Source: Phytohabitans maris
Lineage (GTDB): Bacteria > Actinomycetota > Actinomycetes > Mycobacteriales > Micromonosporaceae
Direction of reading: 5' to 3'
DNA: 41,521 nt
Assembly: GCF_031085175.1 (NCBI RefSeq)
Contig: NZ_JAVHUY010000068.1
Span: 1 to 41,521, forward strand
Position 1 is the first letter of the stretch; each line of letters opens with the position of its first letter. The position numbers and the translations under genes were made by a program. The notes under the pieces were generated by a model. That model was given only the letters and a program-made list of their open reading frames with translations, was not told the origin of the DNA and searched no databases. This document shows, in pieces, positions 1-41,521 of this stretch.

Positions 1-1560
1 GTGGCGGATCCAGCCGAAGCCGTCGCCGCTGGTGTCGTTCGCCCAGAGGGACGGCGACTCCCGGTAGACCCGGTTGAGGTCGCGCAGCAGGCCGGGCGTG
101 CCCTCGCCGGTCAGCGACCAGTCCAGCCCCCGGGCCTCGCTCCACTCCCGCTCGTCGGCCAGCTCGCAGCCCATGAAGAGCAGCTGCTTGCCGGGGAACG
201 CCCACATGTACGCCAGGAACCCGCGCAGCCCGGCCAGCTTCTGCCACCGGTCGCCGGGCATCTTGCCGATCAACGAGCCCTTGCCGTGCACCACCTCGTC
301 GTGGCTGATCGGCAGCAGGAACTGCTCGTCGAAGGCGTACACGGTCGGCCAGGTCAGCTCGTCGTGGTGGAACGTGCGGTGCACCGGGTCGCGGCCGACG
401 TAGCCGAGGGTGTCGTGCATCCAGCCCATGTTCCACTTGAGACCGAAGCCGAGCCCGCCCCAGTCGACCGGCCGGGAGACGCCGGGCCACGCGGTCGACT
501 CCTCGGCGATCATCACCACGCCCGGGTGGTTGCGGTACACCGTGGCGTTCAGCTCGCGGAGCAGGTCGATCGCCTCCAGGTGCTCCCGCCCGCCGTACGC
601 GTTCGGCTCCCACTGGCCGTGGCCGCGCGAGTAGTCGAGGTAGAGCATCGAGGCGACCGCGTCGACCCGCAGGCCGTCGACGTGGAACTCCTCCAGCCAG
701 TACAGCGCGTTGGCGATCAGGAAGTTGCGCACCTCCCACCGGCCGTAGTTGAACACCAGCGAGCCCCAGTCGGGGTGCTCGCCCCGCCGCGGGTCCGGGT
801 GCTCGTAGAGGCAGGTGCCGTCGAACCGGGCCAGCGCCCACTCGTCCTTCGGGAAGTGCGCCGGCACCCAGTCCAGCAGTACGCCGACGCCGGCCTGGTG
901 CAGCCGGTCGACCAGGTAGCGGAACTCGTCCGGCGTCCCGAACCGGGCCGTCGGCGCGTAGTAGCCGGTCACCTGGTAGCCCCACGAGCCGCCGTACGGG
1001 TGCTCGGCGACCGGGAGCAGCTCGACGTGCGTGAAGCCGAGGTCGCTCACGTACGCCACGAGCTGGTCGGCGAGCTCCACGTAGGACAGTCCGGGGCGCC
1101 AGGAGCCGAGGTGCACCTCGTACACGGACATCGGCCGGGCGTGGTGGTCGGTGCGGCGGGCGGCGACCCAGTCACCGTCGCCCCACTGGTACTCCGAGCG
1201 GTCGATCACCGACGCGGTGCGGGGCGGCGCCTCGGTCGCCCGGGCGAGCGGGTCGGCCTTGTCCACCCAGCGGCCGTCGGCGCCGTGGATCCGGTACTTG
1301 TACCGGTGGCCGGGCGCGGCGCCGTCGACGTGCCCGGACCACACCCCGCTCGAGCCGAGCCGCTCCAGCGGCACTCCCGACCAGCCGGTGAAGTCGCCGG
1401 CCACCTGAACCTCGCGGGCGTTGGGGGCCCAGACCGCGAACCGCGTGCCGGTCCCCTCGACGTGCGCGCCGAGGACCTCCCAGAGCCGCTCGTGCCGGCC
1501 CTGGGCGATGAGGAAAAGATCGAAGTCACTGATCCGGGAGAGGGTACTCAGCACGCTCAC
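1..1560 (-). CDS. glgB: 1,4-alpha-glucan branching enzyme GlgB (partial, C-terminus beyond left edge)
   Basis: Transfers alpha-1,4-glucan segments to make alpha-1,6 branches in glycogen-type glucan. The 520 visible codons begin at GTG 1560. They encode a CBM48-like N-terminal domain ([17 protein letters not shown], about residues 40-60) and then a GH13 barrel with [25 protein letters not shown] (nucleophile Asp about residue 300), MIAEEST (acid/base Glu about 353) and [10 protein letters not shown] (third Asp). All three catalytic carboxylates are therefore inside the window; only the C-terminal part is missing. The start is set by the GTGA overlap with the stop of the upstream glucosyltransferase gene, which implies translational coupling. 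The N-terminal extension typical of long GlgB proteins is short here. Identity is confident; the frame has no internal stops. Confidence 0.95.
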
Positions 1561-2963
1561 GCCACCGCCAGGAGGTTGCCCTCGCGGATGTTGATCGCCG
1601 GGCGACCCTGGGCCATGCGGGCCTCGGCCTGCGCGGCGTTGAACGCCGGCGCCTGCGCGATCGCCGCGGAGTAGACGGCCGCCGTACGGGCCGCGATCGA
1701 GGCCCAGCCGTACCGCTCGTGCACCATCGCGCGGGCCCGGCCGGCCATCGTGCGGGCCTGCTCGGCGTCGGCCAGCAGCGCGCCGACCGCGTCGGCGAGC
1801 GCGTCCGGGTCCTTGGCCGGAAACGTCATGCCGTTGAACCCGGGCTGCACGAACTCCGCGAGCCCGCCGGTCGAGGCGACCGCGAGCGGCGCCCCGGCCG
1901 CCGCGCCTTCCAGCGCGACCATGCCGAACGGCTCGTAGATGCTCGGCACCGCGAAGCAGTCCGAGGCGGCGATCAGGGCCGGCAGGTCGGTGCCGCCCAG
2001 GAACCCCGGGAACGTCACCGTCTGGCCCAGCCCGTGGCGGTGGATGTCCGCCTCGAGCTCCGACTTGTACGGGCCGTCGCCGGCGATCACCAGGCGCAGG
2101 CCCGGGTGCCGGTCGCGCAGCTTCGGCAGGCTGGCGATCAGGTCCTGCACGCCCTTCTCGTACACCAGGCGGCCGGCGAACGTGAGCAGCGGGCCGTCAC
2201 CGGCGAACCGCCGGCGGGCGTTGGCGACCGCCTCGGCCGGCACCTGCCAGCGGTCGGTCTCCACCCCGTTCGCGACCACGTCGAGGCGCTCGGTCGGCAG
2301 GTCGAAGAGGCGGTTGACCTCCCACTTCATGTACTCCGAGCAGACCACGACGCGGGCCGCCTCCTGGCCCAGCCACCATTCGACGGAGTGGATGGCCTTG
2401 TTCATCTCGTCGGGGAGCCAGCCCTGGTGGCGGCCGGCCTCGGTGGCGTGGATGGTCGCCACGAGCGGCAGGTCCAGGTGCTCCTTGAGGGTGATCGCGG
2501 TGTGCGTGACCAGCCAGTCGTGGGCGTGGATCACGTCGTACTCGCCGGACTCGGCGGCGCGCAGGGCGGCCCGGGTCAGCGTGTGGTTGAACGCCATCGT
2601 CCAGGCCAGCAGCGAGGGCGTGGCCAGCGGGAAGACCGGCGGGTCCTCGGGGGCGCGGACGATCCGCACGCCCTCGGCGTACTCCTCCAGGGGAGCGCCG
2701 GGCGCGTGCCGGGTGACGACGGTGACCTCGTGCCCGGCGGCGGCCAGCGAGGTCGAGAGGTGGTGCACGTGCCGCCCGAGGCCACCCACCAGGACGGGCG
2801 GGTACTCCCAGGAGAGCATCAGGATGCGGCGGCGGCCGTCGGGCGCGCCACCACCGCGGTGGGTCGGGGTCTGCGGGAAGGTATGGTTCCGGTCCTGCTG
2901 AAGGGTGGGAACTGTCGGGGAGGGACGGTAGGCGCCGTCGGTGGGGTCGACCCGCAGGGTCAC
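1557..2963 (-). CDS. GT4 alpha-1,4-glucosyltransferase, Rv3032-type glucan/glycogen synthase
   Basis: Retaining GT-B glycosyltransferase of family GT4 that should elongate alpha-1,4-glucan from a nucleotide glucose in the cytosol. The N-terminal domain shows [29 protein letters not shown] and [12 protein letters not shown], the signature of mycobacterial Rv3032 rather than of GlgM/Rv1212c. The C-terminal donor domain has [10 protein letters not shown] and the EPFGMVALE (E-x7-E) motif. The open frame reaches ATG 2969, but AGGAG (2970-2974) abuts that ATG, whereas GTG 2963 lies 6 bases downstream, so I prefer GTG 2963. About 45 residues of Pro/Thr-rich sequence precede the GT-B fold, so a later start remains possible. 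It overlaps glgB by GTGA, and the pair forms a glucan elongation/branching operon. Confidence 0.88.
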
Positions 2964-3046
2964 ACTCATCTCCTAGCTACATCAAAGGGGCGAAAAGCGG
3001 CATGAAGGCACGCCAGCCGGCGCCTGTGGCGGCAGTGCGTGATTTT

Positions 3047-3064
3047 CGTGGTCGAGCGACCACG
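3047..3064. promoter_or_regulatory. 18-bp perfect palindrome in divergent intergenic region
   Basis: CGTGGTCG and CGACCACG form 8-bp arms around AG. It lies between the minus-strand glucan operon (start 2963) and the plus-strand DUF559 gene (start 3239), about 85 bp before the former. A TATA-containing stretch follows directly (3065-3072). This could be an operator, but no regulator is identifiable. The rest of the 275-bp gap shows no other clear signal. Confidence 0.35.
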
Positions 3065-3238
3065 TATAGGAAAAGGCATCCGTGTTTCGCCCGCATTCCG
3101 GGGACGTGTAAAGGTGAGCGACGACACGCCTGACCAGCGCGAAGTGTGTCGCGCCCCACTCCGCAACGTCACAGCCACCTCACCGACCGCACCCGCCACG
3201 GGTCAGCGCGGAGCCGCCCGGCGGGCCAGCCTGAGTGG

Positions 3239-4129
3239 ATGCCCCGACCTCCCCGGCGCCCGGACGTACTCGCCGGCAAGATCTTCCTGGCCCGCACCGC
3301 GCTGGCGCGGAAGCTGTTGACGCCGAGCGACCTGCGCAGCGCGGCGTGGCGGCCGCTGTTTCGCGGGGTCTACGCGGACGCCTCGCTGGCGATCACCCAC
3401 CGGCACCGGTGCCTGGCGGTGTCGCGGTACCTCCTGCCGGTCGACGGCGCGGTCGCCGGGCGCTCGGCGGCCGCCCTGTACGGCGCCGGCACCGCGAAGG
3501 CCGACGAACCCGTGGAGGTCGTGGTCCCCCGCGAAGCCCGCTTCGGCCCGTTCGGCGGGCTCGACGTGCACACGGCGGTACTCCTCGGCGGGGATGTGCG
3601 TGATCTCGACGGAGTTCGGGTGACCACGCCGGTGCGTACCTGCTGGGACCTCGCCCAGTGGCTCGACCTCGTCGAGGCCGTGGTCGTCATCGACCTGCTG
3701 CTGCGAGGCCGGCTGTTGACCGTCGCCGACCTGCGGGCGTACGCCGCCCGGCGCCGGGGCGCCCGTGATTGGCGGCGGCTGCTGCGGGCGGCCACGCTCG
3801 CCGACCCGGGTGCCGAGTCGCCGCAGGAGAGCCGGTTGCGGGTGCGGCTGGTGCTGGCCGATGTGCCGGTGCCGGTCACCCAGTACGTGATCGAGCGCGA
3901 TGGCCGGTTCCTGGCCCGGGTGGATCTGGCCTGGCCGGCGCAGAAGGTCGCGGTGGAGTACGACGGGCTGTGGCACGCGGGCCAGGACCAGATCCACCAC
4001 GACCGCCAACGCCTCAACCGGCTGCTCGGCGCCGACTGGATCGTCCTGCACGTCACGTCCAAACGCCTCCGCGACGACCTCGACGGCGTGGTCGCCGAGC
4101 TGAAGGCCGCACTCCGCCGCCGCTCATGA
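3239..4129 (+). CDS. AbiEi-like N-terminal / DUF559 (PD-(D/E)XK-like) C-terminal protein
   Basis: A 296-residue protein of a type common in actinobacteria. The N-terminal half resembles the AbiEi antitoxin-type region (FRGVYAD, AVAGRSAAALYG, GVRVTTPVRTCWDLAQ). The C-terminal 100 residues resemble DUF559/Vsr-like nuclease folds: ARVDLAWPAQKVAVEYDG supplies the Asp and Glu of a D-ExK-like site, followed by HDRQRLNRL and WIVLHVTSKRL. ATG 3239 is chosen because the domain starts just after it. The frame stays open upstream to 3146, but that stretch is Arg/His-rich and unlike protein. It has no toxin partner and is flanked by a divergent gap and a strong hairpin, so it is probably a single-gene unit. 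Biological role unknown; nuclease activity is inferred only. Confidence 0.75.
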   Translation: MPRPPRRPDVLAGKIFLARTALARKLLTPSDLRSAAWRPLFRGVYADASLAITHRHRCLAVSRYLLPVDGAVAGRSAAALYGAGTAKADEPVEVVVPREARFGPFGGLDVHTAVLLGGDVRDLDGVRVTTPVRTCWDLAQWLDLVEAVVVIDLLLRGRLLTVADLRAYAARRRGARDWRRLLRAATLADPGAESPQESRLRVRLVLADVPVPVTQYVIERDGRFLARVDLAWPAQKVAVEYDGLWHAGQDQIHHDRQRLNRLLGADWIVLHVTSKRLRDDLDGVVAELKAALRRRS

Positions 4130-4136
4130 TCCACAC

Positions 4137-4193
4137 AAAATCCCTGACTTTGCTGCTTCCGCCCGCCTCCGAGGCAGCAAAGTCAGGGATTTT
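4137..4193. terminator. 20-bp perfect inverted repeat, probable bidirectional terminator
   Basis: Arms 4137-4156 and 4174-4193 (AAAATCCCTGACTTTGCTGC and its exact complement) enclose a 17-base loop. It begins 7 bases after the DUF559 stop. The A-run on the left and T-run on the right give a U-tail in either direction. A stem this long and perfect is more than a minimal terminator and may belong to a dispersed repeat family. Confidence 0.7.
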
Positions 4194-4276
4194 GCCGCAT
4201 CCCCGCGTGACCGGAGAGATCGCTGTGACGGGGGTCGCTCTTGATGTGGCTGGGGTGGGCGTGACAGCATGACCGC

Positions 4277-4300
4277 AAATCAAACTGAACAGTTTGGTTT
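4277..4300. promoter_or_regulatory. Probable TetR operator
   Basis: Core palindrome CAAACTG-AA-CAGTTTG (4281-4296) extends to 24 bp as AAA/TTT outside one G-T mismatch (4280/4297). It ends 50 bases before the GTG start of the TetR gene, so it probably serves autoregulation and control of the whole lipid operon downstream. Confidence 0.6.
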
Positions 4301-4350
4301 GGGTGGTCCCTCACCCGGGGGCGCCGCACGGGGGGCGATGGAGGGGTGTC

Positions 4351-4965
4351 GTGGAGCTCGACTCGCGACGTGCCCAGGCGAAGCGGGAGCAGATCCGCCA
4401 GGGCGCCCTCGCCGCGTTCCTCGAGTCCGGTGTCTCCGGCACGAGCATGGACCACGTCGCGGCCTGCGCCGGCGTCTCCAAGCAGACGCTGTACGTGTAC
4501 TTCCGCAGCAAGGAGGAGCTGCTCGTCGACGTCCTGGGCGGCATCGTCGCCTCCCTCGACGAGCGGGCGCCGCTGCTGGCCGACCGCACCGTGACCGACC
4601 GTGAGCACCTGCGGGAGGTGCTCTCCGAGGTGGCCTGGGTGATGGTCAGCCACCTCATGAGCGACGACTACCTGGCCCTGTTCCGCATCTTCATCGCGGA
4701 GATGGCCACCACGCCAGGGCTGCTGGCGATCTGGCGGGAGACGGTCCCGGCCCGTTTCCTGGCGCGCGTCGAGGCCGTACTGGAACGGGCCCGGGAGGCG
4801 GGTGTGATCCGCGAGGTGGACCTCGACCTCGCGACCCGGCTCTTCATCGGCCCGATGATGACCTTCGTCTTTCTCGACGGGTTGGCCCGTCCGGGCGAGG
4901 TCCTCGTTCCGAATCGCAAGCGGCTCGACCAGGTCGTCGAGCTCTACCTGCGTGCTGTGACTTGA
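4351..4965 (+). CDS. TetR/AcrR-family transcriptional regulator
   Basis: A 204-residue one-component repressor and first gene of the lipid-type operon. The N-terminal helix-turn-helix is typical (QIRQGALAAFLESGVSGTSM, then VAACAGVSKQTLYVYFRSKE, about residues 12-55). The rest is a helical ligand-binding domain of the TetR_C type with FRIFIAEMATTPGL. GTG 4351 is chosen because GGAGGGG (4340-4346) sits 4 bases upstream and the protein then begins just before the first HTH helix; the frame stays open to 4294 without domain content. The stop is 20 bases from the diiron gene. A near-perfect palindrome at 4277-4300 is its likely operator. Members near fatty-acyl genes often sense acyl-CoA; that is inference here. 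Confidence 0.9.
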   Translation: MELDSRRAQAKREQIRQGALAAFLESGVSGTSMDHVAACAGVSKQTLYVYFRSKEELLVDVLGGIVASLDERAPLLADRTVTDREHLREVLSEVAWVMVSHLMSDDYLALFRIFIAEMATTPGLLAIWRETVPARFLARVEAVLERAREAGVIREVDLDLATRLFIGPMMTFVFLDGLARPGEVLVPNRKRLDQVVELYLRAVT

Positions 4966-4985
4966 GCCCCCGGAGGCCGGCCGAC

Positions 4986-5792
4986 ATGTCCTTCAACCTG
5001 GACCACTACAAACAGACCGCCACGGCGGTACGGGTCGACGACGTCGACTTCGACGACTTCCGCGACAAGCCTCTCTCCGCCGAGGCCATCCGCGTCCTGC
5101 ACTACATGACCGACGTCGAGACGCACACCGTCTGCTACCTGCGCGACCTGCTGGTCACCCCCTCCCACCAGAACCCCCGGATCACCGCCTTCCTGACCAT
5201 GTGGAACTTCGAGGAGTTCTGGCACGGCGACGTGATCGACCGGATCCTCGACGTACACAAGGAGATCAACGGGCTGCCCCGGCACCGCTCGGTGCGGGTG
5301 GCGCAGGGCTTCATGGGAAACGTGGTCGCACCGATCACCCAATGCCTCACCGCGGCCGTGCTCGGGGAGGACTTCATCGCCACGCACATGACGTGGGGCG
5401 CGGTCAACGAGTGGTCGGCGCACGCCGCCTACGGCAGGTTGATCGAGCTTGAACAGCATGCGACGCTGACGAAGATTCTGCAGCGCATCCAGCAACAGGA
5501 GAGCCGACACTTGGCGTTCTACATGTCCGAGGCCCGCGAGCGGCTGGAACGCAGCCGCAAGGCCCAGCGGATCACCCGCTTCGCGCTGCGACGGTTCTGG
5601 GCCCCGGTCGGCTCTACGATCACGCCGAAGTCCGAGACCCGGTTCGTCCTCAACCACCTGCTCGGCGGCGAAGGGGGCAACAAGATGGTGAAGATGCTCG
5701 ACTCCAAGGTCGACAAGCTCCCCGGCCAGGAAGGGCTGAGCCTGGTCACCAAGGCGGTGCGCGCGTTCGGCGTAAGGGTCGCCACGGCATGA
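4986..5792 (+). CDS. Diiron ferritin-like protein (possible acyl desaturase/oxygenase)
   Basis: A 268-residue cytosolic all-helical protein. It carries a complete four-helix diiron ligand set in the right order: Glu45, Glu77-x-x-His80 (EFWH), Glu142, and Glu172-x-x-His175 (ESRH). This is the E...ExxH...E...ExxH pattern of ferritin-like oxidases such as acyl-ACP desaturases, hydroxylases and aldehyde-deformylating oxygenases. The C-terminal 80 residues are basic (RSRKAQRITRFALRRFW). ATG 4986 has CGGAGG nine bases upstream, and the stop overlaps the next ATG as ATGA. Position between a TetR regulator and a fatty acyl-CoA reductase suggests oxidation or desaturation of a fatty acyl or fatty alcohol substrate. 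That function is inferred, and no specific family name is certain. Confidence 0.75.
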   Translation: MSFNLDHYKQTATAVRVDDVDFDDFRDKPLSAEAIRVLHYMTDVETHTVCYLRDLLVTPSHQNPRITAFLTMWNFEEFWHGDVIDRILDVHKEINGLPRHRSVRVAQGFMGNVVAPITQCLTAAVLGEDFIATHMTWGAVNEWSAHAAYGRLIELEQHATLTKILQRIQQQESRHLAFYMSEARERLERSRKAQRITRFALRRFWAPVGSTITPKSETRFVLNHLLGGEGGNKMVKMLDSKVDKLPGQEGLSLVTKAVRAFGVRVATA

Positions 5793-8134
5793 GCGGGAGT
5801 CCCGAGGCTACGAGCCCGGACCACGACGGCGACGGAGCGCCGAGGGACGGAGCGCGGCAGGCACAGCCTGGGCATCTGCGGGGGAAGCACATCCTGCTGA
5901 CCGGAGGGACCGGGTTTCTCGGTCAGGCGCTGCTGGAAAAGCTGCTCTCGAGCTACCCGGAGACGCGGGTGACGCTGCTGATCCGCCGGCGCGGCAGCTC
6001 GTCCGGCGCCGACCGGCTGGCCACGCTGCTCAAGCGGCCGGTCTTCGCCAAGTGGCGGGAGGCGGTCGGGCCGGAGCGGGCGGCGGCCGTCGTCGCCGAG
6101 CGGGTGAGCGTCGTAGACGCCGAGCTGGGCAGCACCGAGGTGAGCCTGCCCGGCGACGTCGACGCGGTGATCCACGCGGCCTCGACGGTCTCGTTCGACC
6201 CGCCGATCGACGACGCGTTCCGCACCAACGTGCAGGGCGTGATCGACCTCTACGAGGCGGTCAAGGCCGCCGCGAAAGACAACAAGCCGCACGTCGTGCA
6301 CGTCTCCACGGCCTACGTGGCGGGAGCGCGCAAGGGCGTCGTACCCGAGCGGTCGCTGGACCACGACGCGGACTGGCGGATCGAGCTGGCCGCGTCCCGC
6401 GCGGCCCGGGAGAGCGTGGAGTGGGACTCGCGGCGCCCCGCGGTGCTCAAGCGGGCCATCGCGGACGCCCGCAAAGACCATGGAAAGTCCGGGCCGCGGA
6501 GCACCTCGACCGCCGCCGAACGGCGCCGGGTCGAGTGGGTGGAGAAACAGCTCGTCGAGTACGGGCGGCTGCGCGCGCAGAGCGTCGGCTGGCCGGACGT
6601 GTACACGTTCACGAAGGCGCTCGGCGAGCGGGTGGCCGAGCAGATGCTGACCGGCGTGATGCCGCTGTCGGTGGTGCGGCCGGCCATCGTGGAGAGCGCG
6701 CTGCGCTACCCGTTCCCCGGCTGGATCGACGGCTTCAAGATGGCCGACCCGCTGATCCTGGCGTTCGGGCGGGGGATCCTGCCGGAGTTCCCCGGCCTGC
6801 CGGACGGCGTGCTCGACGTGATCCCGGTCGACATCGTGGTCAACGCGACGCTCGCGGTCGCGGCCGCTCCCCCGCCGGTCGACGAGCCGGCGTACTTCCA
6901 CGTCGGCTCGGGCGCCCGCAACCCGCTGACGTTCCGGGCCATGTACGACAGCGTGAAGGAGTACTTCACCGACCACCCGATGCCGGACGGCGGGCGCGGG
7001 CAGATCAAGGTGCCGGAGTGGACGTTCCCCGGCGCGCGGCGGGTGGAGCGGCAGCTGCGCACCGGCGAGCGGGTGCTGTCGGTGGCGCAGAAGGCGCTGC
7101 TCTCCGCGCCCGCCAACAAGCGCACCCGGCGCTGGCAGGACGACCTGACCCGGCAGCAGGACCAGCTCGACTTCCTGCGCAAGTACGCCGACCTGTACGG
7201 CGTCTACACCGAGGCGGAGGTCATCTACACCGACACCAAGCTGCTCGCCCTGCACCGCGCGCTCCCCGCCGAGCGGGCCGAGGAGCACGGCTTCGACGCC
7301 GGCGTCATCGACTGGCACCACTACCTCCAGGAGGTGCACTACCCGGCGATCACCGCCACGATGCGCCGGGCGACCACCGGGCGGCGCAGCAGCAGCAACG
7401 CGCTCCCGCCGCTCAAGCGCTCGCCCAACGGCGGCGACGTCGTGGCGGTCTTCGACCTGGAGGGGACGCTCGTCGCGTCCAACGTGATCGAGACGTACCT
7501 GCTGGCCCGCCTCTGCGACCTGCCCCGGTCGGGCTGGCCGGGCGAGCTGGCCGACCTGGTCCGCAAGCTGCCCCGCTACCTGGCGGCGGAGCGGCGCGAC
7601 CGGGGCGAGTTCCTGCGCACGTTCATGCGGCGGTACGCCGGCGCGGACGAGGCCGGCCTGGCCCGGATCGTGCACGAGCGGCTCGGCGACGCGCTGCTGC
7701 GCCGCTCCCACCCCGAGGCGATCCGCCAGGTGCGCAAGCACCGCACGGCCGGGCACCGCACGATCCTCATCACCGGCACCGTCGACGTGCTCGTCCAGCC
7801 GATCGCCGGGCTCTTCGACGAGGTGGTGGCGAGCCGGCTGCACATGCGCGACGGGCGCTACTCCGGCTTCCTGGAGGCGCCCCCGCTGGTCGGCGAGGCC
7901 CGCGCGGCCTGGCTGCGCCGGTACGCGGAGCACGCCGGCGCCGACCTGCCGGCCAGCTACGCGTACGGCGACAGCTACTCGGACCGGCCGCTGCTGGAGG
8001 CGGTCGGCCACCCGGTGGCGGTCAACCCCGACCCGCACCTGTACCGGCACGCCAAGTCCCGCCGCTGGGCGGTGGCGCAGTGGAAGGCGTACACCCTGCC
8101 GGCCAGCGACGCGTTCCTGGAGACAGTGCCGTGA
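5789..8134 (+). CDS. Fatty acyl-CoA reductase (SDR/FAR) fused to HAD-IB phosphatase-like domain
   Basis: A 781-residue two-domain enzyme. Residues about 30-420 form an extended SDR of the FAR type: nucleotide-binding TGGTGFLG (38-45), VIHAASTVSFD, HVSTAYVAG, and catalytic Tyr272-x3-Lys276 (YTFTK). A FAR C-terminal-like helical region follows to about residue 530. Residues about 550-775 form a SerB-like HAD domain with FDLEGT (Asp556, Glu558), ITGT (motif II) and GDSYSD (727-732). The usual second Asp of HAD motif I is Glu, and the motif III Lys appears replaced by Arg (GEARAAWL), so phosphatase activity is doubtful. It overlaps its neighbours by ATGA upstream and GTGA downstream. Expected role: NADPH-dependent reduction of fatty acyl-CoA to aldehyde or alcohol. 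Confidence 0.82.
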   Translation: MSGSPEATSPDHDGDGAPRDGARQAQPGHLRGKHILLTGGTGFLGQALLEKLLSSYPETRVTLLIRRRGSSSGADRLATLLKRPVFAKWREAVGPERAAAVVAERVSVVDAELGSTEVSLPGDVDAVIHAASTVSFDPPIDDAFRTNVQGVIDLYEAVKAAAKDNKPHVVHVSTAYVAGARKGVVPERSLDHDADWRIELAASRAARESVEWDSRRPAVLKRAIADARKDHGKSGPRSTSTAAERRRVEWVEKQLVEYGRLRAQSVGWPDVYTFTKALGERVAEQMLTGVMPLSVVRPAIVESALRYPFPGWIDGFKMADPLILAFGRGILPEFPGLPDGVLDVIPVDIVVNATLAVAAAPPPVDEPAYFHVGSGARNPLTFRAMYDSVKEYFTDHPMPDGGRGQIKVPEWTFPGARRVERQLRTGERVLSVAQKALLSAPANKRTRRWQDDLTRQQDQLDFLRKYADLYGVYTEAEVIYTDTKLLALHRALPAERAEEHGFDAGVIDWHHYLQEVHYPAITATMRRATTGRRSSSNALPPLKRSPNGGDVVAVFDLEGTLVASNVIETYLLARLCDLPRSGWPGELADLVRKLPRYLAAERRDRGEFLRTFMRRYAGADEAGLARIVHERLGDALLRRSHPEAIRQVRKHRTAGHRTILITGTVDVLVQPIAGLFDEVVASRLHMRDGRYSGFLEAPPLVGEARAAWLRRYAEHAGADLPASYAYGDSYSDRPLLEAVGHPVAVNPDPHLYRHAKSRRWAVAQWKAYTLPASDAFLETVP

Positions 8135-9324
8135 ACCTCAACCTGGAGTACCACCGTTCGCCGATCCGGTACGTCGCCTCGCGGACCGCGACCGGCACGA
8201 TCGCGACCGGCCGCGCCGCCGGCTGGTGGGCGGCGAACATGTCACCGGTCCGGCTGGTCAACCGGCCCGACCCGCGGCCGCCGGGGCCCGGCTGGACCCG
8301 GGTCAAGCCGCTGCTCTCCGGCATCTGCGGCTCCGACCTGGGGCTGCTGACGGGCCGCAACTCGCCGTACCTGAGCGCCTTGATCTCGTTGCCCTTCACC
8401 CCCGGGCACGAGGTGGTCGGCGAGACGCTGGACCCGCTGCCCGACCTGCCGAAGGGCAGCCGCGTCGTGCTCGACCCGGTGCTCGGCTGCGTCCCCCGCG
8501 ACGTCAAGCTCTGCCCGGGGTGCGCGGCCGACCAGCACAGCCGCTGCGACCACATCACCTCCGGCACGGTCTCGGCCGCGCTGCAGACCGGTTTCTGCGC
8601 GGACACCGGCGGCGGCTGGAGCCGGATGTTCGTGGCGCACGGCAGCCAGCTGCACAAGGTGCCGGACGAGCTCGACGACGAGCGGGCGGTCCTGGTCGAG
8701 CCGCTCGCCTGCGCGATCCACTCGGTGCGCCGCGTCCCGATCCCGGACGGCGCGAGCGTGCTCGTGGTCGGCGCCGGCACGGTCGGGCTCTTCACCACGC
8801 TCGCGCTGCGCGAGTACACGAAGGCCGGCCCGATCTACGTGATCGCCCGGTACGGCCACCAGCGCGAGCGGGCCCGCGAGATGGGCGCCACGGAGGTGCT
8901 CTCCTCCGACCGGGCGGCCCGGGCGCTGCGCCGCGCGACCGGCGGCTTCCTGGCCCGGCCCGAGCAGGGCGCCGAGTTCCTGCTCGGCGGCACCGACGTC
9001 GCGTTCGACTGCACGTCCGGGTCCGGTCTGGACACCGCGCTGCGGGTGGTCCGGGCCGGCGGTACCGTGCTGTTGTCGGGAATGCCCAACGCCAGCGTGG
9101 ACCTCACGCCGGCCTGGTTTCGGGAGCTCAGCATCGTCGGGGCGTACGCCTCCGGCGGCCATGACTTCCAGGACGCGATGGCGCTCGCGAAGTCCGCGCC
9201 GCTGACCGGCTACGTCGACGCGGTCTACCCGCTCTCGCGCTGGCGGGACGCGATCGGCCACGCCAGCTCCTCGGGGCGGCTCGGCTCGATCAAGGTGGCG
9301 TTCGACCCGACCAAGGACCAATAG
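8131..9324 (+). CDS. Zinc-dependent medium-chain alcohol dehydrogenase
   Basis: A 397-residue MDR-superfamily oxidoreductase. The catalytic zinc site shows Cys66 (GICGSD) and His93-Glu94 (PGHEVVGE), with a later VEPLACAIH Glu/Cys region. A Cys-rich loop around residues 125-150 (CVPRDVKLCPGCA, then RCDH) fits a structural zinc lobe. The Rossmann motif is VLVVGAGTVGLF. About 55 residues precede the GroES-like domain, which is longer than usual. GTG 8131 overlaps the FAR stop (GTGA), indicating coupling. In this operon it most plausibly interconverts a fatty alcohol and aldehyde, or acts on the product of the LarA-like enzyme; the substrate cannot be read from sequence. Confidence 0.87.
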   Translation: MNLNLEYHRSPIRYVASRTATGTIATGRAAGWWAANMSPVRLVNRPDPRPPGPGWTRVKPLLSGICGSDLGLLTGRNSPYLSALISLPFTPGHEVVGETLDPLPDLPKGSRVVLDPVLGCVPRDVKLCPGCAADQHSRCDHITSGTVSAALQTGFCADTGGGWSRMFVAHGSQLHKVPDELDDERAVLVEPLACAIHSVRRVPIPDGASVLVVGAGTVGLFTTLALREYTKAGPIYVIARYGHQRERAREMGATEVLSSDRAARALRRATGGFLARPEQGAEFLLGGTDVAFDCTSGSGLDTALRVVRAGGTVLLSGMPNASVDLTPAWFRELSIVGAYASGGHDFQDAMALAKSAPLTGYVDAVYPLSRWRDAIGHASSSGRLGSIKVAFDPTKDQ

Positions 9325-9334
9325 GGGGACCCTC

Positions 9335-9415
9335 GTGAGCGAGCGAAGCGAGCGAACCATCAAACTCAGTGAGCAGACCGTCGCACGGCCCGAAGCTTGT
9401 GAGGAGTCAGCGTGA
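9335..9415 (+). CDS. Possible 26-residue leader ORF coupled to the LarA-like gene
   Basis: GTG 9335 follows GGGGGA (9324-9329) by 5 bases, and its TGA (9413-9415) overlaps the GTG start of the LarA-like gene (GTGA), as at other junctions in this operon. The peptide is hydrophilic (begins VSERSERTIKLSEQ) and resembles no domain I know. Its first codons are made by GAGCGAGCGAAGCGAGCG, a low-complexity element that may recur in the genome, so the ORF could be an accident of that element. It is too short for coding statistics. Confidence 0.35.
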   Translation: MSERSERTIKLSEQTVARPEACEESA

Positions 9416-10989
9416 GCAGGCCCGGTTTTGTTCTCGAAGTCGACGAACGGACTCCGGCGCTTCTGATGCACGAAGGTGAGGGGTTCCGCCTGGAGAAGCT
9501 GCCGCTCGGCAGCCGGGTGATCTACCCGCCGGAGTCGCTGCCTGGGCTCCGCGACGTCGACGGCGAGATCCGGCGCGCGCTGGACAACCCGCTCGGCCGC
9601 GAACCGCTGCGCGAGCTGCTCTACCCGGGCATGCGGCTGACGATCGTCTTCGACGACCTCTCCATCCCGCTGCCGCCGATGCGCACCCCGGACATCCGCC
9701 AGCGGGTGATCGAGCAGGTGCTGGAGCTGGCCGCGGCCAAGGGCGTCGACGACGTGGAGCTGATCGCCGGCAACGCGCTGCACCGCCGGATGACGCCGGC
9801 CGAGCTGAAGCGGACGGTCGGCGAGCGGGTGTACCGCTCGTTCTTCCCCCGCCACCTGCGCAACCACGACGCCGAGGACCGGGCCAACCTCACCGAGATC
9901 GGCCAGACCCGGCACGGCGAGGTGGTCGAGATCAACCGCCGTGCGGCGGAGAGCGACCTCATCGTGTACGTCAACGTGTCGCTGACCGCGATGAGCGGCG
10001 GGCCGAAGTCGGTGTCGGTGGGGCTCGCCTCCTACCGCAGCCTCAAGCACCACCACAACGTGCACACGCTGCGGCACTCGCGCTCGTTCAACGACCCGCC
10101 CAACTCGGCCATGCACCACTCGTACGACCGGATGGCCGGCCTTCTCGGCGACAGCCTCAAGATCTTCCAGATCGAGACGACGCTCAACAACGACACGTTC
10201 CCGACCCAGCTCGGCTTCCTCAACAAGCGCGAGTGGGAGTGGACGCTCAAGGACCAGGCCGCCTACCTGGCCGTCAAGCGGGCCAACGACCTCGCCCCGC
10301 CCAAGCGGCGCCGGCAGATCTGGCACAAGACCGCCTCGCCGTACGGCATCACGTCGGTCACCGCGGGCGACCCGATCCAGGTGCACGAGGTGACCCTGCG
10401 CAACGTGCTGCGGCAGCAGCTGACCGAAGTGGACGGTCCGGCTGACATCGGCATCTGGGGCCTGCCGTACATCTGCCCGTACAACGTCAACTCGATCATG
10501 AACCCGATCCTGGTGATGTCGCTCGGGCTCGGCTACTTCTTCAACCTGTACCGCAACCAGCCGATCGTCCGCCCCGGCGGCGTGGCGATCTACTACCACC
10601 CGGTGCGCAACGAGTTCCACCCGGTGCACCACCCGAGCTACATCGACTTCTTCGAAGAGGTGCTCGCCGAGACCACCGACCCGGTGGCGATCGAGACGAA
10701 GTTCGAGGAGCAGTTCGCCACCGACCCGTGGTACACCCACCTGTACCGCAACAGCTACGCGTACCACGGCGTGCACCCGCTCTACATGTGGTACTGGGGC
10801 GCGCACGCGCTGGAGCACCTCGGCGAGGTCATCTTCGTCGGCGGCGACCGCAAGACCACGGCGCGCATGGGCTTCCGCTCGGCGTCCACACTGGACGACG
10901 CGCTGGAGATGGCGCGGGAACGGGTGGGCGGCTCGCCGACCATCAACTACCAGCACGCCCCGCCGCTGACGATGGCGGACGTACGGTGA
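9412..10989 (+). CDS. LarA-like (DUF2088) nickel-pincer nucleotide enzyme, substrate unknown
   Basis: A 525-residue homologue of lactate racemase LarA. GNALHRRMT contains His124, matching LarA His108. SGGPKSVSVG carries Lys199, matching the cofactor-linked Lys184, and His215 lies exactly 16 residues later, as the nickel ligand His200 does in LarA. Two LarA features are absent: the DxTR motif reads DLSI (Ile85 in place of Arg75), and Val189 occupies the catalytic His174 position. The C-terminal 200 residues are rich in Tyr, His and Trp (VAIYYHPVRNEFHPVHHPSY) and longer than in LarA (about 424 residues). GAGGAG (9401-9406) lies 5 bases before GTG 9412. The NPN cofactor is probable, given larEBC nearby. 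The substrate is not lactate by this reasoning; the operon points to a lipid-related hydroxy compound. Residue equivalences are aligned by eye against remembered LarA numbering. Confidence 0.75.
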   Translation: MSRPGFVLEVDERTPALLMHEGEGFRLEKLPLGSRVIYPPESLPGLRDVDGEIRRALDNPLGREPLRELLYPGMRLTIVFDDLSIPLPPMRTPDIRQRVIEQVLELAAAKGVDDVELIAGNALHRRMTPAELKRTVGERVYRSFFPRHLRNHDAEDRANLTEIGQTRHGEVVEINRRAAESDLIVYVNVSLTAMSGGPKSVSVGLASYRSLKHHHNVHTLRHSRSFNDPPNSAMHHSYDRMAGLLGDSLKIFQIETTLNNDTFPTQLGFLNKREWEWTLKDQAAYLAVKRANDLAPPKRRRQIWHKTASPYGITSVTAGDPIQVHEVTLRNVLRQQLTEVDGPADIGIWGLPYICPYNVNSIMNPILVMSLGLGYFFNLYRNQPIVRPGGVAIYYHPVRNEFHPVHHPSYIDFFEEVLAETTDPVAIETKFEEQFATDPWYTHLYRNSYAYHGVHPLYMWYWGAHALEHLGEVIFVGGDRKTTARMGFRSASTLDDALEMARERVGGSPTINYQHAPPLTMADVR

Positions 10990-11002
10990 GGGGGCTTTGC
11001 TC

Positions 11003-11917
11003 GTGAGCCTGCGCAAGGACATCAAGGCGCTCACCGGCGGCCGGGACTGGCGCGGGCGCTCGCGTACGCCCCGCTCGGCGGTCGCGCACGAGCCGCCGGA
11101 GCCGCCCCGCGAGTTCCCCACCGGCTGGGCCCGTACCCAGGCGGCCCAGGTCGCCCGGCGGGCGCTCCAGCGCGGCGTGCTGACGCCGCTGACCTGGAGC
11201 CAGACCCGCCCGGAGATCCAGGGACGCGACCGGCTGGCCGGGCTCAAGGGGCCGGTGGTGTTCGTGGCCAACCACAGCAGCCACCTGGACACCCCGCTGA
11301 TCCTCGGCTCGCTCCCCCGCCACCTGGGCGAGCGGATCGCGGTCGGCGCGGCGGCCGACTACTTCTTCGACGCCCGGCTGCGCGCGGTCGTGACGGCACT
11401 GGTGTTCAACGCGTTCCCGGTCGAGCGGCACCGCTCGCGGCGGCTGCGCAGCCTGGCCCCGATGCTGCTGGCCCGCGGCTGGAGCCTGCTGCTCTTCCCG
11501 GAGGGGACCCGCAGCGAGGACGGCTGGATGTCCCCGCTGCGGCTGGGCGCGGCCCACCTCTGCGTGACCCAGGGCGTGCCGATGGTGCCGATCGGGCTGC
11601 GCGGCACGTACGCCGCCATGCCCCGGGGCCGCAACTGGCCGGTCCGCGGGCGAGCCCGCGTGGTCGTCCGGTACGGCACGCCGCTGCACCCGCAGGCCGG
11701 CGAGGGCGCCCGCGCGTTCAACGCCCGGATGGCCGACTCGATCGCCCAGCTCTGGGCCGAGGAGGAGCTGGGCTGGTACGGCTCGCTGCGCGCCCAGGCC
11801 AAGGGCGAGCTGGCGCTCCCGACCGGCCAGCGGTTTCCGGCCGGCTCGTGGCGCCGCACCTGGGAGTCCACCCGCCCGCTCGGCGCCCAGGCCCCACGCC
11901 CCGCCTGGGACGACTGA
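11003..11917 (+). CDS. 1-acyl-glycerol-3-phosphate acyltransferase family protein (PlsC-like)
   Basis: A 304-residue acyltransferase and last gene of the operon. Catalytic NHSSHLD (HX4D, residues 90-96) and FPEGTR (165-170) are both present, as is VPMVPIGLRGTY (motif IV-like). GTG 11003 is chosen because GAGGGGG (10988-10994) is 8 bases upstream; TTG 10997 in the same frame is too close. There is a basic N-terminus, no clear transmembrane helix, and a C-terminal 60-residue extension. Enzymes of this family move acyl groups from acyl-CoA or acyl-ACP to lysophosphatidate or other hydroxyls at the membrane. Here the acceptor could be a fatty alcohol or ether-lipid precursor made by the upstream genes, which is inference. 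Confidence 0.88.
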   Translation: MSLRKDIKALTGGRDWRGRSRTPRSAVAHEPPEPPREFPTGWARTQAAQVARRALQRGVLTPLTWSQTRPEIQGRDRLAGLKGPVVFVANHSSHLDTPLILGSLPRHLGERIAVGAAADYFFDARLRAVVTALVFNAFPVERHRSRRLRSLAPMLLARGWSLLLFPEGTRSEDGWMSPLRLGAAHLCVTQGVPMVPIGLRGTYAAMPRGRNWPVRGRARVVVRYGTPLHPQAGEGARAFNARMADSIAQLWAEEELGWYGSLRAQAKGELALPTGQRFPAGSWRRTWESTRPLGAQAPRPAWDD

Positions 11918-11958
11918 GGCCGGGGATCCCGGGGCCCCATCCGCCGCGGGGATCGCTC

Positions 11959-12366
11959 TCAGCGGGTCAGGAGCTGGGCGGTCCGCGCGGCCTGGGGCGT
12001 GCGGAGCCGCACCTCGACGCGGCCGGAGCGGGACGGGTTGGTGGTGCCGGCGTCGTAGGCGAAGCAGACCCGGTCGGGGCGGTCGGCGCGGATCTCGATC
12101 GTGGCCCGCACCGGGTGGTCGAGCGGCACGTCGATGTGCTTGAAGCGGCCGGCCCAGACCACGAGGCGGTTGGCGCCGACGGCGACCGAGCCGGCCACGG
12201 CTTCCTTGCGCCAGGAGCTGTACTCGCCGGGCGCCCGGTACCGGCGGTAGGTGACCGACCCGGTCAGCCCTTCCTCGATCAGCACGACGTCACTCGCGGC
12301 GAGCTCGGCCCGGATCCGGTCGGGCAGCCGGCCCGAGCCGAGGAGCACGCGCAGGAACGGGTTCAC
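11959..12366 (-). CDS. Conserved-looking protein of unknown function (135 aa)
   Basis: I do not recognise this family. GTG 12366 gives a compact 135-residue protein starting NPFLRVLLGSGRLPDRIRAE. It is rich in beta-strand-like alternation (VVLIEEGLTGSVTYRRYRAP, ANRLVVWAGRFKHIDVPL, VCFAYDA) and looks like an all-beta domain with no signal peptide. Codon use matches its neighbours, and no frame on the other strand is convincing. It lies 25 bp after the RraA-like stop on the same strand, so it may be the last gene of that unit, and it converges with the PlsC-like gene across 41 bp. The frame extends far upstream as the shadow of the RraA-like gene; that part is not coding. Confidence 0.65.
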   Translation of the reverse strand: MNPFLRVLLGSGRLPDRIRAELAASDVVLIEEGLTGSVTYRRYRAPGEYSSWRKEAVAGSVAVGANRLVVWAGRFKHIDVPLDHPVRATIEIRADRPDRVCFAYDAGTTNPSRSGRVEVRLRTPQAARTAQLLTR

Positions 12367-12391
12367 AGCCCGGAACGGTAGCGACTCCGAG

Positions 12392-13087
12392 CTACACCTC
12401 GATGGCGCCGCCGATGGCGCGGAGGTGGTCGCGGAGTGTCCAGCCGGGCTCCTTCGCGCGCCGGGCCAGGAAGTCGGCGAACCGCAGCTGGTCCCGCAGC
12501 GTCTCGCCGGCGCGGATGCGGTCGGCCTGGCGGCGTTCGGTGTCGCGGATCGTCTCCGCGAGGTCGAGCACCTCGGCGGCGCGCGCGGAAGGTACGAACA
12601 GCACCCCGTCGTCGTCACCGAAGACCAGGTCGTCGCGGGTGACCGTCCACTCGCCGACGCGCGCGGAGTCCAGGGCGTCCGCCGGTCGGGGGTCCAGGCG
12701 GAGCGGGCCGGTGGGGAGGGAGCCCAGGCTGAACAGCGGCAGGCCGATCTCGCGTACGTCGGCGGTGTCGCGGTGCAGGCCCCAGATGACCACGCCGCCG
12801 AGTCCGGCCGCCTTCGCCTCCAGGACGGCGAGGTCGCCGACGCAGCTCTCGTCGACGCGGCCGCCGTTGTCGACGACCAGGACGTCGCCCGGCTCGGCCA
12901 GCTCGTACGCCTCCAGGAAGACGTCGACGCTGCCGGCGTGCCGGGCCGGGGCGATCCGACCGGCCACGCGGTCGCCGGATGCGGCACGGAGTCCGGCGGG
13001 GGCGCAGCGGACCGGTACCCCGGCGCGGATGCAGCCGTCCGCGACGTGGGCGGTGGTCAGGGCGGCGAAGCGGTCCGGGGCGGGCAT
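12392..13087 (-). CDS. RraA-like / HMG-aldolase family protein
   Basis: A 231-residue member of the RraA/MenG fold, which contains class II 4-hydroxy-4-methyl-2-oxoglutarate aldolases, oxaloacetate decarboxylases and RNase E inhibitor RraA. Visible motifs are VADGCIRAGV near the N-terminus, GDVLVVDNGG, and GGVVIWGLHRDTADV, where Arg and Asp match the substrate- and metal-binding G-x-x-R-D pattern. The C-terminal 50 residues are helical and charged. Its ATG overlaps the MarR-GNAT stop (TGATG), so translation is coupled. Pairing with a MarR regulator in actinobacteria fits an aldolase-type catabolic role better than RNase E control; the substrate is unknown. Confidence 0.82.
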   Translation of the reverse strand: MPAPDRFAALTTAHVADGCIRAGVPVRCAPAGLRAASGDRVAGRIAPARHAGSVDVFLEAYELAEPGDVLVVDNGGRVDESCVGDLAVLEAKAAGLGGVVIWGLHRDTADVREIGLPLFSLGSLPTGPLRLDPRPADALDSARVGEWTVTRDDLVFGDDDGVLFVPSARAAEVLDLAETIRDTERRQADRIRAGETLRDQLRFADFLARRAKEPGWTLRDHLRAIGGAIEV

Positions 13088-13941
13088 CAGAGGTCCTTCT
13101 CAAACCAGTGGTGCGCGTACGGCTCGTCGTTGAACGCGGGCACCTCGCGGTAGCCGGCGGACCGGTACAGGGCGATCGCCTCGGTCAGCGACTTGTTGGT
13201 CTCCAGGCGCAGCGTGCGCACCTCGCGGGCGGCGGCGGTCGCCTCCAGCTCGGCGAGCAGGCGGCGGCCCAGGCCCAGGCCGCGCACGGAGGGCGCGACC
13301 CACATCCGCTTCACCGCGGCCCAGGAGCCGTGGAAACGCAGCGCGCCGCACCCGACCGGCTCGGCGTGGAGGGTCGCCACCAGCATCAGCGCCCCCTCGG
13401 CCGGGATGCTGCGGGCGGGGTCGAAGCCGCCGTCGAAGCGGGTGGCCAGCTCCGCCACGTACGCGTCGAGGCAGGCGCGGGCCTCCGGCGCACCCGGGTC
13501 GACCGGCGCGACCCGGACCATCGAGGCGACCAGCAGGCGCTCCACCTCGCCCATCGCCGCCACCAGGCGCCCGCGCTGGCTCTCGTCCAGCCTGGCGAGG
13601 ATGTCGGTGGCGAGGTCGTCGGAGCGGCGGTCCAGCTCGTCCCGTTCCGCGGCTCCGGCCGGGGTGAGGCGGGCCGTGCGGACCCGGCCGTCCGCCGCGG
13701 CGCTCACCTCGACCAGGCCGTCGGCGCGGAGGGCGGAGAGCAGGCGGCTCAGGTAGCCGGAGTCGAGGTCGAGCCGGGCGCGGAGCGCGCGGACCTCGCT
13801 CCCCTCGTCGCCGATCTCCCACAGCACCCGGCACTGGCCGAGCGGGCGGCCGCGGGCCAGGTAGGCGTCGTCGAGGGCGCCGATCCGCTGCGTGACGGTG
13901 CGGTTGAAGCGCCGCACCCGCTCCACCTGCGTCAGAGGCAT
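13087..13941 (-). CDS. MarR-type regulator fused to GNAT acetyltransferase
   Basis: A 284-residue fusion. Residues 1-145 are a MarR winged helix (CRVLWEIGDEGSEVRALRAR, then LDSGYLSRLLSALRADGLVE, wing with DGRVRTARLTPAG). Residues about 150-284 are a GNAT domain with the acetyl-CoA loop VRGLGLGRRLLAEL and the typical ETNKSLTEAIALYRSAGY end motif. Such MarR-GNAT fusions are a known actinobacterial architecture. The ATG at 13941 lies 6 bases after a TAAGGT -10 box inside a three-half-site operator (13931-13960), implying a leaderless, autoregulated transcript. The gene is coupled to the RraA-like gene downstream. The acetylation target (small molecule or protein) is not deducible. Confidence 0.9.
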   Translation of the reverse strand: MPLTQVERVRRFNRTVTQRIGALDDAYLARGRPLGQCRVLWEIGDEGSEVRALRARLDLDSGYLSRLLSALRADGLVEVSAAADGRVRTARLTPAGAAERDELDRRSDDLATDILARLDESQRGRLVAAMGEVERLLVASMVRVAPVDPGAPEARACLDAYVAELATRFDGGFDPARSIPAEGALMLVATLHAEPVGCGALRFHGSWAAVKRMWVAPSVRGLGLGRRLLAELEATAAAREVRTLRLETNKSLTEAIALYRSAGYREVPAFNDEPYAHHWFEKDL

Positions 13942-13960
13942 TCTCTGACCTTAGTCAGAG
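13931..13960 (-). promoter_or_regulatory. Three-half-site MarR operator over a leaderless promoter
   Basis: GTCAGAG (13931-13937), CTCTGAC (13943-13949) and GTCAGAG (13954-13960) alternate in orientation with 5- and 4-base spacers, giving two overlapping palindromes. The minus-strand -10 box TAAGGT (13953-13948) lies inside and is 6 bases from ATG 13941. The array spans the start codon of the MarR-GNAT gene and the stop codon of the upstream YfhO-like gene. Repressor binding would block transcription start directly. Confidence 0.6.
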
Positions 13961-16848
13961 GACTCCCGCTGCGCCAGGCGTGGAGCCGGAATGGCCGGAC
14001 GCCGGCGGCGCAGCCACCACCACTCGCCCAGCACGGCCAGCAGGAGGCCGGCGATGGCGAGGACGGTCACCCAGCGGCCCAGGTCGTGCCCGCGCGGCGC
14101 GTAGCTGAACCGCACCGTGTGCTCCCCCGCCGGCACCGCCACCGCGGCCAGGCCGTGGTCGGCGCGGACCAGGTCGGCCCGCTTTCCGTCGACCGTGACC
14201 TGCCAGGTCGGCTGGATCGCGTCGGCGAGCACCACGTACCCGGCGCCCGCCGCGTCGACCGCCACCTCCATGTCGTCGAAGCCGTCCTGCACCCACCGCA
14301 CCTCGGCGGGCGCGCCGGCGGCGGCCGGGCCGGCCCGGTCGAGCAGCACCTCGTCCGGGGCGACGGTGCCGGCGGCGAGGCGTTCGAGGCGGCGTTCGGC
14401 GGAGGGCTCGACGGTGGCCCGCGACGCCCACCGCACCCGGGGAAGCGCGCGGGTGCGCTCGTAGATCACCGCCGCGTCGTCGTACACGAGGCGGAGCCCG
14501 TCGTCGGCCGGGGCCACGACGGAGAGCGCCGGCTTCCCGGCGCGGCCCGCCACCGCGAGCGCCGGGCCGTCACGGAGGGTGATCTCCGCGGTGAGCGGAC
14601 CCCGCGCCGCCTCCGCGGCCAGCGGGACGTAGAAGGGCTTGCCCGCGGCGATGCCGCGGTCGTAGCGCTCGGCCTCCGCGACGACAGCGCCGGCTCCGTC
14701 CTTCAGGACAATCCCGATCCGGGTACGGCGGGTCTGGCTGATGCCGTCCGTGACGGGTGTGACGGCGACGGCGCGCAGTGGACCGCCGCCCGGCACCGCG
14801 ACGCTGACCGTCTGCCCGGGGCGGAGCGACGCGCTGCTGCCGTCACCCGCGTCCACCCGCTGCGGGCCGAACGGCACCCGCTCCGGCGGCGTCACGTAGT
14901 GGGTCACGCTCAGCAGGTCGAGGATCGGGCTGGTCGGCGGCGCACCGTCGAGCGGCTCGGTACGCAGGTAGGTGGCCGGCTTGGGCGGCGGGCTGAACTG
15001 CCGCCCCGGCATCGCCTCCAGCAGCTCGCCGAAGCGTTCGTCCACAAAGGAGTGCCCGTGCAGCGCGCGCAGCCGGTGCTGCGTGTGGATGCCGCCGAAC
15101 AGCGCGTTGTTGCTGCCGAACCAGCGCTCGTGGTCCAGGTGCTGCGCCAGGTACGTGTGGACGCCGGTGACCGGGTAGAAGTTCTCCCGCTCGGTGCGGG
15201 GGTAGTACGGCCGTACCCAGATGAGGGCCTGGACCGCGACGAGCACGGGGATGAGCGCGGCGACCGCCACCCGGAACGTCGCGTGTCTCGGCCCCCACCA
15301 CAGCAGCAGGGCGCAGGCCAGGGCGACCGCGACGAAGGCCAGCCCTTGGAGCATCTCGGCGTTGAGCTTGGCGACGTAGTGGCCGCCGAGGAACGACACG
15401 CGGTGCTGGGCGGCCGTGTTGGCGAAGTCGCGCCCGATCAGGTACGCGGCCGCGCCGCCCGCCGCGACGACCGCCCAGACCGCCACCGCGTAGAGCTTGC
15501 GGGCGGGCGAGGTGGCCTCGCGGCGGCGGCGCAGCAGCACCTCGAAGCCGGCCGCGGCGAGCACCGCCACGAGGAAGCCGAGGATGCTGCGGGCCCGCTC
15601 GACGGAGTTGTCGGAGAAGAGGTACGGCAGCTTCTGCAGGAGCGCGAGCAGCGGCCCGCCGCTGTAGATCACGACGCCCCACAGCAGCGTCGCGGCGACG
15701 AAGAACGCCCAGGTGGCCCGGGGCAGTACCGCCCGGCCGGAGCGGGCCAGCGCGACCGCGACGACGGCGAGCACGAGGACGGCCGCGCCGACGTACGAGA
15801 CCTCCTCCAGGAAGATCCGCACGTGGTAGTAGTTGGGCGGGTTGGCCGGGTCGGTGGTGCCGAACGCGTACGGCGCGACGGTGGTCAGCAGCAGCTCGAA
15901 CGGGATGTGCAGGTCGGCCGTCTGCTCCCGCCCGCGGACCAGCACGGTCGACATCACGCTGGCCCAGGGCACGAGCTGGGCCGCGACGAGCGCGACGCCG
16001 GCGAGCACACCGCCGGCGGCGAGGCAGAGCGTGCCGGCAATCCGGCGGAAGGCGCCCGGATTCTCCGCCGCGGCGCGTACGGCCACGTAGCAGGCGCCGG
16101 TGAGCAGCGCGTACCCGGTGACGGACGGGAAGCCGCCGAGCAGCAGCGCGGCCACGACGAGCGCGAGGAGGGCGAGGTCGCGGACGCGGCGATGTCGCAC
16201 GATCCGTTCCAGGGCCCAGAAGAGCGCCGGGATGAACGCGGCGACCCGCGACTGCGGCCAGTTCGTCCAGACCACCATGAACGCGCTCGTGGCGTAGGCG
16301 AGGCCGCCGAGCAGCGCCGCCGCCCGGCCGAGGCGGAGCAGCCGCAGGAAGAGGTACGCCCCGCCGACGGCCACGATGATCTCGAGCAGCTTGACGAACG
16401 CGGGCGCCAGCCACGCCGGCAGGAACCAGAACGGCAGCGCCACCGGCGAGGCGAGCCCAGGATTGGGGGTACCGCCCAGCGGGGTGCCGCCCAGCACGTA
16501 CGGGTTCCAGGACGGGTACTCCCCGTCACGGATCGCGTCGCCGAAGAGCCCGGCGCTCGGGATCGCGCTGTCGACCGTGTCGCCCAGGTCGAGGGTCTGC
16601 TGCCCGATGCCGCGAAACTGCGTGTCCGTGTACGGGCTGACGTGGTTGAGCAGGCCGGTCTCGACGAGTGAGGTGCGCCCCCAGAGCGGCGAGCCGATCC
16701 CGAGCACGGCGAACGCGGCGATCGCGATCACGACCGCGCAGACGACCGGGTCGGGAAGGCGCCGCCACCAGCGCGCCGGTCGATCCGGCGGTGGCGCGGC
16801 GGTGGTGGAATCGGAGCGCTCGACGGCGCCGATCGTGCTCGTGGCCAT
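13951..16848 (-). CDS. YfhO-like polytopic membrane protein (GT-C type)
   Basis: A 965-residue integral membrane protein. A cytosolic N-terminus of about 30 residues leads into a first transmembrane helix (DPVVCAVVIAIAAFAVLGIG), an extracytoplasmic loop with FGDAIRDGEYPSWNPYVLGG, then about ten further hydrophobic segments up to about residue 540. A roughly 380-residue beta-rich extracytoplasmic domain follows, with a final helix near the C-terminus (WVTVLAIAGLLLAVLGEWWW) and a basic tail. This matches the YfhO family, relatives of GT-C glycosyltransferases; YfhO of Bacillus and Listeria glycosylates lipoteichoic acid using a lipid-linked sugar. The Asp/Glu-rich first loop fits GT-C catalysis. 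The substrate is unknown. The stop codon lies inside the MarR operator, so read-through into the next gene is possible. Confidence 0.82.
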   Translation of the reverse strand: MATSTIGAVERSDSTTAAPPPDRPARWWRRLPDPVVCAVVIAIAAFAVLGIGSPLWGRTSLVETGLLNHVSPYTDTQFRGIGQQTLDLGDTVDSAIPSAGLFGDAIRDGEYPSWNPYVLGGTPLGGTPNPGLASPVALPFWFLPAWLAPAFVKLLEIIVAVGGAYLFLRLLRLGRAAALLGGLAYATSAFMVVWTNWPQSRVAAFIPALFWALERIVRHRRVRDLALLALVVAALLLGGFPSVTGYALLTGACYVAVRAAAENPGAFRRIAGTLCLAAGGVLAGVALVAAQLVPWASVMSTVLVRGREQTADLHIPFELLLTTVAPYAFGTTDPANPPNYYHVRIFLEEVSYVGAAVLVLAVVAVALARSGRAVLPRATWAFFVAATLLWGVVIYSGGPLLALLQKLPYLFSDNSVERARSILGFLVAVLAAAGFEVLLRRRREATSPARKLYAVAVWAVVAAGGAAAYLIGRDFANTAAQHRVSFLGGHYVAKLNAEMLQGLAFVAVALACALLLWWGPRHATFRVAVAALIPVLVAVQALIWVRPYYPRTERENFYPVTGVHTYLAQHLDHERWFGSNNALFGGIHTQHRLRALHGHSFVDERFGELLEAMPGRQFSPPPKPATYLRTEPLDGAPPTSPILDLLSVTHYVTPPERVPFGPQRVDAGDGSSASLRPGQTVSVAVPGGGPLRAVAVTPVTDGISQTRRTRIGIVLKDGAGAVVAEAERYDRGIAAGKPFYVPLAAEAARGPLTAEITLRDGPALAVAGRAGKPALSVVAPADDGLRLVYDDAAVIYERTRALPRVRWASRATVEPSAERRLERLAAGTVAPDEVLLDRAGPAAAGAPAEVRWVQDGFDDMEVAVDAAGAGYVVLADAIQPTWQVTVDGKRADLVRADHGLAAVAVPAGEHTVRFSYAPRGHDLGRWVTVLAIAGLLLAVLGEWWWLRRRRPAIPAPRLAQRESSD

Positions 16849-17014
16849 TTAGCCCGGCACGCTATCACGCCCCGCCCGGTCGCCCGGTCCCGCCGCGCGT
16901 CGGGGGTTCGGGGGTTGTGGACCGCGGAGGGTGACGTGGCGGGAGCAACGGTCCGGACCACCGCGGACGTCGCGGTAGCTCGAATCTGTTGTTCGAGAAC
17001 GGCACCGGTGCGCG

Positions 17015-18409
17015 CTAGCCGGCGGCGCGCGGGGTGCCCTCGGCGGCGGGTGGCGGTGAGCCGCCGTCGTCGCCCGGGCTGGGCTCGCCGCCGCCGTCGC
17101 TGCCGGTGGGTTCCGGTTCGTCGGGCGAGGTCGTCTCGGCGTCCGGGGTCGACGGCTCCGCGGTCGGCTCCGGGCTGCCCGTCGGCTCGCCGGTGGGCGG
17201 GGCCTCGCTCGCGGTGCCGCCGCCGGTGTCGCCGGTCCGGTCCGGCTGCTCCTGGCCGGCGGGGCGGCTCGTGGCCACCGAGGTCGCGGAGGGTGCGGTG
17301 GGGGTCACGCCATCCGCCGGCGGCGTGCCGCCGTCCGGCAGGAAGATCACGAGCGCGACGAGGACGGCCAGGCCGGCGCCGGCGAGCGCGCCCGCGATGG
17401 CCAGGTTGCGGCGCCGGCTCCCACCGCCGGCGACGCGGGCCGGCGGCAGCGCGCCGGTCTCGCCCGGGCCGGCGGGACGCGCGACCGGGATGGCCGCCCG
17501 GCCGGCGCCGTTGACCGGGACCGGCGCGGTCTCGTCCGGGTCGCCCGCCGCCATCTCGGCCGTGGTCGCGAGCGGGCCGGCGCCGACCGCGGAGAGCGCC
17601 GCCGCGGCCAGCGAGGCGCCGCTTCGGTACCGCTCGGCCGGGTCCTTCTCCAGCGCCCGCAGCACCACGGCCCGGACCGCCGGCGGCACGTCCACGGGCA
17701 GGTCGGGCGGGGGCGTGTCGAGGTGCATCATCGCGACCGCGACCGGGTTGTCCCCCATGAACGGCGGGTGCCCGGCCAGCGCGTGGTAGGCGACGGCGCC
17801 GAGCGCGTACACGTCGGTGGCCGGCGACAGCGACTGGCGGCGGGCCTGCTCGGGCGCCATGTAGAGGGCGGTGCCGAGCACGCCCGCGTTGGTGCCGGTG
17901 ACGCTGGTGACGGCGGTCGAGCGGGCCACGCCGAAGTCGAGCAGCACCACGCTCCCGTCCGGGCGCAGCAGCAGGTTGCTGGGCTTGACGTCGCGGTGCA
18001 CGATGCCGCCGGCGTGTACCGCGTCGAGCGCCCGGGCCGCCTCGGCCACGATCCGCATCGCCTCGGCGGCGGGCAGCCGCTCCTCGCGGTCCAGGCGCGC
18101 GGAGAGCGGTTCGCCGTCGACGAACTCCATCACCAGGTACGTGGCGCGCCCGCCGTCGGGCAGCTCGCAGTCGCCGCGGTCGTACACCTGGACGACGCCG
18201 GGATGGCGTACCGCGGCGAGCATCCGCGACTCGGCCAGGAAGCGCGCCCCGAACCCGGGGTCGGCGGAGAGGCTGGGCAGCAGCACCTTGACCGCTACGG
18301 TGCGGCCGAGGGTGAGGTCGGTGGCCCGCCACACGTCGCCCATCCCACCGGTGGCGACGCGTTCCTCGAGGCGGTAGCGGTCGTCGAGGGATACTCCGGA
18401 GCGCAGCAC
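17015..18409 (-). CDS. Transmembrane Ser/Thr protein kinase (PknB-like)
   Basis: A 464-residue Hanks-type kinase. Residues about 10-270 hold the complete catalytic core: glycine loop VATGGMGDVW, VAVKVLL Lys, HRDVKPSNLL, DFGVA, GTALYMAPEQA and DVYALGAVAYHALAG. A single transmembrane helix follows at about 333-357 (NLAIAGALAGAGLAVLVALV). The extracellular part of about 107 residues is an unstructured Pro/Thr/Glu/Asp-rich tail with no PASTA or other sensor domain. GTG 18409 gives a start 10 residues before the first kinase strand; no good ribosome site is visible, and the frame stays open upstream without domain content. Divergent from the FN3 protein gene, which could be its target or partner (inference). 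Confidence 0.93.
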   Translation of the reverse strand: MLRSGVSLDDRYRLEERVATGGMGDVWRATDLTLGRTVAVKVLLPSLSADPGFGARFLAESRMLAAVRHPGVVQVYDRGDCELPDGGRATYLVMEFVDGEPLSARLDREERLPAAEAMRIVAEAARALDAVHAGGIVHRDVKPSNLLLRPDGSVVLLDFGVARSTAVTSVTGTNAGVLGTALYMAPEQARRQSLSPATDVYALGAVAYHALAGHPPFMGDNPVAVAMMHLDTPPPDLPVDVPPAVRAVVLRALEKDPAERYRSGASLAAAALSAVGAGPLATTAEMAAGDPDETAPVPVNGAGRAAIPVARPAGPGETGALPPARVAGGGSRRRNLAIAGALAGAGLAVLVALVIFLPDGGTPPADGVTPTAPSATSVATSRPAGQEQPDRTGDTGGGTASEAPPTGEPTGSPEPTAEPSTPDAETTSPDEPEPTGSDGGGEPSPGDDGGSPPPAAEGTPRAAG

Positions 18410-18470
18410 GGTCCAATCCCTACCCCAATCAGCCCGCGTCCATCCATCCGGAGTGACGCTCGACTCCGCC

Positions 18471-18487
18471 TTGACAGGTCCTTGACG
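18471..18487 (+). promoter_or_regulatory. Tandem TTGAC boxes before the FN3 gene
   Basis: TTGACA (18471-18476) and TTGACG (18482-18487) are direct repeats 11 bp apart, 50-66 bp before the FN3 start. Either could be a -35 element, but I see no convincing -10 at 17-18 bp. One helical-turn spacing also suits a regulator binding site. Confidence 0.25.
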
Positions 18488-18536
18488 CCCGCCGGTCAGC
18501 TTTGTGGCAGGAGGCACCAACCCCCGAGGAGGACGT

Positions 18537-19502
18537 ATGAGGATGAGGACCTGGGCGCGGGCCGCGGTCTGCGTGGCGTCGGCCGCGCTGCTCGTGGCGG
18601 CGACCGCGGTGCCGGCCGGTGCCGCGGGCCGCGACCGCACCCCGCCGACCGCGCCGGCCAACCTGCGCGTCACCGGCGTCACGCCGACCACGATCTCGCT
18701 GGCGTGGGACGCGTCGCGGGACGCCGGCGGGCTCAACGCGTACATCGTGTACCAGTCGTCGAGCGTCGGCGAGTGGGGCCTGTACCACTCCCCCTCGTCC
18801 ACCACCGAGACCGACGAGATCGGGGTGCGGGGCTTCACGAGGACGTACTGGATCGTGGCCGAGGACAAGGCCGGCAACCGTTCCGCGCCGAGCAACCGGG
18901 TGACCGCGACGACCACGCCCGACACGTCGCCGCCCACCGCGCCGGTGCTGACGGTCACCGGCGTCACGCAGTCGACCGCCGCGCTGTCCTGGACGGCGTC
19001 GACCGACGACGCCGGCTCGCCGGGCTACCGGATCTTCGTGAACGGCGCGCCGTGGGAGTTCCTCGCGCCCACCGCGACCGCCGGCCTCGCCCGGACCGTC
19101 CGCCGCCTCACGCCGGGCACCACGTACACGTTCACGGTGCGGGCGGCCGACGCGGCCGGCAACCTCTCGCCGCCGAGCAACGCCGCCACCGCGACCACCC
19201 AGCCGAGCACCGACACGTCACCGCCGACCGCGCCCGGCGGGCTGCGGATCACCCGGGACAGCGGCTGCGACGTCGACCTCGTCTGGACCGCCTCCACCGA
19301 CAACGTCGAGCCGGCGTCGGCGATCGAGTACGAGATCGTCGTCAACGGCGGGGTCCAGCGGATCGTCACCGGCGTGACCAGCACGTTCGCCTACCACGGC
19401 AGCGTGGACGGGCTGAACACGTTCGCCGTCCGGGCGGTCGACCGCGCCGGCAACGCGTCCGCGCCGAGCAACGCCGTGACCAGCCCCTTCCAGGAGTGCT
19501 GA
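18537..19502 (+). CDS. Secreted protein with three fibronectin type III domains
   Basis: A 321-residue exported protein. A Sec signal peptide (MRMRTWARAAVCVASAALLV, ending near AGAAG) is followed by three FN3 modules of about 90-95 residues. Each begins with a PPTAP-type linker and contains LAWDAS, LSWTAS or LVWTAS and ends with AGNxSxPSN. No catalytic or carbohydrate-binding domain is present and the protein ends in Glu-Cys. AGGAGG (18527-18532) lies 4 bases before ATG 18537; the second in-frame ATG 18543 is also possible. The gene diverges from a membrane kinase and converges with larE across 8 bp. FN3-only exoproteins are usually spacers in glycoside hydrolases, so a free-standing one may be an adhesin or scaffold; function unknown. 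Confidence 0.88.
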   Translation: MRMRTWARAAVCVASAALLVAATAVPAGAAGRDRTPPTAPANLRVTGVTPTTISLAWDASRDAGGLNAYIVYQSSSVGEWGLYHSPSSTTETDEIGVRGFTRTYWIVAEDKAGNRSAPSNRVTATTTPDTSPPTAPVLTVTGVTQSTAALSWTASTDDAGSPGYRIFVNGAPWEFLAPTATAGLARTVRRLTPGTTYTFTVRAADAAGNLSPPSNAATATTQPSTDTSPPTAPGGLRITRDSGCDVDLVWTASTDNVEPASAIEYEIVVNGGVQRIVTGVTSTFAYHGSVDGLNTFAVRAVDRAGNASAPSNAVTSPFQEC

Positions 19503-19510
19503 CCGGTTGG

Positions 19511-20350
19511 TCAGGCGCTCCTCCACCGCTCCGGGTCGGCGAGCATCTCGTTCATCGACCCGGAGCGGAACGGCTCCACCGCCACCTCCGCCCCGTCGAA
19601 CCCCGCCGCCCGGATCGCCGCGTGCAGGGCGGCGTCGTCGCGCGCGGCGTCGACCACGTGCGCGTCGACTTCGAGGCGGGCGGTGGCGCCCAGATCCCGT
19701 ACCCGGACATTGTGGACATGATGGGCGGCGAGCAAGCGGCGGGCGGCGGCCTCCGCCCGCTCCACCCGGGCCAGCCGGGCGGGCGTGATCGAGACCCCGT
19801 ACGCGATCCGGCTGGACAGGCACGCCGCCGCCGGTTTGTCCGCGGTGCGCAGATCCCAGACCCGGGCGATCGCCCGGACCGCGGCCTTGTCCAACCCGAG
19901 ATCAGCCAACGGGGTACGCGCGCCGCGCTCGGCGGCCGCGCGAATGCCGGGCCGGAACCCGGCCGCGACGTCGGAGGCGTTGGTGCCGGTCGCGACCGCG
20001 TCGAACCCGTGCTCGGCCGCCACCCGCCGGGCGGTGTCGAGCAGCGTACTCTTGCAGAAGTAGCAGCGGCGCGGCCCGTTCTCCCGGTAGCCGGCCACGT
20101 CCAGCTCGCGCGTCTCGACCGCGTGGTGCGCGACGCCGAGCCGCGCGCAGAACTCCGCCGCCTCCGCCACCTCCGCCGCCGGCACCGCGGGCGAGACCGC
20201 CGTGACGGCCGCCACCCCACCGGGGCCCAACGCCCGCGCGGCGGCGGCCAGGACCACGCTGGAGTCGACGCCGCCGGAGAACGCCACCAGCGTCCGGCCG
20301 TATCCTGCGATTTCGGTGACCAGGCGGTCGGCCGTGTAGGGGGGCAGCAT
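19511..20350 (-). CDS. larE: LarE, ATP-dependent sacrificial sulfur transferase for NPN cofactor
   Basis: A 279-residue PP-loop enzyme that adenylates the LarB product and donates sulfur from its own cysteine to make the pincer thiocarboxylates. The N-terminal ATP pyrophosphatase motif SGGVDSS (about 24-30) is intact. RRCYFCKS, ATGTNASD and AACLSSRIAYG are characteristic. Cys177 in ACLSSR aligns with the sacrificial Cys176 of Lactiplantibacillus LarE, so this looks like the single-cysteine, self-consuming type. ATG 20350 shares two bases with the larB ATG on the other strand, so the two genes diverge with no spacer. No Shine-Dalgarno is visible, but TACCGT lies 6 bases upstream, suggesting a leaderless mRNA. 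Later starts would remove the first strand before the PP loop. Confidence 0.93.
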   Translation of the reverse strand: MLPPYTADRLVTEIAGYGRTLVAFSGGVDSSVVLAAAARALGPGGVAAVTAVSPAVPAAEVAEAAEFCARLGVAHHAVETRELDVAGYRENGPRRCYFCKSTLLDTARRVAAEHGFDAVATGTNASDVAAGFRPGIRAAAERGARTPLADLGLDKAAVRAIARVWDLRTADKPAAACLSSRIAYGVSITPARLARVERAEAAARRLLAAHHVHNVRVRDLGATARLEVDAHVVDAARDDAALHAAIRAAGFDGAEVAVEPFRSGSMNEMLADPERWRSA

Positions 20351-21221
20351 GACTGAACGGTACCCAAACGGGAGCGGCGCGGAGCTCGCGGATCTCGGCT
20401 TGGCCGGTCGGGCCCCTGCCCGTAACGGGGCCGAGGCCGCGGATCTTGGCTTCGCCGATCGGGCCTCCGCGCGTGGCGCTGCCGAGGTCGCGGATCTTGG
20501 CGGCGCGGAGGCCGCGGATCTCGGCCTCGCCGACCGGGCCCCTGCCCGTGACGGGGCCGAGGTCGCGGATCTCGGCTTCGCCCGGCTGGATCTGCAGCGG
20601 GCCGCGCGGACCGGCGACCCGGAGGTGGTCTTCGGCCGGGGCAAGACGCCGGCGCAGGTGGTGGCGGCGCTGCGGGCGCTGCACGAGGCGCATCCCGACG
20701 GGGCCGTGCTCGCCACCCGCCTCGACGACGACGCCGTCGCCCTCGTCCGCGCCGAACTGCCCGACGCCGACCTGGACGAGGTCGCCCGCACAGCGGTGCT
20801 CGGCAAGCCGCGCGCCCCGCACGGCCGGGTCGCCGTGGTCGGCGCCGGCACGGCCGACCTGCCGGTGGTCCGCGAATGCGTCACGACCGTGCGCGTCTTC
20901 GGCGCCGACCCCGACCTGATCCTCGACGTCGGCGTCGCCGGCCTGCACCGCCTCCTCGCCCAACGCGACCGCATCGACACGGCCGACGCCGTCGTCGCGG
21001 TCGCCGGGATGGAGGCCGCCCTCCCATCGGTCATCGGCGGCCTCACCGGCGCACCGCTGATCGCCGTTCCGACCAGCGTCGGATACGGCTGGCACCTGGA
21101 GGGCCTCACCGCCTGGCTGGCCACGCTCAACAGCTGCGCGCCCGGCGTCGTCACCGTGAACGTCGACAACGGTTTCGGCGCCGGCGTGGCCGCGGCCCGC
21201 ATCGCCCGGCGCTCCCGATGA
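20349..21221 (+). CDS. larB: LarB, pyridinium-3,5-biscarboxylate synthase of NPN pathway
   Basis: A 290-residue enzyme that carboxylates and hydrolyses nicotinate adenine dinucleotide to pyridinium-3,5-biscarboxylate mononucleotide. The AIR-carboxylase-like fold is clear (VAVVGAGTADLPVV, VAGMEAALPSVIGG, VPTSVGYG, VNVDNGFGAG). Cys263 in LNSCAPG corresponds to Cys221 of the Lactiplantibacillus enzyme. The normal LarB start region (LDLQRAARTGDPEVVFGRGK) comes only after about 75 residues made of 17-residue repeats of the ADLGFADRAPAR type (DNA repeats 20388-20576). AGGGGGG (20338-20344) is 4 bases before ATG 20349, supporting the long form; no ATG or GTG occurs in frame after the repeats. It overlaps larC by ATGA. 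Confidence 0.92.
   Translation: MTERYPNGSGAELADLGLAGRAPARNGAEAADLGFADRASARGAAEVADLGGAEAADLGLADRAPARDGAEVADLGFARLDLQRAARTGDPEVVFGRGKTPAQVVAALRALHEAHPDGAVLATRLDDDAVALVRAELPDADLDEVARTAVLGKPRAPHGRVAVVGAGTADLPVVRECVTTVRVFGADPDLILDVGVAGLHRLLAQRDRIDTADAVVAVAGMEAALPSVIGGLTGAPLIAVPTSVGYGWHLEGLTAWLATLNSCAPGVVTVNVDNGFGAGVAAARIARRSR
20357..20362 (-). promoter_or_regulatory. Candidate leaderless -10 box for larE
   Basis: On the minus strand TACCGT is followed by 6 bases and then the larE ATG (20350). No -35 match is evident. It sits inside the larB coding sequence because the two start codons overlap. Confidence 0.35.
20388..20576 (+). repeat. larB: 51-bp tandem repeats at the 5' end of larB
   Basis: The block GCGGATCTYGGC recurs at 20388, 20439, 20490, 20514 and 20565, that is with periods 51, 51, 24 and 51 bp, all multiples of 3. 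Each 51-bp unit encodes 17 residues like AELADLGLAGRAPARNG. The last copy runs into the normal LarB N-terminus, so the array looks like duplication of the native first codons, with one shortened unit. Confidence 0.85.
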
Positions 21222-22828
21222 CCCGCGCGCTCTGGGTGGACGCCTCGAACGGCGCGGCCGGCGACATGCTGCTGGCCGCCCTGCTCGACGCCGGCGCCTC
21301 GCTGGACGCGGTCCGCTCCGGCCTGGCGTCCCTGGACCTGCCGATCTCCGTCGACCTCTCCCCCGTACGCCGCCACGGCTTCCGCGCCTCCCACGTCCGC
21401 GTCGACGCGGCTGACACCGACGTCCACCGTGGACTGTCTGATGTGCTCGCCGTCCTGGGCCCCTTGCCCGCCCCGGTCCTCTCCTTCGCCTCCGCGGTCT
21501 TCACCCGGCTCGCCCAGGCGGAGGCGCGGGTGCACGGGTCCACTGTGGACGACGTACACTTCCACGAGGTGGGCGCCCTGGACGCGATCGCCGACGTGGC
21601 CGGCTGCGCGCTGGCCCTGCACGACCTACGCCTGCTGGAAGGCGCGGTCCGCGTGGTGTCACCGGTCGCCGTCGGCTCCGGCACCGTCCGCACCGCACAC
21701 GGCCCCCTTCCGGTACCCGCCCCCGCGGTCGCCGAGCTCCTGACCGCGGCCGGCGCTCCGCTGGCCGCCCACTCCGCCACGATGGAACTCTGCACCCCGA
21801 CGGGCGCCGCGCTGCTGACGACGCTCGCCACCGCCTGGGGTCCACCCCCGGCGATGACCCCGTACGCGGCAGGCGTGGGCGCCGGTACGGCCGACCCGCC
21901 CAGCCACGCCAACGTACTCCGCGTACTCGTCGGCACCGCCACGCCGACCAGGGCGCCGTCGGCATCCGCCATGGTCTCGGCGTCCGGCCCACCTGCGATG
22001 CCGGCGTCCGTGGTTTGGTCGTCCGATGCGTCGGTGGCCTCGTCGCCCAGTCACTCTGCGGCGTCCGCAGCCTTGCCGCCCGCGGCCTCGTCATCCGCGG
22101 TCTCGTCATCCGCGGCCTCGTCATCCGCGGCCTCGTCATCCGTGGTCTCGTCGTCGGCGTCCGTCGCGCCCGCGGCGTCGGACCTGGACTGGCGGGATAC
22201 CGAACTCCTCCAGGTCGAGGCCACAGTGGACGACCTCGACCCCCGCATATGGCCCGACCTCCTGGAGGAACTGCGGTCGATCGGCGCCGCGGATGCCTGG
22301 TGCGTGCCGGCCCTGATGCGCAAGGGCCGCCCCGGCCAGGTGCTGACCGTGCTGGTCGACCCCGCACGGCTCGACCTGACCTGCCGCCTCGTCTTCACCT
22401 GGACCACCACGCTGGGCGTGCGCGTACATCCGGTCAGCCGCCGCGCGCTGAACCGCGACACCGTAACGGTCCTGGTCGCGGGGAGCGAGGTCCGCGTGAA
22501 GCGCGCCTTCCTCGGCGACGACGTCGTAACCGCCCAACCCGAGTACGACGACGCGCTCGCCGCCGCCCGCGCCGCCGGCATCCCCGTCACGGACGTCCTG
22601 GACGCCGCCCGCGCCGCAGCCTCCACGCCCCGCACCGCAGGCTCCGCGCCGACCATCCCCGCCTCCGCACCCCACACCCCGGCCTCCGCACCTCAGGCCG
22701 CAGCCTCCGCACCTCAGGCCGCAGCCTCCGCACCCCACGCCGGGGCCGCCGCGCCGCACGGACCCGCCTCCGCCACCCGCCCGCACGAGGGCGATCCGCC
22801 CGCGCCGGAGGCTGGTCCGCGTCACTGA
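21218..22828 (+). CDS. larC: LarC, nickel insertion enzyme for NPN cofactor (single-frame LarC1-LarC2)
   Basis: A 536-residue CTP-dependent cyclometallase that inserts nickel into the pincer ligand. The LarC1 part (about 1-243) shows DASNGAAGDMLLAALLDAG, VDDVHFHEVGALDAIADVAG and CTPTGAALL. The LarC2 part (about 326-455) begins near LQVEATVDDLDPRIWP and has LMRKGRPGQVLTVLV. Between them lies a Ser/Ala linker of about 80 residues containing five 15-bp DNA repeats. At the C-terminus is an 80-residue Ala/Pro/Ser tail with His residues and 21-bp repeats. In Lactiplantibacillus the two halves are joined by a programmed frameshift; here one uninterrupted frame covers both. Starts at ATG 21218 overlapping the larB stop. 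Length exceeds typical LarC (about 400-420) because of linker and tail. Confidence 0.92.
   Translation: MTRALWVDASNGAAGDMLLAALLDAGASLDAVRSGLASLDLPISVDLSPVRRHGFRASHVRVDAADTDVHRGLSDVLAVLGPLPAPVLSFASAVFTRLAQAEARVHGSTVDDVHFHEVGALDAIADVAGCALALHDLRLLEGAVRVVSPVAVGSGTVRTAHGPLPVPAPAVAELLTAAGAPLAAHSATMELCTPTGAALLTTLATAWGPPPAMTPYAAGVGAGTADPPSHANVLRVLVGTATPTRAPSASAMVSASGPPAMPASVVWSSDASVASSPSHSAASAALPPAASSSAVSSSAASSSAASSSVVSSSASVAPAASDLDWRDTELLQVEATVDDLDPRIWPDLLEELRSIGAADAWCVPALMRKGRPGQVLTVLVDPARLDLTCRLVFTWTTTLGVRVHPVSRRALNRDTVTVLVAGSEVRVKRAFLGDDVVTAQPEYDDALAAARAAGIPVTDVLDAARAAASTPRTAGSAPTIPASAPHTPASAPQAAASAPQAAASAPHAGAAAPHGPASATRPHEGDPPAPEAGPRH
22085..22159 (+). repeat. larC: Five 15-bp tandem repeats in the larC linker
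   Basis: Units of the form GCCTCGTCATCCGCG begin at 22085, 22100, 22115, 22130 and 22145, with a few substitutions. They encode ASSSA/VSSSA pentapeptides (about residues 290-314) between LarC1 and LarC2. Degenerate Ser-rich codons continue to the left, to about 21960. Confidence 0.9.
22661..22744 (+). repeat. larC: Four 21-bp tandem repeats in the larC tail
   Basis: Units GCCTCCGCACCTCAGGCCGC(A) start at 22661, 22682, 22703 and 22724; the middle two are identical. They encode ASAPxxx heptads (ASAPHTP, ASAPQAA, ASAPQAA, ASAPHAG). Confidence 0.9.
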
Positions 22829-22857
22829 GTCGCTCCCGCACACAGCTCCGCCTCGGC

Positions 22858-22926
22858 GGCTCTCGCGACCGCATCCCGGCCGTCCCCTGCCGTGCCTGCT
22901 CGCCCGCGTGTCCTCGCGCGAGAGCC
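22858..22926. terminator. Weak terminator candidate between larC and HNH gene
   Basis: GGCTCTCGCG (22858-22867) and CGCGAGAGCC (22917-22926) are exact 10-bp arms, but the loop is 49 bases and there is no T-run. It lies 30 bp after the larC stop in a convergent gap. No better structure is seen in 22829-23001. Confidence 0.25.
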
Positions 22927-23001
22927 AACTCCCTGCGGACCGCGCGTCGATTTGGAACTCTGGGATAACGGGATGAGGGCCCGCATGCACCCCTGGGTTC
23001 G

Positions 23002-24252
23002 TCACGTCCGGTGGTGGTAGAGGTTGCGGCGGGGACGTTGCCGCTGGTCGACGTAGGAGGGTGGGATGAACTCGGGCCGTGCGTCCGCGTCGAGTTGGAC
23101 GGTCCAGTGTCCACGGTGGACGACACGGTGGTGGTAGCCGCAGAGTAGGACGCTGTTGGCCAGGGTGGTGGGTCCGCCGTCGACCCAGGGGCGGATGTGG
23201 TGTGCGTGGCACCAGCGGGGTGGTCGGTCACAGCCGGGGAAGGCGCAGCCACCGTCGCGTAGTTCCAGGGCCCGCCGCAACGGTCCGGTGATCAGCCGGC
23301 GGGTCCGGCCCAGGTCGAGGATTTGCCCGTCGCCGCCGAGCACGGCGGGGAGGATGTGGGCGTCGCAGGCGAGCCGGCGGACCTGTTCGGCGCTGAGCCG
23401 GCCGCCGGTGTCCAACGTCCCGACACCGAGTTGTTGGTGGAGTAGGTCGTAGGGGATGGTGACCACCACGTGCGGCCGCTGCCCACCGTTGTCCGGCAAC
23501 GAGTCGGTGCGGGTGGCCAGGTCGCAGACCTCGACCAGGGCGTCCGCGCGGCGTTGGGCGGGGGTGCGGGGCTCATGGTCGTGGCGGGGTGCGCACAGTG
23601 GGTCCAGGGCGGCGTTGACGGTGGCGGCGGCGGTTTCGTCGAGCCAGCCGGTGAGACGGACCCGACCGTCACCTTGGCGGGTCAGGTGCAGCGCGCGGGT
23701 TTGCTGGGCTCGGGCTTCCAGGCGTTGTAGGGCGGCGGCGTCTGCGGCGTCGGCTATTTCGGGTGCGACGTGGGTGAGGATCCGCTGTCCGGCTTTGCGC
23801 AGGATGGTGGGCTCGTAGCGGCTGGCCTGCCCGATCAGCACCGCCTCGGCCTCGCCGATCAGCTGCGGGTCGAGGTCGGCGGGCAGTTGCGCCAGCGCGG
23901 CGGCTACGACGGTGGCCTGCTCCACGTTGACCGCGGCGCAGGCGAGGGCGGTGTCGAGGGCGGGGCGTTGGTCGAGGGTGTGGGCCAGGTCGACGAGGCG
24001 TTTGGCGGCGTGGATGCTGATCCGCAGATGCTCACGCAGCCACTGGACGGTGCCCGACGCGTGCTGGGCGACGGGTAGGCCACGGCCGTCGATTTCCCGA
24101 ACCAGATGCACCTGCACCGCGGCAACGGTCGCGGTGATTTGGTGGATGGCGTCCAGAGAATCGACTAGCGCGGTGTCGGAAAGCGGCCAGGTGGGCGCGT
24201 CAGCGCATTTACCGGCGAGCGTTTGAAGCTCTGCCAACACGTCGACCAACAC
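23002..24252 (-). CDS. DUF222 / HNH endonuclease-domain protein (13E12 family)
   Basis: A 416-residue protein of the actinobacterial 13E12 repeat family. The N-terminal 300 residues are helical DUF222 (VQWLREHLRISIHAAKRLVD, then ALDTALACAAVNVEQATVV, and AQQTRALHLTRQGDGRVRL). The C-terminal HNH domain has CAFPGC, CHAHHIRPW, and LLCGYHHRVVHRGHW, with the Cys pair and His residues needed for zinc and catalysis. GTG 24252 has GGGGGAG 9 bases upstream (24262-24268); the frame is open to GTG 24333, but that stretch is AT-rich and looks like leader. The family is often multicopy in genomes; whether it is a working nuclease is unsettled. The AT-rich 5' flank suggests acquisition by transfer. Confidence 0.88.
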   Translation of the reverse strand: MLVDVLAELQTLAGKCADAPTWPLSDTALVDSLDAIHQITATVAAVQVHLVREIDGRGLPVAQHASGTVQWLREHLRISIHAAKRLVDLAHTLDQRPALDTALACAAVNVEQATVVAAALAQLPADLDPQLIGEAEAVLIGQASRYEPTILRKAGQRILTHVAPEIADAADAAALQRLEARAQQTRALHLTRQGDGRVRLTGWLDETAAATVNAALDPLCAPRHDHEPRTPAQRRADALVEVCDLATRTDSLPDNGGQRPHVVVTIPYDLLHQQLGVGTLDTGGRLSAEQVRRLACDAHILPAVLGGDGQILDLGRTRRLITGPLRRALELRDGGCAFPGCDRPPRWCHAHHIRPWVDGGPTTLANSVLLCGYHHRVVHRGHWTVQLDADARPEFIPPSYVDQRQRPRRNLYHHRT

Positions 24253-24837
24253 CCATTGATTCTCCCCCACCCACACCCAAGACCACCAGTCATATTCGTC
24301 GATCAAGGGAAATTGGTTACGCGCTATCAGCACAAAGTGAATGGAGAATATTTTGAGCTACCGACCGATAGTGTGGCAATAAGAGGCCGCTGCCGCACCG
24401 AACGCTATTAAGTGCCTCGTAACGCCGTCGTAGCTCAAGGAGCCAACCACGCATTTCCCAGCGCGACGGGTCTCCGGACACTTCATCACCGGAAGCTGGA
24501 GCGAGCGCACCCACCACCACGGGCAATCACCTCAACGCGCCCAGCCGGGTTGACCCACGGGAAGAAGAGCGAGCTGATCCACGGGAAGAAGGGCACAGGG
24601 CGGTGCGCGCCACCGGGGCTCATCGACCACCCAGCGGCGGCCGCGAAGCACCCGGCCACCACGGCGAACCTCTGCGGTACGAGGCAAGACGCCCGCGGGC
24701 AGCAGTCCCGCGACGAGCGGTCGCCGCGGGACGGGTCGCGCGCACCACGGGCCACCTCAACAGGCCACACCCCAAAGCGAGGCCCCAGCCGAACGAGCCA
24801 CCGACCATCACACAACTCCCAGCCCTGGGAGGCAGCA
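24253..24837. other. 585-bp gene-free region, AT-rich on the left
   Basis: About 24285-24420 is clearly AT-richer than the rest of the window and probably carries the promoter of the minus-strand HNH gene; no clean -35/-10 pair stands out. Two direct copies of CCACGGGAAGAAG lie at 24555-24567 and 24579-24591 (24-bp period). The right part, up to the lipoprotein start, is GC-rich without a convincing ORF: frames are open but proline/arginine-biased and lack ribosome sites. Confidence 0.6.
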
Positions 24838-25356
24838 GTGCTTCGCGAATCCAGCGCCGTGGCCGCCTTCGCCGTCCTGATCGCCGCTGGCTGCAACCAG
24901 TCACCGGACCAGCCGGTCGGCCAGGCCGCACCCGCGCAGACCACACCGGCCGCACCCGCGCAGACCACGCCAGCCGCACCCGCCCAGTCCACCCCGGCCG
25001 CACCGCCGGCGACGACGGCCGCGCCGGCGGCACCGGCCCAGCCGCCACCGCCCGCGGCGCCGCGGGTCGTGCCGGTACCCGTACCGGTGCCGGTGCCGTA
25101 CGCGGTGCCCGAGGGGTACGCGCCGCTCGGGCAGCTCGCCACCCTCAAACAGGAGGCGAACCTGCGGGCCCTGCCCGACACCACGTCCACGGTGCTGGCC
25201 GACCTGCCCGCCGGTACCCAGGTGGACGTGCTCTGCTGGGTGACCGGCGAGCCCACCTACGGCAGCGACAAGTACGGCTCGATGTGGCTGAGCCTCGCCA
25301 GCGGCGGCTACGTCCACTCGTACCTGACGACACCCGTGGACGTAGCCACCTGCTGA
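24838..25356 (+). CDS. Secreted lipoprotein with SH3-like C-terminal domain
   Basis: A 172-residue exported protein. The N-terminus VLRESSAVAAFAVLIAAGC is a short lipoprotein signal with Cys at residue 19 (AAGC, a slightly atypical lipobox). An Ala/Pro/Thr-rich linker (repeats of PAQTTPAAP) runs to about residue 75 and then VVPVPVPVPVPYAVP. The C-terminal 80 residues fit a bacterial SH3 (SH3b) domain: EANLRALPDTTSTVLADLP, GTQVDVLCWV, YGSMWLSL, GGYVHSYLTT, ending in Cys. GGGAGG lies 5 bases before GTG 24838. Such proteins usually bind cell wall at the outer face. It stands alone, and its 3' end faces the CBM2 protease gene. Confidence 0.78.
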   Translation: MLRESSAVAAFAVLIAAGCNQSPDQPVGQAAPAQTTPAAPAQTTPAAPAQSTPAAPPATTAAPAAPAQPPPPAAPRVVPVPVPVPVPYAVPEGYAPLGQLATLKQEANLRALPDTTSTVLADLPAGTQVDVLCWVTGEPTYGSDKYGSMWLSLASGGYVHSYLTTPVDVATC

Positions 25357-25428
25357 ACGAAAGACGCCGAAAAAGATGAGGACCAAAGACAACAGCGAGA
25401 GCTAAGACCCTAATATCCCTAGCGTGAC

Positions 25429-26658
25429 TTAATACCCGTAGCGCGACTTCAGATGGCGCCACCAGTCGCGGAACATCCAGCGGTCGAACTCGGTGATGGT
25501 CGACGAGCTGCCGGCCTTCATGATGAAGCAGCACTGCCCGGTCGGCGTCCAGTCGTAGAAGTCGTCCAGGCCGTACGTGTGCCCCAGCTCGTGCAGGAAG
25601 ATGGTGATGCTGTCCGAGTTGCGGGCGTTGACGAAGTACTCCCGCCCCATCCGCTGGCCCCAGTCACCGCCGGCGCCGCCGCCGAAGCCGTCGGTCAGCC
25701 ACAGCGAGTGGTCGTAGTGCCGTGCCACGCCGCCGGGGCAGTTGGGGTAGTTGCCACTCTGGTTGAAGAACCGTCCACATGGCTCTGAGCACTGTGGAGC
25801 GTTTTCCCGGATGTCGTTGACGTAGATGTCGACCGAGCTGTCCGTCCACTGTAGCTGCGCGCGGTCGCGCACCGCCCAGCCGACGACCCGCACCGGCACG
25901 TCCGTGTACGGCCAGTTGTTGTGGCCGACCATCACGTCCATCCACTTCTTGTACTGCCGTTGCAGCGCCGCGTGGATCTCGTCCCGGAGCTGGGTCGTCA
26001 CGATCGCCGTGGAGTCCCACCGCACGCAGTAGTTGATGTACCCGCGGTTGGCCATGATCTGGTCCCAGCCGTAGTTGCGGAACCCGTACAGGTTGCCGTT
26101 GTTGTACGTCTCCTCCTGGTGCGCCCACACCTCGTTCAGCGGAGTGACCAGATTGGACGGTGGGTTCCATCCAGTCGAAGGCGGCGCGGACGTGGGAGGC
26201 GCGGAAGTGGGCGGCGCGGACGTAGGAGGCGGGGAAGTGGTGGGTGGAGTGGTGGGAGCCGACCCCGTACACGCCACACCGTTCAGGGAGAACGCCGTCG
26301 GGCTGGTGTTCGTCGTGCTGAACTGGCCGTTGAAGCCGAACGACGCCGTGCCGTTCGGGGCCAGCGAACCGTTCCAGCTCGCGTTTGTCGCCGTGACCGC
26401 GGCGCCGCTCTGGGTGACCGACGCGTTCCACGCCTGCGCCACCGACTGCCCGGTCGGGAACGACCAGGTGAGCCGCCACCCGTCGACCGGGTCGCCGAGG
26501 TTGGTGATGCCGACGTTCGCGGTGAAGCCGCCGCTCCACTGCGAGGTGACGGAGTAGTTCACCCGGCAGGCCACCGCCGCTTCGGCGGATGTCGCCACCA
26601 GGAGGCCTCCGGCTAGCGACGCCACGACGACGCCGGACGTCAGGACTGCGCGTCTCAT
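25429..26658 (-). CDS. Secreted CBM2-linked metzincin (snapalysin-like) zinc protease
   Basis: A 409-residue exoprotein. A signal peptide ([20 protein letters not shown], cleavage near AEAAV) is followed by a CBM2 cellulose-binding module of about 100 residues ([38 protein letters not shown]). [12 protein letters not shown] linker precedes a catalytic domain with H356-E-L-G-H360-T-Y-G363-L-D-D366. That is the HExxHxxGxxD signature of M7-type metzincins, and CCFIMKAG is a possible Met-turn. The start is uncertain: AAGGAG (26663-26668) is 4 bases from ATG 26658, 1 base from ATG 26661, and ATG 26673 is also in frame. It diverges from the CBM2 sugar dehydrogenase gene. A protease anchored to cellulose may act on plant wall protein or process neighbouring cellulolytic enzymes (inference). 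Confidence 0.88.
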
Positions 26659-26721
26659 CATGCTCCTTCGCATGCTCGTGCGACCTCGCCCGGCGACCGC
26701 CACATAGTTTGATGTCCATAC

Positions 26722-26751
26722 ATAATCACCGGGATGCTATCGTGCCGTCAA
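26722..26751 (-). promoter_or_regulatory. Promoter candidate of the CBM2 protease gene
   Basis: On the minus strand TTGACG (26751-26746) and GATTAT (26727-26722) are separated by 18 bp. Transcription would start near 26715, giving a leader of about 55 bases. The surrounding 26700-26765 stretch is AT-rich and must also hold the plus-strand promoter of the sugar dehydrogenase gene, which I cannot place. Confidence 0.45.
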
Positions 26752-26765
26752 CGATCGGAGTAAAT

Positions 26766-28262
26766 ATGTTCAGACCTCGATGGCTTGCGGGCCTGGCGGC
26801 GCTGGCCACCACCGTCCCGCTCGCCGCGGCGGCACCCGCCCACGCCGCCGTTCCCCTCGACCAGATAACCGTCACCACCACGCAGGTCGCGTTCGGCCTG
26901 CAGCGCCCCACCGCGATCGCCGGCATCGACAGCGGCCGCCTGCTCGTCACCGAAAAGCTCGGCACCGTACGGCTCTACGACCCCACCACCGGCCTCGCCG
27001 CCGACCCCGTCCTCGACATCGGCTCGAAGGTCGATACATCCGGCAACGAGCGCGGCCTGCTCGGCATCGCGCCGGCCCCCGACTTCGCCACCACCCAGCT
27101 CGTCTACGTGGCGTACACCGCTCTCCCGGACGGCACCCTCACCCTCTCCCGGGTGCGCCTCGGCGACGCCGCCGGCGAGCAGGTCATCCTGACCCAGGCG
27201 CACAGCGAGTTCTCCAACCACAACGGCGGCCAGGTCGCGTTCGGCGGCGACGGCTACCTGTACTGGAGCACCGGCGACGGCGGCGCGGCCGACGACGTGC
27301 TGGGCAGCGGGCAAAACCTCGGCACCCTGCTCGGCAAGATCCTGCGGCTGGACGTGAGCCGCACCTGCGGCGCCCAGGCATACTGCGTGCCGGCGGACAA
27401 CCCGTTCGTCGGGCAGGCCGGCGCCCGCCCGGAGATCTGGACGTGGGGCCTGCGCAACCCGTGGCGCTTCTCGTTCGACACCCGCCCCGGCGGCGACGGC
27501 TCGCTCTGGATCGCGGACGTCGGCCAGGGCACGTGGGAGGAGGTCAACCACCTCGGCGCGGCCCAGGGCGGCGCCAACATGGGCTGGTCCTGCCGCGAGG
27601 GCCGGGTGGTCTTCAACCCCGACCGGTGCGTCGCCGACGCGACGTACGTCGACCCGGTGCACGTCCACCAGACCTCGGTCGACGGCTGCGCGGTGATCGG
27701 CGGGTTCGTCTACCGCGGCACCCAGTTCGCGGACATCGCCGGCGGCACCTACTTCGCCACCGACTACTGCTCCGCCTCGGTGTGGGGCATCCGCGAACTG
27801 GCCGACGGCAGCCACGAGAGCCGCCTGCTGACCACGCTCGACATCGTGCAGCCGACCAGCCTCGGCGTCGACTCCAGCGGCGAGATCTACCTGGTCAACG
27901 ACCTTCCCGGCCAGCTGCACAAGCTGTCGTTCGGCCGGGTCGCGCCGCCGGTCGCCTGCCGCGTCACGTACGAGACGCAGGCCTGGGGCACCGGCTTCCG
28001 GGCGACGGTCAGGCTCACCAACACCGGCACCGAGCCGGTGAACGGCTGGACGGTCGGCTGGACCTTCCCCGGCACCCAGCGGGCCGCCAGCGCCTGGAAC
28101 GCCACCGTCACGCAGAGCGGCGCCGCCGTCTCCGCCAAGAACGCCGCCTGGAACGCCGCGATCGCCCCCGGCGCCACAGTGGAGTTCGGCTTCCTGGGCA
28201 CCCCGGGCGGCGCGCAGCCGGCCCCGGCCGCCTTCACCCTCAACGGCAACACCTGCGGGTAG
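26766..28262 (+). CDS. Secreted PQQ-type sugar dehydrogenase with C-terminal CBM2
   Basis: A 498-residue exoprotein. The signal peptide runs from MFRPRWLAGLAALATTVPLA to AHAAV. A six-bladed propeller of the soluble glucose/sorbosone dehydrogenase family (PQQ-dependent, related to CAZy AA12) covers about 30-390. It includes GLQRPTAIAG, ERGLLGIAPAPDF, SNHNGGQVAFGGDGYLY (His of the PQQ pocket), GLRNPWRFSFD and IADVGQGTWEEVN. A CBM2 of about 105 residues ends the protein ([36 protein letters not shown]). GGAG (26757-26760) lies 5 bases before ATG 26766. Known AA12 enzymes oxidise pyranoses and feed electrons to lytic polysaccharide monooxygenases; cellulose targeting fits that. A hairpin terminator follows 3 bases after the stop. 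Confidence 0.9.
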   Translation: MFRPRWLAGLAALATTVPLAAAAPAHAAVPLDQITVTTTQVAFGLQRPTAIAGIDSGRLLVTEKLGTVRLYDPTTGLAADPVLDIGSKVDTSGNERGLLGIAPAPDFATTQLVYVAYTALPDGTLTLSRVRLGDAAGEQVILTQAHSEFSNHNGGQVAFGGDGYLYWSTGDGGAADDVLGSGQNLGTLLGKILRLDVSRTCGAQAYCVPADNPFVGQAGARPEIWTWGLRNPWRFSFDTRPGGDGSLWIADVGQGTWEEVNHLGAAQGGANMGWSCREGRVVFNPDRCVADATYVDPVHVHQTSVDGCAVIGGFVYRGTQFADIAGGTYFATDYCSASVWGIRELADGSHESRLLTTLDIVQPTSLGVDSSGEIYLVNDLPGQLHKLSFGRVAPPVACRVTYETQAWGTGFRATVRLTNTGTEPVNGWTVGWTFPGTQRAASAWNATVTQSGAAVSAKNAAWNAAIAPGATVEFGFLGTPGGAQPAPAAFTLNGNTCG

Positions 28263-28265
28263 GAA

Positions 28266-28307
28266 GTCCGGCGGCCGGGCCCACGGTCCCGAGCCCGGCC
28301 GCCGGAC
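28266..28307 (+). terminator. 15-bp GC-rich hairpin terminator
   Basis: Perfect arms GTCCGGCGGCCGGGC (28266-28280) and its complement (28293-28307) around a 12-base loop, starting 3 bases after the stop of the sugar dehydrogenase gene. There is no T-run, as is common in actinobacteria. The rest of the gap to 28505 contains a GGAGCGCAGCGGAGCG stretch (about 28414-28429) and no gene. Confidence 0.7.
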
Positions 28308-28505
28308 CCACCCCCGTCGGGCCGATCGCCCAACGACAAAGACAAACCCACATTTCGAGCTACCGCGACGCCCGCGGTGGTCCGGACCGTTGCGCGGGGC
28401 CCCCGGGGAAACGTGGAGCGCAGCGGAGCGTTTTCTTGGGGTGCTTTCCCGCGGCCTCACCCTCCGCGGTTCACAATCTCACGCCGGACGACCAGGTCGG
28501 CCCGG

Positions 28506-29501
28506 CTAGGCGCTGGCGGCGTCCAGTCTGGACAGATGGGACTCGTCCAGCTTGACGTCGAGCGCGGGCAGCGCCGCCGCGAACTGGTCGACCGTCCGCG
28601 GGCCGAGCAGCGTCACCAGGGCCGGGTCGGTCTGGTGGAGCAGCCAGGCGACGACGAGCTGGTTGGGCGTCACGCCCAGCTCGCCCGCCAGCTCGGTGAG
28701 GACGGCCAGCCGGGCGTCGGCGTCCGGGCCCTCGTACGCGGCCATCATGTCGTGCCCGCGCCGCTTTTCCGGGTCGTCGTAGATGCCCTTGAGGATCGGC
28801 GAGTACGCCACCAGTGTGACCTCCGGGTTGGCCCGCAGGTAGTCCAGCTGCTCGTCGTCCACGATGGACGAATGGGTGAGCCCGGCCCGGCGGCGCAGGT
28901 AGCTGTGCTGCTGCTGGAGCGCGACCGGCGCCGGCCAGCCGTTGCGGTCGGCGATCTGCCGCACCCGCTCCAGCCGCCAGGTGCGCACGTTGGACCAGCC
29001 GATGTGCCGCACCTTGCCGGCCCGGACCACCTCGTCCAGTGCCTGGAGCGTCTCCTCGATCGGCGTGCTGCGGTCGTCCACGTGCACGTAGTACAGGTCG
29101 ATGTGGTCGGTGCCGAGCCGGCGCAGGCTGCCGTCCACCGCGCGGCGGAGGGTGTCGCCGCCGGCCCCCTCGTACGCGTCGCTGGCCGACCGCCGGCCGG
29201 CGCGTACCGCCTCGGGGTCGGCTATCCAGGCGCTCCCCTTGGTGGCGAGGAAGACGTCGTCGCGGCGGCCGCGCTTGGCGAACCAGCGGCCGAGCAGCGA
29301 CTCGCTCTCGCCGCCGCGGTCGCCGGGGGCGGGCCACCAGGCGTAGCAGTCGGCGGTGTCGACGAAGCTCCCGCCGGCGGCCAGGTACCGGTCGAGGATC
29401 TCGAACGAGTCGGCCTCGCCGGTGCGGGTGCCCATGAGCATGGCGCCGAGCGCGAGCTGGCTGACCCGCTCGCCCGTGTTTCCGAGTGCAACGGTATCCA
29501 T
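28506..29501 (-). CDS. Aldo/keto reductase, last gene of deoxysugar operon
   Basis: A 331-residue NADPH-dependent TIM-barrel oxidoreductase. The catalytic tetrad is visible: Asp and Tyr in FVDTADCYA, Lys in FLATKG, His in LYYVHVDD. Later motifs are RHIGWSNVRTWRLE and VAYSPILKG, followed by VTLLGPRTVDQ, the cofactor-phosphate region. ATG 29501 begins just before the first barrel strand; the frame extends upstream only as the shadow of the GntR gene. It lies 46 bp after the regulator stop on the same strand. It may reduce lactaldehyde-type products or oxidise the sugar in the first step; substrate not readable. Confidence 0.9.
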   Translation of the reverse strand: MDTVALGNTGERVSQLALGAMLMGTRTGEADSFEILDRYLAAGGSFVDTADCYAWWPAPGDRGGESESLLGRWFAKRGRRDDVFLATKGSAWIADPEAVRAGRRSASDAYEGAGGDTLRRAVDGSLRRLGTDHIDLYYVHVDDRSTPIEETLQALDEVVRAGKVRHIGWSNVRTWRLERVRQIADRNGWPAPVALQQQHSYLRRRAGLTHSSIVDDEQLDYLRANPEVTLVAYSPILKGIYDDPEKRRGHDMMAAYEGPDADARLAVLTELAGELGVTPNQLVVAWLLHQTDPALVTLLGPRTVDQFAAALPALDVKLDESHLSRLDAASA

Positions 29502-29547
29502 GGCGGCGACCGTAGACGCTAGAGCGCGCACGAAGTCAAAGAGAAAG

Positions 29548-30219
29548 TCAGAGCGCCCGGCGTAGCCAGTCCTCGACACCCGCGACGTGGACGGTGGCCC
29601 AGGAGCGGGCCAGCTCCGGCTGGCGGGAGGCGATCGCCTCCAGGATCGCGGCGTGCTGCTCGCGGGTCTTGGCGACCGCGCCCTCCTGGGTGAGGCCGCG
29701 CCAGATGCGGGCCCGGGTGGTGGGGCCGGAGAGGCTGTCGATGAGCGAGCAGAGCACGTTGTTGCCGGAGCCGGCCGCGATCCGCCGGTGAAACTCGAGG
29801 TCGTTGGCGACCAGCGCGTCGATGGTGGGGTCGTCGCCAAGCTCGGCGAGCACCGCCCGCAGCCCCTCGACCTCGTCGTCGGTCATCCGCTGGGCGGCGA
29901 GGGCGGTGGCCGAGGGCTCCAGGATCCGCCGCACCTCGAAGAACTCCAGCACCGTGTCGTCGCGGTGGAAGTCGACCACGAAGCTCAGCGCGTCGAGCAG
30001 GAGGCCGGGCGCGAGGCTCGTCACGTACGTGCCGTCGCCCTGGCGCACGTCGAGCACCCGGATCAGGGAGAGCGCCTTGACCGCCTCGCGCAGGGAGTTG
30101 CGGGACAGCCCGAGCCGCTCGGCCAGATCCGCCTCGCGCGGCAGCCGGTCGCCGGGGCGCATCTCCCCCGACACGATCATGCCTTTGATCTTTTCGATCG
30201 CCTCGTCGGTGACCGCCAT
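29548..30219 (-). CDS. GntR-family regulator, FCD subfamily
   Basis: A 223-residue sugar-acid-type repressor. The N-terminal winged helix is classical (IEKIKGMIVSGEMRPGDRLP, LGLSRNSLREAVKALSLIRV, QGDGTYV). The C-terminal FCD helical domain holds likely metal ligands: Asp and His in ANDLEFHRRIA, plus later His residues in REQHAAILEAI and WATVHVAGVEDWL. ATG 30219 is supported by GGGAGG 6 bases upstream. It is embedded in the fucose-type operon, so it likely responds to a sugar acid intermediate. A candidate operator is the ACATCCGATGT palindrome before the first gene (34192-34202). Confidence 0.92.
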   Translation of the reverse strand: MAVTDEAIEKIKGMIVSGEMRPGDRLPREADLAERLGLSRNSLREAVKALSLIRVLDVRQGDGTYVTSLAPGLLLDALSFVVDFHRDDTVLEFFEVRRILEPSATALAAQRMTDDEVEGLRAVLAELGDDPTIDALVANDLEFHRRIAAGSGNNVLCSLIDSLSGPTTRARIWRGLTQEGAVAKTREQHAAILEAIASRQPELARSWATVHVAGVEDWLRRAL

Positions 30220-30296
30220 GTGTCGCCTCCCGCCAAGATCGCCGGAACCCTCGCGCTTCCGCCTCGCCGCGCGACTCGTGCCGGCCGCCTCCGGGG

Positions 30297-31151
30297 CTAC
30301 GGTTGCAGATCGTACGTCCGCGCCGCCGTCCCGCCGAACACCGCCGCCCGCTCGGCCGCGCTCAGCGGCGGCAGGGCCTCGGACAGGGCTTCCCTGACCC
30401 GGCCGTAGGGGGCGGCGAGCAGGCACACCGGCCAGTCCGAGCCCCACATCACCCGGTCCGGTCCGAACGCGTCGACCGCCACCGCCACGAACGGCGCGAG
30501 GTCACCCACCATCCACCGGGCCCGGTTCGCCTCGGTCACCAGCCCGGAGAGCTTCGCGGTCACGTTCGGGTGGGCGGCGAGCGCGGCCAGCGGGCCGCGC
30601 CACCGCCCGAAACCGGCGGCGGCGTCGCCGATCGAGGGCTTGCCGAGGTGGTCCAGCACGAAGCGCACCTCCGGCAGGTCGCCGGCCAGCCGGGCCGCCG
30701 CGCCGATCTGGTCCGGCCGCAACACCAGGTCGAAGGGGAGTCCAGCAGCCGCGATGGTACGAAGGCCGCGGCGCACCGAGGCACGGTCCAGATAGCCGTG
30801 GTCGCGCTCCCCCTGCACCTGTGACCGGATCCCGACGAGGCGCTCGCCGCCGGGCAGGGCGCGGTAGCCGGCGATGGTGTCGGCGAGCGCCGGATCCTCG
30901 GGGTCGGCCCAGGCCACCACACCGGCGATGAGCGGGGACCCTTTCGCGTACCCGAGCAGCGTCTCGGCCTCGGCGGTGTCGCAGCGGCCCCCCTCGACCA
31001 GGACGGTCCGCGTGACGCCGGTCCCGTCGACGGCGGCGGCCAGGTCGTCGGGCGTGAACGTGCGCCGGATCGGGGCCAGCTCGGGCGCCTCCAGCCAGGT
31101 GTACCCCTGGCCGGCGCCCCAGAGGTGGTGGTGCGCGTCGATCACGGTCAC
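30297..31151 (-). CDS. Amidohydrolase-2 family lactonase, probable L-fuconolactonase
   Basis: A 284-residue TIM-barrel hydrolase that should open L-fucono-1,5-lactone (or L-rhamnonolactone) to the acid. The metal-site HxH near the N-terminus is IDAHHHLWG. Further motifs are VLVEGG, GIRSQVQGE, FDLVLRP, RFVLDHLGKPSIG and VMWGSDWPVCLL, the pattern of COG3618 fuconolactonases. The start is set by the GTGA overlap with the upstream aldo/keto reductase stop. A very long frame continues upstream but is only the shadow of neighbouring genes. Placement between an aldose dehydrogenase-like AKR and the operon regulator supports the lactonase role. Confidence 0.87.
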   Translation of the reverse strand: MTVIDAHHHLWGAGQGYTWLEAPELAPIRRTFTPDDLAAAVDGTGVTRTVLVEGGRCDTAEAETLLGYAKGSPLIAGVVAWADPEDPALADTIAGYRALPGGERLVGIRSQVQGERDHGYLDRASVRRGLRTIAAAGLPFDLVLRPDQIGAAARLAGDLPEVRFVLDHLGKPSIGDAAAGFGRWRGPLAALAAHPNVTAKLSGLVTEANRARWMVGDLAPFVAVAVDAFGPDRVMWGSDWPVCLLAAPYGRVREALSEALPPLSAAERAAVFGGTAARTYDLQP

Positions 31152-32119
31152 GGCCGGCCCCCGGGCACCGGCGCGTCCGGGCGGAGCAGCCCCTCGGCGA
31201 CCAGGTCGGCCCAGAGCTCCTCGGGCGGCGGGTCGGCGGTGGCGAGCGCGGCGTTGCGCCGTACCTGGTCGGGGTCCTGGGCCCCGACCACGACGGAGGC
31301 CACCGCCGGATGCGCGGCCGTGAACGCGATCGCCGCGGCCGGCAGCGACGTGCCGTGCCGGGCGCAGGCGGCGGCGAGCGCGCGGGCCCGGTCGAGCACG
31401 GCGGGCGGCGCCGACCCGTAGTCGTAGGGCAGCCCTTCGTGCGGCCGGTCCTCGGCGAGCAGCCCGCTGTTGAAGACGCCCGCGGCGACCGCCCGTACGC
31501 CGCGGCGGCCGCACTCCGGCAGGAGCGTGTCGAGGGCGGACTGTTCGAGCAGCGTGTACCGCCCGGCGATCATCACGAGGTCGACGTCGGTGTCGCGGGC
31601 GAAGCGGTGCAGCGCCGACACCTGCTTGCTGCCCACCCCGACCGCCCGCACGACGCCCTGGGAGCGCAGGTCGGCCAGGGCCGGGTACGCCTCGTCGACC
31701 GCCGCCGCCAGGTGGTCCTCCGGGTCGTGGACCAGCACCAGGTCGACTCGGTCGAGGCCGAGCCGGGCGAGGCTCTCGTCGAGCGAACGGCGTACCCCGT
31801 CGGCGGTGAAGTCCCACACCCGGCGGTGGTCGGCGGGCACCGCGAAGCCCTCGCTGTCGCGGCGGCCGGCCCCCTCCGGGTCGGGCACGAGCCGGCGGCC
31901 GACCTTGGTGCTGAGCACGAACTCGGGCCGCGGGAACGCGCGGAGCGCCGCGCCCAGCCGCCGCTCGGAGAGGCCGAGCCCGTAGTGCGGGGCGGTGTCG
32001 AAGAAGCGGACGCCGGCGTCCCAGGCGGCGGCCACGGTGGCGGCGGCGGTGCCGTCGTCGACCTCGCGGTAGAGGTTGCCGAGCTGGGCGCAGCCCAGTC
32101 CCAGCCGGCCGAACTCCAT
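31148..32119 (-). CDS. Aldo/keto reductase, probable L-fucose (D-threo-aldose) 1-dehydrogenase
   Basis: A 323-residue AKR. The N-terminus (FGRLGLGCAQLGNLYREV) and RFFDTAPHYGLGLSERRLG are typical of D-threo-aldose/L-fucose 1-dehydrogenases. Tetrad residues are Asp and Tyr in DTAPHY, Lys in LSTKVG and His in VLVHDPEDH. The segment GVFNSGLLAE matches the same subfamily. ATG 32119 has GGAGG 5 bases upstream. Together with the adjacent lactonase, dehydratase and SDR, the first step is expected to be L-fucose plus NAD(P) to L-fuconolactone. The substrate could be another 6-deoxy or pentose sugar of similar stereochemistry. Confidence 0.87.
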   Translation of the reverse strand: MEFGRLGLGCAQLGNLYREVDDGTAAATVAAAWDAGVRFFDTAPHYGLGLSERRLGAALRAFPRPEFVLSTKVGRRLVPDPEGAGRRDSEGFAVPADHRRVWDFTADGVRRSLDESLARLGLDRVDLVLVHDPEDHLAAAVDEAYPALADLRSQGVVRAVGVGSKQVSALHRFARDTDVDLVMIAGRYTLLEQSALDTLLPECGRRGVRAVAAGVFNSGLLAEDRPHEGLPYDYGSAPPAVLDRARALAAACARHGTSLPAAAIAFTAAHPAVASVVVGAQDPDQVRRNAALATADPPPEELWADLVAEGLLRPDAPVPGGRP

Positions 32120-32143
32120 GCGCACCTCCGATGTCTTCAGGCC

Positions 32144-32893
32144 CTAGGGCTGGCGCAGGCGCAGGCCCTGCATGCCGCCGTCGACGGCGAGGGCGGTGCC
32201 GGTGGTGGCGGCGGCGGCCGGGCTGGCGAGGTACGCGATCGCGGCGGCCACCTCCTCGGCGCTGACCAGGCGTCCGGTGGGCTGCCGGGCGCGGAGCGCG
32301 GCGAGCTCGGCGGCGGGGTCGGCGGCGGGGTCGAGCAGGCGGCGCACCCACGGCGTGTCGACGGTGCCGGGGTTGACGCAGTTGACCCGGATGCCCTCGC
32401 GCACGTGGTCGGCGGCCATGGCCAGGGTCAGCGACTGCACGGCGCCCTTGCTGGCGCTGTAGAGCGCCCGGGCGGGCAGGCCGGCGGTGGCCGCGATCGA
32501 GCAGGTGTTGACGATCGCGGCGTGGTCGGAGGCGCGCAGGTGCGGCAGCGCGGCCCGGGTGACCCGGACGATGCCGACCACGTTGACGTCGAAGACCCGC
32601 AGCCACTCGTCGTCGGGGTTGGTCTCGACGGTCCCCTGCGCGCCGATTCCGGCGTTGTTGACCAGCACGTCGAGGCCGCCGAGCGCGTCCGCCGCCGTGG
32701 CGACCCCGGCGCGCACCGACGTGTCGTCGCGCACGTCGGAACCGAATCCCAGCAGGGGCTCGGGGAGCCCGTCGGGCTTGAGGTCGAGGCAGGCCACGCG
32801 GGCGCCGCGCGCGGCGAGCAGCCGGGCCGTCGCCAGCCCGATGCCGGACGCGCCGCCGGTGACCAGGGCCCGCAGTCCCGCGAAGTCGTTCAT
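32144..32893 (-). CDS. SDR, probable 2-keto-3-deoxy-L-fuconate 4-dehydrogenase
   Basis: A 249-residue classical short-chain dehydrogenase. TGGASGIG (cofactor), [14 protein letters not shown], Ser in [13 protein letters not shown] (catalytic Tyr and Lys) and [15 protein letters not shown] are all present. The C-terminus is [18 protein letters not shown]. The ATG at 32893 overlaps the stop of the dehydratase gene (ATGA). The Asp ending the second strand (CLDLKP) favours NAD. In the non-phosphorylative fucose route this step oxidises 2-keto-3-deoxy-L-fuconate to the 2,4-diketo acid, which a hydrolase then cleaves. That hydrolase is not in the window. Confidence 0.9.
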
Positions 32894-34191
32894 CTGGGTG
32901 TCTTCCACATTGGACCGTCCGGGTAGGCGTAGTCGACCAGCGTCTCCGGCCGCATGGTAGCGCTGAAGCCGGGCGCGGTCGGCGTGACGTACCGGCCGGC
33001 CCGCACGACGACCGGGTCGACGAAGTGCTCGTGCAGGTGGTCCACGTACTCGATGACCCGGTCGTCCAGGCTCGCCGAGACGGCCACGAAGTCGAACATG
33101 GACAGATGCTGGACCAGCTCGCAGAGCCCCACCCCGCCGGCGTGCGGGCAGACCGGCACGCCGTACTTGGCGGCCAGCAACAGGATCGCCACGTTTTCGT
33201 TGACGCCGGCGACCCGGGCCGCGTCGATCTGCACGTACGACACGGCACCGAGCTGGAGCAGCTGCTTGAAGACGACGCGGTTTTGCACGTGCTCGCCGGT
33301 GGCCACCCCGATCGGCGCGATCTGGCGGGCGATCGTGGCGTGGCCGAGCACGTCGTCGGGGCTGGTCGGCTCCTCCACCCACCACGGCTCGAACTCGGCG
33401 AGCGCGCGTACCCACTCGACGGCCGGGCCGACGTCCCACCGCTGGTTTGCGTCGATGGCGATGCGCACGTCCGGCCCGCAGGCGTCGCGGGCGATCCGCA
33501 TCCGCCGCAGGTCGTCCGCGAGGTCGTCGCCGACCTTGAGCTTGACCTGTGAGAAGCCCTGCTCGATCGCTTCCTTGCAGAGGCGGCGCAGCTTGTCGTC
33601 GTCGTAGCCGAGCCAGCCGGGCGAGGTGGTGTAGGCGGGGTAGCCGGCGGCGAGCAGCGCCTCCTCCCGCTCGGCGCGGCCGGGCTCGGCGCGGCGCAGG
33701 ATGTCGAGCGCCTCGTCGGGGGTGAGCGCGTCGCTCAGGTACCGGAAGTCGACCAGGGCGACCAGCTCCTCGGGCGACATGCGGGACAGCAGCCGCCACA
33801 GCGGCAGGCCGGCGCGCTTGGCCTTGAGGTCCCAGAGGGCGTTGACCACGGCGGCGACCGCCATGTGCATCACGCCCTTCTCCGGGCCGAGCCAGCGCAG
33901 CTGCGAGTCGTGCACGAGCTCCCGCCACACCCCGCCGAGGTCGCCGAGGGTGGCCTCCAGGGGGCGGCCGACCAGGTACGGCGCGAGGGCCGCGATCGCC
34001 GCGGACTGCACGTCGTTGCCGCGGCCGATGGTGAACGCGAAGCCGTGCCCCTCGTGGCCGTCCGGCGCGTCGGTGCGGAGCACCACGTAGGAGGCGGAGT
34101 AGTCGGGATCGGGGTTCATCGCGTCGGAGCCGTCCAGCTCCCGGGACGTCGGGAACCGGATGTCGTAGGTGTCCAGCGCGACGATCCTCAT
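32890..34191 (-). CDS. Enolase-superfamily L-fuconate dehydratase
   Basis: A 433-residue acid-sugar dehydratase of the mandelate racemase branch. Catalytic residues fall almost exactly where Xanthomonas FucD has them: Lys217/Lys219 (VKLKVG), Asp247 (IDANQRW), Glu273 (WVEEPTSP), then Glu in ATGEHVQN and His in [11 protein letters not shown]. The long capping loop [17 protein letters not shown] is also characteristic of L-fuconate dehydratase. ATG 34191 lacks a strong ribosome site, and the region just upstream looks like a promoter with an operator, so a leaderless or short-leader mRNA is possible. First gene of the operon running to 28506. Confidence 0.92.
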
Positions 34192-34202
34192 ACATCCGAT
34201 GT
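34192..34202 (-). promoter_or_regulatory. Candidate GntR operator at the fucose-type operon start
   Basis: ACATC-C-GATGT, an 11-bp palindrome, directly precedes ATG 34191. On the minus strand GATAAA, a possible -10, lies just upstream (about 34203-34208), with TTGTGC farther back at a short 15-bp spacing. Binding here would cover the transcription start. A similar CTCCGATGTC lies before the AKR gene at about 32126-32135. Confidence 0.4.
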
Positions 34203-34311
34203 TTATCAGCCGCCAGAGGTCGGCACAAGGGCCACGGCGGGCGAGAATCGCCGGCCCCTCCGACGTTACCGCGATCGCGTGCTCGTACGACCCGGTGGCG
34301 TCGCCGCGGCT

Positions 34312-34317
34312 TAGGGT
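34312..34317 (+). promoter_or_regulatory. Leaderless-type -10 box before the LtrA-like gene
   Basis: TAGGGT ends 7 bases before GTG 34325, the spacing expected if transcription starts at the initiation codon. No -35 consensus is visible. Confidence 0.4.
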
Positions 34318-34324
34318 GTCGATC

Positions 34325-35515
34325 GTGACCCACACGCCAGCGAGACGCCCCTGGTACCGGCCGATGGTGGCCCGCCGCCCGGACGAGCCGCACCGCGCCT
34401 CGACGCCGCTCGAGCTCTTCTTCGACCTGTGTTTCGTGGTCGCGGTCGCGCAGGCGGCGGCCCAGCTGCACCACGACGTCGCCGAGGACCACATCGGGCA
34501 CGCGGTGCCCAGCTACCTGATGGTGTTCTTCGCGATCTGGTGGGCCTGGATGAACTTCACCTGGTTCGCCTCCGCCTACGACACCGACGACGACCTGTAC
34601 CGGATCACCACGCTCGTACAGGTCACCGGCGCCCTGGTGCTGGCCGCGGGAGTGCCGCGCGCGTTCGCGGACGCCGACTTCTCCGTGATCACGTACGGCT
34701 ACGTGCTCATGCGACTCGCCATGGTCGCGCAGTGGCTGCGGGTCGCCCGCACCGACGTGCATCCGGGGCGGCGGGCGTGCGGCCGGCGGTACGCGATCGG
34801 CATCGCGCTGGTCCAGGTCGGCTGGGTGCTGCGCCTCGCGCTCCCGGACGACCTGCTCGTCCCCGGTTTCCTGGTGCTGGTGCTGGCCGAGCTCGCGGTG
34901 CCGATCTGGGCCGAGCGGGTCGCCGAGACGACGTGGCATCCGGAGCACATCGCCGAGCGGTACGGGCTGTTCACGATCATCGTGCTCGGCGAGTCGATCC
35001 TGGCCGCGGGCATCGCCGTACAGAGCGCGGTCGACGAGCACAAGGAGCTGGCCGGGCTGCTGTGGGGCGCCGGCGCCGGGATCGTGATCGTGTTCGGGAT
35101 GTGGTGGCTCTACTTCGACCGCCCGGCCGGCGGCCTGCTCACGTCGATGCGGGTCGCCCTCTTCTGGGGGTACGGCCACTACCTGATCTTCGCGTCGGCC
35201 GCGGCCGTCGGCGCCGGGCTGTCGGTGGCCGTCGACCACGAGATCCACGAGGCGCACCTGGGCGGTGTCGCGGTGGGGTACGCGGTGGCGGTGCCGGTCG
35301 CCCTGTACCTGTCCAGCGTCTGGCTCCTGCACGTACGCCCGCACCAGCACGGGCTGATCGTCGCCGCCTACCCCGTGGCCGCCGTGCTGGCGCTGCTCGC
35401 GCCGCTGACCCCCGCGCCGGTACCGGCGGTGGCGCTCCTGGTGGCCGCGCTGGTGGCGGTGACGGTGGCCGCCGCCCACCTGGAGAACCGCCCGGCGGTC
35501 GGCAGCACCCCGTGA
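34325..35515 (+). CDS. LtrA-like (low temperature requirement A) membrane protein
   Basis: A 396-residue polytopic membrane protein of the LtrA family. The N-terminal signature [20 protein letters not shown] is diagnostic, followed by about ten hydrophobic segments, including [20 protein letters not shown] and [18 protein letters not shown], with a repeated architecture typical of the family. GTG 34325 is chosen for the leaderless -10 box; GTG 34316 is an alternative. LtrA was first linked to growth of Listeria at low temperature, but its biochemical role is unknown. The gene diverges from the fucose-type operon and converges with the 85-residue gene across 7 bp. Confidence 0.88.
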
Positions 35516-35522
35516 CCCGCGC

Positions 35523-35780
35523 TCAGGCCGGGGGCGCCGCCCGGGGCCGCGGCACCGGCACCTCCCAGAGGCGGGCGGCCGCGACCGGGTCGACGGTGAC
35601 CTGGCGGGCGCGGCGCAGCAGCAGGTGGTCGGCGATCCGCCAGAGGGTGTCCTCGACGGCCGCGAGATCCGCCGCGTCCAGGTCGGGCCGCCGCCGCGCG
35701 AGCCGGTCCCGCTCGGTACGCACGATCACCGCGACCCGGCCGGCGAGGTCGTCGTGCCAGCAGCCACCTTCGATCGACAC
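35523..35780 (-). CDS. Small 85-residue helical protein of unknown function
   Basis: GTG 35780 gives a short protein with one charged helical hairpin (AVIVRTERDRLARRRPDLD, then LAAVEDTLWRIADHLLLRR). The pattern recalls the dimerisation helices of glutamyl-tRNA reductase, where a Leu-Pro-Asp-Leu turn is followed by an Ile-x-x-x-Leu-Leu helix; this resemblance is by eye and may be superficial. The tail is Pro/Arg-rich. Codon bias supports coding. The palindrome at 35792-35812 carries a TAGTAT -10-like box 12 bases upstream, so the gene is probably controlled together with the copper-storage gene. Confidence 0.6.
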   Translation of the reverse strand: MSIEGGCWHDDLAGRVAVIVRTERDRLARRRPDLDAADLAAVEDTLWRIADHLLLRRARQVTVDPVAAARLWEVPVPRPRAAPPA

Positions 35781-35791
35781 GCTAGCACTCT

Positions 35792-35812
35792 AATACTACC
35801 CGCCGTAGTATT
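35792..35812. promoter_or_regulatory. Palindromic operator between the 85-aa gene and Csp3-like gene
   Basis: AATACTAC and GTAGTATT form perfect 8-bp arms around CCGCC. Each arm contains TAGTAT read outward, a possible -10 for either direction. The TACTAC/GTAGTA dyad resembles BlaI/MecI/CopY-family sites as I remember them. No such regulator gene is in the window. Confidence 0.5.
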
Positions 35813-35950
35813 CACCGCCCCCAAGGGAAGACCGGTGCCCACCTCCCCGCTCCGTAGCTTCCTGAGTGGCTGCCGGCGCCACCGTTACCCGCCGCGTGGG
35901 TCGGGTACCCCTTCTCGGAAGGACGACTCCGCGAGCGGAAGGAGAACCTG

Positions 35951-36358
35951 ATGGGTCACGCGAGCGCGATGCTGGAAACCCATCCGGACGGGTTGGCCGG
36001 CGTCGACCAAGGGCTGGTCACGCGCTGCGTCGAGGCGTGTCTCGACTGCGCGCAGGCGTGTACCGCGTGCGCCGACGCGTGCCTGGCCGACGACATGGTC
36101 GCCGACCTCGTCCGCTGCGTAGCTCTCAACCTCAACTGCGCCGACATCTGCGACACCACCGGGCGGATGATGTCCCGGCCGACCGGCTTCGACGCCGCGG
36201 TCGCGCTGCGGACCGTCCAGGCGTGCGCCACCGTCTGCGCCACCTGCGCCTTCGAATGCGAGCGGCACGCGAGCCGGCACGAGCACTGCCGGGTCTGCGC
36301 CGAGGCCTGCCGCCGCTGCCAGCGGGCCTGCGAGGAGCTGCTCGCCGCCCTCGCCTGA
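35951..36358 (+). CDS. Csp3-like four-helix cytosolic copper storage protein
   Basis: A 135-residue protein with 18 cysteines, nearly all placed along helices in C-x3-C and C-x2-C patterns (CVEACLDCAQACTACADAC, QACATVCATCAFEC, CRVCAEACRRCQRACEELL). This is the signature of DUF326/Csp copper storage proteins, which line the inside of a four-helix bundle with Cys thiolates to hold many Cu(I) ions. No signal peptide or Tat motif, so it belongs to the cytosolic Csp3 type. His residues near the C-terminal helices (ERHASRHEHC) fit the entry site seen in Csp3. GGAAGGAG lies 6 bases before ATG 35951. Confidence 0.93.
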   Translation: MGHASAMLETHPDGLAGVDQGLVTRCVEACLDCAQACTACADACLADDMVADLVRCVALNLNCADICDTTGRMMSRPTGFDAAVALRTVQACATVCATCAFECERHASRHEHCRVCAEACRRCQRACEELLAALA

Positions 36359-36425
36359 GCCGCGCCGCCCGCCGCCCGCCCCGGCACGCGGCAGCGCCGC
36401 CCGGCCGGTTACCGGTGAGTGCGTT

Positions 36426-36431
36426 TAGGCT
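36426..36431 (+). promoter_or_regulatory. Leaderless-type -10 box before the Lrp/AsnC gene
   Basis: TAGGCT is followed by 7 bases and then GTG 36439. No -35 match. Confidence 0.4.
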
Positions 36432-36438
36432 GGTGGCG

Positions 36439-36870
36439 GTGGATGAGATGGACTGGGCGCTCCTGCGCGAGCTGCAGCGCGACGCCCGGCTTTCGTACAG
36501 CGAACTGTCCCGCCGCGTGCACCTCTCCCCGCCCGCGGTGGCGGAGCGGGTACGGCGGCTGGAGCGGATCGGCGTGGTGACCGGCTACCACGCGCACGTC
36601 GACCTGGCCAAGGCCGGCCGCCACGTGGTCGCCGTGATCCGGATGTCCTGCTACGGCGCGAAGTGCGTACTCCGCGACCCGGACGTCGCCACCTGGCCGG
36701 AGGTGCTGGAGATCCACCGGGTCACCGGCGACGCCTGCTGCATCCTGAAGGTGGCGACGGGCGCCATGGAGGACTTCGAGACGGTCATCGACCGGCTGGC
36801 GCCGTACGGGCAGCCCTCCAGCACGATGGTCCTCTCCACGCCCCTCTCCTGGCGCCCGGTCGACCCCTGA
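36439..36870 (+). CDS. Lrp/AsnC-family transcriptional regulator
   Basis: A 143-residue regulator. The N-terminal HTH is typical (MDWALLRELQRDARLSYSEL, then VHLSPPAVAERVRRLERIGV). The C-terminal RAM/ligand domain spans about 65-140 (VVAVIRMSCY, VTGDACCILKVAT, then the final GQPSSTMVLSTPL strand). Several GTG codons (36415, 36433, 36439) and ATG 36448 are in frame; GTG 36439 is preferred because TAGGCT lies 7 bases upstream. Such regulators respond to amino acids and form octamers. The gene is single and converges with asd across 3 bp; control of a target outside the window is possible. Confidence 0.9.
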   Translation: MDEMDWALLRELQRDARLSYSELSRRVHLSPPAVAERVRRLERIGVVTGYHAHVDLAKAGRHVVAVIRMSCYGAKCVLRDPDVATWPEVLEIHRVTGDACCILKVATGAMEDFETVIDRLAPYGQPSSTMVLSTPLSWRPVDP

Positions 36871-36873
36871 CCC

Positions 36874-37956
<1,083 letters not shown>

Positions 37957-38038
37957 TTACCGGTGACGGCAGGCCGGAAATGGGCCGCGAAATGTCGGAC
38001 GGGTACGGCACTATGGGGCCGTTCCGGAAGGGGTGATG

Positions 38039-38992
38039 ATGGAAATCGCGATCGAGGCAGAAGGCCTCGTCAAGAAATATGGCGCCGTGGTGGCGCTCGA
38101 CGGCTTCGATCTTTCGGTGCCGCAGGGCACGGTGATGGGCCTGCTCGGGCCCAACGGGGCCGGCAAGACCACCGCGGTCCGGGTGTTCACCACGCTGCTC
38201 AAGCCGGACGCCGGCCGGGCCCGGGTCGCCGGACTCGACGTGGTCGCCGACGCGCGCCGCCTGCGCGGCCTGATCGGCCTCTCCGGGCAGTACGCGGCGG
38301 TCGACGAGCACCTCACCGGCTTCGAAAACCTCGACATGGTGGGCCGCCTCTACGGCTTCACGGCCAAGGCGAGCCGGGAGCGGGCGCGGGCGCTGCTCGC
38401 CCGGTTCGACCTGGAGGACGCCGCCGACCGCCCGGTAAAGGGGTACTCGGGGGGCATGCGGCGCCGCCTCGACCTGGCCGGGGCGCTGGTCGCCCAGCCG
38501 CCGGTGCTGTTCCTCGACGAGCCCACCACCGGGCTCGACCCGCGCAGCCGCCTCGGCATGTGGGATGTGATCTCCGAGCTCGTCGCGGCCGGCAGCACGC
38601 TGCTGCTCACCACGCAGTATCTCGAGGAGGCCGACCACCTGGCCAGCCGGATCGCGGTGATCGACCACGGCAAGGTGATCGCGCTCGGCACCTCCGACGA
38701 CCTGAAAAACCAGGTCGGTGGCGAGCGGCTGGAGCTGACCGTCAGCACGCCCGCCGACATCGACAGTGCCCGCGCGGTGCTCGCCCCGCTCGCCTCCGGC
38801 GAGATCACCGTCGACGAGCCGGCCCGCCGCGTCACCGTCCCGGTGACCGGTGGCGCGTCCGCGCTGATGGAGAGCCTGCGGCGGCTCGACGCCGAGGCCG
38901 TCAAGGTGCTCGACGTGGGGCTGCGGCGGCCCAGCCTCGACGACGTGTTCCTGACGCTGACCGGCCACGCCGCTGAGGAGGAGTCGTCGTGA
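38039..38992 (+). CDS. ABC exporter ATPase, DrrA-like
   Basis: A 317-residue daunorubicin-resistance-type ATP-binding protein. Walker A GPNGAGKTT, Q-loop region SGQYAAVDEHLTG, signature YSGGMRRRLDLAG, Walker B LFLDEPTTGLDPR and switch TTQYLEEAD are intact. The C-terminal 90 residues carry the DrrA-type extension ending RRPSLDDVFLTLTG. Of three adjacent starts, ATG 38039 is best placed, 5 bases after GGAAGGGG (38026-38033). Its stop overlaps the permease GTG. It powers export of an unknown hydrophobic compound or drug; no biosynthetic gene cluster is adjacent. Confidence 0.95.
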   Translation: MEIAIEAEGLVKKYGAVVALDGFDLSVPQGTVMGLLGPNGAGKTTAVRVFTTLLKPDAGRARVAGLDVVADARRLRGLIGLSGQYAAVDEHLTGFENLDMVGRLYGFTAKASRERARALLARFDLEDAADRPVKGYSGGMRRRLDLAGALVAQPPVLFLDEPTTGLDPRSRLGMWDVISELVAAGSTLLLTTQYLEEADHLASRIAVIDHGKVIALGTSDDLKNQVGGERLELTVSTPADIDSARAVLAPLASGEITVDEPARRVTVPVTGGASALMESLRRLDAEAVKVLDVGLRRPSLDDVFLTLTGHAAEEESS

Positions 38993-39813
38993 CGACCGAG
39001 TCCATGTTGGCCAACCCGGCCTTCAAGCCACTGCGCGACGGCATCACCGTCGCGCGGCGCAACCTCATCAAAATCAAGCGGGTACCGGACCTGCTGGTCT
39101 TCACCACGCTTTCGCCCATCATGTTCGTGCTGCTGTTCGCATACGTCTTCGGCAGCGCGATCGACGTTCCCGGCGTCTCCTACCGGGAGTACCTGATGGC
39201 CGGCATCTTCACCCAGACGATGCTCTTCGGGTCGACGCTGACCGGATACGGCCTGGCCGAAGACATCCAGAAGGGGATCGTCGACCGCTTCCGCTCCCTG
39301 CCGATGGCCCGCTCCGCCCTGCTGGTGGGCCGCACGACGAGCGACCTGGTCAACAACGTCATCGTCATCATCGTGATGTCGGTGACCGGCCTGATCGTCG
39401 GCTGGCGCATCCACTCCTCCCCGCTGGAGGCACTGGGCGGCTTCGCGCTGCTGCTGCTGTTCGCGTACGCGTTCTCGTGGGTGTTCGCGGTGGTCGGCCT
39501 CTCGGTGCGCAGCCCCGAGGTGGTCAACAACGCCAGCTTCATCTTCATCTTCCCGCTGACGTTCATCGCCAACACGTTCGTGGGCGTGACCGACCTGCCC
39601 GGCCCGCTCAAGGCGTTCGCCGAGTGGAACCCGGTCTCCGCGGTGACCCAGGCCGCCCGCGACCTGTTCGGCAACACCAACCCGGCCGTGCCCCAGCCGG
39701 ACGCGTGGCCGCTGCGGCACCCGGTGTTCACGAGCCTGGCGTGGGTGGTGGTGCTGCTGATCGTGTCGGTGCCACTGGCCGTCAACCGCTACAAGAAGGC
39801 CGCCTCCCGCTGA
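38989..39813 (+). CDS. ABC-2 type exporter permease, DrrB-like
   Basis: A 274-residue membrane partner of the preceding ATPase, coupled by the GTGA overlap at 38989. Six hydrophobic segments are visible, the first at LVFTTLSPIMFVLLFAYVFG and the last at SLAWVVVLLIVSVPLAV. The family motif between helices 2 and 3 (EDIQKGIVDRFRSLPMARSA) and the later NTFVGVTDLPGPLKAFAEWN loop with NPVSAVTQAARDLF are typical of ABC-2/DrrB permeases. Normal full length. No third component is present. Confidence 0.94.
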   Translation: MTTESMLANPAFKPLRDGITVARRNLIKIKRVPDLLVFTTLSPIMFVLLFAYVFGSAIDVPGVSYREYLMAGIFTQTMLFGSTLTGYGLAEDIQKGIVDRFRSLPMARSALLVGRTTSDLVNNVIVIIVMSVTGLIVGWRIHSSPLEALGGFALLLLFAYAFSWVFAVVGLSVRSPEVVNNASFIFIFPLTFIANTFVGVTDLPGPLKAFAEWNPVSAVTQAARDLFGNTNPAVPQPDAWPLRHPVFTSLAWVVVLLIVSVPLAVNRYKKAASR

Positions 39814-39951
39814 CCGCGCCCGCCTGCCCGTTCGGTCCGTCCGCGGCCCCAGCCGGCCCGCGGGCACCGGCGCCCGCTCGGGGCAGGCGGGCATGTGTCG
39901 TCCGCCGGCCTACAGAGCTGCCCCGCCTACGCTCCCAGCGCCGCGATCGGT

Positions 39952-39999
39952 GATCGTGGTACTTCGGTGCCCCTGGAGGGGCACCGAAGTACCACGATC
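39952..39999. repeat. 48-bp near-continuous perfect palindrome (23-bp arms)
   Basis: Arms 39952-39974 (begins GATCGTGGTACTTCGGTGCC) and 39977-39999 are exact complements around GG. It lies 138 bp after the permease stop. It could end transcription of both convergent units, but there is no T-run and the arms are longer than a terminator needs; a dispersed palindromic element is as likely. Confidence 0.75.
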
Positions 40000-40138
40000 C
40001 GCCGCTCCCCGCCACCGGCGGGCGCCGCCCCACGCGGCGGTGCCCAACCGGGCGGGCCGCCGCCCGCGCGCCCGCGGAGCCCCCGCGGGCCCCCCAACAA
40101 CCACGCTCCGCCGCTCCCCGCCACCGGCGGGCGCCGCC
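39991..40138. repeat. 39-bp direct repeat, two copies
   Basis: Copies at 39991-40029 and 40100-40138 begin ACCACGMTCCGCCGCTCC and differ at one base (A or C at the seventh position). Both are followed by a short GCCGCC...GCGGCG hairpin and an AACCGG stretch, so the repeated unit is longer but degenerate (about 70 bp). The first copy overlaps the right arm of the 48-bp palindrome. Confidence 0.8.
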
Positions 40139-40184
40139 AAAGGCGGCGTTCCAGAACCGGCCGGCACGCCGACCGCGACGCTGC

Positions 40185-41521
40185 TCAGCGCCAGCCGTCG
40201 TCCCGGCTCGACTGGTACGAGTCCGGAGCGGCCGGGCCACGACCGCGGCCCTCCCCGGCCGGGCGCGCGCGACCGTCGCCCGAGGGGCGGGCACGGCGGT
40301 CGCCGGGCGCGTAGCGGCCGTCGCCGGGCGCCGCGTAGTGGCCGTCCATGCCTTGGCCGCCGGATGGGCGGCGCTGGGCTGGTAACCGGTGTTCGGGCGG
40401 CGGGTAACCCTCCGCCTCCCGCGGTGGGTAGCCCTCCCCCGGCGGCTGCCGGACCGGACGCCCACCGCCGGCCCGACCGTCCCGCTGACCCGGGCCCAAC
40501 CGCTCGCCACCGGCCCGACCACCTGCGGCCGGGCGCTCGCCACGCGCCTGACCGGAGGGCGGGCGCTCGCCGCCGGCCCGACCATCCCGCTGGCCCGGCA
40601 CGGGGCGCTCGCCGCGCGCCTGACTGGGAGCCGGACGCTCGCCGCCGGCCCGACCGCCTAGCGCCGGGCGCTCGCCGGGGGCCGGACGCTCGCCGGACGA
40701 CCGGCCGTCCCGCTGGCCGGACGCCGGGCGCTCGCCGCGTGACCGGTCGTCGGGGCGGGCCGGGCGGTCGGGAATGGGTGGCGGGTAGTAGTCGACCGGC
40801 GCGCCGTGGCCGTTCGCCGGGCGCGGCCCGGACGGCGGACGCGGCCCGCGGCGCCCGCTCTGCTCGAACGGCGGAGGGTCGGCCGGACGGTAGATCCCGT
40901 CCGACACCTCAGCGCGACCGGCCTCACGACGCTCCGAAGGCGCCCCGCCGCGACCCGCCCCGGAACGCCCGGACGGCGCCTCGTCGCGCCCCGCCATCCG
41001 GCGGCCATCCGGCGGCGGACGCTCACCCGAGCGGCGGCGGGCTTCCTCGGCGGCCATGCCGTCCTCCGCTGGCCACGTGCGCCCGTCCGCGGGGCGACGC
41101 GGACCCGGCACGCGAACACCAGCCACCGCGCCGTCGTCCCCGGACCAGAGACGCTCGTCAGCGGGGCGGCGCGGACCCGGCCCGCGACCACCGGCCGCCG
41201 CACCGTCCTCCGCGGACCACACGCGCTCGTCAGCGGGGCGGCGCGCGCCCGGCGGGCGGCCGCCACCGTTCGCTCCCCGCTCGTCGGCCCCCGGCCGGAG
41301 ACCCTCCAGCCAGTCATCGCCGTCGTCCGCCGCGCCAGCGCCGCCCGACCGACCGGCACGACCACCGCCACTGCCCCGACGCCCGCGAACACGATCCTCA
41401 TCCACCGGCACGCCAAGGCCGTCGTCGTCCAGTGCGCCAGCACGACCGGCGGCAGCCGGCGGGCCGGCGCGACGCCCGCGGGCAAGGCCGTCGTCCAGCG
41501 GGGCGGCGGCAGCCGCGCCGC
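40185..41521 (-). CDS. C-terminal part of a repetitive, probably disordered protein (partial)
   Basis: At least 445 codons, open through the right edge, so the true start lies outside; GTG 41411 is only an internal possibility. The sequence is dominated by Gly, Arg, Pro, Ala, Asp and Glu with almost no hydrophobic runs. Repeats include RRPADERxW plus SAEDGAAAG-type units (three copies, about 41070-41250) and many GERPA/GQRDGRAGGERP units (about 40490-40740). A segment YYPPPIPDRPARPDD and the ending SYQSSRDDGWR are the only less repetitive parts. It resembles the disordered tails of actinobacterial cell-division or membrane-associated proteins, but I cannot name it. Strand choice rests on the acidic/basic balance and high GC3 in this frame. 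Confidence 0.6.
   Translation of the reverse strand, partial: GAAAAAPLDDGLARGRRAGPPAAAGRAGALDDDGLGVPVDEDRVRGRRGSGGGRAGRSGGAGAADDGDDWLEGLRPGADERGANGGGRPPGARRPADERVWSAEDGAAAGGRGPGPRRPADERLWSGDDGAVAGVRVPGPRRPADGRTWPAEDGMAAEEARRRSGERPPPDGRRMAGRDEAPSGRSGAGRGGAPSERREAGRAEVSDGIYRPADPPPFEQSGRRGPRPPSGPRPANGHGAPVDYYPPPIPDRPARPDDRSRGERPASGQRDGRSSGERPAPGERPALGGRAGGERPAPSQARGERPVPGQRDGRAGGERPPSGQARGERPAAGGRAGGERLGPGQRDGRAGGGRPVRQPPGEGYPPREAEGYPPPEHRLPAQRRPSGGQGMDGHYAAPGDGRYAPGDRRARPSGDGRARPAGEGRGRGPAAPDSYQSSRDDGWR

Follow-up and report, generated by a model that had tools for sequence, protein, structure and literature searches.

The window analysed here is the whole 41,521-nucleotide stretch of Phytohabitans maris DNA. 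At positions 4277-11917 it carries one compact operon, and the boundaries given in the initial annotation are correct. At its start lies the palindrome AAATCAAACTGAACAGTTTGGTTT (4277-4300, strandless), an inverted repeat 5' of the TetR gene and the probable TetR operator. The gene encodes a TetR-family regulator with an AefR-like C-terminal domain (4351-4965, plus strand, as are all genes of the operon; PF00440, PF14246). An open reading frame with a TTG start at 4294 is probably over-long, and the start at 4351 is preferred. After 20 nt follows the gene for an accessory ferritin-fold diiron protein that resembles acyl-ACP desaturases (4986-5792; assigned from a fold model and a ligand set). 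An ATGA overlap joins it to the gene for FAR-HAD, a fusion of a fatty acyl-CoA reductase (FAR) with a HAD-IB phosphatase (5789-8134; PF07993, PF12710, TIGR01490). This gene in turn shares a GTGA overlap with that of a zinc-dependent (MDR) alcohol/polyol dehydrogenase (Zn-ADH, 8131-9324; PF08240, PF00107). The last two genes encode P0005, a LarA-like nickel-pincer (NPN) enzyme of the LarAH14/15/16 family (9412-10989; PF09861, NF052592), and, 13 nt further on, a PlsC-type acyltransferase (11003-11917; PF01553). The overlaps and short gaps noted initially hold for four junctions but not for that between Zn-ADH and LarA, where the gap is 87 nt. The family calls for FAR, HAD, Zn-ADH, Lar_N, PlsC and TetR were confirmed by Pfam and NCBIfam.

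Three genes that the initial annotation did not mention lie 7.6 kb downstream of the operon, and all of their products score above NCBIfam cut-offs. They encode LarE, a sulfur transferase of NPN cofactor synthesis (19511-20350, minus strand; TIGR00268, 277.6 bits, cut-off 150), LarB, also of NPN cofactor synthesis (20349-21221, plus strand; NF033503, 251.9 bits, cut-off 175), and LarC, with LarC1 and LarC2 parts, for nickel insertion (21218-22828, plus strand; TIGR00299 and NF052512). The larC product is the sole PF01969 match in the window's genome. Of 80 loci with LarA, only 44 have LarB, LarC and LarE on the locus, and 6 of 61 LarA-positive genomes yielded no LarC match.

Folds and conserved residues of the encoded proteins

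In the fusion protein the reductase part spans residues ~30-528, over which PDB 7eoz, a fatty acyl-CoA reductase, aligns, and the HAD-IB phosphatase part spans residues ~553-763. S173, Y272, K276, D556, D728 and D732 are kept in at least 95% of alignment rows. The closest PDB entry to Zn-ADH is a ketose reductase, followed by other zinc-type and sorbitol dehydrogenases; C66, H93, E94, C120, C128, C131 and C139 are conserved and presumably have zinc roles. PlsC matches a 1-acyl-G3P acyltransferase (PDB 5kym) and keeps H91...D96, P166-E167-G168 and R170 in at least 95% of alignment rows.

The diiron protein scored 18.5 bits against PF03405 (acyl-ACP desaturase), under the gathering cut-off of 22.7. 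Its structure model (pLDDT 87.7) predicts a ferritin-like fold, and its sequence has an E, ExxH, E, ExxH set, namely E45, E77xxH80, E142 and E172xxH175. We take E45, E77, H80, E142, E172 and H175 to be metal ligands. In an alignment of 18 sequences, E45, E142 and H175 are invariant and E77, H80 and E172 near-invariant. The top Foldseek matches of the model are acyl-ACP desaturases, and these are weak (E ~0.01, TM ~0.6).

P0005 scored 891.6 bits against NF052592, the LarAH14/15/16 equivalog model (cut-off 740), and its Lar_N domain matched PF09861 with an E of 2.4e-39. The top Foldseek match of its structure model (pLDDT 92.4) is 9q3k, a single-histidine LarA (E 1.9e-32, TM 0.78). By alignment correspondence, P0005 keeps the NPN-binding lysine K199, the nickel histidine H214/H215 and the first catalytic histidine H124, the same residues occur in 16 deep homologs, and an alignment of 81 sequences has them in at least 95% of its rows. 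Judged from these residues, the enzyme appears equipped for the nickel-pincer cofactor that the nearby LarE, LarB and LarC would make. The second catalytic histidine (His174 of L. plantarum LarA) was not found at P0005 position 189, which is V or I in P0005 and the 16 homologs and L in L016; the rows shown have V, I or L, with no His. Lacking the His174 equivalent, P0005 does not fit the two-histidine 2-hydroxyacid racemases or epimerases. Groups 14 and 15 of the LarA homologs are likewise described as being without this histidine (PMC12611868, section 2.1).

A conserved four-gene core with lineage-specific additions

The core of the cassette consists of FAR-HAD, Zn-ADH, the LarA-like enzyme and PlsC; the diiron and TetR genes are accessories. 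Among 246 sampled Actinomycetota genomes, the LarA family is above cut-off in 61, about a quarter, and FAR-HAD is found in 65. Both are present in 60 genomes (60/61 of the LarA-positive and 60/65 of the FAR-HAD-positive), at most 10 kb apart on the same contig in 55 of these and on separate contigs in the other five (G065, G146, G184, G189, G220). In the LarA-positive genome G216, FAR-HAD was not found at the threshold used. This near-perfect co-occurrence makes LarA a core part.

According to tblastn searches of 80 loci, LarA is adjoined by FAR-HAD at 74, by ADH at 74 and by PlsC at 76. The arrangement is far beyond chance, since all four core genes are present at 66 of the 80. The six loci lacking FAR-HAD have only about 1.5 kb or less of sequence 5' of LarA, and ADH was not found at four Streptomyces loci (L046, L059, L060, L062). 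An overlap of -4 between FAR and ADH recurs in 48 of 64 adjacent pairs, and for LarA and PlsC the spacing is -4 in 33 of 73 pairs and -1 in a further 9. Pairwise distances of the four core proteins correlate (rho 0.81-0.87, 62 sets). The four genes almost certainly form one actinobacterial pathway.

Co-occurrence of all five enzyme families in other genomes had been put forward as a check. Four of the five do form a conserved cassette, but the diiron oxidase fails as a member of the set: its gene is present at 18 of 80 loci and absent from 62, and it occurs in 16 of the 246 genomes, 14 of which have FAR-HAD. The TetR gene with its own palindrome fared similarly. The palindrome is present, and its core CAAACTGAACAGTTTG recurs 5' of the TetR gene at L002, L003 and L004, but the window's TetR gene is lineage-specific (3 of 80 loci, near kin of the window). 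Regulators beside the cassette differ between lineages and include TetR, MarR, LuxR or kinase genes.

The cassette of Rubrobacteraceae, including that of R. radiotolerans, has plsY at its start; in R. radiotolerans the order is PlsY-FAR/HAD-ADH-LarA. PlsY is directly 5' of FAR-HAD at all seven Rubrobacteraceae loci read, and that of R. radiotolerans is above the TIGR00023 cut-off. At these seven loci no PlsC was found beside the cassette, and within the gene set drawn from 81 loci plus the window nothing matched PlsY; the two versions may therefore differ in product. LarAH14 is above cut-off in 30 of 39 Rubrobacteraceae genomes. Genome G053 is R. radiotolerans, as 5001 of 5001 bases (100%) match an R. 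radiotolerans plasmid record. Sinninghe Damste et al. 2023 (Syst Appl Microbiol 46:126404) reportedly described, in five Rubrobacter species, a putative operon for making 1-O-alkyl glycerol phosphate that resembles a known ether-lipid operon, and the R. radiotolerans operon is probably the same one. Mixed ether/ester lipids are dominant in the Rubrobacterales, going by a title in the reference list of PMC11150832.

Possible products of the pathway

The product of the cassette is probably a glycerolipid, and the chances that it is a 1-O-alkyl (ether) lipid are about even. Taken whole, our best explanation, which we would back and doubt in equal measure, is a modified glycerophospholipid, most likely with a 1-O-alkyl chain. 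FAR is predicted to reduce long-chain acyl-CoA, and the resulting fatty alcohol (or aldehyde) would become the ether chain. The accompanying acyltransferase, which is PlsC here but PlsY in Rubrobacteraceae, places the pathway on glycerol-3-phosphate lipids. Oxidation and later re-reduction of the glycerol backbone may fall to the NPN enzyme together with the polyol-type dehydrogenase, and a transient keto (DHAP-like) lipid would let the sn-1 ester be exchanged for an ether; the exact role given here to the NPN enzyme is doubtful. HAD may remove or handle phosphate, PlsC would add the second acyl chain, and the diiron protein could provide optional oxidative tailoring of the chain. The initial reading of a long-chain-alcohol or ether-type lipid gains support for the ether type because plsY is present in the Rubrobacteraceae version, whereas the product itself we can only infer.

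A bolder and improbable version is that the LarAH14-type enzyme itself forms the ether bond. It would oxidise the sn-2 carbinol of 1-acyl-glycerol-3-phosphate, passing the hydride to NPN. The sn-1 ester would become a leaving group, to be replaced by the FAR-derived fatty alcohol, and return of the same hydride would give 1-O-alkyl-glycerol-3-phosphate with zero net redox change. In lineages that have it, the diiron protein might act on the alkyl chain as a soluble aerobic desaturase, or even form a vinyl ether (plasmalogen).

It is also conceivable, but rather unlikely, that the product is a fatty-alcohol ester or glycolipid with no ether. FAR, which retains S/Y/K and can be aligned along its full length to a solved fatty acyl-CoA reductase, would yield an alcohol, and the PlsC-type enzyme would esterify the alcohol or a carrier. 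The dehydrogenase, closest to ketose/sorbitol-type enzymes, and the NPN enzyme would build a polyol that serves as head group or linker; single-histidine LarA relatives are tied by context to carbohydrate genes (PMC12611868). However, neither a wax-ester synthase nor a glycosyltransferase is among the 11 gene clusters present in at least 10 loci (clusters 16, 18, 19 and 21-23, at 4-5 loci, were left unannotated). A GT4 glycosyltransferase 5' of the cassette, adjoining a GlgB-like gene, is confined to four loci, all near kin, and PlsY in Rubrobacteraceae points to glycerol-3-phosphate.

Less probable still is a role for the NPN enzyme as an epimerase or racemase, perhaps a one-way one, of a 2-hydroxy acid or 2-hydroxyacyl chain, with the diiron protein as alpha-hydroxylase and 2-hydroxylated or alkane-1,2-diol lipids as products. 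NPN enzymes with shown activity act on 2-hydroxy acids in the accounts drawn on here (PMC7583248, PMC11770544), single-histidine relatives have been proposed as possible one-way racemases (PMC12611868, section 2.5), and the diiron model is desaturase/oxygenase-like. Against this, the second catalytic histidine is missing from the rows shown, as from groups 14 and 15 (PMC12611868), purified Frankia LarAH14 had none of seven activities tested (PMC7583248, Table 1), and most loci lack the diiron gene.

Alkyl or alkenyl ethers are known to be made by AGPS, a flavin enzyme, and by Ger/PlsA, which uses radical/activase chemistry. No known ether-forming enzyme was found in the cassette, both of these being absent there. 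PF09989 (DUF2229), which we take as the Ger/PlsA marker, matched in none of 12 cassette genomes searched (0/10 and 0/2), with 4 of 14 controls positive, Thermotoga maritima among them. The window's genome encodes an AGPS-like FAD protein unlinked to the cassette (2uuu, 164.9 bits, N-terminal half; its three other PF02913 proteins were compared by NCBIfam only), so ether formation there could use this protein. There is a slight chance that FAR-HAD feeds fatty alcohol to such an enzyme in a eukaryote-like ether route, with the LarA-like enzyme as a side activity. The co-occurrence of FAR and LarA, however, makes LarA core, and no AGPS-like protein was found among the PF02913 matches of two cassette-bearing Rubrobacter genomes. 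All of these (3/3 in G041, 2/2 in G053) have GlcD or YdiJ as best NCBIfam matches, under curated cut-offs. Compared with solved structures, both G053 proteins and two of the three from G041 are closer to glycolate oxidase/lactate dehydrogenase than to AGPS; the third G041 protein, one of the five, was compared by NCBIfam only. Degradation or repair of a lipid, such as alkyl lipid salvage or aldehyde scavenging, is very unlikely: the lineage-dependent regulators would suit it, but PlsC and PlsY are anabolic, and acyl-CoA dehydrogenase, thiolase and lipase are absent from the 11 clusters.

Relation to known systems

The cassette bears on the source of the abundant ether lipids of aerobic Actinomycetota such as Rubrobacter, where the genomes checked yielded no recognisable AGPS or Ger/PlsA. 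It also bears on the reaction of the LarAH14/15/16 nickel-pincer enzymes, one of them purified and inactive in the seven tests. Both questions meet in one conserved cassette, which makes each directly testable. If the ether-lipid proposal is true, nickel-pincer chemistry reaches lipids, which would matter for ether lipids as biomarkers. Should the NPN enzyme itself form the bond, this would be a third ether-lipid chemistry beside those of AGPS and Ger, and the first NPN reaction other than 2-hydroxyacid isomerisation.

The Phytohabitans cassette differs from the putative Rubrobacter ether-lipid operon in having PlsC and, in addition, the TetR and diiron genes. By score, P0005 belongs to the LarAH14/15/16 family of Desguin et al. 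(2020), the source of the tested Frankia enzyme; here it sits in a lipid cassette, and the text of PMC7583248 considered does not mention such a setting. That study omitted group 16 for its lack of conservation at the NPN and catalytic residues (PMC7583248), whereas P0005 does keep the NPN lysine, the nickel histidine and the first catalytic histidine. The best structural matches of P0005, LarA_Sp and LarA_Bw (PDB 9q2u/9q3k/9q3j), share with it one catalytic histidine, the NPN lysine and the nickel histidine. They are described as having Asn at the position of the lost histidine, in contrast to the aliphatic residues of the P0005 family in the rows shown.

The elb operon of Myxococcus xanthus (ElbA-E) encodes a FAR-like domain, HAD, an AGPAT-like acyltransferase and NAD-dependent oxidoreductases, according to PMC9131029. 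By Pfam, the FAR, HAD and acyltransferase parts are common to the Phytohabitans cassette, whereas by Pfam and NCBIfam nothing in the six operon genes corresponds to the SDR ElbE or to ElbD's acyl-CoA ligase and acyl-carrier domains. In the cassette, which belongs to another phylum, FAR is fused to HAD, and the SDRs give way to an NPN enzyme and a dehydrogenase of the zinc MDR type.

Conservation of a four-gene unit

Four genes were shown to form a conserved unit that is linked to synthesis of the nickel-pincer nucleotide (NPN) cofactor and to two kinds of glycerol-3-phosphate acyltransferase. They encode a fatty acyl-CoA reductase fused to a HAD phosphatase (FAR-HAD), a zinc alcohol dehydrogenase (ADH), a LarA-like nickel enzyme and the acyltransferase PlsC. 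A scan with the LarA-like protein, taking one genome per species, returned 339 relatives, and the best 80 loci of these were used. Beside LarA, tblastn located FAR-HAD in 74 of 80 loci, ADH in 74 and PlsC in 76, in the order FAR-HAD, ADH, LarA, PlsC; a codon log-odds gene caller found fewer (71, 72 and 73, respectively). The initial annotation had proposed a TetR-controlled operon of five enzyme families for a new lipid pathway. Their co-occurrence held for FAR-HAD, ADH, LarA and PlsC, with all four in 66 of 80 loci, and did not extend to the diiron protein (18 of 80).

All six loci without FAR-HAD hold only about 1.5 kb or less of sequence 5' of LarA. The same applies to two of the six loci in which ADH was missing; the remaining four, all from Streptomyces (L046, L059, L060 and L062), have 10 kb available. 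PlsC was missing from four loci, of which three stop at most 70 bases past LarA and one (L047) has 1.6 kb. Of 64 adjacent FAR-HAD and ADH pairs, 48 show a 4-nt overlap; of 73 LarA-PlsC pairs, 33 overlap by 4 nt and 9 by 1 nt. These counts derive from the codon log-odds caller, which can misplace start codons. In 44 of the 80 loci, LarB, LarC or LarE is also encoded. Pairwise distances of the four proteins were correlated (rho 0.81-0.87 in 62 sets with all four genes), which demonstrates joint inheritance, not function. No paper naming this gene context was found among the open-access literature matches listed. A plasmid search with the LarA-like protein gave only 8 matches, all distant LarA-like proteins.

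The association was also assessed in 246 Actinomycetota genomes, drawn evenly and including the window's genome, many of them fragmented assemblies. LarAH14 exceeded its model cut-off in 61 genomes, FAR-HAD (E up to 1e-60) was found in 65, and both were found in 60 (Fisher p ~4e-50, uncorrected for shared ancestry). In 55 of these 60 the two genes share a contig and are no more than 10 kb apart, and in 45 no more than 2 kb; separate contigs carry them in G065, G146, G184, G189 and G220. One genome (G216) has LarA without FAR-HAD at the threshold used. Among the five with FAR-HAD only, G095, G138 and G141 hold a partial LarA match below the cut-off and G040 a distant paralog, and for G064, which is 62% complete, no LarA match was among those listed. 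LarC was present in 161 of 246 genomes and in 55 of the 61 that are LarA-positive; it was not found in the other six (G084, G106, G160, G163, G181 and G213).

Operon layout and accessory genes

In the window, the layout first described from sequence was matched: positions 4277-11917 of the + strand hold five enzyme genes preceded by a palindrome and a TetR gene. An ATGA overlap joins the diiron and FAR-HAD genes, a GTGA overlap joins FAR-HAD and ADH, and 13 nt separate LarA from PlsC. The 87-nt gap between ADH and LarA (9325-9411) contains GAGCGAAGCGAGCGAAC, which occurs once in the genome. Because the end of ADH lies only 13, 12 and 11 nt from the start of the LarA match in three compared loci (L002, L003 and L004), an insertion of about 75 nt seems to have arisen here in the window's strain. 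The nearest named relative among the matches listed is Phytohabitans flavus, whose LarA-like protein is 98% identical to that of the window. The genes larE, larB and larC, all above NCBIfam cut-offs, lie at 19511-22828, and the genome holds one LarC and one LarAH14-model match. Between the upstream gene (end 4129) and the TetR promoter, an inverted repeat at 4136-4194 (24 nt, 96% complementary, loop of 11 nt) looks like a bidirectional terminator.

The window's type of TetR gene was found in 3 of 80 loci and was thus ruled out as a general part of the system. Ten loci encode a different TetR family directly 3' of PlsC; genes for a kinase, LuxR, MarR or protoglobin are found elsewhere. A diiron oxidase as a core step was ruled out by its distribution: the gene was found at 18 of 80 loci, lar genes being present at 15 of these, and in 16 of 246 genomes, 14 with FAR-HAD and 11 with LarA above cut-off. 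The diiron protein has a weak PF03405 match, under the cut-off. Its AlphaFold model (pLDDT 87.7) gave acyl-ACP desaturases and R2-like oxidases as top Foldseek matches, which are weak (E ~0.01-0.03, none at E <=0.001). The metal-ligand set is invariant or near-invariant in an 18-sequence alignment. Nine stretches with diiron copies outside the cassette were examined, of which L128 yielded no diiron gene call; besides diiron genes, shared genes were seen in two pairs only and none was common to three. Two tandem diiron paralogs lie at 6151-7772 of one stretch (L122), where their neighbours include peptidyl-tRNA hydrolase and mfd-like genes; this stretch comes from a genome (G225) with no LarAH14 or FAR-HAD match. 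L006 also carries a tandem pair. The Phytohabitans suffuscus diiron gene (L003:5732-6537) is in two pieces in different frames, either a broken gene or a sequencing error.

Predicted chemistry of the core enzymes

The FAR part of FAR-HAD (residues 30-528) aligns with the solved fatty acyl-CoA reductase 7eoz and is followed by a HAD-IB domain (553-763). In an alignment of 73 sequences, FAR residues S173, Y272 and K276 and HAD residues D556, D728 and D732 are kept in 95% or more of rows; the second acid of HAD motif I is E in 44 of 71 sequences and D in 27. The solved structures closest to ADH are ketose reductase and zinc-type and sorbitol dehydrogenases, and PlsC matched 5kym.

The window's LarA-like protein, P0005, matched the LarAH14/15/16 model NF052592 at 891.6 bits (cut-off 740), and its structural model (pLDDT 92.4) is nearest to 9q3k. 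In P0005 and 16 deep homologs, H124, K199, H214, H215 and histidines 452, 455 and 465 are invariant, and the position of the second catalytic histidine holds V or I; it holds L in L016. Gatreddi et al., 2025 (PMC12611868) describe this histidine as absent in groups 14 and 15. Group 16 was omitted by Desguin et al., 2020 (PMC7583248) for its lack of conserved NPN and catalytic residues; unlike that group as described there, P0005 retains the lysine for NPN, the histidine for nickel and the first of the catalytic histidines. P0005 has the residues for NPN holding and hydride uptake without the usual second acid/base. By analogy, the enzyme might be a one-way racemase, as section 2.5 of PMC12611868 suggests for Asn-bearing relatives (Gatreddi et al., 2025). 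Lack of the usual second acid/base makes an ordinary two-way 2-hydroxy acid racemase unlikely, and this was set aside, as the second histidine is missing and a purified Frankia LarAH14 had 0 of 7 activities (PMC7583248; Desguin et al., 2020).

Cofactor genes beside the cassette also vary. In Actinomadura (L025, L028, L032-L038 and L044), two tandem LarB-cluster genes lie between LarC and LarE. In lineage f16, the cassette-adjacent LarC (L118:2627-3406 and L150:13315-14085) is about 260 aa. Because the L118 copy, the one scanned, matched the LarC1 model alone, nickel insertion in f16 may proceed without LarC2 or via another protein.

The Rubrobacteraceae variant and the probable lipid product

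In lineage f18, plsY lies directly 5' of FAR-HAD in 7 of 7 stretches examined, and no PlsC match was found in these seven. Neither L116-L121 nor the combined gene set of the window and 81 other loci contained a match to PlsY. This lineage was identified as Rubrobacteraceae because one member (G053) is identical to an R. radiotolerans RSPS-4 plasmid record over 5001/5001 bases (100%). The R. radiotolerans operon (L143) reads PlsY-FAR/HAD-ADH-LarA, and LarAH14 is above cut-off in 30 of 39 f18 genomes. Protoglobin, MarR and/or MOSC genes lie between ADH and LarA in L111-L114, a possible gas- or redox-sensing link, and are absent there in L143. An abstract by Sinninghe Damste and colleagues reportedly presents a putative 1-O-alkyl glycerol phosphate operon that resembles a known ether-lipid operon. 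The title of their work, as cited in PMC11150832, has the Rubrobacterales dominated by mixed ether/ester lipids (Sinninghe Damste et al.).

Known ether-bond enzymes were sought in cassette genomes. PF02913 proteins number three in G041 and two in G053; their best NCBIfam matches were GlcD or YdiJ, all under curated cut-offs, and no AGPS model was among these matches. Of the five, the four compared with solved structures (all except L155) are nearer glycolate oxidase or lactate dehydrogenase than AGPS (for example, 277.0 versus 105.2 bits). PF09989, which we take to be the marker of Ger/PlsA, was absent from all 12 cassette genomes searched, of which five belong to f18, and was found in 4 of 14 controls. 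The window's genome encodes an AGPS-like FAD protein of 471 aa (L159; G000:C7:96908-97618), unlinked to the cassette, that scored 164.9 bits with AGPS and 121.3 with D-lactate dehydrogenase; its N-terminal half is nearest to two AGPS structures.

The cassette product is probably a glycerolipid, with roughly even chances that it is an ether lipid. AGPS acts on a keto substrate. By analogy, and as a chemical guess, the favoured mechanism is that the glycerol backbone would be transiently oxidised by NPN and/or the polyol-type dehydrogenase, which would permit ester-to-ether exchange. A like mix of FAR, HAD, acyltransferase and oxidoreductases is found in elb, the ether-lipid operon of Myxococcus xanthus, as described in PMC9131029. 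Since the ACS and ACP parts described there are both missing from the cassette, it is not an elb member and at most works like elb.
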